This document shows, one piece after another, positions 1 through 64,000 of a stretch of 64,000 bases of DNA (position 1 is the first letter of the stretch; every line of letters starts with the position of its first letter). A program made the translations under genes and the position numbers. The stretch comes from Macrocystis pyrifera (Eukaryota > Sar > Phaeophyceae > Laminariales > Laminariaceae): contig JASSKH010000005.1 in the NCBI GenBank assembly GCA_031763025.1, forward strand, positions 12,728,528 to 12,792,527. The letters are read 5' to 3'. The notes under the pieces were generated by a model that saw only the letters and a program-made list of their open reading frames with translations, ran no database searches and had not been told where the DNA came from.

Positions 1-964
1 AATTCTGGCTGGCGGGGTCTTCCTTGAGGGGATTGAGGAACCACCCACTATTTTCTTACAGTTGCTATTCGTGGTGTGCTTAATATATAGTATATAGTAT
101 ATAGTATATAGGCTACGGGGTTGCTCATCAGCTTTTTGAGCTTTCGTTTTTTTTTTCTGCAAAAAGAATGGTGCACTGGGTATACCACGCTAGACCTGGA
201 CTAGGAGTAAGACAGACAGCCTCGTAATCTACCCGCATGCTGCAATTTACCCGAACATCCGAACTGGTGTACTCGTATACGAGTGTAAAAAAAAAAAAAA
301 CCAAAAACAAAAACAAAGTATCCGTGCGTGGTGACCGCTGTCCATCGCAACAGATGGCCTAAAAGATCTCAACGTCCATATCCCAACATTATCAACCCCA
401 GTTTTTTGGGTCAGGTACTAGTAATATTAATATCAATAGTCTAATAGTGTACAGTTCCTTGCTGTACGTATATTTCGTGATGTACCTACACGTACCCATT
501 CGTGACCACAGGCACGATTTCTGGGAAGTGAGCCAATGTGCGAACATCATCATCAGATATATACGCTATACACGGAGTTGTTCATCGTGCTCTAGAAGTT
601 TGTCATATTTTCTTGAAAAAACAGTTACTGGGTGAGGACCTACAGTAGTCTACTACTACTGTCTGTAGTATAAAAGCTTCCCAGAAAAACAAGGAGCCTC
701 GGAAGAAAAGTAGACGCAACCCCACCGTCGTATCATGCGCCTCGGTGAGAGCGCTATTCATAGCGATCATGCAAGCGCGGCGAGCGGAGCGACAATAGTG
801 GAAAGCCACCTGCCGGTCGGCACCTCAGTCTGCAGCAGTAGTCCGGATAGAAGGAACAAATTTCAGAGGGTTTCCACAAAAACACTAGTAGATGGAAGGC
901 GTGTTTGTGGTTGGGAAAAAAAAAAACGGGTGCTCCCAAGCCAAAGCGCAAGATGCTAAATATG
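1..964. other. Left edge, no coding signal; last visible intron of the DUF155 gene
   Basis: No exon of the upstream-reading (minus strand) DUF155 gene or of any other gene could be supported here. A short TATATAG repeat lies at about 80-113. The final exon of the DUF155 family, which normally encodes a conserved Leu-Glu-Trp motif and membrane helices, was searched for on the minus strand and not found, so it should lie beyond base 1. Confidence 0.5.
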
Positions 965-1647
965 CACCTGTGTTGCACTGCCCACTAAAAAAATCTGATA
1001 TTGTCAAAAGTCCCGACAACAAAGACACTGGAAGCGCGTCTGCCGCCGTTTTTTTTACGAGGACTTTTCGTTTTTCTGCTCCAGCTCCGAACGTTTCTAT
1101 CGAGCCAAAATTTGGCAGGGTAGGTATGAGCTCCTTGGTGCACTCCCGGTGAGTGTACCAAAGCGACAGTACTTTTCGTGTCCTGCTTCGGGGCGGATCT
1201 CGTCGCTGAAGTTTGAAAATGTGGTTCCAGGAGCTTGAATTTTAGGTTTCTTGTACTGTAGCAAAGTTTATTTTTCTGCCGTAGAACGAGAAGGACGAAC
1301 GTCGACTTCTGGGTCTGGGTCCCTCCTGCTCGTTCTACAGCAGAAAAATAAACTTTGCTACAGTACAAGAAACCTAAAATTCAAGCTCCTGGAACCACAT
1401 TTTCAAACTTCAGCGACGAGATCCGCCCCGAAGCAGGACACGAAAAGTACTGTCGCTTTGGTACACTCACGGGAGTGCACCAAGGAGCTCATATCCGGTC
1501 TGCCAAATTTTGGCCCGCAAGGAACGGTCGGGGTTGAGCAGAAAAACGAAATGTCCTCAGGAAAAAAAAACGGCGGCAGACGTGCTTCCAGTGTCTTTGT
1601 TGTCGGGACTTTTTTTTGTGGGTTTTGTGGGCAGTGCAATACAGGTG
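965..1647. mobile_element. Large foldback (inverted-repeat) element
   Basis: Two arms of about 325 bp, 965-1290 and 1323-1647, are near-perfect reverse complements around a ~35-bp centre. The ends read CACCTG and CAGGTG. The flanks carry TAAATATG (957-964) and AAAATATG (1648-1655), an 8-bp target duplication with one mismatch, or a 7-bp perfect one. No transposase is encoded, so this looks like a non-autonomous foldback or MITE of hAT/Mutator type, judged only from duplication length. It sits in the last intron of the DUF155 gene. Confidence 0.75.
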
Positions 1648-2354
1648 AAAATATGATCAAGCGTGCGGGACTCTGTACGCCTATGGTATACGTGCCGGGT
1701 GGTGGTGTACGAGGAGGGGCTGTTTGAGATGGCATTGGGCTGCAAGTGCTCGAAAACAACGTCATCCGAAAACCAAGAGTGCTCAGCATTGCGAGTCCGA
1801 CAGCTGGTGCTCTGCGCCTCAAGGCGAGCGCTAACGCACGGGCGGAGACGCCGTTTGTATCTATCTGTGTATCGTTCAACATAAAAAGCATGGCACAGCT
1901 TGATGAGGCGAGAACAAAACGGAGGCAGCACAGCAAACCGACCAAAAACCAAACTAAGCGAAGCGAAAAGTAAAAAAAAAAAAAAAAAAAATCGAAAAGT
2001 AACCAAACGTAACGAAAAGAAACAAAAACGAAAGGCAACGGGAAGTCAGACTGTAGTATAGAAGTGACGAAACGTAACCAAGAATAACGTTAAGTAACGT
2101 GAAGTAACGCAACGCAACGAACGAAACGCAACAAAGCGAAATGAAACGTAACGTAAAAAAAACAAAATCAAACGTAACGAACGCATCGGAACGTTACGTC
2201 ACGAAACGAAACGAAACAAAAACGAAACCAACATGAATGAAACGAAAAATTACGAACAGAAAAAAACGAAAAGTAGCGAAAAAAACACATCGAAAAGACA
2301 AACGTAAGCGTACATGTAACAGAGACTCGCGCAGCGGACGTCACCGTCACTAAC

Positions 2355-2466
2355 CTCTTCTGGTTGTGGAGCATCTCGATGAAAAAGTTCGTGTTCTGCT
2401 GCAGCATGTTCAGCTTCGACTCGATCGTGCGGAGGCGGCTGTCCATCTCGAACTCTTCTCGAAGGC
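2355..2466 (-). CDS. DUF155 gene, exon 8 (last one inside the window)
   Basis: The exon has 112 nt, with acceptor TCGGGCAG and donor AG|GTTAGTG. It encodes GLREEFEMDSRLRTIESKLN and MLQQNTNFFIEMLHNQK, the conserved coiled coil just before the missing membrane exon. The open phase (two bases) predicts a Ser or Arg next. Confidence 0.85.
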
Positions 2467-5400
2467 CTGCCCGAGCATTGGACAACGCCGAGGTGATTCG
2501 CGTCCAGGCATCGAGCGCGTGCGGGGACAAGGACAACGGAAAAAGGGCACGGGAAAGGGCAAGGGAGCGAGAGCGAATGACTAAATTCGGCTCGAACAAA
2601 CTTGATCCCTTTTTCAATTTACACCTGCACTCACATTTTGGGCATAAAGTGCCCCAAGCCCAATCCAACCCTAACCTCAACTCCAATCCCAACCTCAAGC
2701 CCAACCCCAATCCTAGTCTCAACCCCAACTTCAATCTTGACCTCAACTCTGACCTCAACCCCAACTCCAATCCCAACCTCAGCCCCAACCCCAAACCCAA
2801 CCCCAATCCCTGGCCAACCTCAAACCCAACCCTAACTCCAACCCGAACTCCAACCCAACCTAAATCCCAACCCAACCTCAAACTCAACCCGAACTCCATC
2901 CCCAACTCCAACCCTAAACCCCAACCCCGACTCGAACCCCAAATACAACCCCATTCCCAATCCCAACCTCAAACCCAACCCTGACCCCAACTCCAACGCC
3001 AACCCAACCACCACCAACTCCAACTCCAACCCTGACTCCAACTCCACCTCCGACCCCAAACCCAAACCCCATTCACGCCCAGCCCACCCGCCCACTGAAC
3101 GCGGCGCAACAGACGGTCCTCCCTCTCCTTTCCTCTTCTCTCCTGCCCTATCCTCACCCTCCCAGACGTAGTTGCAGTCCTTGTCCTTCCACGCGGCTTC
3201 CGACCTCTCCAACACTCCCAGCTTGGAGATTACGTCCGTCCTAACCGTGTTGTTCTTGGCCACCAGCTGGAACAGCTCCTTCTTTTGGGCGTCGGTGAAC
3301 TTTCCCTATGATGGTGGAGGCGGGGGCGGCGGTGGGAGGGGGGGGGGGGGGGGTGTACTCGATAGGAGATACGCACTCGATCTCATGCATGGCCGTACTC
3401 TTATGACCATAGACCCTCGCATCCCTACAATGCCGGGACGGAGCGCGTCGGGTTTTCACCGACCAGGCAGACATTGCTGTGCACCAAGCTCGAAGCGCCG
3501 TGAGGTGTTGGGCGAGTCGCATGAAGGGTGAGCTGCATCCTGCTCAGAACCGCTTTAGAGGCGGATTTTCTTGCATATGGATGACAGCATCAATGGGTGG
3601 GGGGGTTAGGAGGTGGGCGCGGGGGCAAGGCAAGAAAGAAATAATGGACTGTATACCTGTTATTGGGATGCGGCAGTGTTCTACACTATGACCCAAAATA
3701 TAAGGATCTTTTGGATTGAATATTTATATGCCAACGGTCCCTATATTTCAGGTCAGAGTGGGTATATATCGTAGCGGTTCGCCAGACAGATCACCAGACT
3801 GCCGACGAGCAGGAGAAGGAGCAAGAAAAACGAAAAACGAACACAACCACACCCACGCGAGCGCAAAAAAAAAGGTTTAGGGTCGTTCGTGTTTTGGGTG
3901 CCACGCGCGCACACACAACACATCAACGGAGAGCACGCGATGGGTGACCCCCCCCCCCCCCCCCCCCCCCCGCGGGCGCGCGCCGTTCCCCCCTCCCGCT
4001 TGCGTGTGCGAAAAACATTTAGGTGGAGCAGGCGAAAACAAAAATTGAAGACCGTTTGCGCCAAGCGACAGGCGGCGTTTTCGGTTGGGGGAGAGGGGGG
4101 GAGTGTGTGTGTGTGTGTGGGGGGGGGGTGTACTCATTATCATGCATGGCCGTAGTCGTAAGACCATAGACCCTCGCATCCCTACAAGGCCGGGACGGAG
4201 CACGTCGGGTTTTCATTGACCAGGCAGATATTGCTTGCACCAAGCGCGAAGCGCCGTGAGGTGTTGGGCGAGTTGCATGAAGGATGAGCTGCATCCTACT
4301 AAGAACCGCTTCAGAGGCGGACTTTCTTGCATATGGATGACAGCATCAATGAATTGATTTCTTTTCTGGTGTGGCCACTTCCAGAGACAGCAATGGGTTT
4401 ACTATGTAACTGCCTCGCCTCACCATATACACACTACGTGATACGACCATCCCCCTTGTGCGGAGTGAAGGTTCTCCCCGCACGAAAATGATCTAACTCG
4501 ACCGCCAGCCGTGTGCGTGTGGGGAGGGTTACTCCAGTATGTTGGTACTTTAATTCTTGTGGTCTCACCGTCTTCTCGACGCCGCTGTTGATGGCGACGA
4601 ACTTGTCCATCATGGAGTCGACCTGATCACCGTAGTGGTCCAGGGCTACAGTCTAATTCACGCCGTCCCCCCCCCCCCCCCCGCCCACAAAAACAAAAAA
4701 GCAACCAAACCAAACGAAAACAAAGACAGACAGAACACACCCAAACAAAAAGGCGGGAGGGAGGGAAAGGAGGGAGGGACGCAGAGAGAGAGATACTTCA
4801 GTTTTTTTTCTATGTAAAATGCCGTTTGCTCGTACGCAAGACATCCCATTATTTCGCTGAACGATGAAACACCCGCGAACAAGTGCAAAACCGCAAAACA
4901 CAGCAAGCGGTAAGGTAATAACGCCGTGGGCAAGGACACCGACGAACATCTCTTATTACTCTTAGCCGGGAATATATGTGCCGCTCTTGGCCGGGAGTAT
5001 ATGTGCCGCTCTTGGCCGGGAATATATGTGCCACTCTTGGCCGGGAATGTATGTGCCGCTCTAGGCCGGGAATATAATGCCGCTCTTGGCCTGGAATATA
5101 GTGCCGCTGTTGCCCGGGAACATAGTGCCGCTCTTGGCCGCTCTTGGCCGGGAATATAATGCCCTATTGCACAATTATTATAACATTAATGTAAACCAGG
5201 CAGTAAGTTCCCGGCGAGAGTGGTATGTTACTGTTATTAACCCTCTGGCACAAAAAAAAAAAAAAATAGGACAAGAAACAAAACGCAACGTATGGTATTA
5301 TCAAACCACCATATTTCGAGTACATTGCGTCAACAGGAGCAGATATCGTAGCTTGAGCGCGCAGCAACACGAGCAGGGTCTGTAGGGGGTCATGCTGCCT

Positions 5401-8400
5401 GCGCCCCCACGTCGAACGATATTCCCTGCATTGTAGGTCCATTCAGACTACCAAGTCTGTATGTATATAACCCTACATCACCCACCAACCAAGCAGTGGT
5501 CGACAGCCAAAATGCCGTACAGTGATAATCGTCCTTTTTTTTGTCTTCATTTTTCTCCCAATCTAAAGTCACGCAAAATACAAAAGCCCGACATCCCACA
5601 ACGTAGGTACATACCTATCCTTTCTCGGGACCCAGACAAGGGGGGGGGGGGGGGGTACTAACTTCAACTACCGCACAGGTCCATAGTATATAGGCCCAAA
5701 AGAAGCCCGAGTCACCCACATTGGTGCGTTGTTTCTCAAAAACCACGGCCTGAATCGAAAATGTTGTCCGTTTCAAATACACGGTTGATGATGGACTCTC
5801 CATCGATGCTACATTCGTATTCCTCATATAATATAATCGGAAAAAACTTCTTTCTCCCCGTTTTGGGCCTATATATATATATATATATATTTATTTATTT
5901 TTCTTAAATGAAGAAAAACGCCAAGAAATCCCACCCCACCGATCGTTTTTTTCCCCATTACGTATTTATATGACCCATCATTTTGTTTGTTGAAAAAAAA
6001 AAAAATTTAAAAATCGTGAACTAAAAAAATTGTTCAGAAGTTCCACCCCCCACTGGTTTGTTTTTTCATCACGTACGTATCATGCAACATGGTTTGTGTG
6101 TGAATGACCTCTTTAGGATTGTGGTGTCGTTTCGTCTTGTTGTCGCCATGCTTTCCCCACTCATGTATCGGTAAATCGTGCGAAATTGATTCGCACACAG
6201 CAGCGCCGTAAGGGAGGAGGCGGAGCGGGGGGGGGGGGGGGGGGGCGTACTCATTTGTTGCTTGCATTAGTCAGTTGACCATGGACCACGCATCCCTTTC
6301 GAGACGGAGGGGGGGTGTATTCATTTATCATGCATGGCCGTAGCCGTTTGACCATAGACCCTGGCATCCCTGCAATGCCGGGACGGAGCACGTCGGGATT
6401 TCGCCGACCAGGAAAACCTTGCTCGCACCCCCCGCGAAGCGCCGTGAGGTGTTCGGCGAGTCGCATGAAGGCTGAGCTGCATCCTACCGAGAACCGCTTG
6501 TGAGGCGGACTTGCGTATGGATGACAGCTTCAATGAGCGAGGGCGTACTCATCTGCTGCTTGCCTTAGTCACTTGACCATTGACCACGCATCCCTTTCGA
6601 GACGGAGCCCTGTTTTCAACTCCTAATATGGACACCTCCAACAATTGGGCGCTCATTACGTTATTTCCATATATAACGTAGAGTTTTTTTGCAGCACCGC
6701 AAAGGGGGGGGGGGAACTACCGTTTCGGAATGGATGTAGCCCCAAAGCTCCCAGACACCTTGGCGCCCGTCGCGCCGGGTTGAGTGCAAAACGTTTAAAC
6801 GCACCTGGCCAAGGACGGTCCCAATGATGGTGATATGGTTCACGTCTAGTTCTCTTAAAGTCGTGCAGTCCGGTTCAAGCCTGGTCCGATTGGCCGTTTC
6901 GAAGGATATCGGTGTGCGGAGAGTAGGGGGTGGGGGGGGGGACGGGGGACAGGGGGACAGGGGGGGGGGGGGGGGGGGGGGCGTACTCATTTTGTTGCTC
7001 GCCTTAGTCAGTTGATCACGACACCAAGCCCGCTCGTTCCCAAAAGCCACACACCACCACCACCCAACACCAACCCCACCAACAACAACACCAACACCAC
7101 AACAAACAACAACACACAACACCACCACCACCAACAACCACCAACACACAACACCAACACCAACACACAACAACCACACCAACCACCCACCAACAAACAA
7201 CACAAACCAACACCACACAACACAACCAACAACCAAACACCACACACACACCAACAAACACACCACACACACAACACAACACACACACACAAACAACCAA
7301 ACCAACAACAAAACCAAACACCAACACCAACACAAAACCAACACAACAACAACACCAACCAACACCAACAAAAAACACAAACAACCCAACAACACACACA
7401 CCACCACCCACACAACCAACACAACACACAACACAAAACACACAACACACACCAAACAACCAAAACACACCAACACCAACACCAGTTGGAATACCAACAG
7501 TGTTTTACCATATGTTTTGTCGTGCACCTATATAGCACATAGGCTTTGGGATTGGTCATCGGGTTGTACTCCTAGCCTTTCTCAAAATCAGTTTTGGGTG
7601 AGGTACAGAGCTTCTATACTATAATCAAGTCAGGAGCTTCGGGAAAATATTATTGTAGGTGCTACCCTTATGAAACATAGGAGCTCCTATACTACAATCA
7701 AGTGGGGAACCTCGGAAAAAAAAGCAGGTGCTACCCCTATAAGGCATGAGAGCTCCTATACTATAATCAAGTCGGGAGCTTCGGGAAAATATTATTGCGG
7801 GGGACCATAGTAAGCAGGACCAAAAGTTGTTAGTCAAAATAGGTAAATATATAGGTTTTTATGCATACCATAGGTCCTACTAACTATGGACCCCCTCAAT
7901 AGGTGCTGCCCCTGTAAGGCACAAGAGCTCCTATACTATAATGAAGTGAACAGCCTCGGAAAAAAAATAGGTGCTGCGTCGACCGTAGCAGGCATCTCCA
8001 ACACCCCACCGACTCCTGTTTTTCCAACAAAAACAAACAATACGTGAGTTTTCCTCCTTTTTCAGTAGCTGTTTATGAACCACCGACGTTGAAAACGACG
8101 CCGTCGCCCCTTGCGTATACCAAGGTACATAGGAAGGCAAACAACGCCATTACAAAGTCACAAGATGTATTAAAAAAACGAAATCACCGAAAACAAAATC
8201 ACCGCGCCTGATATAATAGTCGCTCCCCCGACCCGACCTACACACCTCGCGGGCTCGGGCAGCGTGGACCACAAGACTACGCCATGCGTTTCCGTCTTGA
8301 TTCCTTCTGGGGGAATCTCGTTCTCTCCGTACAGAAAGTCTCGCTGCCGCTTCAGGTGGGCCTGGTCGAACCATCGGCACGGGGCAGGGTGAATTTTAGA

Positions 8401-11400
8401 ATGGAGAGGGCGCGGGGAGGGGGGCGGCATGCGAGGATGCGATGAGGGGGCACGAGGGGGAGAGAGCCAACTACGCGGTGGGGAATCAATCGCGTGTTCT
8501 CGGGCGTGCTCGCTCGTGCGCGCGCTCGTTTCCATCGGTCAGTCCCAGCGACAGCAGCTACTGCTGTAGTCTACATGTGCGATGGTGGCGGCGTTTGCCG
8601 GTCGGAATCCATCAAATAAAAGCACATGATACTAAAAACAAAAAAACGAAAAACAAAAAAAAAGTGTATTCACAAAAAACACAACACGAAAAAAAAAAAA
8701 AAAGGTGCGTCATTCTTTCTCGGGATTGCTACGTCATCGTCCTCGTCCCCCCCGTGTCATCGAAGGAAATTGGACCAGCCAGAATGCCATAGCATCCGCG
8801 TTTCGAGATTTCCCCTGCTTCTCGTATAATGAAAAATATCTCCTCTGCCTACACACTCCGATGAAATTCGCCCCGCTGTCCCTCCGCCGCTTCCCCCCCC
8901 GCCGACTCCCAATTCCACCCACCTCCTGCTGGTGCTGGTTAAAATGCAAGAAAATTACGCTGCCGTAATCGAAAATGACCACGTAGCTGCCGGCGTCTCG
9001 CACCCTCCCGTTCCCAAACCCGCCGCGCTGGTCAGAGCGAGAGGTCCCTCCCGGCTCCCACATATCCCACGCCCGTGCCTGGTAGGCCGGGCTGTCTACG
9101 GTGAAAGCGGGGGGAGCAACGAAAGGGCGTGGACCGGAATCCTCGGGCATTTTCGATCCCTGTGATTGATAGGCAAAGGCGGGCAGTAGTAAAAGGTGAA
9201 AGGGTAGCGAGGGGGGGGGGGGGGGGGGAGGGGGGGGGGGGGGGGGGAGGATAACGTTAGGCCGCGCCTTTACAAAAAACGGTGGGGGTCTCTTCGCCAG
9301 CAATAAAAAAAACGGCGGGGTTTTCAAGGGGGTCGCCAGCAAGGAAGAAAGCAAGTGCAAGGGTTTCGAGGGCAGGGGAGAGGGGGCGTAGCATCACAGC
9401 CCTTTGGTTCCATTTCACGGGGCAAAAAAAATAGGTCGAAAGTATTTTCTGGCGTGTTTCACAGACGGCTTTTCGCGGAAGCCGAAGATTACATGAACGT
9501 GCGCGACGCCCGAAAACGCCTCGTACCTCACGCTATTTGCGTGCTGCCAGCAGAACATCGTCCCGTACCTGAACTCGAAGCGGCTCGCAGCAGCTCCGAA
9601 ACACCCCATTACGAACAGCTCGCCAAACTCACTCCGCCAGAATCACCCTGCCCTCCTAAAACGCCTCCTGCTATTAACCGTAGCACACCAAGGCGCCGCC
9701 ACTGTCGGAGGCGTTTCACCAACGCTGTGTGCACGCACGACTCGCGTTTACACACCGCCGATTTTTTTTTAACACATTTCTAATTTAATTTTCTACCACT
9801 AATATTAATACTCCAAAGCACTGGAGAAGGATTTAGAGCCCCAACCAAAATATTTAGTACATGTAGCATTTTGCTCCCCCAAGAAAATGTATGGGTGTAT
9901 CTGTAAACGGTTATAAGCTCGTTTTTTAAAGCGACCTCCCCTCCCTCACCGACGCGGTCCGTCCGCCACCGGTGGCGCGTTCCAAAAATCTCACCTTCGA
10001 CAGGTCCCGCAAGACCTGGTCGAAGCCACCCGAGGGGTCGCGGGGTATAGGGTAGCCTCCGTCGAAGCAGTTCGGGTCCAGCGGCGGCCCGACGACGACG
10101 CAGTGCTTCTCGAAACTTCGGGGGAAACCCGCGTACAGCCTCTGAGAGCGCGACGAACGAATGGGGGGTTTCGACAGAGGAGAGAGGAAAAGTCGGAGGG
10201 AGTACTTGGCGAAACGGTTGAAGCGGTCGACAGAACGCTTGGTGAAACGGTTTGCAGAAATGGTTGGCGAAACGGTTGACGGTTTGGTTCCGATTTTCGG
10301 AGTGGTTGTTGCCACGCTCGGGACATTTGTTTGTTTTGTTCCTTTCAGAACTTAGGTTGGACGCACGGACGGTGTAGTTCAGCTCAAAGAGCACCGAGCA
10401 TAAGTCGCCTCCCGTGTGGCGATGACGTGTCTCAGGCCATGGCACAGCAACAGGTTTATCAAGACTCAAGACGATATCGAGACAGGACTCTAGACCGAGC
10501 AAATACTCGTAGCAGTTAATGACGATGGTGACGATGATCGACGCTGTCAATTTTTTTATAGTAGCAACCTTAGCTCATAAAAATTATAGCCTGTGGTCAC
10601 AAATCAGGCTCAGCGCCCCGCAGGAAGAAAACCACCGCCACGCACGGCACCGTTGCTTTCGCGTGTTGTGCGCGTGCGTGCATCACCTCACTCGGCGGAA
10701 AAGCCTAGTTCCGCGCTCTTGTCGGCGTGAGTGGGTTAAAGCAGCTTGGGATAAAAACATGTACATGCCAGGTATGTGCCAGATACAAAGGTAAATCTCA
10801 ACGGCAATACCACAAAGATACTGCATAAGTTCCGCGCTGTTTCAATGGAAGTCCCGCAACTTGGTTGGGAGCGTCGGCCATATCGATCGACACCTCGCGC
10901 CACACGGTACGCACACCTTCCTCGCCTGCGGACGCCAATTTCGTTCTGTAGTACTGCTACTACTACTACTACTACTACTACTATGTTGTTGCTGCTGCTG
11001 GTCTGCTGCTGTGTTGCTGCTGTGTCGCTACCAGTGCTACCACCGTGTCCGCTTTACAAGGCAAACTTGGGCAAGACATGCGTACAACGTTGTCCTGACA
11101 CGCGTGCAGTCTAGGCGTACCGATACTGTCACCATACTGGTACAATCTGTACCCGCCGGCAGCTTGTTCCGGCGGACGATGTAAATGGCAAACAAAAGGC
11201 TAAAATAAGGCTTGCAGTGTCACGAACACGAACTCGTTCGTGTGTGCCAGGTGTTTTATACAACGCGCTTCGCGCAGCGGGCGGTTCCGCCCGCTACGCT
11301 CGCTCACGAGAAAGAATTAAACGGAATATATGGTCCAAACAATTAGGTGCAAACAGGCGACTTGCAAATGCCAAGAGCTCCATGCTCCATCCAGGAAAAC

Positions 11401-14400
11401 AACTAGGATGCCGCATGCATGTAGGTACATACTTCTTTTCTTATTTTCATATGTACGAAAGAGAAGCACAGCACGGCACCGCACTGCAAAAAACAATGAA
11501 ATTTAATTAAAACCAAAATTTAAAAAGAAAAAAAAAAAACCCGTCCCCTCTCCTGTACGTATTTCCCTCCTGGTTGCAACATCTTGCGCCGGTAAAAAAA
11601 AAAAAAACGAACAGCAGAGCTTCTCTCAGCCTCGTACGCTGCCCGCCCCTCTCGCAACCACCTCGCCACCGATTCGGTCCGGGTAAATTTTTCCTCTCTC
11701 TCTGCCCCAGCGAGCCCCGTCGCGCGCCTCGCGTATAGCCCGGTGGTCCGTGGCCCTTATACGCCACTTCAGACTGCGATACTCTCTCCCTGAAATTCAG
11801 CTTGGTCGCAAAAACAGCACAGCTTTAATGAGATTATGCAACCCAAAACGACCAGTGTAGACTCGCACATCTTATCTAATACACGGTTCCCCTTCGGGAT
11901 GTGGGCAACGTGAAATTCCGGGGGTGTCGCAAGGCGAAAAGGGAGTCACAGGCAACACCCGTATAGCTGTTCTTGGAGGAAACGGGAGCCATGGGTTAGC
12001 GTATTGCTCGAAGGAAAGAGTACTAGTAGTCGGCAAGAGCTGAGTACTATTCTTTCTGTGGTGGATACTACACTACTACATGCACCCGATACCATGGGTT
12101 GACTACTATACTGTCACAATACACAACTACCATTGCTACGCAGATGTAGTACAGGTAGAAGCAGGATGCACTCTACAAAATAATACCTGGTACACTACTA
12201 CTACGACTACTAACTATACTACTGAGTGCTAATGCTGACCAAACGCTCATACAATATACAGACAACCTCGTGGTAAACAGAGGAGGTTAAATAACCACGC
12301 GGTACCATGGGTTGGGGCATGACTGTTATACTGTTACTATACACCACCACCAGTAATACGTAGATGCAGTACAGGTAGAAGCAGCATGAATAAATACTAC
12401 CAGTACACTACAATACCTACTATTAATATTACTGCTGCTCCTATAATACTAAAACTTCCATACAACGGCGACGTAGCACGCAAGCGGTACCATGAGTTGG
12501 GGGCATTGGGCATGACTATTATACAGTTACTCTTAATGTATACCACTACCACTACTACGCAGATAGATGTACTGCCGTAGTAAAAGGTAGAAGCAGTATG
12601 CACGCTACAAACTACCTGGTACTATACTACTACGACAGCTATTAACAATGATTTTGTAGGTGTACAGGCTACGTACGCGTATTACATACGGTTGAGGGCA
12701 CCTACTGCTATTGACCAGGTAGAAGCAGCATGCAGAGGTAGACCGACCGAGGGAGCCAGTTTTGTGGTCACGTACGTGCTCGGTATGAGGTGTGTGGTGT
12801 ACGTCAAAGGGCTAGGTGAAACATATATGACGCTCGACAGACGTGTATTGCTGCTGCTGTATCTGCTGCTGCTGAGATTGATAAAAAAAACGGGCGATTT
12901 CAAAATTATCGAGATTTTCAACGCAGATAAAATTTATCGTGCTGGTGTGGGATTGATTATTGTTGACTGCTCGCCACGACTCGCGAGCTCATGGGTAGGT
13001 TTCCAAGCCTTGCACCGAAAAAAAAAGAACACGAGACCACGATCACTTGATTGCTCGACCTGGTGAACACTGCACACACATACCATACCAACACTGCTGT
13101 TGTACTGCCGCTGCTGTTGCAGTGCGCACCGTGGCTGCGCGTTTGAAATACGCAGCAAGTGTGAGTTCGTACGAATCGTCGTCCTGCCCCTGCGCAGCAT
13201 CCAATTAATTGCACGTTTTTCGAGATTATGTATGTATGTTTTCGTTCCTACTTTCTAGGTTGACAGGAATCACGACTCACACACGCACACACAAAAAAAA
13301 ATGCGCTATCCGTGTCCGTCACAAAAGGGGGAGCTTGATGAACGACTGTTGCTGTGCCGTGGCTGCCTCTGTAGAGAGCTCGAGGGACGGTGTGATCAGA
13401 CACGATACAGCAGCAGCCAGCAGCAGGCAGAAATCTTTGAAATTGTGGGGTCTCCATTGTCCTGCTTGGCTCTAGCAGGTCGGAATGACTTCCCGCAGTT
13501 ATTTGCCAGAATCCGCGACTTTGGAGGCCCAGAGCACCCGCCACGGACCTCGGCCGGGGCTCGCATTTGCGCCGTGGTGTACACGCGGGCTCCCTGTGTG
13601 CCACGCGGCCTAGAGCGCGAGATAAGACCCGCGGCCGGACGAGGAAAGTAAAGCATTCCGGAAAAAAAGTCGATTAGGTACAAAGTAATATCCAACCCCA
13701 CACCAGGAGGCCAGACAGAGCCCATTGATGCTTCACTCGTGCCTCGAGGCGCACGTGACGCCTAGCCAAGAAAACGTCGACCGCGCTCCTTTCAACTGCC
13801 CCTCTACCCGCCAGGCCCCGCTGACACCAGAGACGGCGCCGGGCTCTCCCGCGGTTGCGTGCTCTGGGTACACCCACGCACACAACAAAAAAGAAGAAAA
13901 AAGGAAAAAAGGCTCTCTCCCCGGCAAGTAATAGTAGGAGGCCGTGTCCAGGTGGGAGCGCTGAGGTGCCAGGGATGACCGCGCACGCTCAGGAAAAAGA
14001 CGAAAGCAAGTAAGTCTGTTGTTATAGCACCGTCGGTGCAGCCGGAGAGGGGATGACACGCTAGTATAGCGGCTATTATGCTCGTACCAGGTACGTATTA
14101 TAGCAGCTACTCTTAATACGAGTGGCAGTGGAGAGTGAAGAGTAGGCCGCGAGCCGCGAGCCGCGAGACTCTCGATCCAAGCACGTACCCCAGGTACGTC
14201 GATACTCCCGGCGATCAGAACCACATCAACATCACAGCAGTATTAATACAGCAATACTATGGCTGATACCTGACACCAGACACACGCACCGCACCTTGCA
14301 CACGGTCTTGATGTCGATGGTTCTCGCCATGTAGTACGCCTTGCACCCCAGGTCCACCGGAGTCGATGCCGGAGCCGTCTCAGGCCGCAGCCCCGCCGCC

Positions 14401-14681
14401 GCCGGTGGAGCACTAGTCTCAAGCTTGTGACTCGACTCATCGAGACCACTGGTGTCTTCCTCTTCTTCCCCCTCTTGCGCAAGAAACGGCGCGGGTCCAG
14501 TGGACAGCGGATGCTGTGCTGCAGCATTGCTTCGGCTCCTCTTACCACCGGCGGTGTAGGTCAAAGGAGTCGGGCGAGCGGCAGGGTGTGGGGCAAACGT
14601 GCCATCAGCTCGTCGTACGGTCCTGCTGCTGCTGCTGCTGCTCCCTCCTGTAGAGTGGCTGTTGCCTACTCGAGCAACCAT
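2355..14681 (-). CDS. RMND1/RMD1-family (DUF155) protein, eight exons, 3' end off the window
   Basis: Exons on the minus strand, in transcript order: 14681-14295, 10141-9995, 9159-8923, 8361-8246, 6880-6805, 4652-4569, 3305-3158, 2466-2355. All junctions are GT-AG and agree in phase, giving about 436 residues before the open 3' end. Seen in order: a Ser-rich, acidic N-terminal region, a segment with AYYMARTIDIKTV, YVVIFDYGSVIFLHFN, LRELDVNHITIIGTVLGQ, TVALDHYGDQVDSMM and a helical stretch ending SKLNMLQQNTNFFIEMLHNQ. This is the layout of the DUF155 family (yeast Rmd1/Sif proteins, human RMND1), where a C-terminal membrane anchor follows; that exon is missing here. Family members act mainly on mitochondrial or endomembrane surfaces; RMND1 supports mitochondrial translation. 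The introns carry most of the left-hand repeats. A possible 5' exon lies at 14750-14911. Confidence 0.8.
2650..3066. repeat. Degenerate hexamer tract, CCCAAC/CTCAAC type
   Basis: About 415 bp of imperfect 6-base repeats (CCCAAC, CCTAAC, CTCAAC, CCAATC), almost free of G on this strand. It lies in DUF155 intron 7. It resembles a diverged telomere-type tract, but no perfect CCCTAA run is present. The Pro/Asn reading frames across it are artefacts of the repeat. Confidence 0.85.
3158..3305 (-). CDS. DUF155 gene, exon 7
   Basis: The exon has 148 nt, enters in phase 0 and leaves with one base (GAG G|GTGAGG). It encodes GKFTDAQKKELFQLVAKNNT followed by VRTDVISKLGVLERSEAAWK and DKDCNYVWE, the helical region preceding the coiled coil. 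Confidence 0.85.
3354..3596 (-). mobile_element. SINE-like family A copy 1, poly(C)-tailed
   Basis: On the minus strand the copy ends with GAGTACACCCCC and runs into ~14 C residues (G 3339-3352 on plus). It shares CATGCATGGCCGTA, the GACCATAGACCCTCGCATCC block and an AGCGCCGTGAGGTGTT block with copies at 4129, 6316, 59653 and 61054. It is 5' truncated. It lies in DUF155 intron 6. Confidence 0.75.
4129..4513 (-). mobile_element. SINE-like family A copy 2, near full length
   Basis: This is the longest copy with 61054-61451; the two remain alignable for about 390 bp, to a GCCAGC-GTG end. The tail is ten C on the minus strand. No internal A/B box was recognised. It lies in DUF155 intron 6. Confidence 0.75.
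4569..4652 (-). CDS. DUF155 gene, exon 6
   Basis: The exon has 28 codons, phase 0 at both ends, from AATTAG| to ACG|GTGAGA. It encodes TVALDHYGDQVDSMMDKFVA and INSGVEKT, completing the family pattern GQ-VALDHYE. Confidence 0.85.
4955..5163. repeat. 25-bp minisatellite
   Basis: About eight units of CCGCTCTTGGCCGGGAATAT plus a short TATGTG spacer, with single-base variants, lie in DUF155 intron 5. Confidence 0.85.
6246..6308 (-). mobile_element. LINE family B fragment 1 (3' end), poly(C)-tailed
   Basis: The fragment matches the extreme 3' end of the LINE at 17954. On the minus strand it ends AAATGAGTACGC followed by ~18 C residues. It is severely 5' truncated, and abuts the poly(C) tail of family A copy 3. 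Confidence 0.7.
6316..6537 (-). mobile_element. SINE-like family A copy 3
   Basis: Same family as 4129-4513, truncated at the 5' end where family B fragment 2 begins. On the minus strand it terminates in AATGAATACACC and seven C residues. Confidence 0.7.
6544..6684 (-). mobile_element. LINE family B fragment 2 (3' end)
   Basis: About 140 bp match 17954-18090 (ACCACGCATCCCTTTCGAGA, CTCATTACGTTATTTCCATA). The tail here is only GGGC on plus. Exon 5 of the DUF155 gene begins 120 bp further on. Confidence 0.7.
6805..6880 (-). CDS. DUF155 gene, exon 5
   Basis: The exon has 76 nt; one base completes the split Arg codon and it then encodes LEPDCTTLRELDVNHITIIG and TVLGQ before CAG|GTGCG. The RELD-N-I-TVLGQ pattern is highly typical of DUF155. 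It lies between two retroelement fragments (6544-6684 and 6982-7020). Confidence 0.85.
6982..7020 (-). mobile_element. LINE family B fragment 3, ~21-nt poly(C) tail
   Basis: Only the last ~38 bp of the LINE remain, but with the longest tail of the set (G 6961-6981 on plus). The truncation point joins directly to the A/C-only tract. Confidence 0.65.
7047..7484. repeat. 438-bp tract containing only A and C
   Basis: Every base from 7047 to 7484 on the plus strand is A or C, arranged as irregular CAA, CAC, CCA and ACAC words without a fixed unit. It lies in DUF155 intron 4, so the pre-mRNA would contain a 438-nt G/U-only stretch. Long reading frames on either strand here are compositional artefacts. 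Confidence 0.95.
7610..7975. repeat. ~70-bp tandem repeat, four units, one holding a MITE
   Basis: Units contain GAGCTCCTATACTATAATCA, AAGTCGGGAGCTTCGG and GGTGCTACCCCTATAAGGCA. The third unit is split by the family C element at 7795-7899 immediately before TAGGTGCTGC. Confidence 0.8.
7795..7899. mobile_element. Family C MITE, copy 1
   Basis: Terminal inverted repeats TTGCGGGGGACCATAGT and the complementary ACTATGGACCCCCTCAA flank a core with AAAATAGGTAAATATATAGG. TA flanks both ends. It is inserted in a tandem repeat unit and is the only copy left of 29 kb. Confidence 0.85.
8246..8361 (-). CDS. DUF155 gene, exon 4
   Basis: The exon has 116 nt, enters in phase 0 after CCAG and leaves with two bases (AG|GTGTGT). 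It encodes AHLKRQRDFLYGENEIPPEG followed by IKTETHGVVLWSTLPEPAR, continuing the globular domain. Confidence 0.75.
8923..9159 (-). CDS. DUF155 gene, exon 3
   Basis: The exon has 79 codons, with acceptor CAATCACAG and donor GAG|GTGGGT, phase 0 at both ends. After a Pro/Arg/Gly-rich linker it carries SYVVIFDYGSVIFLHFNQHQ, the family's signature beta-strand pair with the aromatic-Tyr-Gly core. Confidence 0.8.
9211..9250. repeat. Poly-G run
   Basis: Thirty-eight of forty bases are G, interrupted by single A residues. It is intronic, about 50 bp upstream (in transcript terms) of DUF155 exon 3. Confidence 0.95.
9995..10141 (-). CDS. DUF155 gene, exon 2
   Basis: The exon has 49 codons, phase 0 at both ends, with acceptor CTCTCAG and donor AAG|GTGAG. 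It begins RLYAGFPRSFEKHCVVVGPP, the segment that follows the AYYMAR motif in this family. Confidence 0.75.
10142..14294. other. DUF155 intron 1 (4.15 kb), no gene recognised
   Basis: The stretch holds a CTA/CTG run (10958-11020), a GTTCGTGT palindrome at 11220-11245, a ~200-bp tandem block (12085-12640) and CTG clusters. No coding exon on either strand could be tied to a family. Confidence 0.55.
12085..12640. repeat. ~200-bp minisatellite, three diverged units
   Basis: Units start near 12090, 12299 and 12485 with GGTACCATGGGTTG-like sequence, continue through CATGACT-TTATAC-GTTAC and end GTAGAAGCAG-ATG. They are interspersed with TAC/TACTAC runs. Confidence 0.75.
14295..14681 (-). CDS. DUF155 gene, first confident exon
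   Basis: The exon has 129 codons, phase 0 at both ends, and follows a pyrimidine-rich acceptor ending GCACGCAG. Its first codon is ATG, so it could hold the start codon. It encodes a six-serine run from AGC repeats, an acidic patch EGEEEEDTS, and ends CKAYYMARTIDIKTVCK, the start of the DUF155 domain. The donor is AAG|GTGCGG. Confidence 0.7.
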
Positions 14682-14749
14682 CTGCGTGCTTCCGGGGAAA
14701 AGAGAGAGGAGCAGACACCACCCTCCCCCAAGGGCAGAACTCCTTGTAC

Positions 14750-14911
14750 GTGTACAACGGGCGGCTTCGGACACCGCTGCCCGGAAGCCTCACTATAGCT
14801 CGAGGAAGCATCTCTTGATTGCTTTGCGCCTTGCTGAGTTGGTGGAGGGAGGAGAGATTTGGTTCTAAAGGTTTCGATTGGTTCTTGAGGCCGTAGTTTT
14901 TCTTCGTACAT
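14750..14911 (-). CDS. Possible upstream coding exon of the DUF155 gene
   Basis: ATG at 14911 opens 54 codons (MYEEKLRPQEPIETFRTK...) ending at CAC|GTACAAG in phase 0, which matches the next acceptor at 14682. The implied intron is only 68 nt, much shorter than the others in this gene. Translation could instead begin at 14681 with an untranslated 5' exon elsewhere. Confidence 0.3.
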
Positions 14912-16555
14912 AACGATTGTTTTGCTTTTGGTTTGTTGTTTGTGCAGCGAGATCCATCACATGCGTCTTGAATCTGAACCGACTTTTGGTACGATTTCAG
15001 GAGCTAATGACACGTAGCTTGTGGTCGTTGTGTTGGATGTTGCGTGTTTGCCGGCTTTTATTTATGACTTATAGCTGGATAGCGGGCTCTGGTTTGATCG
15101 CTTCAGAAATAACTCTCCTTTTGCAACAACTCTCCTTTGGCGAGATCTACAATCAATCATGGATACCAGGTATATCAAAATAGTACTATAATAATACGAA
15201 GACAAATGATGCGGCGATTTGGTTGCTGGAGGTGGTTGTCGGGTGTTACTGCGCACGCTGTGTTATGTGCTTACCGACTGCTGCTGGTGTCATTACAGAA
15301 ACAGCATCAACTGCAGCTGTGAGTTCACTGCTGTTGTGTGCTCTTGTATTATAGCACCGCTGTACCGCGCAGTATCATGTATCTCATCTCCGAAGCATGA
15401 AAAATCATACCTTGTACGTATATATGCAGCGCCAATCAATGCGCCAATTAAGGGTGTTGGCGTTTTGTTCCCAGTGTACTGTTTTTTATGGAGTTGCAAC
15501 GTCGGACGAAGAACTTTGTAACAATTTCAGCAACAACGTGGTTCCCGAGAACGTGATCAAACCAGGGTCGTTCACGGTGTGCACAATGGCGCAAAAACTG
15601 TAAGACAGTATCCGTATAGTGCTGTAGTACGATGACAACACATAAACAGGAAACCGAGGAACCACAGATTATTAGGTGTGCGTGAATGTATCGTTTTTTG
15701 CACTCTTAATATATAGTCTGCTCTATTATTGTCGTTGGTCGTACGGCCTTATATCATCACTGTGTGGTATACTGAACACTTGCTCGTAAGGTAGTTGCTG
15801 CTTCAATCGCAGCATTTAAACATCATGCCTACAGTAGTTTCCTTTATATCCTCTGAGCTGTCGTACCTAGGGCTAAACCACCGTCATCTTCTTCTTCGCC
15901 TTCGAATATTCTGATATTTCATTACACACTTGTCTGTCTGCTCTCCTTCCTCGATCTCTGCGTTCGAGTGCGCATATATAATAACCCGAGGTAGACATAG
16001 CTAGCTCCAAAAATAGGTACGACAATCCAGCTGCAACGTGCAGCATCACTACGAATGAGTGATGCATTACTACTACTACAGTAATCCAAAATACCGGTTG
16101 TACGCAGTATATATGAAACCGCTTCCAATCATTATGCTTGCGTAACGTAATCATACATCGGCCCGCCGGAAATGCTCATCGATAATTCGACCATCCCCAG
16201 GCTCTGGGGCTGAAGCTCTTGAGAAAAAATAGCTCAACAACCGTTGAACTTCACACATTCACGTATAAATAGCATGCAACAACACTAAGAATACGGATGA
16301 GAGTAGCACACACAAGATACATACAGCATTCAACCAATCAACCAGTGCACCCCAATACCACCCTGCAGGTAACTTATCATCGCAGTCCGGCCGCATAGTG
16401 TGGACTTCTACTGTCGCCGCAGAGCCTGCACCATCAAGCCACAGCGCAGGGTACACACCCATAAAAAAAATGAACGAATCACACTAAATACCACTTTTAC
16501 AAACTTGAAAAACAAATGTGGATTATACCACAGCTATTGATAGTACAACTGCTTG
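14912..16555. other. Intergenic stretch between the two minus-strand genes
   Basis: No exon was supported. This interval should hold the 3' flank of the DOT1-like gene and the promoter or 5' untranslated exons of the DUF155 gene; no core promoter element was recognisable. Confidence 0.4.
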
Positions 16556-16781
16556 TTATATAAACAGTATGCCAGCGCCCCTTGTTACTGCTGCTATCAG
16601 CAATGAAGCGGCCTTCGCGGCGACGAAGAAGCATAAGCAGCCCGTCCCACCCTCCCCTCTTCCTCCTCCCCCCCCCTCCTCCTTTTCCTCCTCATCTTCT
16701 CCTATTGCGCTGCCCAGCCCCCAACCCACCTCGCTACCCAATCTAAAACTACTACTGCCGCTGTTGCAGTTGCTGCGGTTG

Positions 16782-16812
<31 letters not shown>

Positions 16813-17015
16813 TGCTGTCGGCATCGTCAAGGCGATCGATGCCTTCGCCATCGCTGTCGCTAATAACAGAAGGTGGAGAAGGGGGTGAGGCCGGAGGCGC
16901 CGGCGAGGCCTGCACCGGCGGAGTGACAGCTATGCTGGAGCCTCCCCGTTGTGAGATGCCTTGGTCCTCGTCGAAAGGTGTCGTTTCAGTCAGCCTCGCT
17001 GCGTGCTCCTCTCGG
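16556..17015 (-). CDS. DOT1-like gene, terminal exon
   Basis: After acceptor GTGGTTCAG, one base completes Ser, followed by REEHAARLTETTPFDEDQGI, a Pro-rich stretch, Ser/Asn repeats from AGCAAC units and an acidic, Gly-rich tail, ending TAA at 16556-16558. Another splice within the repeat region cannot be excluded. Confidence 0.5.
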
Positions 17016-20000
17016 CTGAACCACAACCAACCACCGTAATCGTAACGTAGACCGATAAAAGGAGGAGGAGAGCGAGGAGGAGGAAGAGGAGGGAGGAGGA
17101 GGATGGGGGGGGAGGGGGAGCAACAGGGGGAGCAACAGGATGAGTAGTAAGAGGAGGAGGTACAAGAGGTCACCGAAAAACAAAGTTCAGAAAAGACTCC
17201 CAATTTACTCGGTTAATCATGACCGCACAACAAATATCTTCGGCAATATTGAAGGGACTCCTTGGCAATTTCGTGGGGAAATATCGAAGATGAACAATTA
17301 CAGATACCGTGAGATTATAGTAGGTGCGCCGCGGCTCATTCATATATGTATACGAAGTGTATGCATACACCATGAAGGTTTTTCAATGTACAGAATCACA
17401 AGGATATTTTATCTCTGACCTGAGCTTTTGGTGGACGAAAACCGTCGCCGGCCCCCACGACATCTGGTACCTCTTCTTGAGCAGCACGCGCAGCCAGGGC
17501 GTCTTAAAGCCGTGGTGAACGTCACGACGCGCGCGCCGGGGCGGAGCAGGGTCGCCCTCTCCGCGATAGCCGCCAAGGTGTCCTCGGCAAAGCAGGTGGA
17601 GTTGGCGAAGATCAGGTCACCGTCGGACCAGTCGCACTCCGGCTCCAAGAAAGAGCCCTATATATACATGAATGGTAGTTGAAGCAACCGGGGAAAGTGC
17701 GGGGCAATGTGACCCCTTGAGTTTTGAAGAATGACTTCGGGCGAAGCATTTGTTTTGCAACAATTATAGGTTTTGGATAGACTAGTAAAGTCTCCTCCCC
17801 TGTCAGCAGAGGGCTGACGATTGTGGTGGTACGGGGGGGATCGGTTGAGAGGGGGTTTGCTCGATGGGTGCGCGCACTTTTGCGTTCACGGCGGAAATCC
17901 GGACATATGTGCAGTTTCAGTATGAGGGGAGAGGGGAGCAGGAGAGCGGGGGGCGTACTCATTTGTTGCTTGCCTTAGTCATTTGACCATTAACCACGCA
18001 TCCCTTTCGAGACGGAGCACCGTTCCTACTCCTAATAGAGACACCTTCAACAGTTGGGCACTCATTACGTTGTTTCCATATATTACACAGAAACTTTTTG
18101 CTAATCTTATCCCCTTCCTGTTTGGCCGCCTGTAGCCACCATCTATCTCCTAGGATAGCGATCGTTTTCTCGCTGCTATTCACTGTATCAAACTCCTCCA
18201 TGTCACATTCGTCTATTTTCCTCATCTTATCTTCTAACACATTCGTCCTTGTATATTTGACATTCTCCTACTATGTGAGTTCTACTCTCTATTGCTTTGT
18301 CACACGGGCACATCTGTGCGTCTACTTCCTCCTCCTCCCGGCTACTGGTGTACCTCTTTCTTCTTTCTGGCAGGTCCAAGTCCCCTACACGAAAGCGCAG
18401 TTTCAGCGTTTCGCGAAGTCCATTGGGCCATGGAAATACGTTTGCATTCCTTTTCCTTCCCTCAATCCCCCGTATATCTCTAAGCGTTTTTTTCGATTCC
18501 ACCTTGTTCTTAGCGCTAGCCTTTCCCTTCTTTCTATCCTTTCTTCTACTTCTGCCTTGTACCTCCAAAACTTCCCGGCCGACATTACCTCTCCTTGGTT
18601 TCCCCCTGTATCCTTCCACACTTTCTCAACTACGCCGTTCCACCTTATTCCAGCTCGCCCTTTTGTTACTTTCTCCCATACAGCTCCATCAACTATGACT
18701 GGCAACCTCTTTCTTGGCATGTTCCCTACTTTATATTGCCAGTTCAACTTTCTCACGTCTCTAGTTGTCTTGAGTGGGTGCATTCCCAGTTCTGCTCTTA
18801 ATACTGTATTACTAGTCGTACTTGAGCATTTTAGGATTTTTGTAGCTGCTGTCATTTGTACTGTTTCCAACTGTTTTACGAGTTTCGCGTTCCCTTCCCA
18901 TACTTCTCCTGCATATTCTAGCTTTGGTACTATCACATTCATCAGGATACATGTCTTAATTCTAGTGTCTAGGTTCGAGTCTGTTAGGATAGCATCCATC
19001 TTGCCTAGTGCCTTGCGCTTTCCTATTACTTTTGCCATATGCGTATCCCAAGAGCAGTCTTTTGAGATCTCTACGCCAAGGTATGTATACTGGTCTACCA
19101 TCGGCAATTCATCTTCTCCCCATTTCCAACTGAAATTTACCGGGTTTACCTTATCTTCGTTACAAACAACTATTGCGCATTTCTTGACGTTCACCCTCCA
19201 TTTCCTGGTGTATTCTAGCGCCTTCTCTATTTGTTTCTGCAATCCTTCGGGTGTTTCTGATATCCCCACGAAGTCATGCGCAAACATCAATCCCGACACC
19301 GTATCTTCCCCTACCGTGACTCCCTGCCTTGCTCCCTCGACTGCTACTATCAGGTCGTTAATATATATCTTGAATAAGTTTGGAGCAGGAGACCGGGGGG
19401 GGGGGGGGGGGGGAGGGGGGGGGGAAGGGGGGGGGGGTGAGGGGGAGAGGGTCGGACAGCTTACCGTTCGCTGGGTGTGCGAAGACAGCGTCCCGGATAT
19501 TTATGCCTTCTCGGGGAGGAAGGGAAAGGAGAGAGTCGGAGAATCGTAAGTATACAGCGCGTTGGGTGCACTAACAAAGATGCTCCGTCTCGAGAAGCGA
19601 GTTGGTTCAATAGCGCGTTAGGATGATACTTATCTGGTATTGTATATTTTTATATACCCCAAGGGTTGTGTCATTTATGGTGGCGGACAGCGTGAAGTTC
19701 ACCGTCGCAGCGCAAGTCAGATGAAACAAGGGTCGCCGCATAATTCCCACATTGAATCGAAGCAAGCACGCCTCATTGCGCGGAGCTTGGCGTTGAAAAC
19801 AACCCAGAAATGAGCCGAGCCGTACCCGAATGAATGCACTTGCGTGTGTGGACGGAATCGAAACGCCCCGAGCCGCCCCGCCCGCCCCTTTGGGGTAAAA
19901 GCACGCGATTGCCATGTTCTGACCCTAATCGCATCGATGCCGTTGACAGGCAGCGAAGAGCATCTTCTCACGTGGTACAGCTTGATGACCGCGGGACTGC

Positions 20001-20997
20001 ATAGCACTGGTTCCACAAGTTTCCGGTAGCGCTTCAACACCCGAGTCGACGCGTGATGAATGCCGGCCAGGAACTCTATGCCAACCGCACACCTATATCG
20101 TGTCCACCCGACAAACGTTTGCGCAAAACACGGAAGGAATCAAATGGGACTTGGCGCCGTGTGTATTTCGGCGACGGGTTCAGCTCAGGTACACGTTATG
20201 GTTTCTGTGTGATACAAGTCAGGAAGGCTGCGCGCCTGGAATCGCGTCTCTTGAACTCCAAGGTGGGCGTACAAGACCGCTCATTATGCAAAAAAAACAT
20301 CAATTCAAATCGCTCGGTGGGATACACGGCGATGAAAGTTCAAGTGTAAAAAGGCCCCATGCATCATTCGACAGTTGGTCGGGAAACGCCTCCAGGAAAA
20401 CGAACCCACGTTCCAGATGAGTGACGGAAACGGGCGGCCGAAAGCGCCAGCCAGCACCAGCACCACCAACAAAAAACAACCAACGTCGATTCATGCTGGC
20501 CCACAAGAACACAGGACAGAACGCGCATCTTCGATCCAACACACCGGTGCAGTGCAACCGCCTGGCATTCTTTGGCGAAATCGAAGAAGACCCGTTCTCA
20601 CCGGAAGTCGGCCGCAAGCACTGCGGCGAACACTGCCCTCCCTGAACCGCTTCCGAGGTCGTAAAACTTGAGCCCTGTTCCTTCTCCTTCGCCATCACCA
20701 CCACCGTCGCCACCGCCACCACCGCCACCATCATCACCACTACCATCACTGCTGCCTGTTGGCGGCGCCTCCAACATTATTCCTACGCCCCTCCCCGACA
20801 TCCGATCGATGGCACCCTTCCGACCGCTGGTGATTGCCTTGCTGCTGACGTCGCCGGCGACATTTTCGCCGCCACTACCGTCCCACCAGGGTCCTTGCCT
20901 CTCCGTCTGTCGTGGTGATCGTGACCCCGCCTCGTCGTCGCTGTGTTCGCCACCACATCGCCGCCGCCGCCGCCCCTCCCGGCGGTGCTCTTCTTCC

Positions 20998-21028
<31 letters not shown>

Positions 21029-22943
21029 TATCCTGCTGCTGTTGCTGCCATTGCATCAGCGGTTGCCGCGTGTGGAAAAACTCGCCGACGGTCGGTGGTT
21101 CAGCGGGTGGCGCGAAAATCATTTCTTTCTCTTCCGATTGAGGTTTCGCGTCGATGCCTGCCGCGGCTGCCTTGATGACGTCGTAGAACGACCAGAAGTC
21201 GATCTCGCCGTACACTAAGGACTGCACGCGGGGGGGGAACCGCCACAGCCGACACGAAAAAGACACGGGGCGTTGAGGGGAGAAAATTGAGACGGGTGTG
21301 GGGACACTGTTAATATGTATACGTATGCACGTTGCGGCATGGAGAAGAGATAGACACGGGAAAGGCACAACAGTTCGTAAGTCAACGGTGCGGACACGTT
21401 GCCTAACGTGCACCGCTGGGTGGGAAAAACTGATTCCATGGGAGTGCCTACCCAAGAGCCGATGCCTGCAAGACCCGAGGTCACAGAGTCGAACTCCTGG
21501 TCGTAGGACCAATCGAATTCCCTGCCTGGTACTGGTATTCTGTTATCGCTCGTCGAGGAAATATACAATACCCCACCCCTCCTCCCCTGCTCGTCCAATT
21601 CCGTTCCGTTGAACCGCGCTGTGTTGACCTCACGCTGGCCGATTTTCGCACGTTTGTTTTCGTTGCGTTCACAGCATATATTCTGCAGACGGCACGAATC
21701 GTGAGATTGTACCTGAGAGAAAAACTCGACCCGTCGTTATCTTGACAGAAGACCAAAGAGGATATAAAGCACAGAAAGTAGTACACTGTTGGCATGCGAA
21801 GTTTCAAAACCCAAAATTCATCAATGCCACCCGCAGGCAAATCAGGTGAAAAAAAAAATGATTATACTGCTACTTACAGAAAGTAACCGCTGTCGGATCC
21901 TTTTTTATTTTGGTAGTATACCGGTACCAGTTGATTTTTATATGGCACGCGGCAGGGAGCGAAATCACCCACACCTTAGTATCCACGCCCTCGGCTAACG
22001 CTTCCGTATCATGTTGAGAGAGGAGGTGCGCCTCCTCTAGTGAGCATATCTCGAACAGCTCCTGATGGGATTTGCTCGCGCGGTGCTCTGCGTCCAAAAA
22101 AATGGATGCCGGACCGAGACAAAGCACGAGAGCGATCGCCAGATGTGAAAATATCGAGCTGACGCAAAGCACCGAGTTAGCACAAGAGAGCACAAAAACT
22201 GTTGCTGGTGTTCACGAGAACGCACGAGTGATGTCAATCGGTCACGGTCGCGACTCTACTTCCCTCACTGAAGTCCCGGTCCATTTTTTCCATTTTTCCA
22301 TCTGGCCCCGCCGCCAATGGGGTGGAGGGCCCCTAAACCCTACCAGGTTCGCAGTAAACTCTTAGCAGGTAATAGCATCGACATTGTTAGCAGTATTAAT
22401 ACCTGAGTACCCGACCGCCCCTTTGGGAACACCCTCGGCATACGGTATGCTTGAATAACTCGTGACGCGGCACCCGTGTTTTTGGTGCCACCACTGCTTT
22501 CGGAGTTGAGCATTTCGGCAGCACAGACTCTTTACCGGTATACCGGAATACGCGTACCGTTTCCGCGTCTTGTTTTCGCATAATTTTAGAATGCGTTGTT
22601 TGTACACAAAAAAAGGAACAATGGAAAGCTGTACGCAAAGCCACTGTTTTAAAGCTATCATACGACTGCTGTATGCAAGCTGTAGATAATCAGGCAAGCA
22701 TTATGCAATCTGTATCGTCTTGTGGAACAAGCGGCGAGATCACCCTGCGGGGAGTAGTGCTCGAAGCAAGGAAAAGCACGCAGGCAATCTTGGCTGGTTC
22801 TAGAAGCCCTCCAATTTATGTTCTCTCACTAATCAGTTCCTCGAGCTTCTCTAGGGCAATGCGTGCTTGCTCTCCGCCTTCGTCCGCCCTTGTGAGGCCG
22901 TCACCGATCGACATCACTTGCGCATTTTCGTGAACAATCAGCT
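16556..22943 (-). CDS. DOT1-like class I SAM-dependent methyltransferase, six exons
   Basis: Exons in transcript order: 22943-22830, 22087-21975, 21221-20602, 20092-19972, 17657-17420, 17015-16556. All borders are GT-AG, and phases agree except for a one-base slip inside 17657-17420. The product has LVYGEIDFWSFYDVIKAAAA, motif I FYDLGSGSGRAVFAAVLAAD, motif II CAVGIEFLAGIHHAS, then GSFLEPECDWSDGDLIFANS (the DOT1 substrate-site strand region) and RYQMSWGPATVFVHQKL. This order matches DOT1-type histone-lysine methyltransferases and their algal relatives; the real substrate is unknown. A ~130-residue insert with Gln, Asp/Gly and Ser/Arg runs splits the domain before motif I. The C-terminal exon is disordered (Pro, Ser/Asn repeats). 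A LINE copy occupies intron 4. The 5' end is uncertain; a possible first exon lies at 28642-28762. Confidence 0.75.
17420..17657 (-). CDS. DOT1-like gene, DWSDGDLIFANSTCF exon with frameshift
   Basis: The exon has 238 nt. The first part reads GSFLEPECDWSDGDLIFANS through GARVVTFTTA; the family-like continuation FKTPWLRVLLKKRYQMSWGP lies in another frame. Phase bookkeeping also needs one extra base to reach the next exon. The slip is near 17505-17510. It is either a sequence error or a real inactivating indel. Confidence 0.7.
17954..19394 (-). mobile_element. LINE (non-LTR retrotransposon) family B, 5'-truncated, degenerate, poly(C)-tailed
   Basis: Reading on the minus strand, the copy starts inside the reverse transcriptase (LFKIYINDLIVAVEGARQGV), passes the catalytic box as GLMFAHDFVGISE where the family norm is A-D-D, then the thumb (YLGVEISKDCSWDTHMAKVI), and a C-terminal zinc knuckle CPCDKAIESRTHIVGEC. 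Frames shift near 18440-18470 and near 18235. The last frame closes at TGA inside AAATGAGTACGC, directly before six C residues, so there is essentially no 3' untranslated region. The 5' edge joins a long C run on the minus strand (G 19395-19437 on plus). It lies in DOT1-like intron 4. It is defective on three counts: truncation, frameshifts and the altered catalytic Asp. Confidence 0.9.
19395..19437. repeat. Poly-G run at the LINE 5' junction
   Basis: Forty-three bases, nearly all G with three A. It adjoins the truncated 5' edge of the LINE, so it is not that copy's own tail; it may be the tail of another insertion or a pre-existing target tract. Confidence 0.9.
19972..20092 (-). CDS. DOT1-like gene, motif II exon
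   Basis: The exon has 121 nt; one base completes a split Arg codon. It encodes CAVGIEFLAGIHHASTRVLK and RYRKLVEPVLCSPAVIKLYH. The Gly-Ile-Glu is the acidic residue that contacts SAM ribose in class I enzymes. The donor is CAC|GTGAGA. Confidence 0.75.
20602..21221 (-). CDS. DOT1-like gene, catalytic exon with polyQ insert
   Basis: The exon has 620 nt, acceptor GCGTGCAG, and leaves with two bases (CG|GTGAGA). It carries YGEIDF at the start and DLGSGSGRAV (SAM motif I) at the end. Between them is a Gln-rich run encoded by CAG/CTG repeats (20996-21055) and an Asp/Gly-rich run near 20700-20760. Confidence 0.8.
21975..22087 (-). CDS. DOT1-like gene, exon with HRASKSHQELFEICSLEEAH
   Basis: The exon has 113 nt, enters with two bases after the strong acceptor TTTTTTTGGACGCAG and ends AAG|GTGTGG in phase 0. 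It encodes the second half of the N-terminal helical region. Confidence 0.65.
22205..22262 (+). repeat. Partial inverted copy of the DOT1-like LIVHEN exon
   Basis: GTTCACGAGAACGCACGAGT and GATGTCAATCGGTCACGG on plus closely match the minus-strand sequence of exon 22830-22943 (HENA-VMSIG-G in translation). The copy sits inverted in the intron immediately following that exon. Confidence 0.6.
22830..22943 (-). CDS. DOT1-like gene, exon with LIVHENAQVMSIGDG
   Basis: The exon has 114 nt, acceptor GTGTTCCAG, and leaves with one base (ATT A|GTGAGA). It encodes LIVHENAQVMSIGDGLTRAD and a helix EGGEQARIALEKLEELI. If unspliced, the frame runs into a stop 9 nt after the donor. Confidence 0.6.
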
Positions 22944-23274
22944 CTGGAACACGCGGGACACATAATGGCGGAGGGTGAACGTGAGCACGTGAGTGAGTGC
23001 ACGCATAATCTGTCATGTGCCCAAATGCCAATACAGATGCATTCATGCGGGTATGAACATGTATTACTCACACGTAAATAAAAGTAGTACCCGTGGTACG
23101 AAGTGCGAGTACAACGTAATATATCAGTTCTGACTTGAAGGGTGTTATTAGTAGAATATACTCTGTCGGTAAATGTAAGGACCGTTTAAATATTAATATT
23201 CCTGCACAAACAATCTTTAAATTTCTGGCCGAAGCAGAGGTCCACTATTTGCTACTGTAAAAAAGTACAGGTAT

Positions 23275-23400
23275 GGTGTGTGTTCTTTACATCCAACCGT
23301 TATTTCTACCCGTCGACATCTAGAACAACCATGTCCGTGCCGATTATTCAATCCTAACAATAGAGAGATAGAAATTATGTGGTCGCAAAACTACGCCATA
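23275..23400 (+). mobile_element. Dispersed repeat family D, copy 1
   Basis: About 120 bp shared with 53125-53240, 55749-55870 and 58628-58745: TTCACATTAAACCGTT, CTACCCGTCGACATC, CAACCA-TGTCCGTGCCGATT, and a GTGGTCACAAAACTACG end. It has no coding content of its own. It may be a small SINE or MITE; no target duplication was identified. Confidence 0.7.
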
Positions 23401-24607
23401 GAGATACTATAAATACTATCAAATGTTAATACTGGCTGTACTGGTACATCGTTATGCAGTTTAAATATAGTAGACAATGCAATGCCATGCCATCGCACTC
23501 TGTAAGCGACAGGGACTACATACACATTCGATGGAAGAGAGAAAAAATTACAGCAGTAGTAGCGAAAAAACAAATCGAAACAAAAAAGAAGAAAACAAAA
23601 AGAAAGGAAAAAGTACAACTCAATCAAATGAGCCGTTTTCTGGGTCCTGTTCGAGGTGCTTTACGTACGAAGAGCAGAAAATCCACGCCGGCTGCTGTAC
23701 GAATCAAGCCTTTAGATCTCACGACAAGACAAGATTAGTCAAGATACGCCGTAGGGCGGTAGAGGGGGCGGCAGGTGAGGACCAACTGCAATAGAAATGA
23801 ATGCCAAGATACCTCTCAAGGGGGGTCGGGTGCAAGTTTCAGCAGCTGCTGCTGCAGCAGCAGCAGCAGCGGTACACTAGTTCCAACGCTTTAAGCAGCT
23901 TATCTCGGCCGCATCGTGAAGCCCGACAAAGGCTACAGGTTAGCAAGCCGGGAAGGAGCACCAGGTGCCAGGTATATCACTGCCTGCCATGCGGCATGCG
24001 GCTGCGATAGACTACCCGTAGTTAAACGAGCCTCTCGAATCCAAACCGTTCTGAGATAATACGAAGAGTATTTACCTGAAAAAAATATGTACAAAATCCA
24101 ACAATGCTGCTGCTGTCATGGTACGCTAGCATTCACCTTTCAAAAGACCCTTGCTTGCTTTGGATATACGCCCCGCCTTCTCCAGCTCCTTGGCAAAGAC
24201 GAGAAGACTCGCAACCGTTCGCCTGCGCGAGCATGCTTCGGAATCCGCGCTGCAACGCATCTCATATGGTTGTGCGCCCACCGGCATTGTTCCGTCTTCT
24301 TCTTGGCTGAATTGTCCCCTATAAAATCATGCCATTTAGTGGAACTCCTCGCAAACTTGCGCAACAAAACATCATCTCCGTCAATCACCTGCCTAATGCG
24401 CTGCCCGTTGGGGGCCCGACCGTCATTCTCTCGGCTTTCACTGCGGCGAGGATTCGTGCTCGTTACCGCCGCCTTCGCTCCGTTGAATAGACCGGGTGGA
24501 TCTTATCACAGCAACCGTGCATCCTCAGTGTTTGGCACACTGACGTCGTCTTCTCCTCAGCACGCCTATACTCAGCTCCTAACGAATAGAGCGGCGGCCA
24601 TCCAGTC

Positions 24608-24781
24608 ATGGTAACCGCTGCTGCCGCTGCATCCACTGCGGCCGCTGCTGCCGGATCGACAACCCCAGCCGAAAAGCTGGGCGGGTACGCAAGGTTGCTG
24701 AGAGGAGAATGGTCACTAGATGCGGCGTCGGCGCTAGACCAGCTCGTACCCAAGCTTGGCGGGGATAAATACAAGGGACAG
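24608..24781 (+). CDS. NAXD: NAXD exon 1
   Basis: The exon has 58 codons: an Ala/Thr-rich start, then [20 protein letters not shown] and LGGDKYKGQ ending CAG|GTGCGT. The final KYKGQ corresponds to the conserved HKG-Q/D before the first Gly motif. Confidence 0.85.
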
Positions 24782-27700
24782 GTGCGTGGAAGTCCGGCTT
24801 ACCGGCGGTACTCGTGCCGCCTCGTTATGTTGTACGTACCAGTGGGTATTTTGTAGTTGAGGTCTTGTCTCCTTCCAGCGCATGCATCTCCGTACCTCCC
24901 TCTCGTCACGAATACATGGTAAATCAGATCCGAGGTCACACAGCGGCATACGGGGCGCTCCTCCTCCCTGTCCACCGCGGGTGCATGCCTTCATTTCATT
25001 TTTTATCTCTACACTGCGGCGGGTATTATAGGTATTGAACTCCGCGTGTCATCAGGAGCAGGAACTACTTAGGTACGGCACCGGCGCCACCTCTGCCATC
25101 CCCGTACTTACAGCGGATGTCATGTGCTGTCCCTGCACGTACTCGTAGATCATAAGCAGTCTACTGTTTGTACAGCAGCCTACACATTGTTCTCGGCAAC
25201 ACGCATTGCAGGCGGGGCTCTCTGGTCTTGAGTCTCGAGAGTCCCGGCTCTGCTCTGGATGGGTGCCGAGTACGTGGCCTTGCGGTAGTTGTTGAAGAGG
25301 GGGTCGACACAATTATCGCCCACACCGGACTGCGCTTGTTACCTTTTGCTTTCTGGCTCGTGAGTCCCAAGGGCACTTACCTGGTGGTACACTTTCACAC
25401 CCCGGACAGCTCATGAGCTAGCTCATCTATCGTGTATAGCTCAAGCTTCGAAAACATGTGCAGATGAGCTACCGCCTATAGCTCAAGCCGGGGGAAACAT
25501 GTGTGGCTCATGTAGCTCCCATAGCTCATCTCGGGGGCAGATGAGCTAGCTCATGCAGCTCCTATAGCTCAGCCTGGGCAAATGTGTGTAGATGAGCTAT
25601 CGTCTATAGCTCAAGCTTCGAAAACGTGTGCAGATGAGCTACCACCTATAGCTCAAGCCAGGAGAAACATGTGTAGCTCATGTAGCTCCTATACCTCATC
25701 TCGGAGGTAGATGAGCTAGCTCATGTAGCTCCTATAGCTCAGTCTAGGAAAATATGTGTAGCTGAGCTATCCCCTATAGCTCAAGTCTTCAAAACATGCG
25801 CAGATGAGCTACTACCTATAGCTCAAGCAGGAAAAAAATGTGCAGATGAGCTATCGCCTGTAGCTCACCCCCGGAGAACGTAATCATAGCTCATGTACGC
25901 AGCTCATTGTAGCTCTTTCTCGGCAACACACGCATGTAAGATAAGTAGCTGAAAAAGCCCACCCTCAGGGACAAGTGCGAATGTATTGGAATAATATGGG
26001 TTGTACAGCTTACCATGCTTATTCAATTTCAACGACGGTACGAGCGGCAGCCAATATCGATGTTACTATTGGCAACTCATACTACAGCAGTAGCCTCATA
26101 TATAGAATAACATGAACGTGATTAGTATGGCTACTGCTAATGGTGCGCTGCAACGCCAGCGAAAAATCAATCCGCCAGCCCATCCACCCACCGCCCATTC
26201 ATAAGGCTATATTGAATCGCAGCATCATCTGAATCCCGGGCATACCGTTCCTTGAACACCACTTCCGTGGCTGGGGCCTACCAAAAGGTGCCAAGACGAG
26301 ACAGAGAGGCAGACACGAAAAACTATCTACTATTAATAGCACATCGCCAAAAAAAAACGTAAACAGATGAACTGCTGTGAGGGACATCACAAGACAAAAC
26401 ACAGCAGATCCGCCGCTGCCTCAGTTTATCCCTAAGGCATCTACGTGACGCTTGGGCTTTCTTCGTGCTCGTCGAAGACATCCTCGTCAGACAGGGTAGC
26501 TGTTTTGCCGGGTACGGTATACATCGCCTAAACCCGCTTGGTGGTGGTATGTCACAAATGGCTGCCCCCTTGGTCTCCTGTCGGTGAGCGCAGCGTGAGA
26601 AAGTGCACAGGACTTGTAAGCGCTAAACAAGCGAGGCATCTCGAACACACATCATGCACGGTACTGCTGTATTATTTTAAGAATGAAAGAAGCGTACCAC
26701 GTCAGCCGCCGACAAGAAACAACAAACTGCTGTGCGGTCATCGTTGCTGCTGTGTTCGTGCGAGTACGGTTGATAAACACTAAACACCTTGACGAAAAAT
26801 GAGACTCCACCCAGCTACAGCTACGAGTACAGCTCGCTTCATAGATACTTGTGCGTCCACGTTGCCACTACAGTAGTACAGTCCCCTACCCTTCAACTAC
26901 TCCAGAGAAGCACACATATTGGATGATGTAGCTCGAACAGCAGCATCATGGTCTAGGTGGGCAAAATCACACGACCTCCGAAACACGCGCCTTGCTTTCG
27001 GCCTGGGTTTGCTGTTTGACCGTTGGTCCTCATCCACATCGATGGTGTTGTTGGTGGGGTCCACGTCCATCGATGGATCCGCTTGCTGCCCCGCGCAAGC
27101 CTGGTCTACGGCCGACGCGCCGCTAGAGCTGGTACCCCGGGTCGTGGGCACACAGGGGGTGTTGCTATGTTGTGTCGTTGTTGTGTTTTGTGCAAGCGCC
27201 TCTTGTGGTGTGCGGGGTTTCAGCTTACAGCCGCTGTGTAGCTGTTGTGGTCGAAAAGCGAAAAATTATAATTCTGCCGGGGGTGTCGACCAGATCCGAT
27301 CTACTGCAATATGATACCACATGCTGTACCTGGTACGTACAACAAATATATGGATGTTTGTGTTGATGTCGTTCTATTTTGCGTACGTGTATTGGTCACT
27401 TGTACAGTTCATGAGCTAGCTCATCTATCCCCTATAGCTCAAGCCTAACATGCGCAGATGAGCTTTCGCCTATAGCTCAAGCTTTGAAAACATGCGTAGA
27501 TGAGCTACCGTCTACCTGGTATAGCTCAAGCTTCGAAAACATGTGCAGATGAGCTATCGCCTATAGCTCAAGCCAGGGGAAACATGCGCAGCTCATGTAG
27601 CTCCTATAGATCATCTCGGAGGTAGATGAGCTAGCTCATGTAACTCCTATAGCTCACTCTGGGTAAATATGTGCAGATGAGATATCCTCTATAGCTCAAG

Positions 27701-27940
27701 CTTTGAAAACATGTGCAGATGAGCTACCCTCCTATAGCTCAAGCCAGGAAAACATGCGCAGCTCATGTAGCTCACGTGGCTCACCGGTGAGCTAGCTCCT
27801 TAAAGAGCTAGCTCGAGCTAACGTGAGCTGATCTGTCCGAGTTGTGTACACTTTGACGCACGCATTGCGCATATTATACCATATACCAGAGTACGCTGTT
27901 GCCATGCTGTTGCTGCTGTTGTTGCTGCTGCTGCTGCCGT

Positions 27941-27972
<32 letters not shown>

Positions 27973-30900
27973 CTGCGGTTGTTGCTGCGCTGCAGTCACC
28001 ACGCGATTGACAGCCGGCAGCATACAAGTGCGTATTATATACCTGGCATACGTCGAACAGTAATCGAAACGCACGCATGCCATATAAACAACACATTACA
28101 TATTATACATATTAGGGCCCGTCTCAACGAGAAACCTTGTTCATGATAATCGAATAGGGAAAAAAAAAGTTTGCTTTGATTTGAATAGAATTTCGTGAAG
28201 AACATGCCTTTGGGTCCTATCGAGGAATAGCGGAGTAAAAAAAAAGTCGAATAACGCACAAGCGTCAACGAACCCCAGAGGGCAACCAACGAGGCGAGCG
28301 ACGTCCCGCGTCCTCCCCGGGCGCCGCGGTCAGCGGCCGATTGTTTCTGCCGGCACCACCGAAGAGGTTATCGCTCTTGGGACGTCTTGGGTGGCCGGCA
28401 CAGCCCCGAAGCCCCACGCAGGCAGCAGCGACGGGGATACAGCGATCGAACTTTTGAGCGAAGTTGTGACCTGGTCGGTGCTCGTGTGGTTTACGAGGCA
28501 AAAGAGGGATGAAAAGCTGGGTTTGCGACGGCCTTGTATAATTTTGAGGCGCCGCGGATGGCCTACTCTGTGCTAGGGGCCGTCGGACCTCGTGCTGCGG
28601 CTTCTCCGGTGGCCCTGTCTCTCGGGAATGGTGGATCTCACCTGTGAAGCAGTCGACAACACGACTCAAGTTTGCGTGGCTTGCTTCGGTTTCAGGAACA
28701 TGCCACGTCGAGTTGGACAAAGTCCCCGATTCGAATAACACGAAGAGCAAAATAAGTCCCAAAATTCTTCCTTGTTTTTATTCGTTTTATTCGAATCAAA
28801 TGTCCAGATGCCTGATTGATAATTCACTGTTCGACCGATCAGATGCGAATCAAATCAAACGAAAAATATTGGCAAGAGTATCATGAAAAAAAGTTTCTCG
28901 TTAAGATGGGCCCTTAGGTGTATGTATACAAACGTGCGAATAAAAGAAAAAGCATGTTGCTGTAAAAAAACAGCATCACCGCAACGTCAGCGGCTGATGC
29001 TCACGCTTCTCGACTGCAGCACGGCCACCGCGCGGGCAACTCGAGACGGGTTGCACCAAGCAAGTCCCGCAAGTTAAAGAAAGCTCACTCGATCCTTCTT
29101 TAGACTACTGTAGGCACCGGGTTGGTCGAAACCGGCGCGTCGCAGGTATCGCAATCGGTGTCAATGTAGCCGGTGATACGCAAGACAACGAGCGGAGTAG
29201 ACGAACGAACAGACAGACAGACAGACTACGTAAGTACTACGTCTACGAATAGGGCCGGTATAAAATGCGCCAGCCAATAACAATACCGGCACTATAGCCG
29301 CAACCGGCACTAATTACTCCGCACACTACCACACTGGTGAATCCCATCTGTATTGCCAAAAGCCAAACGATTCCACAGACCCCAAATCGGGCAACCGGCG
29401 CTACTCAGCCGATGCTGTAGAGGGACCACTGCTGTAGTAAAAGCCAGGAGGCCTTCCCTCAATATCACTGTGGATATATAGTATCTAGAGAGAGGTAAAC
29501 AAGGCAAGGCTGCCCAATATATGCAGTAGACCGTGCGAATTCGATGAAAATAATGAATCCCGCCGCATTCAAAATACGCAACAGCAAGGTCGTCGAAAAC
29601 CAAAACACAGCAGCACGGGGACGCCGGGGCCCTCCCTGTACGTAGACGTGTTGTGCGATATCTGGTAGTAGAATACGTACAGGCAGTAGAGTATATTTCG
29701 GTTTATAGTATCATGTGTCAGATTGAATCAAATTTCCTCGAAATTGATCGAAACGCAAAACAACTCGAGCCATAGGAGCCTGCGGTCAACCTGCCAGTGT
29801 CAACGTGTCAAAACTTTGTTGCCGCTGGTGCTGCTTGTCAAGCCCAAAGGGCACAGCCAACCCTGCCAGAAGATGCTATTACCGGGGTCCATAGTTAACA
29901 GGACCAAATATTGTCAGTAAAAATACCTCGATATATAGGTTTTTATGTATGCCATAGGTCCTGTTAACTATAGACCCCCCGTAATACGAGCCGCTCCATC
30001 TCGCTCCTGCCCGACAGCAGTCAACGCCCTGTATGGTGCCCGGAATACAACAGCAGCTCGTTAGTACTGTTCTCTTGGGTACTGGTACTGTAAAATACTG
30101 CGGCGCACCAATTCTTTTGTACTTGTTTGTTTTCTTCCGTCGAGACAGCTTTTGTCTACCAGATAAAAGGGGGTTTGTGACGTCCATGGGCTAGAGTTCA
30201 GGGAAATGAGCTACTAGACACAAAACTGTGAAAATACCATGATCATATCGTACGTATAAAATGCATTCCTGCCTGCGTACCTTCAGTCAGGGCTGGTATG
30301 TAATTGGTATATAATACATACCGGCTATATACGCATACAGGCACTCACCGATAGGCAATACTGTATCATGGAACGCTACAGGCTGGGCTGGCCAATGATA
30401 GCTTTTAAACTCATCCGGCGGTTTCTCAACCATTTGGAAATGTTGCGACTCAAAGTTAGTAGCAGTGCGTTCCTGAGTCTACGAGTACAGCACATTGCCG
30501 ACTTTAGAAATTTCGAAATCCGAGTTGGTTTCGTAAAAAAACACAAATTTAGGAATAGAATAGAAAGACCATGCCTTCGTTAAACGCGATATAAATATAT
30601 CGATGTTGGAGTCTATCAGGTAAACGCAGGCCCAAAACCCCTGTGTTGCGGATTGCGCTCGAAATTGGTGTGCATCTTCCTTGAGGCATGACGAAACGAC
30701 TGGTATCCTCACCATCGCTTAATTCGTCGTCCATCGAGAGATCAGGCGTGCATACGAGCCCCTCAACAAATACTTCGAGGAGCAGCACAAAATGTGGGAT
30801 TTTCGGTCCAACTTTTGCTTTTTGGCCTGTATTGTTTCCGTTGTGGTCTAGTTTTTATTTTCTTGGTCTGGATTGTTTACGTTGTACTCGAGGTCAAGAC

Positions 30901-31794
30901 GAAGGTATTCTCAGTCCAACTTTTGTTTTTTGGCCTGTATTGTTTTGCGCCTCTTCCTTCTTGTTTTTTTTTTTCCGTCTTTTCTGACCAATACCAATTT
31001 TCGTGTGATAGTCTCAAAATACGCCTATCAATAGTTCACCGATTTTTTTTTAGAATGGTGCAGAAAGGCAGTCCCTTCGGAAAACTATGACGCAGCACGT
31101 GTCAAGTTTTGAGCTCAAAATTCGAAAACGGACTAAGAAAGTGGCTGACCATTTCATTCAACAATTGGTGTAGGCCAGCCCTGCTCGTACAGTGAACACG
31201 CTCTCTGTGATGCTACCGGCACCGTCTGGGCGTCAAGAGCTGCGCCTTGAAATATTATCTGCTCCGTGATGCACAGCAGCACGGTATGATACACGTATAC
31301 AGTACGATCCAAGCCTTCCTTCGTCTCGCAAGCACGGCAGACACGGGATACAGCGGGTGCCTCGCATTGTCTACCGACGGTGGAATCCTGGTGGCATCCC
31401 CCTTCGACTGAAAAAAGCATCGACCCACCGACAAGAACCCTTGCCCTAGTTCTAACCCGACCCTATGGCACTGATGGATGCTTGGATGCTTGGATGCTGT
31501 ACTCTAGCTCGATTGGGCCTGCGCTAGGCTAGACTCGAGGTTGATTCGGCCAGTACAGTATTACGGGGGTCCATAGTTAATAAGACCTACCTGGTATGGT
31601 ATACATAAAAAACCTATATATTTACCGATTTTTACTAACAAAATTTGGTCCCGTTAACTATGGACCCCCGTAATAGTATTAATAGCAGCACAAGTCAATG
31701 GGTGGGACGTGACTGGCTTATATACGCCACCAGTGGCGCATGGAATTTTCGTGCCCTCGACTGCATGCATAACATAGCGCTTGAGTTCGCCGCC

Positions 31795-31836
<42 letters not shown>

Positions 31837-34800
31837 GATGCTGTTGCTCTTGGATCGCCCGAACTCTTGGGTTGTGGTTTTGTTGAATCACCCCGATATA
31901 TTCATGTACGCGCACTCAAACGTGCAACATTTCGCGCGACCTCTGTACCGGTATTCGGTCTTACATCGTCGTATGGTACGTGGTATGTATAACTCGTGAC
32001 CCTACCCGCGCGTGGTGGCAGCTTGGGCGGGTGGGAACGTTCGGAGGCTCTAAGGACTACACGGGCGCGCCTTTCTTCGCGAGCATGTCGGCACTTCGTG
32101 CGGGCGCCGACCTGTCGTACGTCTTCACGGCCAAGGAGGCCGCGCCTGCGCTCAAGGCCTACAGCCCGGAGCTCATGGTGCGCCTGCTGTAGACTAGACT
32201 ACCTGATACTAGGTATATGCAGAATATATCTCGTCGGTTTTTTAGATGTGGGCCTTTTCGTGCTCGTTTATTTGTCGTGTCGATAATGTCCGCCGTCTTT
32301 TTTTTTATTACGGGGGTCCATAGTTAACAGGACCTAATATTGTTATGTATGCCATAGGTCCTGTTAACTACAGACCCCCGTAATAGTACTCGTACTCCTG
32401 TTCCTTTTTGTTTGGGTATTTAATAATTGATACCTGGTACCTACCAGGTGTCACATATTGAAGCATATCTATAGACGTATTTCATGTTTTGCTTGTTTAT
32501 AGAAAATTGTGCTCAGCCGCTGCCGCGCAGTCAACGAGCAAATGTGTTGGGGTAGGGTACGTGGTATACAAGTATTATCCGGGGGTCTGGGGTACCCGGG
32601 TACCAATTCTGAATATGTTGGTCATACCCGGGTAGATACCCGAGTAGATATCCGATACCCGGGTAGGTTCCGTGGTACACCCAGTACCCGGGTAGATATC
32701 CGGGTGCATCCAGCGTATATTCTCTATTAAGCACCCCCTTGTGAAACATGCTACATATACGATGCGTACGGGGGGGGGTAGAATATCGTACGTTATATTA
32801 TGAGCTCTATAACTGCGGCTTTTACTTGTTCCAAGGCTTGCACTAACCGTTCGACCAGCAAGAAAAAAAAAAGGGTTTTTTGAGAGTGAAAAAAATACCC
32901 GGCAGGACAGAATGCAGATACTACCCCGGCTAACGAACAACCCAGTTTCATAAAAAAAAAAAAAAATCGTGACGATAGCAAGACGATAGGGTAGAACAAG
33001 CAACTAACGTGTTGCATTTCTAAGCCGCCTGTCGCTAACAGAGCGAACACGGTGATACAGGGGGCAGAACACCGCACGTACTGTAGTCGCATCGAGTACG
33101 TGTAGCAGGGGCGGGGTGCGACGCCGCCCAGAAAACGGCGCATAGAAAGCGCGAAACGATCAAGAGAATGCGGCGCGGCATTTTGAGCACGATCGGGCCA
33201 GAAATATTGAGCCACAAAAACCGAAAACCCCCCGACACGGAGGCATGCGAGTCGTGTGTACGAGCGCGTCGCGCGTTCGTGTCGTGTTGCGTTGCGTAGC
33301 TCCGCGTGCACGCCTCTCCCTACAACTTTGTCTTATTACGAACGGCGTCACGGACCTATTCACGTATACGCCGGGTTTGGGCTAGGGTCAGGATTTGGAT
33401 TGTAATTATCAGGGTTAGAGGGGGTTTACGCCGCTAGCAGCAGCAGATCGTGTAGTGCCTGACGTAAGAGTAGAGGTTCGGAGCAGAAATAGGAACGAGG
33501 GTGCGCTGTATCTCTCACAGCGCAGGCGTCGAAAGTTAAAAGTTCCCTTCACTCCTGCTGTCTGTAGCGGTTTCGAATTCAAGTAAACCGCCTTGCAATA
33601 CAGTACGAAACCCTAGTTTTCCTAGGCAGTCGTTCTTGCACTGCAAATACGAAAGAAACTGAAACGAAGCAAGCTGTGAGATCGATTTTTTTTTTAATCC
33701 CAACTCATCGTTGTAAGCACCAATATATACTCTGACGGTATTTTTCGCCGGATGTGGGCTAGGGTTAGAGTTTGGATGACGAGTTGGGCTTTGGGGGGTC
33801 AGGGTGCGTTAGCCGTGTTCCACCCACGCTCGACTCCCACCACACACTCGACCGCACCACAGGTAACGCCTGTGTACTCCTCCGACAAGCTGACGGATCG
33901 GTTAGAGCGGAAGGGTGAGCTCGTCCAGGCCGTGACGTCGCTGTTCCCCAAGCTTCACTCCCTGCTGCTCGGCCCTGGGCTGGGTCGGAACCCGGTCGTC
34001 CTTGCTGCCGCGGCGGAGATGGTGCGGGGGGCGAGAGAGCGGGGGCTGCCCGTCGTGCTTGACGCCGACTCTCTGGCGATGGTGGCTGAGAACCCAGAGA
34101 CCGTGCGTGGGTTCCCCCTTGCCGTCCTGACCCCGAACGCAAACGAGTTCAGGATTTTGTGCGAGCGCATGGAACGAGACGCCGACACTGTCGCCGCTGG
34201 TGGTGGTGGTGGTGGTGGTGGTGGTGGTGGTGGTGGTGGTGGTGAAGAGCCAGGAGGAAGGGCGGCGGCGGCTACGGCGGCATCGATAACAGTAGAGGAG
34301 AAGAAAGCAGCCGCGGTGGAGAGGCTTGCAAGGTACCTGGGCGGCGTGACGGTGGTGTCGAAGGGCAGGGTGGACATTATTTCGGACGGGGTGCGGACGA
34401 TAGCTTGCGCTGTCCCCGGAGGGCTGAAGCGCTGCGGCGGGATCGGCGACGTGCTGGCCGGAGCCATGGGCACCTCGCTCGCGTGGGTCTACTTACAGAA
34501 GCTCGGAGAAAAAGTGGGGGGAGGAGGAGAGGAAGCACAGGAGGTGAGGTCACATAGCGCGGGGGAGAGGGGGAAGGGAAAGGGAGGGGAGGGAGGGGGG
34601 GGGGGGAACGTAACTGAAGGGACGGGGGGGGATGGAGGGCGTTTGCGGGTCTACTGACTTTTTCATGAGGTTGTTGATGTCTTTGCTGGCGTGATATGCG
34701 TATGACATACGTATGTACTCGTTCGTGTAGAGCCAGGAAAAAGTTTTCCCCCCGTTTTTATTATTTGGAGAGATCGACGCTACGAACTTCAAAAGATTTT

Positions 34801-35731
34801 TTCTGTCGTGTGTGTCTTCAGTCGGTTGGTCAGCAGTGCTCGGCAAAGTTGTGCGGCATTCCATCTCCACCACCAGCCCCTTGGTTTTCCCGATACCGTC
34901 CCCTACCCCTCCCCCCGCCCACCCCCCCCCCCCACCCCGGGCACAGGAGCAACAGCGGGACCGCACCGTGTCGGCGGCCTGCTAACTCTTGACGGAACGA
35001 AACAGAACAGAATGTTGTAGGTGTAAAATATCAATTTACCGTCCATCAATCCACGGCGGTATGTATCAGCGGTGGCAGGACTGGCAATCCCGTGGTCAAT
35101 CAGCCTGAGACGCACCGTGGGAGGCATGTTGCGATGGCCCCCGCGACAACACCACGGCCCGCGGTGCGCATGGTGGTCACATTTCAACCGACGAGCCGTG
35201 CGGAGACCCTCTCCCCATCCCTCCCTCCCTCCGTCGCTCCCTCCCTCCCTCCCTCCTTCCTTCTCACTCTTCCTCCCGCCTCCATCCCTTCCTCCCTCCT
35301 TTCCGAACTACCTTCTCGTGGGCTAAATGAAGATCTTGCCGTCTCCACCGTTCACCGTCCCTGTCCTCTCTCCATCTCCCCCCCTCCTCCCCTCCCCCCC
35401 CTCGCCTCCCCTCCTCTCTCCTCACCCCTCCCCTCCCCACCCCTTCACTCCCGTCCTCTCTTTCTCCCGCCCCCTCTCCCCTTCGCCTTCCCCCTCCAAA
35501 CCTTCCTGTCCTCTCGCGATTAATATTAACGCGCCGCCGTTTATATATTTTCCACTCTAAAAGGCGCGAGAGCTGCGGCTGTGGGCCACCTGGTGGGCGT
35601 GCGCCTTGACCCGACACTCCAGCCGGAAGGCGTACGAAGCGAAGGGCCGAGCGATGTCGGCGACGGATGTGTTCGAGCACCTGGGAGGCGTTTTGGAGGA
35701 GGTGGCGCCTAGTCCCGCCGTGGAGGACTGA
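24608..35731 (+). CDS. NAXD: ATP-dependent (S)-NAD(P)H-hydrate dehydratase
   Basis: Four exons, 24608-24781, 32022-32177, 33863-34543 and 35573-35731, all in phase 0, total 389 codons plus TGA. The enzyme uses ATP to dehydrate damaged (S)-NADHX and NADPHX back to NADH/NADPH, working with an NAXE epimerase. Family signatures in order: [90 protein letters not shown] and [20 protein letters not shown] with the Gly-Asp of the active site. An in-frame TAG lies 24 nt upstream of the ATG, which has G at +4. Length agrees with the family apart from an in-frame polyglycine insert. No clear organelle presequence is visible. Introns of 7.2, 1.7 and 1.0 kb hold repeats. Confidence 0.93.
25409..25915. repeat. 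Palindromic AGCT minisatellite, array 1
   Basis: The array is ~500 bp of ~42-bp units built from CTATAGCTCAAGC, AAAACATGTGCAGATGAG and GATGAGCTAGCTCATC (a perfect palindrome). Two unit types alternate. It lies in NAXD intron 1. Confidence 0.9.
27408..27830. repeat. Palindromic AGCT minisatellite, array 2
   Basis: Same unit as 25409-25915, in the same orientation, 1.5 kb downstream, beginning with TCATGAGCTAGCTCATC in both arrays. The boundaries are abrupt on the left and decayed on the right (CACGTGGCTCACCGGTGAGC). Confidence 0.9.
27897..27980. repeat. CTG/TTG microsatellite
   Basis: About 80 bp of CTG and TTG triplets lie in NAXD intron 1. Similar triplet runs lie at 10958-11020, 16740-16820, 31796-31835 and 38952-39006. 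Confidence 0.9.
28642..28762 (-). CDS. Possible first exon of the DOT1-like gene
   Basis: ATG at 28762 opens 40 codons ([20 protein letters not shown]...) and ends ACA G|GTGAGA with one base, the phase required by the acceptor at 22944; the join gives DCFT-E-LIVHEN. If real, NAXD exon 1 lies on the opposite strand inside a 5.7-kb intron. The hydrophobic start looks like a signal peptide, which is odd for a methyltransferase, so this may be a different gene or a chance frame. Confidence 0.3.
29879..29984 (+). mobile_element. Family C MITE, copy 2
   Basis: TTACCGGGGTCCATAGTTAA at the left and the complement with ...CCCCCCGTAA at the right, core in the forward (AAATATTGT...GGTTTTTATG) order. 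TA flanks both ends. In NAXD intron 1. Confidence 0.85.
30806..30950. repeat. 112-bp local duplication
   Basis: TCCAACTTTTGCTTTTTGGC and CTGTATTGTTT recur 112 bp apart with few changes. Intronic. Confidence 0.7.
31561..31673 (-). mobile_element. Family C MITE, copy 3
   Basis: TTACGGGGGTCCATAGTTAA ends with the core reversed relative to copy 2. Carries a small insertion with ACCTGGTATGG after the left terminal repeat. Confidence 0.85.
32022..32177 (+). CDS. NAXD: NAXD exon 2
   Basis: The exon has 52 codons from GGTGGCAG| to ATG|GTGCGC. It carries [20 protein letters not shown] and [20 protein letters not shown], the nucleotide-binding entry of the ribokinase-like fold. Confidence 0.93.
32308..32383 (+). 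mobile_element. Family C MITE, copy 4, internal deletion
   Basis: Both terminal repeats are intact (TTACGGGGGTCCATAGTTAA), but only 76 bp remain; about 30 bp of the A/T core is lost. In NAXD intron 2. Confidence 0.85.
32570..32705. repeat. ACCCGGGTA palindrome cluster
   Basis: At least five TACCCGGGTA-type palindromes with GATATCCG spacers in 135 bp, in NAXD intron 2. Confidence 0.8.
33863..34543 (+). CDS. NAXD: NAXD exon 3 with polyglycine tract
   Basis: The exon has 227 codons from ACCACAG| to GAG|GTGAGG. It contains [36 protein letters not shown] and [14 protein letters not shown] repeat at 34199-34243 adds about fifteen Gly residues followed by an Ala-rich linker, in a position where the family tolerates a loop. 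Confidence 0.93.
34199..34243 (+). repeat. In-frame GGT microsatellite coding polyglycine
   Basis: Fifteen consecutive GGT codons lie within NAXD exon 3. The repeat keeps frame and is likely length-variable. Confidence 0.95.
35214..35300. repeat. CCCT/CCTT pyrimidine microsatellite
   Basis: Repeated CTCCCTCCCT and TCCTTC units lie in NAXD intron 3, within a pyrimidine-only-like region extending to about 35510. Confidence 0.85.
35573..35731 (+). CDS. NAXD: NAXD terminal exon
   Basis: The exon has 52 codons and a TGA. It encodes [20 protein letters not shown] and [20 protein letters not shown], matching the C-terminal pattern A-F/Y-E-GR-M-T/S-D. The acceptor GCGCGAGAG| is weak, lacking a pyrimidine tract, but phase and family agreement are good. 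Confidence 0.85.
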   Translation: MRLWATWWACALTRHSSRKAYEAKGRAMSATDVFEHLGGVLEEVAPSPAVED

Positions 35732-35931
35732 CTGACCAATAAGATTCAGCAACAGCAACAACGATACTCGTACGCGTACACACATGGCAACGAATGGCAG
35801 GAACGTCCTATATACCTGTTTGGTTGTTGTTGTTGATTGTTTATTTTTTTTGTTTTTCAAGATACGTCAGTCAGCCACATGAGATGGAACCTGCCGTCGA
35901 AAATCACTTTACGAGCGTGCGTGTGATGCTC

Positions 35932-36206
35932 ATACCAAGATAAAAAGGTTGCTTCGCCATATACCGGTATACCGTAAGGAGCGTTGAGTTCCCACAGGGG
36001 TAGGGTGCGACCGTTTCTTAGCGCTCGATTTTTTCTCCAGAACGGGAAGGTTGCTAATACCGAACGTCGTGTTTTCGGTTATATCTGGTCGAGAGCCTTC
36101 GGAAAAATATAACGTACCTGGTACGACGGTAGCACCCTCACCGCCTTCGAGCTCAACGCTCTCCACGGTATACCGGTATATGGCATAGCAACCTTTTGTC
36201 TTAGTA
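35932..36206. mobile_element. Foldback MITE, ~275 bp
   Basis: The arms 35932-36015 and 36125-36206 are inverted copies: AAAAGGTTGCTTCGCCATAT, ACCGGTATACCGTAAGGAGC and GTTGAG on the left recur as complement on the right, with weaker similarity continuing inward (GGGTGCGACCGT). It has a non-coding centre. It lies just downstream of NAXD. Confidence 0.75.
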
Positions 36207-36220
36207 TTGGTTGGTTGGTG

Positions 36221-36221
<1 letters not shown>

Positions 36222-36272
<51 letters not shown>

Positions 36273-36298
36273 ACCCCCCCCCCCCCCCCCCCCCCCCC
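36222..36298. repeat. Poly-C run of 77 bases
   Basis: All C except one A at 36273. Begins 16 bp after the foldback element. Confidence 0.97.
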
Positions 36299-36781
36299 GG
36301 GTAACGCCAGCGGCAGCAGGACGATTTTGCAGAGACTGTTGCGCCGCCTATGACCAAAGTGCGCACAGAAACTATAACCCTGCTTGAAGGGGACGAACTA
36401 GGTCAGTTTTTTTTCTGTGGATTGTAGCGTTACGTGAGTTTAAGATCGTCGTGTTTTTTTTTTTTTTTGTGTTTGGTGTTTTTTGTACGCAACGAATTCG
36501 CTACCCTCCACGGGGCGAAATTTAAGAACCGCTACGACGTCAATATGAAGGCCAAGGGGTCCTTGTATTCACGCCGAGAGGGTCAGACGATGGCTGTCGG
36601 TGCAGGTGCGACATGCCTTAACTCCCTGTGTGCGCTGACAGGTCAGAAGAGATCCGACCCACGGGCCTGAGGCTCGCTCGGGTCCGTGCTGCGCTCCTGA
36701 GTCTCGATGCGGCTTCACGCGGTGGGTGCGTGGTTTGTCGTGGATGCTTCGCGCGATTTCTGTTCTTCCTTGTTTCTTTAG

Positions 36782-36870
36782 CTACACGACAAACACACCG
36801 CAGTAGAGTTTACGTACAAATATTGGGAGAACGATGACCCGGTGCGGGCGGTTCGATCTTTCTGCATCAG
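36782..36870 (+). CDS. Isolated internal exon, unrecognised protein
   Basis: A classical acceptor (TTCCTTGTTTCTTTAG) and donor (CAG|GTACGAG) bracket 29 codons plus two bases, LHDKHTAVEFTYKYWENDDP then VRAVRSFCI. The peptide looks like real protein, but no family was recognised and no adjoining exon in matching phase was found. Sequence at 36520-36600 (KFKNRYDVNMKAKG) may belong to the same gene but lacks a good acceptor. Confidence 0.45.
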
Positions 36871-37539
36871 GTACGAGTACTCAAGGGCGCATGACAAAAA
36901 GATGAACAGACACCACACTCCAAGGGTGCTCGACGAGAAGTGAACACGACCTACAGTCCTTCCCACGGTGTCAAAATGAAGGGGAAAAAAAATGTAACCA
37001 GTGCGTCGGGATTTCTGCACGAAATTACATAAAAAAGGAGTTTTTTTTTCTTCATATTTGTATTTTTTACCCCCCTGTCTGGGTCCCGAAAATTGAAAAT
37101 TGGTAGTGAGGTGTCGGGATTTTGTTTTTTTTCGTTGGCGCCCTGCACACTCCTAAAAAGGTCAAAACGAAAAGAATCCAAGTAGTACAAATTTGGAAGA
37201 AAAAAAATGTTGTCGGGGGTGTCTAAAACCAAGTAATCCAAAATTATATATTTTTTAAAATGTTGTCTTACGTATATCAATTAACCTGTGACCACAGCGC
37301 TCCGGTTTTTGGTTCATTCTAACTTTTTTTAGGTGAGGTGGCGAAAAAAAGCTGATGCGGGCGTGCCCCTGATGTATCTCAGGTAACTTTTTTCGTAGAC
37401 GCTTTTTCCCCCCCCTTTTATTTTGCCTGCAGCCTACATACAACCTGCAACCCACAGCCTGCAGCCTGCTTACAACATAAACCTTCGCTTGGGATACGTA
37501 CGTATAGGAAAGGTGTATCGTCTGTATGATATCACACGG

Positions 37540-38445
37540 GTGATAACATAACATCCCCCCTTCTGACACGGGTGATAATATAACACCCCCCCCGTATCAC
37601 ACGGGTGATGGGATAACACACCCCCTTGTAACACGGGTGATAACATAACACCCCCCCCCTTGTAACACGGTTGATACCATAACACCCCCCCCGTATCACA
37701 CGGGTGATACGATAACACACACCCTTGTAACACGGGTGATAACATAACACACCCCCTTCTAACACGGGTGATAACATAACACTCCCTCGTATCACACGGG
37801 TGATGGGATGTCACACACCCTTGTAACACGGGTGATAGCATAGCACCCCCCCCTTGTAACACGGGGGATTATATAACATCCCCCCGTATATCACGCCCCC
37901 CCGTATCACTCGGGTGATAGGATAACACACCCCTCTCAACAACACGGTGATAACATAGCACACCCCCTTCTAACACGGGTGATAACATAACACCCCCCCG
38001 TATCACTCGGGTGATAGGATAACACACCCCTCTACAACACGGGTGATAACATAGCACACCCCCTTCTAACACGGGTGATAACATAACACCCCCCCCCGTA
38101 TCACACGGGTGATAGGATAACACACACCCTTGTAACACGGGTGATAACATAACTCACCCCCTTCTGACACGGGTGATAGCATAACACCCCCCGTATCACA
38201 CGGGTGATAGGATAACACACCCCCTTGTAACACGGGTGATAACATAGCACCCCCACCTTGTATCACGGGTGATTAGATAACATCCCCCCGTATCACACGG
38301 GTGATAACATAACACCGCCCCTTGTAACATGGGTGATAACATAACACCCCCCCTTGTGACACGAGTGATAACATAACACCCCCCCCGTATCACACGGGTG
38401 ATAGGATAACACACCCCTCTAGAACACGGTTGGTAACATAACACA
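37540..38445. repeat. Satellite array of ~32-36-bp units
   Basis: About 27 units of ACACGGGTGATAACATAACA followed by 4-9 C and either TTGTA or CGTATC. GTGATAACATAACAC varies little while the C run varies in length. The minus strand is open in several frames because the repeat lacks stops; this is not taken as coding. The unit matches the terminal repeat of the element at 62430-62658. Confidence 0.93.
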
Positions 38446-38559
38446 CGCCCTGGGATGTATTTCAGAGCCGATTTTTTTCAAAACCAGGGGGGGAGGGGGG
38501 GGGGGAGTCACCCAACGACAATGGCGGCTTTTGGGAAGAGAGATCTCTCACCGAGATGT

Positions 38560-38735
38560 GTCAATAATAAACCCGTCCCTTTTCGGCGTTTGCTCTCTTT
38601 TTTCCCGCCGTCGTCGAGAAAGTCGTGTTGGTGTTTCGACCCCCTAGTCAATAATAAACCCGTCGCTTCTCGGGGTTTTGCTACTCTTTTTCCCCGCTGT
38701 CGTCGAGAAAGTCGTCTTGGTCTTTCGACCCCCGA
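38560..38735. repeat. ~90-bp tandem duplication
   Basis: GTCAATAATAAACCCGTC through GTCGTCGAGAAAGTCGT-TTGG occurs twice in succession with about 85-90 percent similarity by eye. Confidence 0.8.
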
Positions 38736-38821
38736 CCCCTGGACGGGGGTGTTTGTGTGTCGTCTTGCGTGTCGTGCGTGCTCCACGAAAAACGCCGGCA
38801 CGATAACTTGCTGCTGTTATT

Positions 38822-38950
38822 TGTGTGTGTTGTGTGTGTGTGTGTGTGTGTGTTTTTTTTTGTCCGCGCCTCTCTATGTTCCATCTTCATTGGCTGCAAG
38901 ATTGTCCGTTTTATTGTTGTTGTTGTTGTTGTTGTTGCAATTGTGCCGTG

Positions 38951-39006
<56 letters not shown>
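38822..39006. repeat. GT, GTT and CTG microsatellites
   Basis: GT run 38822-38850, GTT run 38916-38936 and about eighteen CTG triplets 38952-39006. Confidence 0.95.
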
Positions 39007-39043
39007 ACGGCCAACAGCCAAAACGAACTGAAAAAAAGTGCAG

Positions 39044-39135
39044 CTTGTTCCTTTGTTCCTGTTGAAATGCACTTGTACAAGAAAGATGGCGAACCGCTCT
39101 GGATCGTGTTGGACCGATACTGCGTACCAAATTGA
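39044..39135 (+). CDS. Possible terminal exon, unrecognised protein
   Basis: After GTGCAG, two bases plus 29 codons encode CSFVPVEMHLYKKDGEPLWI and VLDRYCVPN, then TGA. The peptide is protein-like, but the acceptor has no pyrimidine tract, only a CTG repeat 40 bp upstream. Family unknown. Confidence 0.35.
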
Positions 39136-40121
39136 ACGCATATTTCATACGAAGTCTGTAGGTATTCGTAGTACCTGGATTCTTCGTGAAAGAGCGTGGA
39201 CCGTATATATATATACCGATGCAAGTAGAGGGGTGACAGCCCCCCCCTCTGCAGTCTACTGCTCGCTGCTTCTGGAGGAATAATCGCGGCTGTGTTTCAA
39301 GCTCTTGAGTTTTCGATCAATCACCCACCAACAACGCAGTGTGCGCCCAAGCGGCGGAGATCCCAGCGGGGACGACCTCGCAGCATTCCCACGGCGCGCA
39401 ACTGCTTGTTCGGTTCTCCACCGCGAGCAAATAAACAAAAGGCTACTCGCGAAAAACTGAATCTAAATCCTGTGTCACAATAACGCGAGAGAGACACACA
39501 CACACGCTTTTTCGCCTTTTTTTTCAACCTGTTTTTTTTTTTTTTTTGTTCTTCATTTTTTTCATTGTTTTTCGAGCCGATTTTAGTACACGCCCGGCGA
39601 GCGCAACTATATACAGTAGTGCGCCAGGTACGAATACCAAGTGTATATCAGGTATTTGATAGGAGGGGGGGAGGAGCATGCCTTTTCTTTGGCGACCCCA
39701 CCGACGGGCGAAAAATATTATTAGGAAAAAATCACAAGAGATCGTACTTAGGCTGATTCTTATCGGAGAACTATTTTTTTTGCAGAATTTTCCAAAGTTT
39801 GGAAATAATTGGAGATATGTTCGTGTCAAGATACGGAGGCGTTCTGTCACTATTCGTGAAATTGTCCAGACGAAAAAAAAAATCGGGTTTGTTAAATTTC
39901 GAATATTTGGGGGGGAAAAATGAGGAAAATCTGGCAGATAAAAAAATTGCGCGAAAAAAACATGGAAATTATGGAAAAAAAGCTCTCCGCTAAGAATGAC
40001 CCGTATAAGTGGAGTTTTGCGACTTAATGCTATTTGTTTGGGACGCATAGTATATTTCGGTAAGGGTACGCCCCGGGATTTTCTTGGTTTTCCTCAGTTG
40101 AACTCTATACTATTAATATTA

Positions 40122-40227
40122 TTACGGGGGTCCATAGTTAACAGGACCAAATTTTGTTAGTAAAAATAGGTAAATATATAGGTTTTAATGTATACCATAG
40201 GTCCTATTAACTATGGACCCCCCGTAA
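40122..40227 (+). mobile_element. Family C MITE, copy 5
   Basis: TTACGGGGGTCCATAGTTAA and complement, forward core, TA on both sides. Confidence 0.88.
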
Positions 40228-41591
40228 TAGTAATAAGAGAGGTCGAAAGTGACTTTTGGGATAATATGTAAGGCCGACCCGACGAGCCATGTGATCATAT
40301 TATTCCATCGGCCATCTGACGATGTGTACGGCTTATTTCCAGTCGTATGTTCCATCCACATGCCAAAAGGGTATCTAGAATACAATAACTCGGAACATGG
40401 AAGAAGATGCCATCAATCACAGACCTGAATATTCGACAAAATTCTGCCAATAATGCAGTTCCGCCTACGAAGGACTCTACTCACTCCTAACTTTTGTAGA
40501 TTCATCGCAAAAAATTGTCTGGAAAGCTGGGGTGTCGAGAGTTCGAAATCGCCAGTTGGGATGGAAGTTGACTCGTGTTGACGGAGCGCTAGCGTGAGGT
40601 TTTCCTGTCGTTTCGACCTCGAGGGTTTTTTTTCCCCCTCTCTCAACTCTCAACCCCCCTTTCTCCGAGCTCTCTCAACTCTCAACCCCCCTTTCTCCGA
40701 GCGGGGAGATTGCGCAATAATATTGTGCAACTTCGAAGAAAGCAACAAGCGCAAAGCGGAAGATTATCGAAATACTTTTTTTTTTTTTTAATGTAACAAA
40801 AAAAAAAACGAGATATTGATTGGTTGATTGATTGATTGATTGATTGTTGGTTGGTTGGTTGATGGGTAAGTTCCTCAGTTGTATGGTCAGGAAAAAAGGC
40901 AAAATGTGCCACTCCCTTCGTTGCACGCGTGTTGGTAGAGAGAGAATGGCATGCTCGTAAAGTCTCGAAAGCGTGATCACAGCCCCTGCCTGGTACACGG
41001 AGGTGGAAGGGACCCCCCCCTATCGACATCCTAATGGAACGTGGACGTTGTAAGCACCTACCAGGTAGACACCTGTTGGAGCCTTTAAAACCCCGCAGAG
41101 ATGCGTGGGTTTGTCCACGTACTACGTACGTACGTGCTGTCGGCCTCTAGCGTCCTTTTTTGTTATGTTTTCCCGAATAGTTGTTGCCTATCAATAGAAG
41201 GTATCTCGACTGGATTGGCCCACTAGTATTGAATACTGAATACTTGTGTGGGAGCTTGGTGTGTTTTTTTTTTAGCGTTCCGGTAGGTGCTTACAACGCC
41301 CCCGCCTTTTTTCCCATTTTCTCAAGGTAGGATTTTTTCCCGAGACTACTCGCTTGAGGAGCAAGCACTATACTACTGTATTAGTACTATGTCTCCCCCC
41401 CCAAAAATGGTACGTATGAGAAACAAGTAAAACGGTTTACCCCGGCCTGTCGTACGTTAGGTGTTGTTCGAATCATATTCTATAAAACGAAAAGGGGATC
41501 AACGATACTAGGTCATGCCTTATTTACGATAGTGAGGCATGCCTTAATGCTTTATTGGACATATCGGTTTTAAGTGCCCTTAATCCGTTCA

Positions 41592-41668
41592 GGACCGCAA
41601 TCCTGTTTTTGGGGACAAACTACTTGGAATAATTTGAGTGATTTGTCCCCAAAACGGGACTGTGGCAC
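41592..41668. mobile_element. Family E palindromic element, copy 1 (intact)
   Basis: ACCGCAATCCTGTTTTTGGG at the left and CAAAACGGGACTGTGGCA at the right form an imperfect inverted repeat around CTTGGAATAATTTGAGTG. It lies 9 bp from family C copy 6. Confidence 0.75.
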
Positions 41669-41676
41669 TATTAATA

Positions 41677-41779
41677 TTACGGGGGACCATAGTTAGTAGG
41701 ACCTACGGTAACACACAAACCTATATATTTCCCTATTTTTACTATCAACATTTGGTCCTATTTACTATGGTCCCCCGCA
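41677..41779 (-). mobile_element. Family C MITE, copy 6
   Basis: TTACGGGGGACCATAGTTAG with reversed core (ACACACAAACCTATATATTT); right end decayed to CCCCCGCAG. Confidence 0.85.
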
Positions 41780-42121
41780 GCAAAAGGCATTCAGGTGACA
41801 TGAATGTTTTGGCCAGAAAGTGCTTCTACCCCCGGTCGTAGCTCAAGCAAGGCATGCAAGTTACGGATGCAGATGCCATATGAGGCATGTGCCTCATCGG
41901 GTACTTGTTCAGTGCCCCTTCAAGAACCCCGTCAAAGTCTTAAATGCTTCGGCCAGAAAACGCTGCTACCCCTGCCGCCGCAGCATGCGTCGAATGTCGA
42001 AAAGGAGTTCGGAACGGGAGGGGGTCCCGCCTAGATAGTGCTTAGTAAAGCGATCATCGAGTTTAGATGTTCAAGCGGACGTCAGAGCAGAGATGTAAGG
42101 CACATCATACATATATATATG

Positions 42122-42217
42122 CGTCCCCGGTGGCTTGGTAGGTGGTCCGCGTGCCTATCAGGATCATCAATCTCGTGGGTTCAAGTCTCACCGAGTGCGT
42201 GCTCGTAGGGACTTTTT
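42122..42217 (+). ncRNA. tRNA-derived SINE head or tRNA pseudogene (Pol III unit)
   Basis: A-box-like TGGCTTGGTAGG (42131-42142) and B-box-like GGTTCAAGTCT (42178-42188) stand 47 bp apart as in tRNA genes, and TTTTT follows at 42213-42217. A T-arm GTGGG-loop-CTCAC is present, but the acceptor stem positions do not pair and no D stem forms, so it is not a functional tRNA. No second copy was seen in this window. Confidence 0.45.
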
Positions 42218-42365
42218 CTCGCATAAAAAATTGATCAGCGGAAAGCGCGAGAGCGTGAGTTAGCTACATTCGATGAAAATCGACGAGCAGTGGGAATAAT
42301 GCTGAACCCTATGCGCGACAAAAAATGAAGGTACGTACCGGGGGGAGAAGGGACGACACCTGTGA

Positions 42366-42415
42366 CTACGGCTTGTCCAGAAGATCGCCGATGGTAAAAC
42401 CTCCTACAAGTTGGG
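42366..42415 (-). CDS. Isolated terminal exon of an unknown minus-strand gene
   Basis: A strong acceptor (TTACTCTTACTTTCCAG) is followed by two bases and 15 codons, QLVGGFTIGDLLDKP, then TAG. It is compact and protein-like; upstream exons were not identified. Confidence 0.45.
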
Positions 42416-42682
42416 CTGGAAAGTAAGAGTAATGATAATATCTACCAGGTATATATATAGTTGGGCTCAACGACGTCGTTCGTGCCGTTTCGTTCTTCCT
42501 TTTGCCCGGTACTCCAAGCCCCTTGATGCCTGTGGGTTCCTTCGAGGGGACGCTGTGTCGTCTGTGCCATTCTGTGTGTGCGTGCACACTTAACGCTATT
42601 ATTCGCTGCAGCTTATTTGCCACTGTTTTTCCCTGCCTTGTCCGTGCTTCTGTGTCTCCTCCTGCCCCCACACCGGTCTCAG

Positions 42683-42775
42683 GAGTTACCCCGAATCGAA
42701 TACTCTACCCCGCAGAGCCCTGTTTCCGAGGCGTTGACTGGAGCGTTCATTCTGAAGCCTGTATGCGAGCATTAG
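42683..42775 (+). CDS. Isolated terminal exon of an unknown plus-strand gene
   Basis: Acceptor CACCGGTCTCAG, then 30 codons ELPRIEYSTPQSPVSEALTG and AFILKPVCEH and TAG, phase 0. Family unknown. It overlaps no other candidate. Confidence 0.4.
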   Translation, partial: ELPRIEYSTPQSPVSEALTGAFILKPVCEH

Positions 42776-43174
42776 ATGTTTGTTTCTCCAAAAACTTTCT
42801 CAGGTTGGTGTGTTTCGAATTGGCAAAACTTCCAACCGAACTCTTTATCATGTTCTCCCTGACAACAGCCCACCTCCCCGAAAACCATCGCACACGTTCG
42901 AAGGCGACCCCTACCTACGGAACAAACAGCACGTCAGCGCATAGCGTTGGGTCGTGTTCTTACTGCGATATATATACATGGCTACTGCAGTCAGGCTCTA
43001 ACAACTATTCTATCGCCAGGGACGGCGAAAGGAAAGGCGAAAGCGAAAAAAAAAAAACGCAACCATTCACACCAAGAAGACGGAAAAAAACTAAAAACGG
43101 CCGTTACACGTGTGTTGAAAGCGACTACTCCTGCTGTCTTGGGGGGGGGGGGGTCCCAAGTGAAGCGCTATTTA

Positions 43175-43281
43175 TTACGGGGGACCATAGTAAATGGGAC
43201 CAAATATTGATAGTAAAAAATAGGGAATATATACAGGTTTTTGTGTGTACCATAGGTGCTATTTACTATGGTCCTCCGTAA
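43175..43281 (+). mobile_element. Family C MITE, copy 7
   Basis: TTACGGGGGACCATAGTAAA terminal repeat, forward core, right end ...CCTCCGTAA, TA flanks. Confidence 0.88.
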
Positions 43282-43366
43282 TAAAAATACCTGCTAGCTT
43301 TGACCCGCTACCGGGGGGGGGGGGGGGGCTTGAGTTTCGTTCCTTGCATGTAGGCAGGGCACACTA

Positions 43367-43473
43367 TTACGGGGGACCATAGCAAATAGGACCAAATATT
43401 GTTAGCAAAAATCGGGAAATATATAGGTTTTTTCGTGTACCGTAGGTCCTATTTACTATGGTCCCCTGCGTAA
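43367..43473 (+). mobile_element. Family C MITE, copy 8
   Basis: TTACGGGGGACCATAGCAAA, forward core, right end with one extra base (CCCCTGCGTAA). Only 85 bp from copy 7. Confidence 0.88.
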
Positions 43474-43887
43474 TATCATGATTTGGTCTTTTATCCGTTT
43501 GTTATCCAGTTGCTTCTTCGTTTTTTTTTTTTTTTTTCTTTTCTTTATTTTTTATTATATATAATTACTGTTTTGTTTATTTTATATTCATTTATTTTTA
43601 ATATTTTTATTTTATTTTATAGTTAAGTTTTTTTATTTTTTTCCCGCCGCCTGTATAAACCGCTGCCAAGATTTTTTCTTGGGGAGGCGAACCGGACGGA
43701 AAAATAATATAGAATGTTGAGAGCGGAAAAAAAAAAAACACGAAACAAAAAGTGTCCTGAATCACGGCGTACTTTCGTACATTACACTCGCAACAGGAGG
43801 TCTACTTAAAACTGTGTTCATACTTAATACTGCTGCATGCTGTCAATACAATCATGTACCGCGGTATTCTCGAGGAAATTTGTGCTA

Positions 43888-43991
43888 TTACGGGGTCCAT
43901 AGTTAATAGGACCTATGGTATACATAAAAACCTATATATTTACCCATTTTTACTAACAAAATTTGGTCCCGTTAACTATGGACCCCCGTAA
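43888..43991 (-). mobile_element. Family C MITE, copy 9
   Basis: TTACGGGGTCCATAGTTAAT with reversed core; TA on both sides. Confidence 0.88.
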
Positions 43992-44066
43992 TAGCGCTAG
44001 AACATGCATGCAGATTTATACGGCTCCCACCCGGCGACATGATGATCTGCTGTAGCTAGCACAGAC

Positions 44067-44112
44067 CAGGAAGTCATCTGCGTTGAAATACCTAAATCGT
44101 TCGAGTTGGGAT
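44067..44112 (-). CDS. Possible short internal exon, unrecognised
   Basis: Between GCAGATCACAG and CTG|GTCTGTG lie one base and 15 codons, SQLERFRYFNADDFL. The ADD box faintly recalls reverse transcriptases, but there is too little to classify it. Confidence 0.2.
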
Positions 44113-44616
44113 CTGTGATCTGCCCGATTTTGCGGTCCTAAGGTGTACCCGTTATTTTTTTTTTTGCCCGTCTTCTGTATCACGCGACGCATTATTTTCT
44201 CCCCCCCCCCCCCCCCCCCCATTTTTTTCCACGGGACGAAGGCAACCTACAAGAAAACGAAACACCAAATAAATACGTGGAGGAAAGGAAAAAACCAACA
44301 GGAGGAGGAGGAGGAGGAGCAGCAGCAGCATTTTATTTTCTCGAGCTTCTTCGACGCGCGTTCCAGAGGGAACACACTCACTACTTACCAACCAGGGTAG
44401 ATGGATGGATGCATAGATAAGGCGTTTCACGATAGTTCTGAATCATGGTTCCCGCACACAGAAAAAAAAAAAAAACAAAAATAATACGACAGACAAGTAG
44501 TGGGTAGAGCGGCGGTTTAGTTCCTTCTGCCCGCCCTCGACAATGCATCTCATCCATCTGGTTCGGTTAGGTGCGGTGCTTTGACCTTCCGCTCTCTCTT
44601 GTTATTACTTTTCGAC

Positions 44617-44870
44617 TACTACTACTACTGCTACTGCTACTAACCCCGTCATCACCACCACCACCACCACCACCACGGCGGTGACAAAGCAGCCCCTCTT
44701 ATAGGTGGCGCGAACCAACCCCGCTAAGCTCCCCTTTCCGCGGCCTATTTATTTACTCATCACCGCAATCGCCATCACCATCAGCATCGAATGCCATCAC
44801 CATCGCCATCGCCATCATTTATCCCCCTCCTCATCGTGATCCATCACCATGACTATCATTGTTACCCTCC
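44617..44870. repeat. CAC/CAT-rich microsatellite cluster
   Basis: Runs of CTACTACTACTA, ACCACCACCACC and CATCACCATCGC-type hexamers over 250 bp; no gene signal. Confidence 0.85.
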
Positions 44871-45144
44871 CTCATGGTGACCATCGTTATTTATTCAGCT
44901 AGCGGCAGTTAAAAAAAAAAACACGCAGGACGAGAAGCGGAACGTACGCTGTTTCACACATAATATACGGACCACGCGTATACCAAGTTTATATATGTAT
45001 GTCGTGAGAAAAAAAAAAAAAGCCCTTGCACGAACTCACTCACAGCTACCCCCACACCCACGCACAACACGGCCATGCCAAAACGCGAACCGACAAAAAA
45101 AATACACTGTAAGAGAGGGCGGGGAGGGTGGGGGGAGGAGGGAT

Positions 45145-45174
<30 letters not shown>
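45145..45174. repeat. Poly-G run of 30
   Basis: Uninterrupted G, next to GGGAGG-rich sequence. Poly-C counterparts lie at 45458-45486 and 45855-45879. Confidence 0.95.
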
Positions 45175-45175
<1 letters not shown>

Positions 45176-46400
45176 GACTAAAAAAAGAACGAAACCAACA
45201 TAAATAATAAATAAAGTCCAGACGATCAAGAAGGAAAATAAATGAATCGTACAAATATGTATGTGCGTACGCCGTCTGTGCAAAGACGGTAGAATACCGC
45301 GGCGGCAGCAAGAAGCAAGAAGCGTAGCCTACCCTGCAAAATACGCGACCACAACAACAGCCAGTTTGATACATAGGATGATGCCCTTGACGGACGGTGC
45401 GGAACTCACCGCGGTGCTGGGCCTATCATATTACACGTGAAAACGACATCATCTTACCCCCCCGCCCCCGCCCCCCCCCCCCCCCCACCCCCACCCCACC
45501 CCACCGCTACTGCCAGTCCGAAGACACCTCATCATCAGAGTGATTCGAGGGTGGCCTCACTCGCTAGACCGCTACTGCTACTTGCGTCGCAGTAGCAATA
45601 AAAGCAAAAAAACCCACTCGGTGGTGGGTTTGGATTGGATTGGATTGGCCGGCTTGTCGGCTAGCTCGTAGCTGGCTATCGTTCGTCTGTCTGTCTGCCT
45701 GTCTGTGTGTCTTGCACCACTGCTCCCCTCTCCGTGTATTGGTCTACCAATGTTACTTATACTCCCGGCGAAAGCTGGTCCGTCAACACCACGTACAAAA
45801 GGAAACAAGCTCGGGTACCCAGCTCTCTCATCAATCAATCACCTCGGTGCTCCGCCCCCCCCCCCCCCCCCCCCCCCCCACCAAATCTTCATCCTATTTC
45901 TCCTATTCCTTCTTGACCACAGCAGACAAAACGAGCGCAAGCTATAGGCGCGATGGAGTTTTGAGCCAACGTCACCGTTCGTGCCGGCCATTTGCTAGCT
46001 AGCTAGACAGACTTTTATAGAAAGCTAGCTTAAGGTGGGTGCTAGCGTCAGCCAAAATACGTACCGGTGGCATGAAGCAATGGCTGTAGGTGTTGGCGAC
46101 GTCGAGAAAAAAACGCCCGCGACGACAGCAGCAACAACAACAAAAACAAAGCAAAACACACACAAATACCGTAAGGAAGAACAGCAACACCAGCAAAAAA
46201 TGCAGGAACAAGGAGCACAAGAACAGCAAGGAAGAAAACAGTTTAAAGAACGGTTTACGTATCATATCGTCTGGGGCTCTCCTTTTATCTCTCTCTTGTC
46301 TACCTCTCCTTCCCCATCGTCCTCTCTGTTTGCTGCCTGTCGTTGTATTTTCGGTCACACCTCCCCCCCCTCCCCCCTCCCCCTCCTCCGTTCCTTCCAG

Positions 46401-46559
46401 GGTCCGGTACACGATACAACAGGTCTAGCGCAATACTGCTCACTCCCACCGAACTTCCCCAACGACCTGGACCAAGCGCTTGCCGCCTACCAGTATCTGT
46501 TTGATAAGTATGCACCCCCAACATCCTACAGCAGCACCAGCACCAGCAGCGACAAATAA
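46401..46559 (+). CDS. Terminal exon of an unknown plus-strand gene
   Basis: A strong acceptor (CCTCCGTTCCTTCCAG) precedes 52 codons in phase 0, GPVHDTTGLAQYCSLPPNFP, NDLDQALAAYQYLFDKYAPP and a Ser/Thr-rich tail, then TAA followed by CAG repeats. No family was recognised; upstream exons probably lie before 46.0 kb but could not be found. Confidence 0.5.
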   Translation, partial: GPVHDTTGLAQYCSLPPNFPNDLDQALAAYQYLFDKYAPPTSYSSTSTSSDK

Positions 46560-47651
46560 TAGCAGCAGCAGCAAATCAGCGGTAAAGCAGTAGGAGTGTG
46601 CCCCTACAGAGCTTTCTCTCTCGAGCGCCATTAAACACGAACAAGGGGAGCGGGGGGGGGGGGGGACCCAAAAAAAGTAGAATTACTGTAGTACGTAAAC
46701 CGGTCGAGATTGCTGATGATGGGGGAAAAAAAATTGAAGTAAAAATAACCCATTTTTCTTTCCTTCCTTCCTTCCTTTTTTTTTTTTTTTTTTTTTTTTT
46801 CGGGACCCCAAAAAAGCACGCACGTACACACGCATAACACTTGTAATGAGAAAATGGACAAGATGAACAATAGCGCACCACAACACGGGACCGCAAAGAA
46901 AAGAAAAGAAAACGTTTTCTGTTAAACGAAGTGCTCGGTAAACTACGATCGCGTCCTGTCATATACCCATTCCCTTCCTAAGAAGGCGACGGAATATAAA
47001 TGCAACCACTATATATCCATACAAATAAATAAAACCCCGCGCTTATGGGGGGGGGGGGGGGGGGGGGGGGAGCGGGGGAGGGCCCCAGGGGGGAGGGAGG
47101 GAGGGAGGCGAGGCGCGGGGGGGGGGAGGGGATAGGCATGCTTCCATGTATGAAAACCCCCCCGCGCCACGCCTTGTCCCAAAGCACTTCGGGGGGGGGG
47201 GAAGCAATGCGAAACACACCAAATTTACGATTCGATCACAGCAACAAAGCGGGGGACGCTCCTAAAAACATTCCTGGAAAGTGGAGGACGCTCCTAACAA
47301 CCCCCCCCCTCCCCCCCCCCCCCCCCCCCCCCGCGCCGCAGGATTTTTCTGGGAAAATTGGCCCTACGGACGTATATACCAGCCAAACTTCCATGCCATG
47401 CCGTTCAGTTCCATCCCATCACTAACTCAATGTGAAGCCAGCCATAGCGGAGGCGAAACACTCTTTGAATCGACGCTTTGCCAAGGAACCACGACGCGCT
47501 CTCTACCCACACTGGGAACCTCTCCTTCAACAGCAACGACGAAAAAAGGAACCGAGAACGAACTTGTTTCGAACGGGAGAAAAAACAAAAACAGGTCGCG
47601 GAACCCAAAGCCGGAAGAACAAAGACATATACACTGGAGCCGACAGCGGGG

Positions 47652-47661
47652 GGCGGGCGGG

Positions 47662-47759
<98 letters not shown>

Positions 47760-47773
47760 GGGGGGGGGGGGGG
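47652..47773. repeat. Longest poly-G run (~95 G, then 13 G)
   Basis: Uninterrupted G from 47663 to 47757, ACG, then thirteen G; preceded by GCGGGCGGGCGGG. Confidence 0.97.
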
Positions 47774-48212
47774 TCGTCCGTCCAGCCACGCAACCCAAAT
47801 CGGCGCCAGATGGGGGACTCATGGACAACAATAAATTTGATATTCGAGTGAGCCACGGAGGAATCACGGACAACCAAACATGTGCCAATCGAGTGAGCCA
47901 GCGACAAAGGTTATCGAGAGAGCTTTCTCGTCTTCAGCATGCGTGCACAAAACAAAAACCGGCCCGATCATGTTTTGCCCTGTAGTTTTATTTCGTTTTC
48001 GCTTCCGCCGCCACCACGTCAAAAGCACTACCTGCGCCTCTGTCTGAACCGTACCACAACGCTCCGAAGCGTGTGCCGTGAGGATATCGTGCTACGAGCC
48101 GTTCCCTGCGCCGTTACACGAACCGTTCCACCCACGCACTGTTCCGCACTCGTCCCCCTGTCACTTCCTGCTCATTCTTGAACAATCATATCAAAACATC
48201 CCTTCCGTTATA

Positions 48213-48213
<1 letters not shown>

Positions 48214-48283
<70 letters not shown>
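48214..48283. repeat. Poly-C run of 70
   Basis: Uninterrupted C. It lies 440 bp from the 47.7-kb poly-G run, in the complementary orientation, so the two could pair as a hairpin. Confidence 0.97.
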
Positions 48284-48284
<1 letters not shown>

Positions 48285-49261
48285 ACGTCCCAATAAAATA
48301 GAAAACCAATCCTAACGACAATTACCTCTTTGCTGCGGATGGGTTGGAAACGATAATAGCTTATATAGGCCCGAGGCATCCATGCCACCAAAACAGCCTC
48401 TACCGCTGCAAAACTCAAAAACCAATAAATATTGGCTTTCTCCAAACTGTTGTCGGACCGACTAGTAGAAAACCTGCCCGCCCTCGTGCCCTTCCCCCCC
48501 CCGCCTCCCCCGTTCCCCTTGCACAACACGCATCAAAAGTATACTACAGCTGTGTGTTACAAATACCGGAACTTCTCGAGGGGGACGTGGCCTGGCCAGC
48601 CCCGCCGAAAACTATAGTGCAAATGAAACGATGGCGAGAGATGCTGCCGCTGCCCTAGTGCCTGTTAAACATAGCAACACACATACCCCCCCCCCCACCC
48701 CACCCCACCACCACCACACCACACCTACGCCTACCCATCGAAAGCAAAACCTGACTACCGCGCCCGAGAAACCATCACCAAACCACCACACCCACTCAAA
48801 AGCTTCCGGACGAGAACGGAGGTGGCTAAAGCCTTGGAGGGAACAACAACAAAAAAAAGAACTAGAATGAACTAGAAAAAGAAAAACAGGAGTAAAGTAC
48901 AAGAAAAAAAAAAAAAAAAAAAATGGCCAGGCTCTGCTCTGCTCCGCTCCGTTCGCTCCGATACGCACATTTCTGAAGGCGTCCACACACAACATCCAGG
49001 AATTCAGGAACGACAAACACGTCTAGCCGCTCAAAGATGCAACACGGGCCCAGTCCAGCAGCCACCCCGCAACTCTCGCGAGCTCCAAAATCCTGTACTG
49101 CCAAAGGTTGAAGGAACTCCGGCCAAAGCAAAAGACCCCCGGCACATACCAATCACGCAGGCGAAGACAGGGAGGAACAAAACCACCGCACATACATCCC
49201 CCCTCCCCCCCCCCCCCCGGCTGTCGACGCCGCAAGCGTTCCTACCGCTGCTACACTACTC

Positions 49262-49380
49262 CATGCCAAGCCATGCCAAAAGCCAAGCTAAAAGCCAAGC
49301 AAGCAAGCTAAGCCAAGCCGAGCCGAGAAAAAACCAAGCCAAGCCGAGCCAAGCCCAGCCGAGCCGAGCCGAGTCGAGCC
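49262..49380. repeat. AAGCC/GAGCC pentamer repeat
   Basis: About 120 bp of AAGCC and GAGCC units grading into each other. Confidence 0.85.
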
Positions 49381-49539
49381 GGCTTCACCTGGACGTGCAC
49401 ACCGCCCACCATGACAACCACGAACCGCCTCGAACGAACCCATTTCTTCTTCCCCGCTCTCTTTCCCCCTCTCTGGTTACCCTGAACAAAAATAAATTCG
49501 CCGAGTGCCCTGCTATGCCATACCTGGACATGCCTTCAC

Positions 49540-50030
49540 ATACGATTGATATACCGTCACATACGGTGACACGCCCGTCACATACCGTGACACGTCAGAC
49601 ACGTGACATATCGTAAGTTGCCGTGACATATTGTGGCATATGCCGTCACATACCGTGACGTGCCGTCGCATACCGTGAAAAAACTGTGACACGTTTTGAC
49701 AACACCGTGGCATGGCTTGCCATGCCGCGGCTTGCCATCATTTGCCGTATCATGCCGTCACATACACCGTGGCACACACACTGTGGCACATGCCGTCACA
49801 TACCGTGGCATATGCCGCCACATACCTTGACACGCCGTTCCAAAAACCGTGACAGTATCGCCGGCGGCATGCCGTGACGTGTCTTCGACGTGCCGCCACA
49901 TACCGCGATATTTCGCGACGTTCCGTTGCATACCGGAACATGCTTCACCGTGGCGTGGCTTGCCTCAACACGCCGCGAAATGCCTTAAACATATCGTGAC
50001 AAGCCACAACACACCCGCAACATGTCATGT
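49540..50030. repeat. Degenerate CCGTCACATACCGTGACA satellite
   Basis: Roughly 490 bp of 12-20-bp units (GCCGTCACATACCGTGACAC and variants), each partly self-complementary (GTCAC...GTGAC). Ends about 130 bp before the bactofilin-like stop codon. Confidence 0.85.
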
Positions 50031-50165
50031 CATCTCACGGCATGCATGGACACGCCATAAACTGACGCGGCGCGACCAAAAAAAACACCTCTTCGCCAGG
50101 CCGAGGCCGGTCCAAAAACCGTGGCCGCACCCTAAGGCTGGACCCCCCCCCGCCCCGGCCGGCTC

Positions 50166-50747
50166 TCACGACGAAGGAGAGGGCAACAACTCATCCGGAG
50201 ACATCAGCCCGCCCTCCTCCCCCCCAACGCCATCCTTAAGAATTCTCGGCTCGGGGCTCGTAGCATCCGCGGCGTCAGCAAACTCGTCGCCGACAGCGAG
50301 ATTCCCCAAACCCGCAAGCACAGCAGAGGCCCCACCATCGTCGCCGAGACCACCACCCGACATAGGCGAAGACGCCGCCAGGGTCGGGCCCGCCACCATC
50401 GTTGGAGGGCTCCCCGGCGCCGCGGCCGCCTGAGGCACAGCTTGGGGCGACGCGACAGTAGCCACAGGGGCGACGGGAGGTTTCGCAGCGTACAAGTCCG
50501 TGGTGCCGGGGGCGGGGACGGGGGCGCGAGGGGGCGACCCCGTGGGGGTGGGCGCCGCGGGGGCCGGGGCAAACGGGGCGGCTGGGGCGGGGGCACCAGC
50601 GCCCGCGGCGGCGGCGCCGTGGGTGGCGGGGGCGATGGGAGCGGCAGCGGAAGGGGGCGCTTGGGCGGCAGAGGAGAGGGAAGACGGCGGCGCGGGGTTT
50701 GCCTCCAACAGTGCCCGCTCTTTCAGGGTTGCCGTGTCGGCCACTCC
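50166..50747 (-). CDS. Bactofilin-like terminal exon, Ala/Pro-rich
   Basis: The exon has 193 codons and a TGA. Acceptor CCCTATACCAG; begins GVADTATLKERALLEANPAP and becomes Ala/Pro low complexity, with LAGLGNLAVGDEFADAADAT near the end. The GC-rich sequence is open on several frames, but this one continues the upstream exon in phase. Confidence 0.55.
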   Translation of the reverse strand, partial: GVADTATLKERALLEANPAPPSSLSSAAQAPPSAAAPIAPATHGAAAAGAGAPAPAAPFAPAPAAPTPTGSPPRAPVPAPGTTDLYAAKPPVAPVATVASPQAVPQAAAAPGSPPTMVAGPTLAASSPMSGGGLGDDGGASAVLAGLGNLAVGDEFADAADATSPEPRILKDGVGGEEGGLMSPDELLPSPSS

Positions 50748-52367
50748 CTGGTATAGGGTAGGAGGGAGGGACGGGAGGGAGGGTGGGAGGGAGGGAGGGA
50801 GGGGGTAAGCGTAAGGGAGGCGAGAGAGGGGCGAACAGAGGCAGAGGACGAGGAGGACAAGAGGCGGTGCGCTCAACACAAATCTTTGGGAGGGGAGGGG
50901 AGGGGGGTGTGTGGGGTCGACACCAATGGTTGTTGGCGGACGTCGACGGGATTGGCCTCGAAAAGCAAATCCGCCCAGCGTGTCCTACAAAAAAAAAAAA
51001 AAAAAAAAACTTGGGCCAAAACATGAATCAAACCTTAAGGCAACAGATCCATGGTTCCTCGGGGGATTTCGATCAGTCATACATGCATGTAGCGACCCAT
51101 GACGTTACAAAGCGCAAAGTCGCCGGAGATAAAAACCGGGGAGCAGGGAGCGAAAGTATAGAAAGACCTGTTCCGACCAGAATCACCAACAAAAAAGTGA
51201 CCAAATCCCACCACTTTACCACCCACACAAAAGTGATACCGTCTGTATAAACCAGAACGCTCTGCGGAAGGTTGAAAAAAAGAACGGTAATCGCTACTTA
51301 GTACCAGGTATAGTTTGTATATACATGCATTGATCAAATCAGTAGGAAAAAACAAAAAAACGGCCATTCTCGGAATTCGATTCTCAAATAATTCAGATCG
51401 GATATCTCCCGACGAATTCAGGCAAGCACTTGTTTCAACCGATTTGTACGAGTAGTCGTCGCGCATACAGTATTGTAACGTAAGGCTTCCAACCATTCGA
51501 GGGTTTCCAGACAGCACCGTTCTATGGGGCGGTTGGTGCACAACACGGGTCTGGGACAACAACGCAGGTGGTGTCACGAGCCTGAATCTCCCCCCCCCCC
51601 CCCCAAAAAAAAAAAAAAAAAAAAACGGATACACTCTTCTCTTTCGCCACGTTCCATCCATCCATCCATCCAGGTTTGTTGGAGGGTGGTGTGTTTGTGG
51701 TATACTGCTGCTGCATTTCGATATGGTATGACAGGTACCGGTACCTGGTGCAGGGCACGGGACACGTAACAAGAAAACAGGGGAGCTGGTGCAGGCTGGA
51801 CATCTTCGCTTCTGACCCATTTTTCAGCCCTGCAGGCCTGTCTTGGGAGACAACATACTATATATACTTGGGAAATTGAGTGGTTCGTCCCCAAAGCGGG
51901 ACCGTAGTCCTGGATGGGCCATCAATGAGTTGCGTTCCTATTGAAACAACACGAACGTCGGTGCAACCAACCGCTCCCGAATTGTTGCCTGCCTTTTTTC
52001 CCTGTAAAAACCTCCGTCTGCCTTTCTTATCGCCCGTTTCGTTGTTTACCGTATAGGTGTTTCTGCACTGCAGCGTAAAGCACCCTTGCATATCACCACC
52101 ACAACACTAACGCAGACAACGCGCCCTGCACTGTATCAGATCGAAGTCCACACCACAAAACGAAACACGAACACCGCGCACACAACAGCGACGCACACGC
52201 ACGCACGCACGCACGCACGCACGCGAGCACGCAAGCACCTTGATGGATGCGGTCGGGTCGAGGGTGAGGTAGAAGCACTGGATGTCGCCGAAGAGCATGC
52301 CATCGTTCTTGACCTTCACGTCGTTGGCGAACACGTTTCCGCGCACGATGCCCTCCACGTACACTTC
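50166..52367 (-). CDS. Bactofilin-like (polymer-forming cytoskeletal) protein, C-terminal part
   Basis: Two exons, 52367-52239 and 50747-50166, join in phase 0. The first encodes EVYVEGIVRGNVFANDVKVK and NDGMLFGDIQCFYLTLDPTA with SIK; the join gives ASIKGVADTATLKER. The alternation V-G-V-GNV-A-V-V-G-GDI is the short beta-helix repeat of bactofilins, bacterial polymer-forming proteins also known in some eukaryotic algae. The remaining ~170 residues are Ala/Pro-rich and end DELLPSPSS-TGA. The N-terminal exons lie upstream of 52367; a weak candidate is 55146-55183. Cellular role unknown. The assignment rests on pattern only, so another beta-helix protein is possible. Confidence 0.45.
51864..51911. 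mobile_element. Family E palindromic element, half copy
   Basis: CTTGGGAAATTGAGTGGTTC and GTCCCCAAAGCGGGACCGTA match the right half of family E; the left half is missing. Confidence 0.6.
52239..52367 (-). CDS. Bactofilin-like exon with beta-helix repeats
   Basis: The exon has 43 codons, acceptor CCTGTTTTGCAG, donor AAG|GTGCTTG, phase 0 at both ends. A GCAC microsatellite (52190-52230) starts right after the donor. Confidence 0.7.
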
Positions 52368-52823
52368 CTGCAAAACAGGGAAAACAAAACGTGGAAAAAC
52401 AAAATCAACACCGGTAACTTAGTAAACATCGTAAGCGTAGCATTGGACACTAGCCTCTGGTATCATAGCCCCATAATGACGCATACCCTGGTTATACTAT
52501 TGCTGTTCGTGTTTGGAGGGGACCTATAGTATTATACGCTGAAATGAAAACAAGCAGGAAGCATCACAGCAGTAATGACCAGCAGTACCAGAAGAGCGGC
52601 TTGACTACTATATATACACTGCGGTTGCATGGAAGTTCCCACAAAACGTCAGCCAATGAACTCGCACCACCCCCCTGCCACACGCAGGAGAGTGTCTCCA
52701 ACTCAGAAGAGGGGATAGGGTCCGCCTCCCTCAGAAGTATCCCTTCTCCAATCATGCAAATCATTGTGCCGTTCCTCTCTAGGTACAGCCCTACATCAGT
52801 GTAAACCGGGTACCAGCTACCTA

Positions 52824-52928
52824 TTACGGGGGACCATAGTAAACAGGACTAAATATTGTTAATAAAAATAGGTAAATATATAGGTTTTCGTGTGTACCGT
52901 AGGTCCTTTTTACTATGGTCCCCCGTAA
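52824..52928 (+). mobile_element. Family C MITE, copy 10
   Basis: TTACGGGGGACCATAGTAAA, forward core, CCCCCGTAA right end, TA flanks. Confidence 0.9.
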
Positions 52929-53124
52929 TAATGCCCTCGTCTCTCAACTCCACGCTATTATAGCTACCTACACACACGTCCCGTCTTCGGCAGGTGGCTG
53001 AGTGAAGGCGCGAGCCGGAAACGAGCAACAAACGGGTCGATTGGACACCAATCAACAAGCGAACGCGACGCATATGTTTTTTTTTGTAATAGCTCACTTG
53101 ACGTCGACTCGGCGCTGATGTGAT

Positions 53125-53240
53125 GTGTGTCCTTCACATCTAAACCGTTCTTTCTACTCGTCGGTATCCAGCCCAACCATTGTCCGCGCCGATTCTTCAA
53201 TCCTCAAGAGTTACAAGCTCTTTGGTCACAAAACCACGAC
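53125..53240 (+). mobile_element. Dispersed repeat family D, copy 2
   Basis: Begins GTGTGTCCTTCACAT, contains AAACCGTTCTTTCTAC and GTGTCC-like GTCCGCGCCGATTCTTCA, ends TTTGGTCACAAAACCACG. Confidence 0.7.
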
Positions 53241-53713
53241 ACCAGAGATACTACAATAAATCGGTATGCCAGCAGAGTAGAGAGTGCACACATCGATAGA
53301 ACATTACTGCTGAGGAATAACTCGTGCAGTTCGGAGTTAACAAAAAAAAAATGGGGACGGAACCAACCATTCGAACCACAAAAAAACAACCATGACAGCA
53401 TCTGTCACAGCCCAGTTGGAAGGGCTGACGCAATGCCGTCAAGAACCTTGAGCTTGCACAGGCTTGCACAGGCTTGCACAGGGAGGTTGCGATCGATTGT
53501 CAGCGCTCGAAATTTCTCGACAACAACAGCAAGCTGTGCTAAAGCAAAAGCCGAACGTCACATTTTCGGAAAGGCTCTCTATTCATAGGCCGTATTGTTC
53601 GCCAACACCCTTTGGTTCGGTATTGGCCACCTTTTCGTTCCCTATTAACAGAGAAAATCGAGCGGTGAAGAAACGATCGCACTACCCTTGTAGTGCAAAC
53701 TCAACGTTTTTTT

Positions 53714-53935
53714 ACGGTATACCGTTAAATGGCGAATCGACCGAGCCACAACAAAATAGAGGCCAAGCAGAGGCATGCTACTACTGTAGGTATCGTGGCT
53801 GTACTGCGCGCAACTCATGTTTTTTTACGGTATACCGTTAAATGGCGAATCGACCGGGCCACAACCAAATATAGGCCAAGCAGCGGCATGTTACTACTGT
53901 AGGTATCGTGGCTGTACTGCGCGCTTGCGCTACTA
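53714..53935. repeat. 113-bp tandem duplication
   Basis: ACGGTATACCGTTAAATGGC, CGAATCGACCG-GCCACAAC and TACTGTAGGTATCGTGGCTG occur twice, 113 bp apart. Each unit starts with T7 and the palindrome ACGGTATACCGT. Confidence 0.9.
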
Positions 53936-54237
53936 TCAACAGCCTGGTGTATGATTTTTTTTTTCGTGCTTTTTCCTTCTCCATCCCATTTATTATCTTC
54001 GTCCTTCTTTTTTCTCTCCTTCCTACTGCTGTACACACTCGGAAAATTAGATCTGGGATCACACAGCAGGCTCTTTCTTTCTTGTCCCTCCTCCCCGCTA
54101 CGGTCCGTCGCTTGACTGTTACCTCTCATCTGGTACCAGGTTATCTTTTATCGCGACAATACTTCGGACCTTCCTTCCCTCGTCCACTCGGGCCGAACTG
54201 TACATGCATCTGCTGTAAATCCTACGTGTATACTATT

Positions 54238-54342
54238 TTGCGGGGGACAATAGTAAACAGGACCTACGGTGCACACAAAAACCTATATATTTCCCTATTT
54301 TTACCAACAATATTTGGTCCTATTTACTATGGTCCCCCGAAA
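54238..54342 (-). mobile_element. Family C MITE, copy 11
   Basis: TTGCGGGGGACAATAGTAAA, reversed core, right end CCCCCGAAA. Confidence 0.85.
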
Positions 54343-54877
54343 TTTTATTAGCTCACAAATTCAAAAGGATCCGCCCTCACAACGGCGGTGGCGCAGTCCT
54401 AAAGGACTAAAAGAAGGACTACTATTAATAGTAAAGGGGTTCAAGCAAAATATATACCAGGTACTATTAATACTGCTGTACGATACGATTTGTTTTTTTT
54501 TTTTCGCCGTACGAATCTGTTTTTTTGTTGTTGTTGTTGTTGTTGTTGTTTTTTTTTTTCACAGAAGAATATAAAAGGTGATACGTACGTACGATACCAG
54601 CAAAAACAAGTGTTCTTTCCTGTTTATACGTCGTGCATATGTACGATACAATGTACTTCCAACAGTTTTTGGAGCCTGCCTGTCCCGTGACCAGGGACTA
54701 GATGCTGTGTTGTGGCCATGAGTTAGTTCATGTGAGAGCAACACAACAACAACAAAAACAACTTATGCCCCGATACCAACCACACTTTTTGCGTCTCCTA
54801 CCCCGGCAGGCCCAGTTGCATTCCTTCTTGAATGCCAGGGAAAATTGCCGGCAGCAGGTCAAGGAACGATTACATAT

Positions 54878-54985
54878 TTACGGGGGACCATAGTTGACAG
54901 GACCAAATATTGTCAGTCAAAATACGGAAACATATTGATTTTTGTTTGTGCCATACGTCCTATTTACTATGATGGTCCCCCGTAA
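54878..54985 (+). mobile_element. Family C MITE, copy 12
   Basis: TTACGGGGGACCATAGTTGA, forward core, right end with a small insertion (CTATGATGGTCCCCCGTAA). Confidence 0.85.
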
Positions 54986-55145
54986 TAGCTTTTTCCGGCA
55001 AAGCAAGGCGTAGTCGTTACTGCTGTTGTTCTCACATTAACTCTCAAATCATGCAACGAGTCTGTGGTCACACATCATATCAACGCCTTCCGCCGGGCGG
55101 TCCGGTCCGCCCCCACCGCGCAGCCATGGGTGCATGCGTGCTTGC

Positions 55146-55183
55146 CTGCCTTTCAGATTTCCAAAAATAATAATTCCTTCAAC
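55146..55183 (-). CDS. Weak candidate upstream exon of the bactofilin-like gene
   Basis: After acceptor TTTCTTTGGATTTGCAG lie 12 codons VEGIIIFGNLKG and two bases, ending at a GC-type donor AG|GCAAGC. The peptide fits a bactofilin strand pair, but its phase does not join 52367 directly, so a further exon would be needed. Confidence 0.2.
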
Positions 55184-55748
55184 CTGCAAATCCAAAGAAA
55201 GCTGCGTCCGCTGGCGTCTTTGCTTTCTGACCATCCACAGATCCATCCATCTACCATCCACCCGACCATTCAACGCAAATCACCCCAGAGCCAGGAGCTA
55301 GGAGTGGATGCCTGGCGTCCGAACGTCCACCTATTGCTATTATTAATACTAAATATTAATCGTAAGATTTATAACTAATTACTGGTACAAACGAAGGCAT
55401 TAGATATACGCGCAAGAGTATCACCAGGTACCTGGTACCTGGTAGACGATATGACATGAACGAATGATCGCCTTCTAGGACTTCCGGTTTGCTGCGCTCC
55501 TCGTTTCTCCACCCTCTCTTCTCTCTACCTCCCGCCCCCCTCCCCTCCACACTAAATAAAACACTGTTACACTGTTACTATTATTACTGTAGCTGCTGTG
55601 CTGCAGCAGTGCTGTGTCCCTCTGTCCTCCCCGTCCATCCCAACTCGGACACAGCAGCAGCACACAGAAAACAGAACACATGCACATGAATGTGGCCGAC
55701 GTAAGAAGTATGAAATACCTGTACGTAGCGTAGAGCAAAGCACTTTCT

Positions 55749-55870
55749 TACAGCTTTGTGACAAAAGGGCTCGTATCTCTCGATTCATACGATTTGAAGA
55801 ATCCGCACGAACACTGGTTGTGCTGGATGACGACGGGTAGAACAGAACGGTTTAATGTGAAGAAAACACG
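55749..55870 (-). mobile_element. Dispersed repeat family D, copy 3
   Basis: Reverse-oriented copy: GCACGAACACTGGTTGTGCT, GGATGACGACGGGTAGAACA and GAACGGTTTAATGTGAAG. Confidence 0.7.
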
Positions 55871-56034
55871 CAGAGATAGATTCATTCATTTGAGCGTGGA
55901 TAACTCTCCCCGCTGCCCACTCTAGCAGGTAGCTGGTGGCAGGCGGCTGGTATATAGCAGGTCGAGCGCACCGCCGGACAGTGACGGGACTATGTCGTGT
56001 TGATACATTTTTAATACACTCGTAGCAATATCTT

Positions 56035-56139
56035 TTACGGGGGTCCATAGTTAACAGGACCAATGGTATACATAAAAACCTATATATTGACGTATTTTTA
56101 ATAACAATATTTGGTCCTATTTACTATGGTCCCCCGTAA
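56035..56139 (-). mobile_element. Family C MITE, copy 13
   Basis: Left repeat is the GTCCATAGTTAACAGG form and right repeat the TATTTACTATGGTCCC form, so the two ends belong to different subtypes. Reversed core. Confidence 0.88.
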
Positions 56140-56621
56140 TAGTATTATTAATAATAGTACGCGACAACTCATGTATCGGTATCGTACAGGATTGGGAGTC
56201 AAGCATTCTTCCGCTCGATTTTTGCACGAAACATGTACTAAGAAAAACACCTTTTTTCTACCGAAAACTAAAGATCACCAGGTAGTACTAATATTACAAT
56301 ATTAATATTAATAGTGTACTCGTACAAATGACTTACCACGCTGGGCATACACGGCAGAAAACAAACCCGCATCATGCCTTGGAGACAAGAGATACGGCAG
56401 AAGTACCCGCAGACCCTGGCCCAAAATACGACTTTCTCGAGTGTTGTCGCGTACCTATTAAATAGGACGTATTACATACCTGGTAGGTATTCTGCTATGA
56501 TATTAATAATAGAATACTCTTGATATTAATAGCAAATACGGTCAGATCCTCGGTTTCGGGGCGCAGCTACATTTGCGTATTTTTCGGCCGATTTTCCTTA
56601 TATAATACAACCCTCTTGGGG

Positions 56622-56823
56622 CAAACTGCTGTCCCGTTTTGAGGACAAACCACTCAAATTCTAGGTATTCACGGGGGTCCATAGTAAATAGGACCTACGG
56701 TATACACAAAAACCTACACATATTTTATATTTTTACTATTAATAACAATATTTGGTCCTATTTACTTACTCCCTACGGTCCCCCGAAATAGTCTGTCCCA
56801 AAAACAGGATTGCAGTGCTGAAA
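56622..56823. mobile_element. Family E element split by a family C insertion
   Basis: The left part (CTGCTGTCCCGTTTTGAGGA, CAAACCACTCAAATTCTAGG) and right part (GTCTGTCCCAAAAACAGGAT) together equal an intact family E element in reverse orientation; family C copy 14 lies between them, with TA on each side where intact E has a single TA. Confidence 0.85.
56668..56788 (-). mobile_element. Family C MITE, copy 14 (nested in family E)
   Basis: TTCACGGGGGTCCATAGTAA left end, reversed core, right end CCCCCGAAA with a small duplication (TTACTTACTCCC). Flanking TA at 56666-56667 and 56789-56790 is the target duplication. Confidence 0.88.
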
Positions 56824-57943
56824 GGGTAAATAAAGGCTTTATCATTTTATGATAGGCGGGATGAAAGGCCACCCGTCGGTCCGAGGTGGACGTGTCAAAC
56901 GACGGAGAGACAGACGGATCGATCGATCGATGGATGGATGGATGCATGATCCATCCCGAAGGCACCCATCTCACAGCAGCGCAATGGCACCGATGGCTGT
57001 GCTCGCCTTGCCGCTGCTCGGCTGCCCTGTGGCCTTTTATTCCTTCTTTACCTCTGCAAAAAGGTGCTCGTGACGTCCATATCTATCTCTGTACGGGCAC
57101 GTATCGTTGCATCATACGTCTTGATCATTACGCCGCGCGGACTTTCCAACTGCTATTAATCTATGAATAGTTACCTGGTAATATATGCAGAGCGATTCAC
57201 ACCAGGTAGTAATATTAATAGACTTCAGTTGATAAACAGGTAAAATCGCCGGGAAAAAACGAAAACCAACAGAAAAAAGCCATACCAAACAGGTACATAC
57301 CATACTTCGTACACGTACATTATTTTTTTCAAAAATGCCATCCCATCTGGTACCCTTCGCCGTTCGTTTCTCTCTCCTTCCTATCAATATTAATAGTAGC
57401 AACACAATTTCGGGGTCACGCAGCAACCAGGCTCTTCTCCCACCTCATCGCTTATTGATAGCGTTCTTGCCTTGGCAGGCATTTTTATCGGGAGAAAAAA
57501 CGTGTTCTCGGGAGAAAACGTATCATAGCAGCCCTTTCTTCCCTCGTCGACTCGCGTAGACTCGCGCCTATGATACCAACGCGCTCTCAGCAGTTGATTC
57601 TGTTTGTTGTTGAAAACATCTCACTACTGATACCATCATGGTCGGATTGGAACTCACGTACGTATCAATTCTTGGTATTGTAGCATTCGAGGGCAACCAC
57701 TACTATCAATAACATTAACAGAGCATCGGGACTACTAATATTAATGGTTCACCGGTATGGATGCTGCACGATAGAGATAAGAGACGAGTGTTGCGGATAC
57801 GATAGATACGAACGGACGATCGAGCAACGAAACGAACGCACAGGAAACGCCCAACAGGCGTACCAGGTATTATCTATGAATAGGCGAATTGGTATTTTTT
57901 TTGTCGTTTGTTGTCGTTACGTCCTTGGTTGGTGTTTGTAATA

Positions 57944-58048
57944 TTACGGGGGGCCATAGTAAACAGGACCTACGGTACACACAAAAACCTAAATATTTAC
58001 CTATTTTTACTAACAATATTTCGTCCTATTTAATATGGTCCCCCGTAA
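57944..58048 (-). mobile_element. Family C MITE, copy 15
   Basis: TTACGGGGGGCCATAGTAAA, reversed core, CCCCCGTAA, TA flanks. Confidence 0.88.
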
Positions 58049-58465
58049 TAGTCGTTGCCGTTGCCGTTGCTGTTGAAGTCGTCAATATTTTTGTTGTCTT
58101 TTTTTATTTTTGCTTTTGTCGCGTGTGTGTTGTCGCTATGATCGTCGTTGATACGTACCTGGTACGTACGTAAAGGTACGTACGTACAAATAAATCTGCC
58201 CCTAAAAATACGAGGGCCCTTTTTCGCGATGACAAATTCAAAACAAAGCCGTCACCTACATCCAGAGACAGGGCGGTACCCGGTACCAGGTACACACGGC
58301 AGCAGCAAGCAGTACTAATTTTGAAAAATTTAATATTTAATAGTATCGTTGTCGTCATTGTAGTTGAACGAATCTACCGCAAAAATCATCCGACTCTTTT
58401 TACATACGCCCAGAAAGTTTTGTCTCCCAAAAAAGTGGGTGCAGTACGCACTACTACGGTACTCG

Positions 58466-58570
58466 TACGGGGCACCATAGTAAATAGGACCAAATATTGC
58501 TAGTAAAAAAAAGGTAAATATAGAGGTTTTTATTTATACCATAGGTCCTATTAACTATGGACCCCCGTAA
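58466..58570 (+). mobile_element. Family C MITE, copy 16
   Basis: Left end decayed (TACGGGGCACCATAGTAAAT), forward core, right end ACTATGGACCCCCGTAA. Confidence 0.85.
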
Positions 58571-58627
58571 TATTACTGCTGTGCTGCCCAACCCTAACCC
58601 CTGTATAACCCGATCTCTGTTGCTGTG

Positions 58628-58745
58628 GCGTAGTTTTGTGACCACAGAACTTGTATCCCTCAAGGATAAAGAATCGGCACGGACACTGGTTGTGCTGGAT
58701 GTTGACGGGTAGAAGGAACGGTTTAATGTGAAGGACACACACTGC
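58628..58745 (-). mobile_element. Dispersed repeat family D, copy 4
   Basis: TAGTTTTGTGACCACAGAAC, GGCACGGACACTGGTTGTGC and GGAACGGTTTAATGTGAAGG. It starts 58 bp after family C copy 16. Confidence 0.7.
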
Positions 58746-59192
58746 TGCTGCTGCTGTAGTGCATGCAGTAGGTCTGGTCTGGTAACGTTCACTGTGTTCA
58801 CCTTTTGTGGGGAGAAATGATTTCCCCACCCCCCCCCCCCCCCTCAAAAAAAAAAAAAAAGTGTTTCTTGCATATTTGAGGGAGTTGGAAAAGAAAAGAA
58901 AAAGTGACGGGACCGAAAAGAATGACCATTACAGCAGCATCAGCCACCCTGCTTTGGTGGGGGGCGCGACACTGCTGTTGGTGTCCAATGTCCAAACTTC
59001 AATGCAAGGAGGCGTTTCATGCATAGGGTTAGGGTTAGGACACGGCATGACTGTACAAGTACGCGTACTCGTGTAGACGGTTGCTAAGGGCCGGTACTAT
59101 CGAATATCGGACAACTTTTCCCCCCCGGTTTTTTCCCTCTTTTATCTCGAAAAACAAAATAAGGAAAAACAGGCAAAAAAAAAAAAAAAACG

Positions 59193-59225
<33 letters not shown>
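59193..59225. repeat. Poly-C run of 33
   Basis: Uninterrupted C preceded by A16-CG. Confidence 0.97.
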
Positions 59226-59228
<3 letters not shown>

Positions 59229-59472
59229 CGCCCTATAAATCAGGCAATTCATTCAACAGAGGGCATGAAAAAACAGGAACGATTTTGATTACTCAATCCT
59301 CTTTGTCAGGAACGTCAAGAGGGAAAGAACATTTCGTCATCAAAAGCGACGATCGCGGCAACGGCCACCGCGGTGGTTGATGGATGACACAATGGTTGGA
59401 GTCGTCCATATGGGATGGGGACAACACAGCAGCGGCAGTAGTCCTACCTGCACCGCTGGGCGGCCTGATAGG

Positions 59473-59541
59473 ACCGCAGTCCCGTCTGGGGGACAAAGTA
59501 CTTAGAATTTGACTGATTTGTCCCCGAAACCGGACTGCGGT
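59473..59541. mobile_element. Family E palindromic element, copy (intact)
   Basis: ACCGCAGTCCCGTCTGGGGG at the left and TTTGTCCCCGAAACCGGACT plus GCGGT at the right form the inverted repeat around AGTACTTAGAATTTGACTG. Confidence 0.75.
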
Positions 59542-59652
59542 TTTAAAAGGGCTGACAAAAACTGATTGTATCCTTGTTTCGGTCGCTATCCTGGGGTTCA
59601 ATTTTTTTTTTTTTTGCGTTCATCTTGCGAGTCTTGCGGGGTGGGCGGGGGA

Positions 59653-59746
59653 TGTACTCCATAGGAGAGATGCACCGATATCATGCATGGCCGTAGTCGT
59701 ATGACCATAGACCCTCGCATCCGTACAATGCCGGGACGGAGCACTA
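59653..59746 (-). mobile_element. SINE-like family A copy 5, severely truncated
   Basis: Only ~95 bp of the 3' end remain (CATGCATGGCCGTAGTCGTA, GGGACGGAGCAC). Tail of five C on the minus strand. Confidence 0.65.
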
Positions 59747-60263
59747 AATCAGGAATCAATGTCAGGCAAATAGAGAGCAAAATAGGAGAGGGGAAGAAAA
59801 CGTTCTTCGACAATGACGCCCCAAATACCGAACCACTGCTGTATCATTTTGCTCTGGTCGCTGTCTTTCAGTTCCAAAACGCTCTTCGGGGTAGAGACGC
59901 AAAAGGAGAAGAATACCTGCCAGGTACCAAGGTATTTATTTTCGGAACTGAACTCGGGGAGATGAAACGCCAAAAAAAAGAAAAGAAAAGTGGGCCCAGT
60001 AGAAAAGTAACAGGTACGAAGAGAGGACCCCAAACCGTTCGTTATGGCCCAACGGAGTCCGGATCAGTCGCACTGACTACTGCTGTCACGCCGCGCTTCT
60101 TTTCTTGTCAACAAAATATAATCTCTGGCCGAAACGAGGCGCAGATGTTCCAAGAAATGAAGCATTTTTCTTATTAATAGTACGTGCGGTGTAACAGCAA
60201 TCAAGTACCATGGTAATGTATACCAGTACGTACGCTAGATTGAACCGAACGGATGGGTGCCTA

Positions 60264-60375
60264 TTACGGGGGGCCGTAGTAAATAGGACCTACGGTACAC
60301 ACAAAAACCTGTATATTTGCCTATTTTTACCAACAATATTTGGTCCTGTTTACTACTGTATGGTCCCCCCGCAAA
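60264..60375 (-). mobile_element. Family C MITE, copy 17
   Basis: TTACGGGGGGCCGTAGTAAA, reversed core, right end TGGTCCCCCCGCAAA. Confidence 0.85.
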
Positions 60376-61053
60376 TAGGATCTTATTAGGTCGAAGCCCC
60401 AGCTGATCGAAGCCACTGAGTGGGTGTGTGTTCATGTGCGGGCGTGAATTTGGGTGTGCGGGTGCGTGTGCGTGTGCTATCATACATACATATGCGTGGC
60501 GCAAGCAGCAGCTGACGCATTTTGTGTGTGTTTCGTGTACGTATGTGGTATCGTGCATATCCTGTCGTGTGCATAGACCTCTCATTTGGTTCCTGACTTA
60601 GGGTCAGGGTAATATTTTCCGTGAGTTTAACTTGGCTCTCTCTCTCCATATATATATCTGTCTCGCAGCCTGCGCTTTGCGCGATCCGCCCGATCTCTCC
60701 TTATGGAACCAAGAACAATCCGTGCGGAGCGCGGCCGTTACGCGATAGTTCTGGGTGCCGTTAGCTTGAAAAGGAAAAAACAAAACAAAACGGCCGCGGC
60801 TGGATGACAAAAAACGACGGTTTGATGTGCAGGTAATAGATACCAGCAGCAGTCACACAGCAAGCACTTCCAGTCTAATCCAATCTGGTCGCCCTGTGTA
60901 TCTCGAAAAGCTCGGCACCTTCCAAGTATCGATTCGCAACGCAACTGCTGTCCTAGAGACTATTGAGACAACGGACGAAGGACCCCACGACTCGGCCCTT
61001 GTAAAGAAGGGACGGGGCCCAGGGTACTCATACCAAGGGGCGGTGGGTGGGGG

Positions 61054-61451
61054 TGTACTCGATGTCATGCATCGTCGGAATCCTATAACCATAGACCCTC
61101 GCATCCCTACAATGCCGGGACGGAGCACGTCGCGTTTTCACCGACCAGGCAGACATTGCTTGCCATCAAGCGCGAAGCGCCGTGGGCGACTCGCATGAAG
61201 GGTGAGTTCCATCCTACTACGAACCGCTTGTGAGGCGGACTTGCACATGGATGACAGCTTCGATGAGTTAATTTATTTTCCGGTGTGGCCATTCGCAGAG
61301 ACAGCAGGGGGGGGGCACTATGTAACTGCCTCGTGGGTGCCTTATCCTATACTCGGTAAACACTGGGTGATGCATGCGACCATTCCCCTAGTGCGGAGAA
61401 AAGGTTCTCCACCTCGCACAAATGATCTATATAACTCGATAGCCAGCTGTG
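61054..61451 (-). mobile_element. SINE-like family A copy 4, near full length
   Basis: About 400 bp matching 4129-4513 throughout. It ends on the minus strand with GAGTACACCCCC. The 5' end stops at CCAGCTGTGACC, 33 bp before the 61.5-kb poly-G run. Confidence 0.75.
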
Positions 61452-61483
61452 ACCGACCGCCAACCAAACCAGAACAAAAAAAA

Positions 61484-61548
<65 letters not shown>
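61484..61548. repeat. Poly-G run of 65
   Basis: Uninterrupted G preceded by nine A. It lies just beyond the 5' side of family A copy 4. Confidence 0.97.
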
Positions 61549-61549
<1 letters not shown>

Positions 61550-61797
61550 GCAACAGCCTCTGCCCCTTCTTGGAGGAAGTGGGTATGATATCACCAGGCC
61601 AACTATAAATAACTGTGGGGCACTCTGCCTGCCTGCTGTCAACCTTTTACGTGCTAGGCACGAATGGGAACAACTTGCTGACTCTCACAAAGTATTTTCG
61701 GGCAAGAAGCCGACACTTCGCTCACAACTCTTGTCGGTGTGCCTCGTGATTAGAACACATCCGCAGACCTACAGCCAGAGTATCGATAAATCCACTA

Positions 61798-61912
61798 CTA
61801 CGGGAGACCATAGTACACATACTGGTAGGACCAAACATTGCTAGTAAAAATAGGGAAATATATAGTTTTTTTTTAGTCTACCTTAGGTCCTATTTACTAT
61901 GGGCACCCGTAC
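61798..61912 (+). mobile_element. Family C MITE, copy 18 (decayed)
   Basis: CTACGGGAGACCATAGTACA with a small insertion ACATACTGGTAGG, forward core, right end GGGCACCCGTAC. Confidence 0.75.
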
Positions 61913-61926
61913 TAGCAGGGCAACTA

Positions 61927-62032
61927 TTACGGGGGACCTATAGTTAATAGGACCCACGGAATAGACAAACACCTATATATTTACCTATTTTTACCAACAA
62001 TATTTGGTCCTGTTAACTATGGACCCCCGTAA
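61927..62032 (-). mobile_element. Family C MITE, copy 19
   Basis: TTACGGGGGACCTATAGTTA, reversed core, CCCCCGTAA. Only 14 bp after copy 18, in opposite core orientation. Confidence 0.88.
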
Positions 62033-62291
62033 CACTGTTAATGATACTCACAGCTACCGCAGCAGCCAGTGGTACGACATTACCGTTTAACACTGGTTGG
62101 AGATGGAGACGAACAAGATATGCGCAAAGTGAGGGGTTTTCTAGTTGATTTTGATATTAATAGTTTAAAAATTTTTATTTGGTGCCTGGTATTGTTTGAT
62201 TGTTCATGTCGGTGTTCGTTGTTGACATTTTAATCTTCAAAAAATAATTATGGACTTTTATTCCTTTTTTCTCCACTAGAAAAAAACATTA

Positions 62292-62396
62292 TTACGGGGG
62301 GCCATAGTAAACAGGACCAAATATTGTTGGTAAAAATAGGGAAATGTATAGGTTTTTGTGTATACCTTAGGTCCTATTTACTATGGACCCCCGTAA
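62292..62396 (+). mobile_element. Family C MITE, copy 20
   Basis: TTACGGGGGGCCATAGTAAA, forward core, ACTATGGACCCCCGTAA, TA flanks. Confidence 0.9.
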
Positions 62397-62429
62397 TAGT
62401 ACTTTCACGACAAATACAAACTATTAATA

Positions 62430-62658
62430 GGGTGATAAGGTAACACTCCCCCCTGGGACGATTTTCAAAGCTGGGTCTCTCGACAACGTGGAGGGCGTAA
62501 ATGCCCGAGCGATGCGTCTATGCAACCGTCTCGACGAAATATTTCCAATTGACACCATTTTCGTCGTGTGTGCGTGCGCCCCCCTCAACGCATGTTCGGG
62601 AGGAAAACCGAGCCTAAAAACCGTTCTATTAATACGGGGGGGTGTTATCATATCACCC
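62430..62658. mobile_element. Terminal-inverted-repeat element related to the 37.5-kb satellite
   Basis: Left end GGGTGATAAGGTAACACTCC and right end complementary to GGGTGATATGATAACACCCC are inverted over ~24 bp. The interior is non-repetitive, includes CTCGACGAAATATTTCCAAT, and has no recognised gene. Confidence 0.65.
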
Positions 62659-63237
62659 AGTGTGATAGTGCTACACGGTATGCGAACCACCAACCACGAA
62701 GCTGATTGCGTTTGTACGCTTGTATTGTTGTATATGCACGTAGATATTTGCATGTACAACGAAAAAAAAAAAAGCGACGCAACAACATCAATGCCGGATC
62801 ACGTATAGCATAAACTGCACACGATTCGTACGATACGTACGCATCACATCACATGGTCTTCTTCTGGCCGCCATGGACGCCGTGGGCTTCCAATGATCAT
62901 GCGCGCGCCTCCCAAGGTCACAGGTCACAGGTCAGAGGTGAACACCTGCTACTGCAGCACTAAAGATGGAGATCGGTCTTTATCGGCGCGTCAAGGCCTC
63001 CGTCGGCATTAATACACTGTTAATAGATGTGGTGTGCGGGGCGGGGCGGGGCGGTCAGCCAAGGGGTCAAAGCACCGTCTCCTATTTTGGTACCACATAT
63101 GCCGGGTATTTTCGTACGTACGAAGCATCTTCATCTTTTGTTTTTGATGCCATATAGTTATATGTCGACAAAAACCTGACACTGCAGCAGCAGACACACC
63201 CGCCGTCACGGCGCTATTGTGCACTCGAGACTTGCTT

Positions 63238-63930
63238 GCGCTATCCGCCCCTCGTACATACTGACTTCCTCCCGAATGTGGTTTACTAAGCGTCTACTGA
63301 CGGTATCAACAGGTCCGTCCGCAAGCACAGCCGAAAGTCCGGGAAAATATACCGGCACCGGCACACCAGTATGCCTGGTATAGTATATAGATGGGGGGCG
63401 AAAGCCCTGTACGCTCCAAACAACGAGCTATCCGTCCCTATTAATAGCTAGCGCTGACTAGATTATGACTACTGCTATTTACGAACCGTCTACTAACGGA
63501 ATCAATAGGTCCACGAGCGCAGGCGAAAGTCGAAAACTTGTACCAGCGTCGCAGGGGGCTGAAAGCACGGTAAGCCTCCTGCAGAGAAACGCCTGCGCTA
63601 CTCGTATAATACTGACTTCTTGGTGAGCGTCTTGTGTACTGACCGTCTATTGGCGGAATCAATTAAGCTCACACGCACGGCCAAAGATCGAGAACTTGGA
63701 ACAGCGTAGATTGGGGGCCGAAAGCACGGCAAACCGCTGTAGAAAAAACGCCTATGTACGTAGCAACGGTCGGTGCCAAGGCTCGCTATCCGCCCCTCGT
63801 ACAGATATTCTTCTCACTGACCGTCTATTGACGGTACTCATCAATAGGTCCATAAACACAGCTTATAGCCGCGTACATACTGGGCGAAAACATGGGAACC
63901 CCCCGCAGAAAAACGCCTGTCCGGCAACGG
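63238..63930. repeat. ~160-200-bp tandem repeat, four units, reaching toward the window end
   Basis: Units are anchored by CCGTCTATTGACGG-type palindromes at about 63289, 63487, 63644 and 63821, followed by CAATAGGTCC, GGCGAAAG and GCAGAAAAACGCCTG blocks. Spacing is irregular (198, 157, 177). Confidence 0.8.
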
Positions 63931-64000
63931 TATGGCTGGGAGAAGAACGGGCGTGATGCACACTGCCGTATACCGATGTAGATCATAGGGTCCACCACAA

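Follow-up and report, generated by a model that had tools for sequence, protein, structure and literature searches.

Two repeat families beside C tracts in the kelp window

The window analysed here is a stretch of 64,000 nucleotides from the genome of the giant kelp Macrocystis pyrifera. It holds copies of two families of repeats, called A and B below, of which family A is represented by one long copy and three 3' fragments. The features belonging to family A are as follows, with "C" counted on the element strand.

17954..19381, minus strand: family A LINE copy, 5'-truncated in the reverse transcriptase (RT) region and decayed
17948..17953, minus strand: C6 tract after the 3' end of this copy
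17935..17953, minus strand: likely target duplication, 3' copy CCCCCCGCTCTCCTGCTCC, matching the 5' copy at 18 of 19 nt
19382..19400, minus strand: likely target duplication, 5' copy CCCCCCGGTCTCCTGCTCC, with more C tract ahead of it
19395..19437, minus strand: poly-C tract with runs of 19, 10 and 11 C, 5' of the copy and taken as its target
17955..18020, minus strand: possible 3' RNA domain with the closing stem GUGCUC/GAGUAC, overlapping the end of the reading frame
6246..6307, minus strand: family A 3' fragment, at the C tract of the family B copy at 6316
6227..6245, minus strand: C19 after the fragment at 6246
6544..6692, minus strand: family A 3' fragment; after it come CCC, TCGCTC and then a truncated family B copy, and C11 lies upstream (6704-6714)
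6982..7018, minus strand: family A 3' fragment, with no C run seen 5' of it
6960..6981, minus strand: C22 after the fragment at 6982

A preliminary description of this DNA had placed a non-LTR retrotransposon at 17954..19394, with a reading frame that stops almost at the end of the element and a tail of C directly after it. The frame indeed ends at the TGA in AAATGAGTACG, 5 nt ahead of the C tract. The four 3' ends that were listed, which read CGTACTC on the plus strand at 6246, 6544, 6982 and 17954, are all four of the family A ends, and they are followed in element sense by 19, 3, 22 and 6 C, respectively. As for the interval, its 3' end stands and its upstream end has to be moved to about 19381-19383, since 37 of 41 scored genomic matches start at query base 12; of the remaining four, one is the locus and starts at base 1, and three start at bases 16, 94 and 125. 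Together with the C run, the final 13 nt of the interval (19382-19394) repeat the DNA adjoining the other end, with one mismatch. Just upstream of the fragment at 6982, in element sense, lies an A/C-rich satellite with an 84-nt period (7053-7484).

The long copy in the window codes for a partial reverse transcriptase and, as far as the stop, for the C-terminal region. Frame changes occur within 17954..19381, and the RT motif reads FAHD, as against FADD in a long copy elsewhere (L028/L064). Its Pfam RVT_1 score of 17.5 bits is under the cut-off of that model, and among PDB entries it matches an R2 structure, 9nl2, at 3.4e-07. The other scored genomic copies are 92-94% identical to it. The identification as a non-LTR retrotransposon is borne out by such copies, which have a common 3' end with variable 5' truncation. 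In one of them (L061), a frame of 634 aa extends without interruption from the RT to the element's end, with RVT_1 at 1.2e-30; among solved structures in PDB, the RT of this copy matches R2 best (1.5e-19), and L1 ORF2p is among the next best. Two long copies, L028+L064 and L020+L065, have about 3.8 kb in common at 95% identity, and a 395-aa open stretch upstream of the RT in the latter copy (L065:3070-4254) matches Exo_endo_phos at 3.6e-11. Judged from these predicted domains, family A is an APE-type LINE. No relative was found in viral_contigs and genome_contigs, where records of this or near genomes may be left out, and Rfam gave no match within the window.

Family B, the shorter partner, reaches up to about 0.5 kb and is represented in the window by five copies.

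3354..3603, minus strand: family B copy, followed by C16 (3338-3353), with a C-rich 5' flank
4129..4522, minus strand: family B copy, followed by C10 (4119-4128)
6316..6541, minus strand: family B copy, followed by C7
59653..59742, minus strand: family B 3' fragment, followed by TCCCCCGCCCACC, with no C run at its 5' side
61054..61471, minus strand: family B copy, followed by CCCCCACCCACC, with C65 (61484-61548) upstream of its 5' end

All five end at or near GAGTACA, with C-rich DNA next. When the last 75 nt of the A and B ends were aligned, the score was 27 for the B copy at 4129 and 25.5 for that at 6316, while 1000 shuffles each reached at most 12 and 11, respectively. For a classification of B as a SINE, with an RNA polymerase III promoter of tRNA, 5S or 7SL origin, neither a tRNA nor an Rfam match was found in the window, whose five copies all start at least ~90 nt further in than longer copies do. 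The interior of one B copy holds a C9 (61307-61315) at a place where the B copy at 4129 reads AAACCCAT; here a C run has arisen within the element. Repeated 3' motifs (GAGTACGAGTAC) and a B-A chimera suggest slippage or template jumps at the 3' end. These cases are found at L056 +1648, at 3354 and 59653 in the window and at L017 3659-4330, and they include B ends with two GAGTACA-like copies.

The common 3' terminus and the C run that follows it

The terminus was searched for in the whole 537-Mb assembly (223 contigs). The exact 19-base 3' end, AAGCAACAAATGAGTACGC, occurs 3427 times (1678 + 1749), and 2505 of these ends (73%; 1208 + 1297) run on as GCCCCCC, six C in all, while the reversed control gave 0 for either form. 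In a looser form, GAGTAC followed by one non-C base and C12 is present 8338 times, whereas the reversed pattern is present 15 times. Of the 120,506 C/G runs of at least 12 in the genome, about 7% come directly after GAGTAC plus one base, where about 29 (120,506/4096) would be expected by chance for one given hexamer. Most of the 120,506 runs are thus not beside these ends, which indicates that other causes, too, make C runs frequent or unstable. Within the window, 47 C/G runs of at least 9 are found, against about 0.4 expected from base composition, and a GAGTAC-type end stands immediately before 4 of the 47.

Similarity searches gave 79 end matches in 60 loci. Mostly they read GAGTAC(G), then C, and past the tract unrelated DNA; no poly(A) tail was noticed in the 79. 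Removal of one weak match and of duplicates, and the exchange of three copies for longer stretches, left 77 copies, from which 15 were skipped (in 13 the locus did not include the 5' end, and two had no boundary or a short flank). The resulting 62 mapped copies include the window's own, and several of them are nested or short with uncertain boundaries (e.g., L017, L024-1157, L044, L052+2404, L056 and L059). A C run of at least 3 directly follows the 3' end in 54 of the 62, and one of at least 6 in 46. The exceptions without C, such as L044 and L059+1403, appear nested or damaged. The expectation of the preliminary description that copies would have one common 3' terminus with a C run directly after it thus agrees with both the 19-mer count and the end matches. 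It had also named copies that continue past this point as counter-evidence, and among the 79 matches no common 3' region lies beyond it. Nesting is seen in twelve of the 62 A copies, which sit at a C tract belonging to another element, A or B.

The last part of the element RNA may fold. A closing stem, GUGCUC/GAGUAC, enclosing two inner hairpins was first seen in single-sequence folds, and it was then followed in an alignment of 36 3' ends, made up of 34 of 35 distinct ends found by pattern and two A copies of the window. In this alignment, 94.1% of the cells are paired and six pairs are changed on both sides; none of 500 shuffles was as high on either measure, and slid versions of the fold were 28-47% paired. 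These numbers have to be read with the fact that the pattern needed similar letters at both ends, so that both the pattern and the route by which the structure was discovered favour the closing stem. RNAalifold, left unaided, returned the inner hairpins only, and in 12 of the 36 rows the closing stem cannot form its outermost pair. Folding of single sequences is mostly weak (z from -3.2 to 0.0), with the closing stem in five of six. A 3' RNA fold ending in GAGUAC is accordingly a supported but still putative feature. If the fold is real, the element ends at the end of the stem, and the C tract starts 0-1 nt later.

C tracts at the target and probable addition of C at the 3' junction

Since copies of family A are truncated at different points, their 5' ends could be mapped, and the DNA ahead of them could be inspected for C. 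A C run of at least 6 on the element strand lies within 34 nt of the 5' end in 40 of the 62 mapped copies, against a G run in one and an A run in three. The background for such a run is 3.2% in the window and 5.0% locally (92/1854). Because the 62 copies came from similarity searches, a second sample was chosen irrespective of flanks. It consisted of 20 consecutive places in the 19-mer list, from the first on contig C125 (18 on C125 and two on C126); 19 places that precede it in the list, on smaller contigs, were passed over. All 20 were located and one was dropped for having no 5' flank; in the remaining 19 copies, a 5' C run is present in 15, an A run in one and a G run in none. In the control, the termini of a MITE-like repeat in the same DNA, a C run was found at 0 of 41 and a G run at one. 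The mean C content of 80 pooled 5' flanks rises from 26% at -60 to 60% beside the element. The 5' C run is absent in 22 of the 62 and four of the 19 copies. A tract at the 5' flank in the same orientation is the mark of homopolymer targeting, and the C tract is, at least in part, the target. For family B, a 5' C run was recorded in 17 of 47 mapped starts and a G run in none, where many of the mapped starts are the points at which the profile begins rather than true 5' ends, and where two or three of the 48 rows taken as B are A copies caught via the common 3' end.

Target duplications were expected, in the preliminary description, to lie outside the C run. The readable ones begin inside it. 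In a test anchored on the end of the C run, the following bases were compared between the flanks, with permuted pairs as the expectation, and duplications of at least 4 nt were found in 16 of the 62 copies against 2.46 expected, and of at least 8 nt in three against 0.07. In L041, for example, C10 TAGTTATTGG stands against C4GC14 TAGTTATTGG. This test was chosen after the results of a first scan had been seen, which favours the account preferred here; the first scan, which it replaced, was poorly tuned and gave 2 of 62 at the 99% threshold (L022 and L044, nested-looking repeats) and 14 of 62 at the 95% threshold. The same anchored test found no excess in the 19-copy sample (at least 4 nt, one against 1.0 expected; at least 3 nt, one against 3.07). 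Copies of this sample are 77-100% identical to the reference, which makes the test weaker there, and the negative result stands. Matches for family B are near chance (four against 1.99 expected). The pair at the window copy, CCCCCCGGTCTCCTGCTCC on the 5' side and CCCCCCGCTCTCCTGCTCC on the 3' side, is not significant as a single case because its flanks are C-rich, and C-rich 3' flanks of other copies scored as high; it was counted in neither scan, as the flank window cut the pair short or an exact match was needed. From the 5' C runs and the duplications that start with the C run, it follows that many empty sites probably had C already.

Such duplications can also be read in another way. If the element has no C tail at all, a pre-existing poly-C microsatellite that is duplicated on insertion would yield the C runs at both ends, as they are seen in the 40 and 15 copies above. 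L009, with C14 GAGGTGAT at both flanks, L053, with C34 TATGATACG against C17 TATGATACG, and L062, with C41/C26, fit this reading, and all six 3' C of the window copy lie within its 19-nt duplication. With the target as the sole source of C, a fresh insertion would have a 3' run no longer than its 5' run. Yet the longest C run is on the 3' side in 42 of the 62 copies and on the 5' side in 16 (p 1e-4). In the 19-copy sample, the 3' run is the longer in 12 and the 5' run in six (p 0.06), and the medians are 9 (3') and 11 (5'), which run against added C; here the target-only account gains slightly, and a mixed origin of the C loses slightly. When only copies with a 5' run of at least 6 are considered, the difference fades (p 0.059 for 40 copies and 0.16 for 15 copies). 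In a set of 19 duplication pairs, 12 have the longer run on the 3' side, five have it on the 5' side and two have equal runs (p 0.027); without four ambiguous pairs, p becomes 0.12. Two individual copies combine short target C with long 3' C. L037 has CCC in the 5' copy of the duplication against C9TCCCC in the 3' copy, and L014 has C5 on the target side against C18 on the 3' side, on a match of 3 nt only. Later expansion of C runs could mimic such an excess of 3' C. It is likely that some C is added at the 3' junction, although the instability of C runs weakens any test by length. A supply of C from the target alone is, on this balance, unlikely.

One further line of argument for added C was rejected. 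A copies within B (L003, L016 and L022) had been taken as proof of an untemplated tail, B having no C run there, but the B piece begins exactly at the C tract, so that insertion of a truncated B into the tract of A fits equally well.

At the other limit stands a true tail owned by the element, i.e., RNA ending in poly(C) and a target that needs little or no C. C tracts after most 3' ends genome-wide and the short target C runs of L037 and L014 speak for it, but the 5' C runs, often of at least 10 nt, are unexplained by a tail alone, and, with C probably present at many empty sites, a wholly element-owned tail does not follow; we consider it very improbable. The two limits enclose a joint reading in which the C comes from both sources, and supply by the target alone is the more serious rival. 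Least credible is an origin of the C runs by later microsatellite growth or assembly artefact at short GC-rich ends, for which the 120,506 long homopolymers and the internal C9 at 61307, absent from the copy at 4129, could be cited, since the association with a single hexamer is extreme (8338 occurrences, as opposed to 15 of the reversed pattern), unrelated DNA flanks the tracts and the MITE-like termini lack C runs. The lengths of C tracts used here are those of the assembly and may be inexact.

Proposed priming at C tracts and comparison with known elements

The joint reading leads to the following account, which we hold to be probable: family A is an APE LINE, family B is its non-autonomous partner, and poly-C/poly-G tracts are the sites at which both insert by target-primed reverse transcription. 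In this process, an element protein would bind the folded 3' end of the RNA, and the G strand of the target would be cut within or beside the G run. The resulting 3' end, made of G, would pair with C after GAGUAC in the RNA, and synthesis would begin there. The C at the 3' junction would then be a mixture, consisting of target C within the duplication and, often, of C that was copied from the RNA or that slippage had added. With C tracts left on both sides, each insertion would create new targets instead of consuming them, and A and B elements would come to nest in one another's tracts. Of the poly(C) tail proposed in the preliminary description, the distinct priming preference is likely to hold, whereas sole ownership of the tail by the element is strained by the 5' C runs. 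More tentatively, and with somewhat more doubt than confidence, it may be proposed that the C homopolymer serves the LINE and its partner both as their address and as the end at which they prime, where the folded 3' RNA positions the start of the RT, the target G run primes and G:C slippage lengthens the tract. If this is true, the pair builds and spreads its own poly-C niche, which would explain part of the more than 120,000 long C/G tracts.

The choice of priming sites and tails by LINEs is known mostly from poly(A) and rDNA systems. Human L1 has an APE endonuclease, truncated copies, duplications that start with a homopolymer matching the tail, and nesting in tails. Family A is like L1 in these respects, as regards the duplications in part of the 62 mapped copies, and it is unlike L1 in that C/G replaces A/T, no poly(A) tail is present and the frame extends to within 5 nt of the C tract. 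At L038 (the copy ending at 1648), the 5' flank resembles inverted family A (window plus strand, ~18650-18695), as in twin priming of L1. Dong, Waldo and others are microsatellite-specific LINEs. The (TG)n-specific Togen is a further example, as given in the consulted part of its source (PMC4640811). Family A is like Togen, Dong and Waldo in having a simple-repeat target, and differs in that the target is a mononucleotide C tract. R2 (PDB 9nl2) is the best RT match among solved structures; unlike R2, family A has an APE-type endonuclease near the N-terminus, and no sign of an rDNA target was seen in the flanks read.

A comparable pair has been described in another brown alga. The RTE-X LINEs RTEX-1 and RTEX-2_Ec32 of Ectocarpus have a 3' end in common with a non-autonomous element of about 600 bp, RTEX-N1_Ec32, according to the portion of the source consulted (PMC12477816). 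Families A and B are similar to them, by description rather than by sequence, in that an abundant LINE goes with a non-autonomous element of about 0.5 kb with the same 3' end; the same portion mentions no ending or target of C tracts for the Ectocarpus elements (PMC12477816). Literature searches, brown-algal repeats included and the tract spelled without brackets, returned in the partial texts seen no LINE that is tailed with or targets poly-C. Poly-G/poly-C tracts can be frequent in Caenorhabditis, as stated in an excerpt of the relevant study (PMC2211496). With its thousands of copies, its sharply defined 3' end, its target in C tracts and, perhaps, a small 3' RNA fold shared with the partner, this system would be a G:C counterpart to the T:A priming of L1. 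It would also offer a testable account of how a transposon may seed and lengthen a class of host microsatellite, and of how a partner may borrow the machinery.

The remaining features of the window may be noted briefly. The MITE-like repeat that served as the negative control for C runs has many copies in 29878-62403 (e.g., 29877-29986, 40120-40229 and 58506-58577) and also occurs at 7835; its ends are like TATTACGGGGG(A/T)CCATAGT. Very long C/G homopolymers lie at 47663-47757 (95), 48214-48283 (70), 61484-61548 (65) and 36222-36298 (51+25 nt), and of these only the tract at 61484 was found beside a family B copy, on its 5' side. A minisatellite at 37530-38451 is built of units of about 32/65/97 nt (ACACGGGTGATAACATAACACCCCCCC), with short C runs within. 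The ORF at 33698-34657 on the plus strand encodes an NAD(P)H-hydrate dehydratase domain (Carb_kinase, 2.5e-22) and is probably an exon of a host gene.
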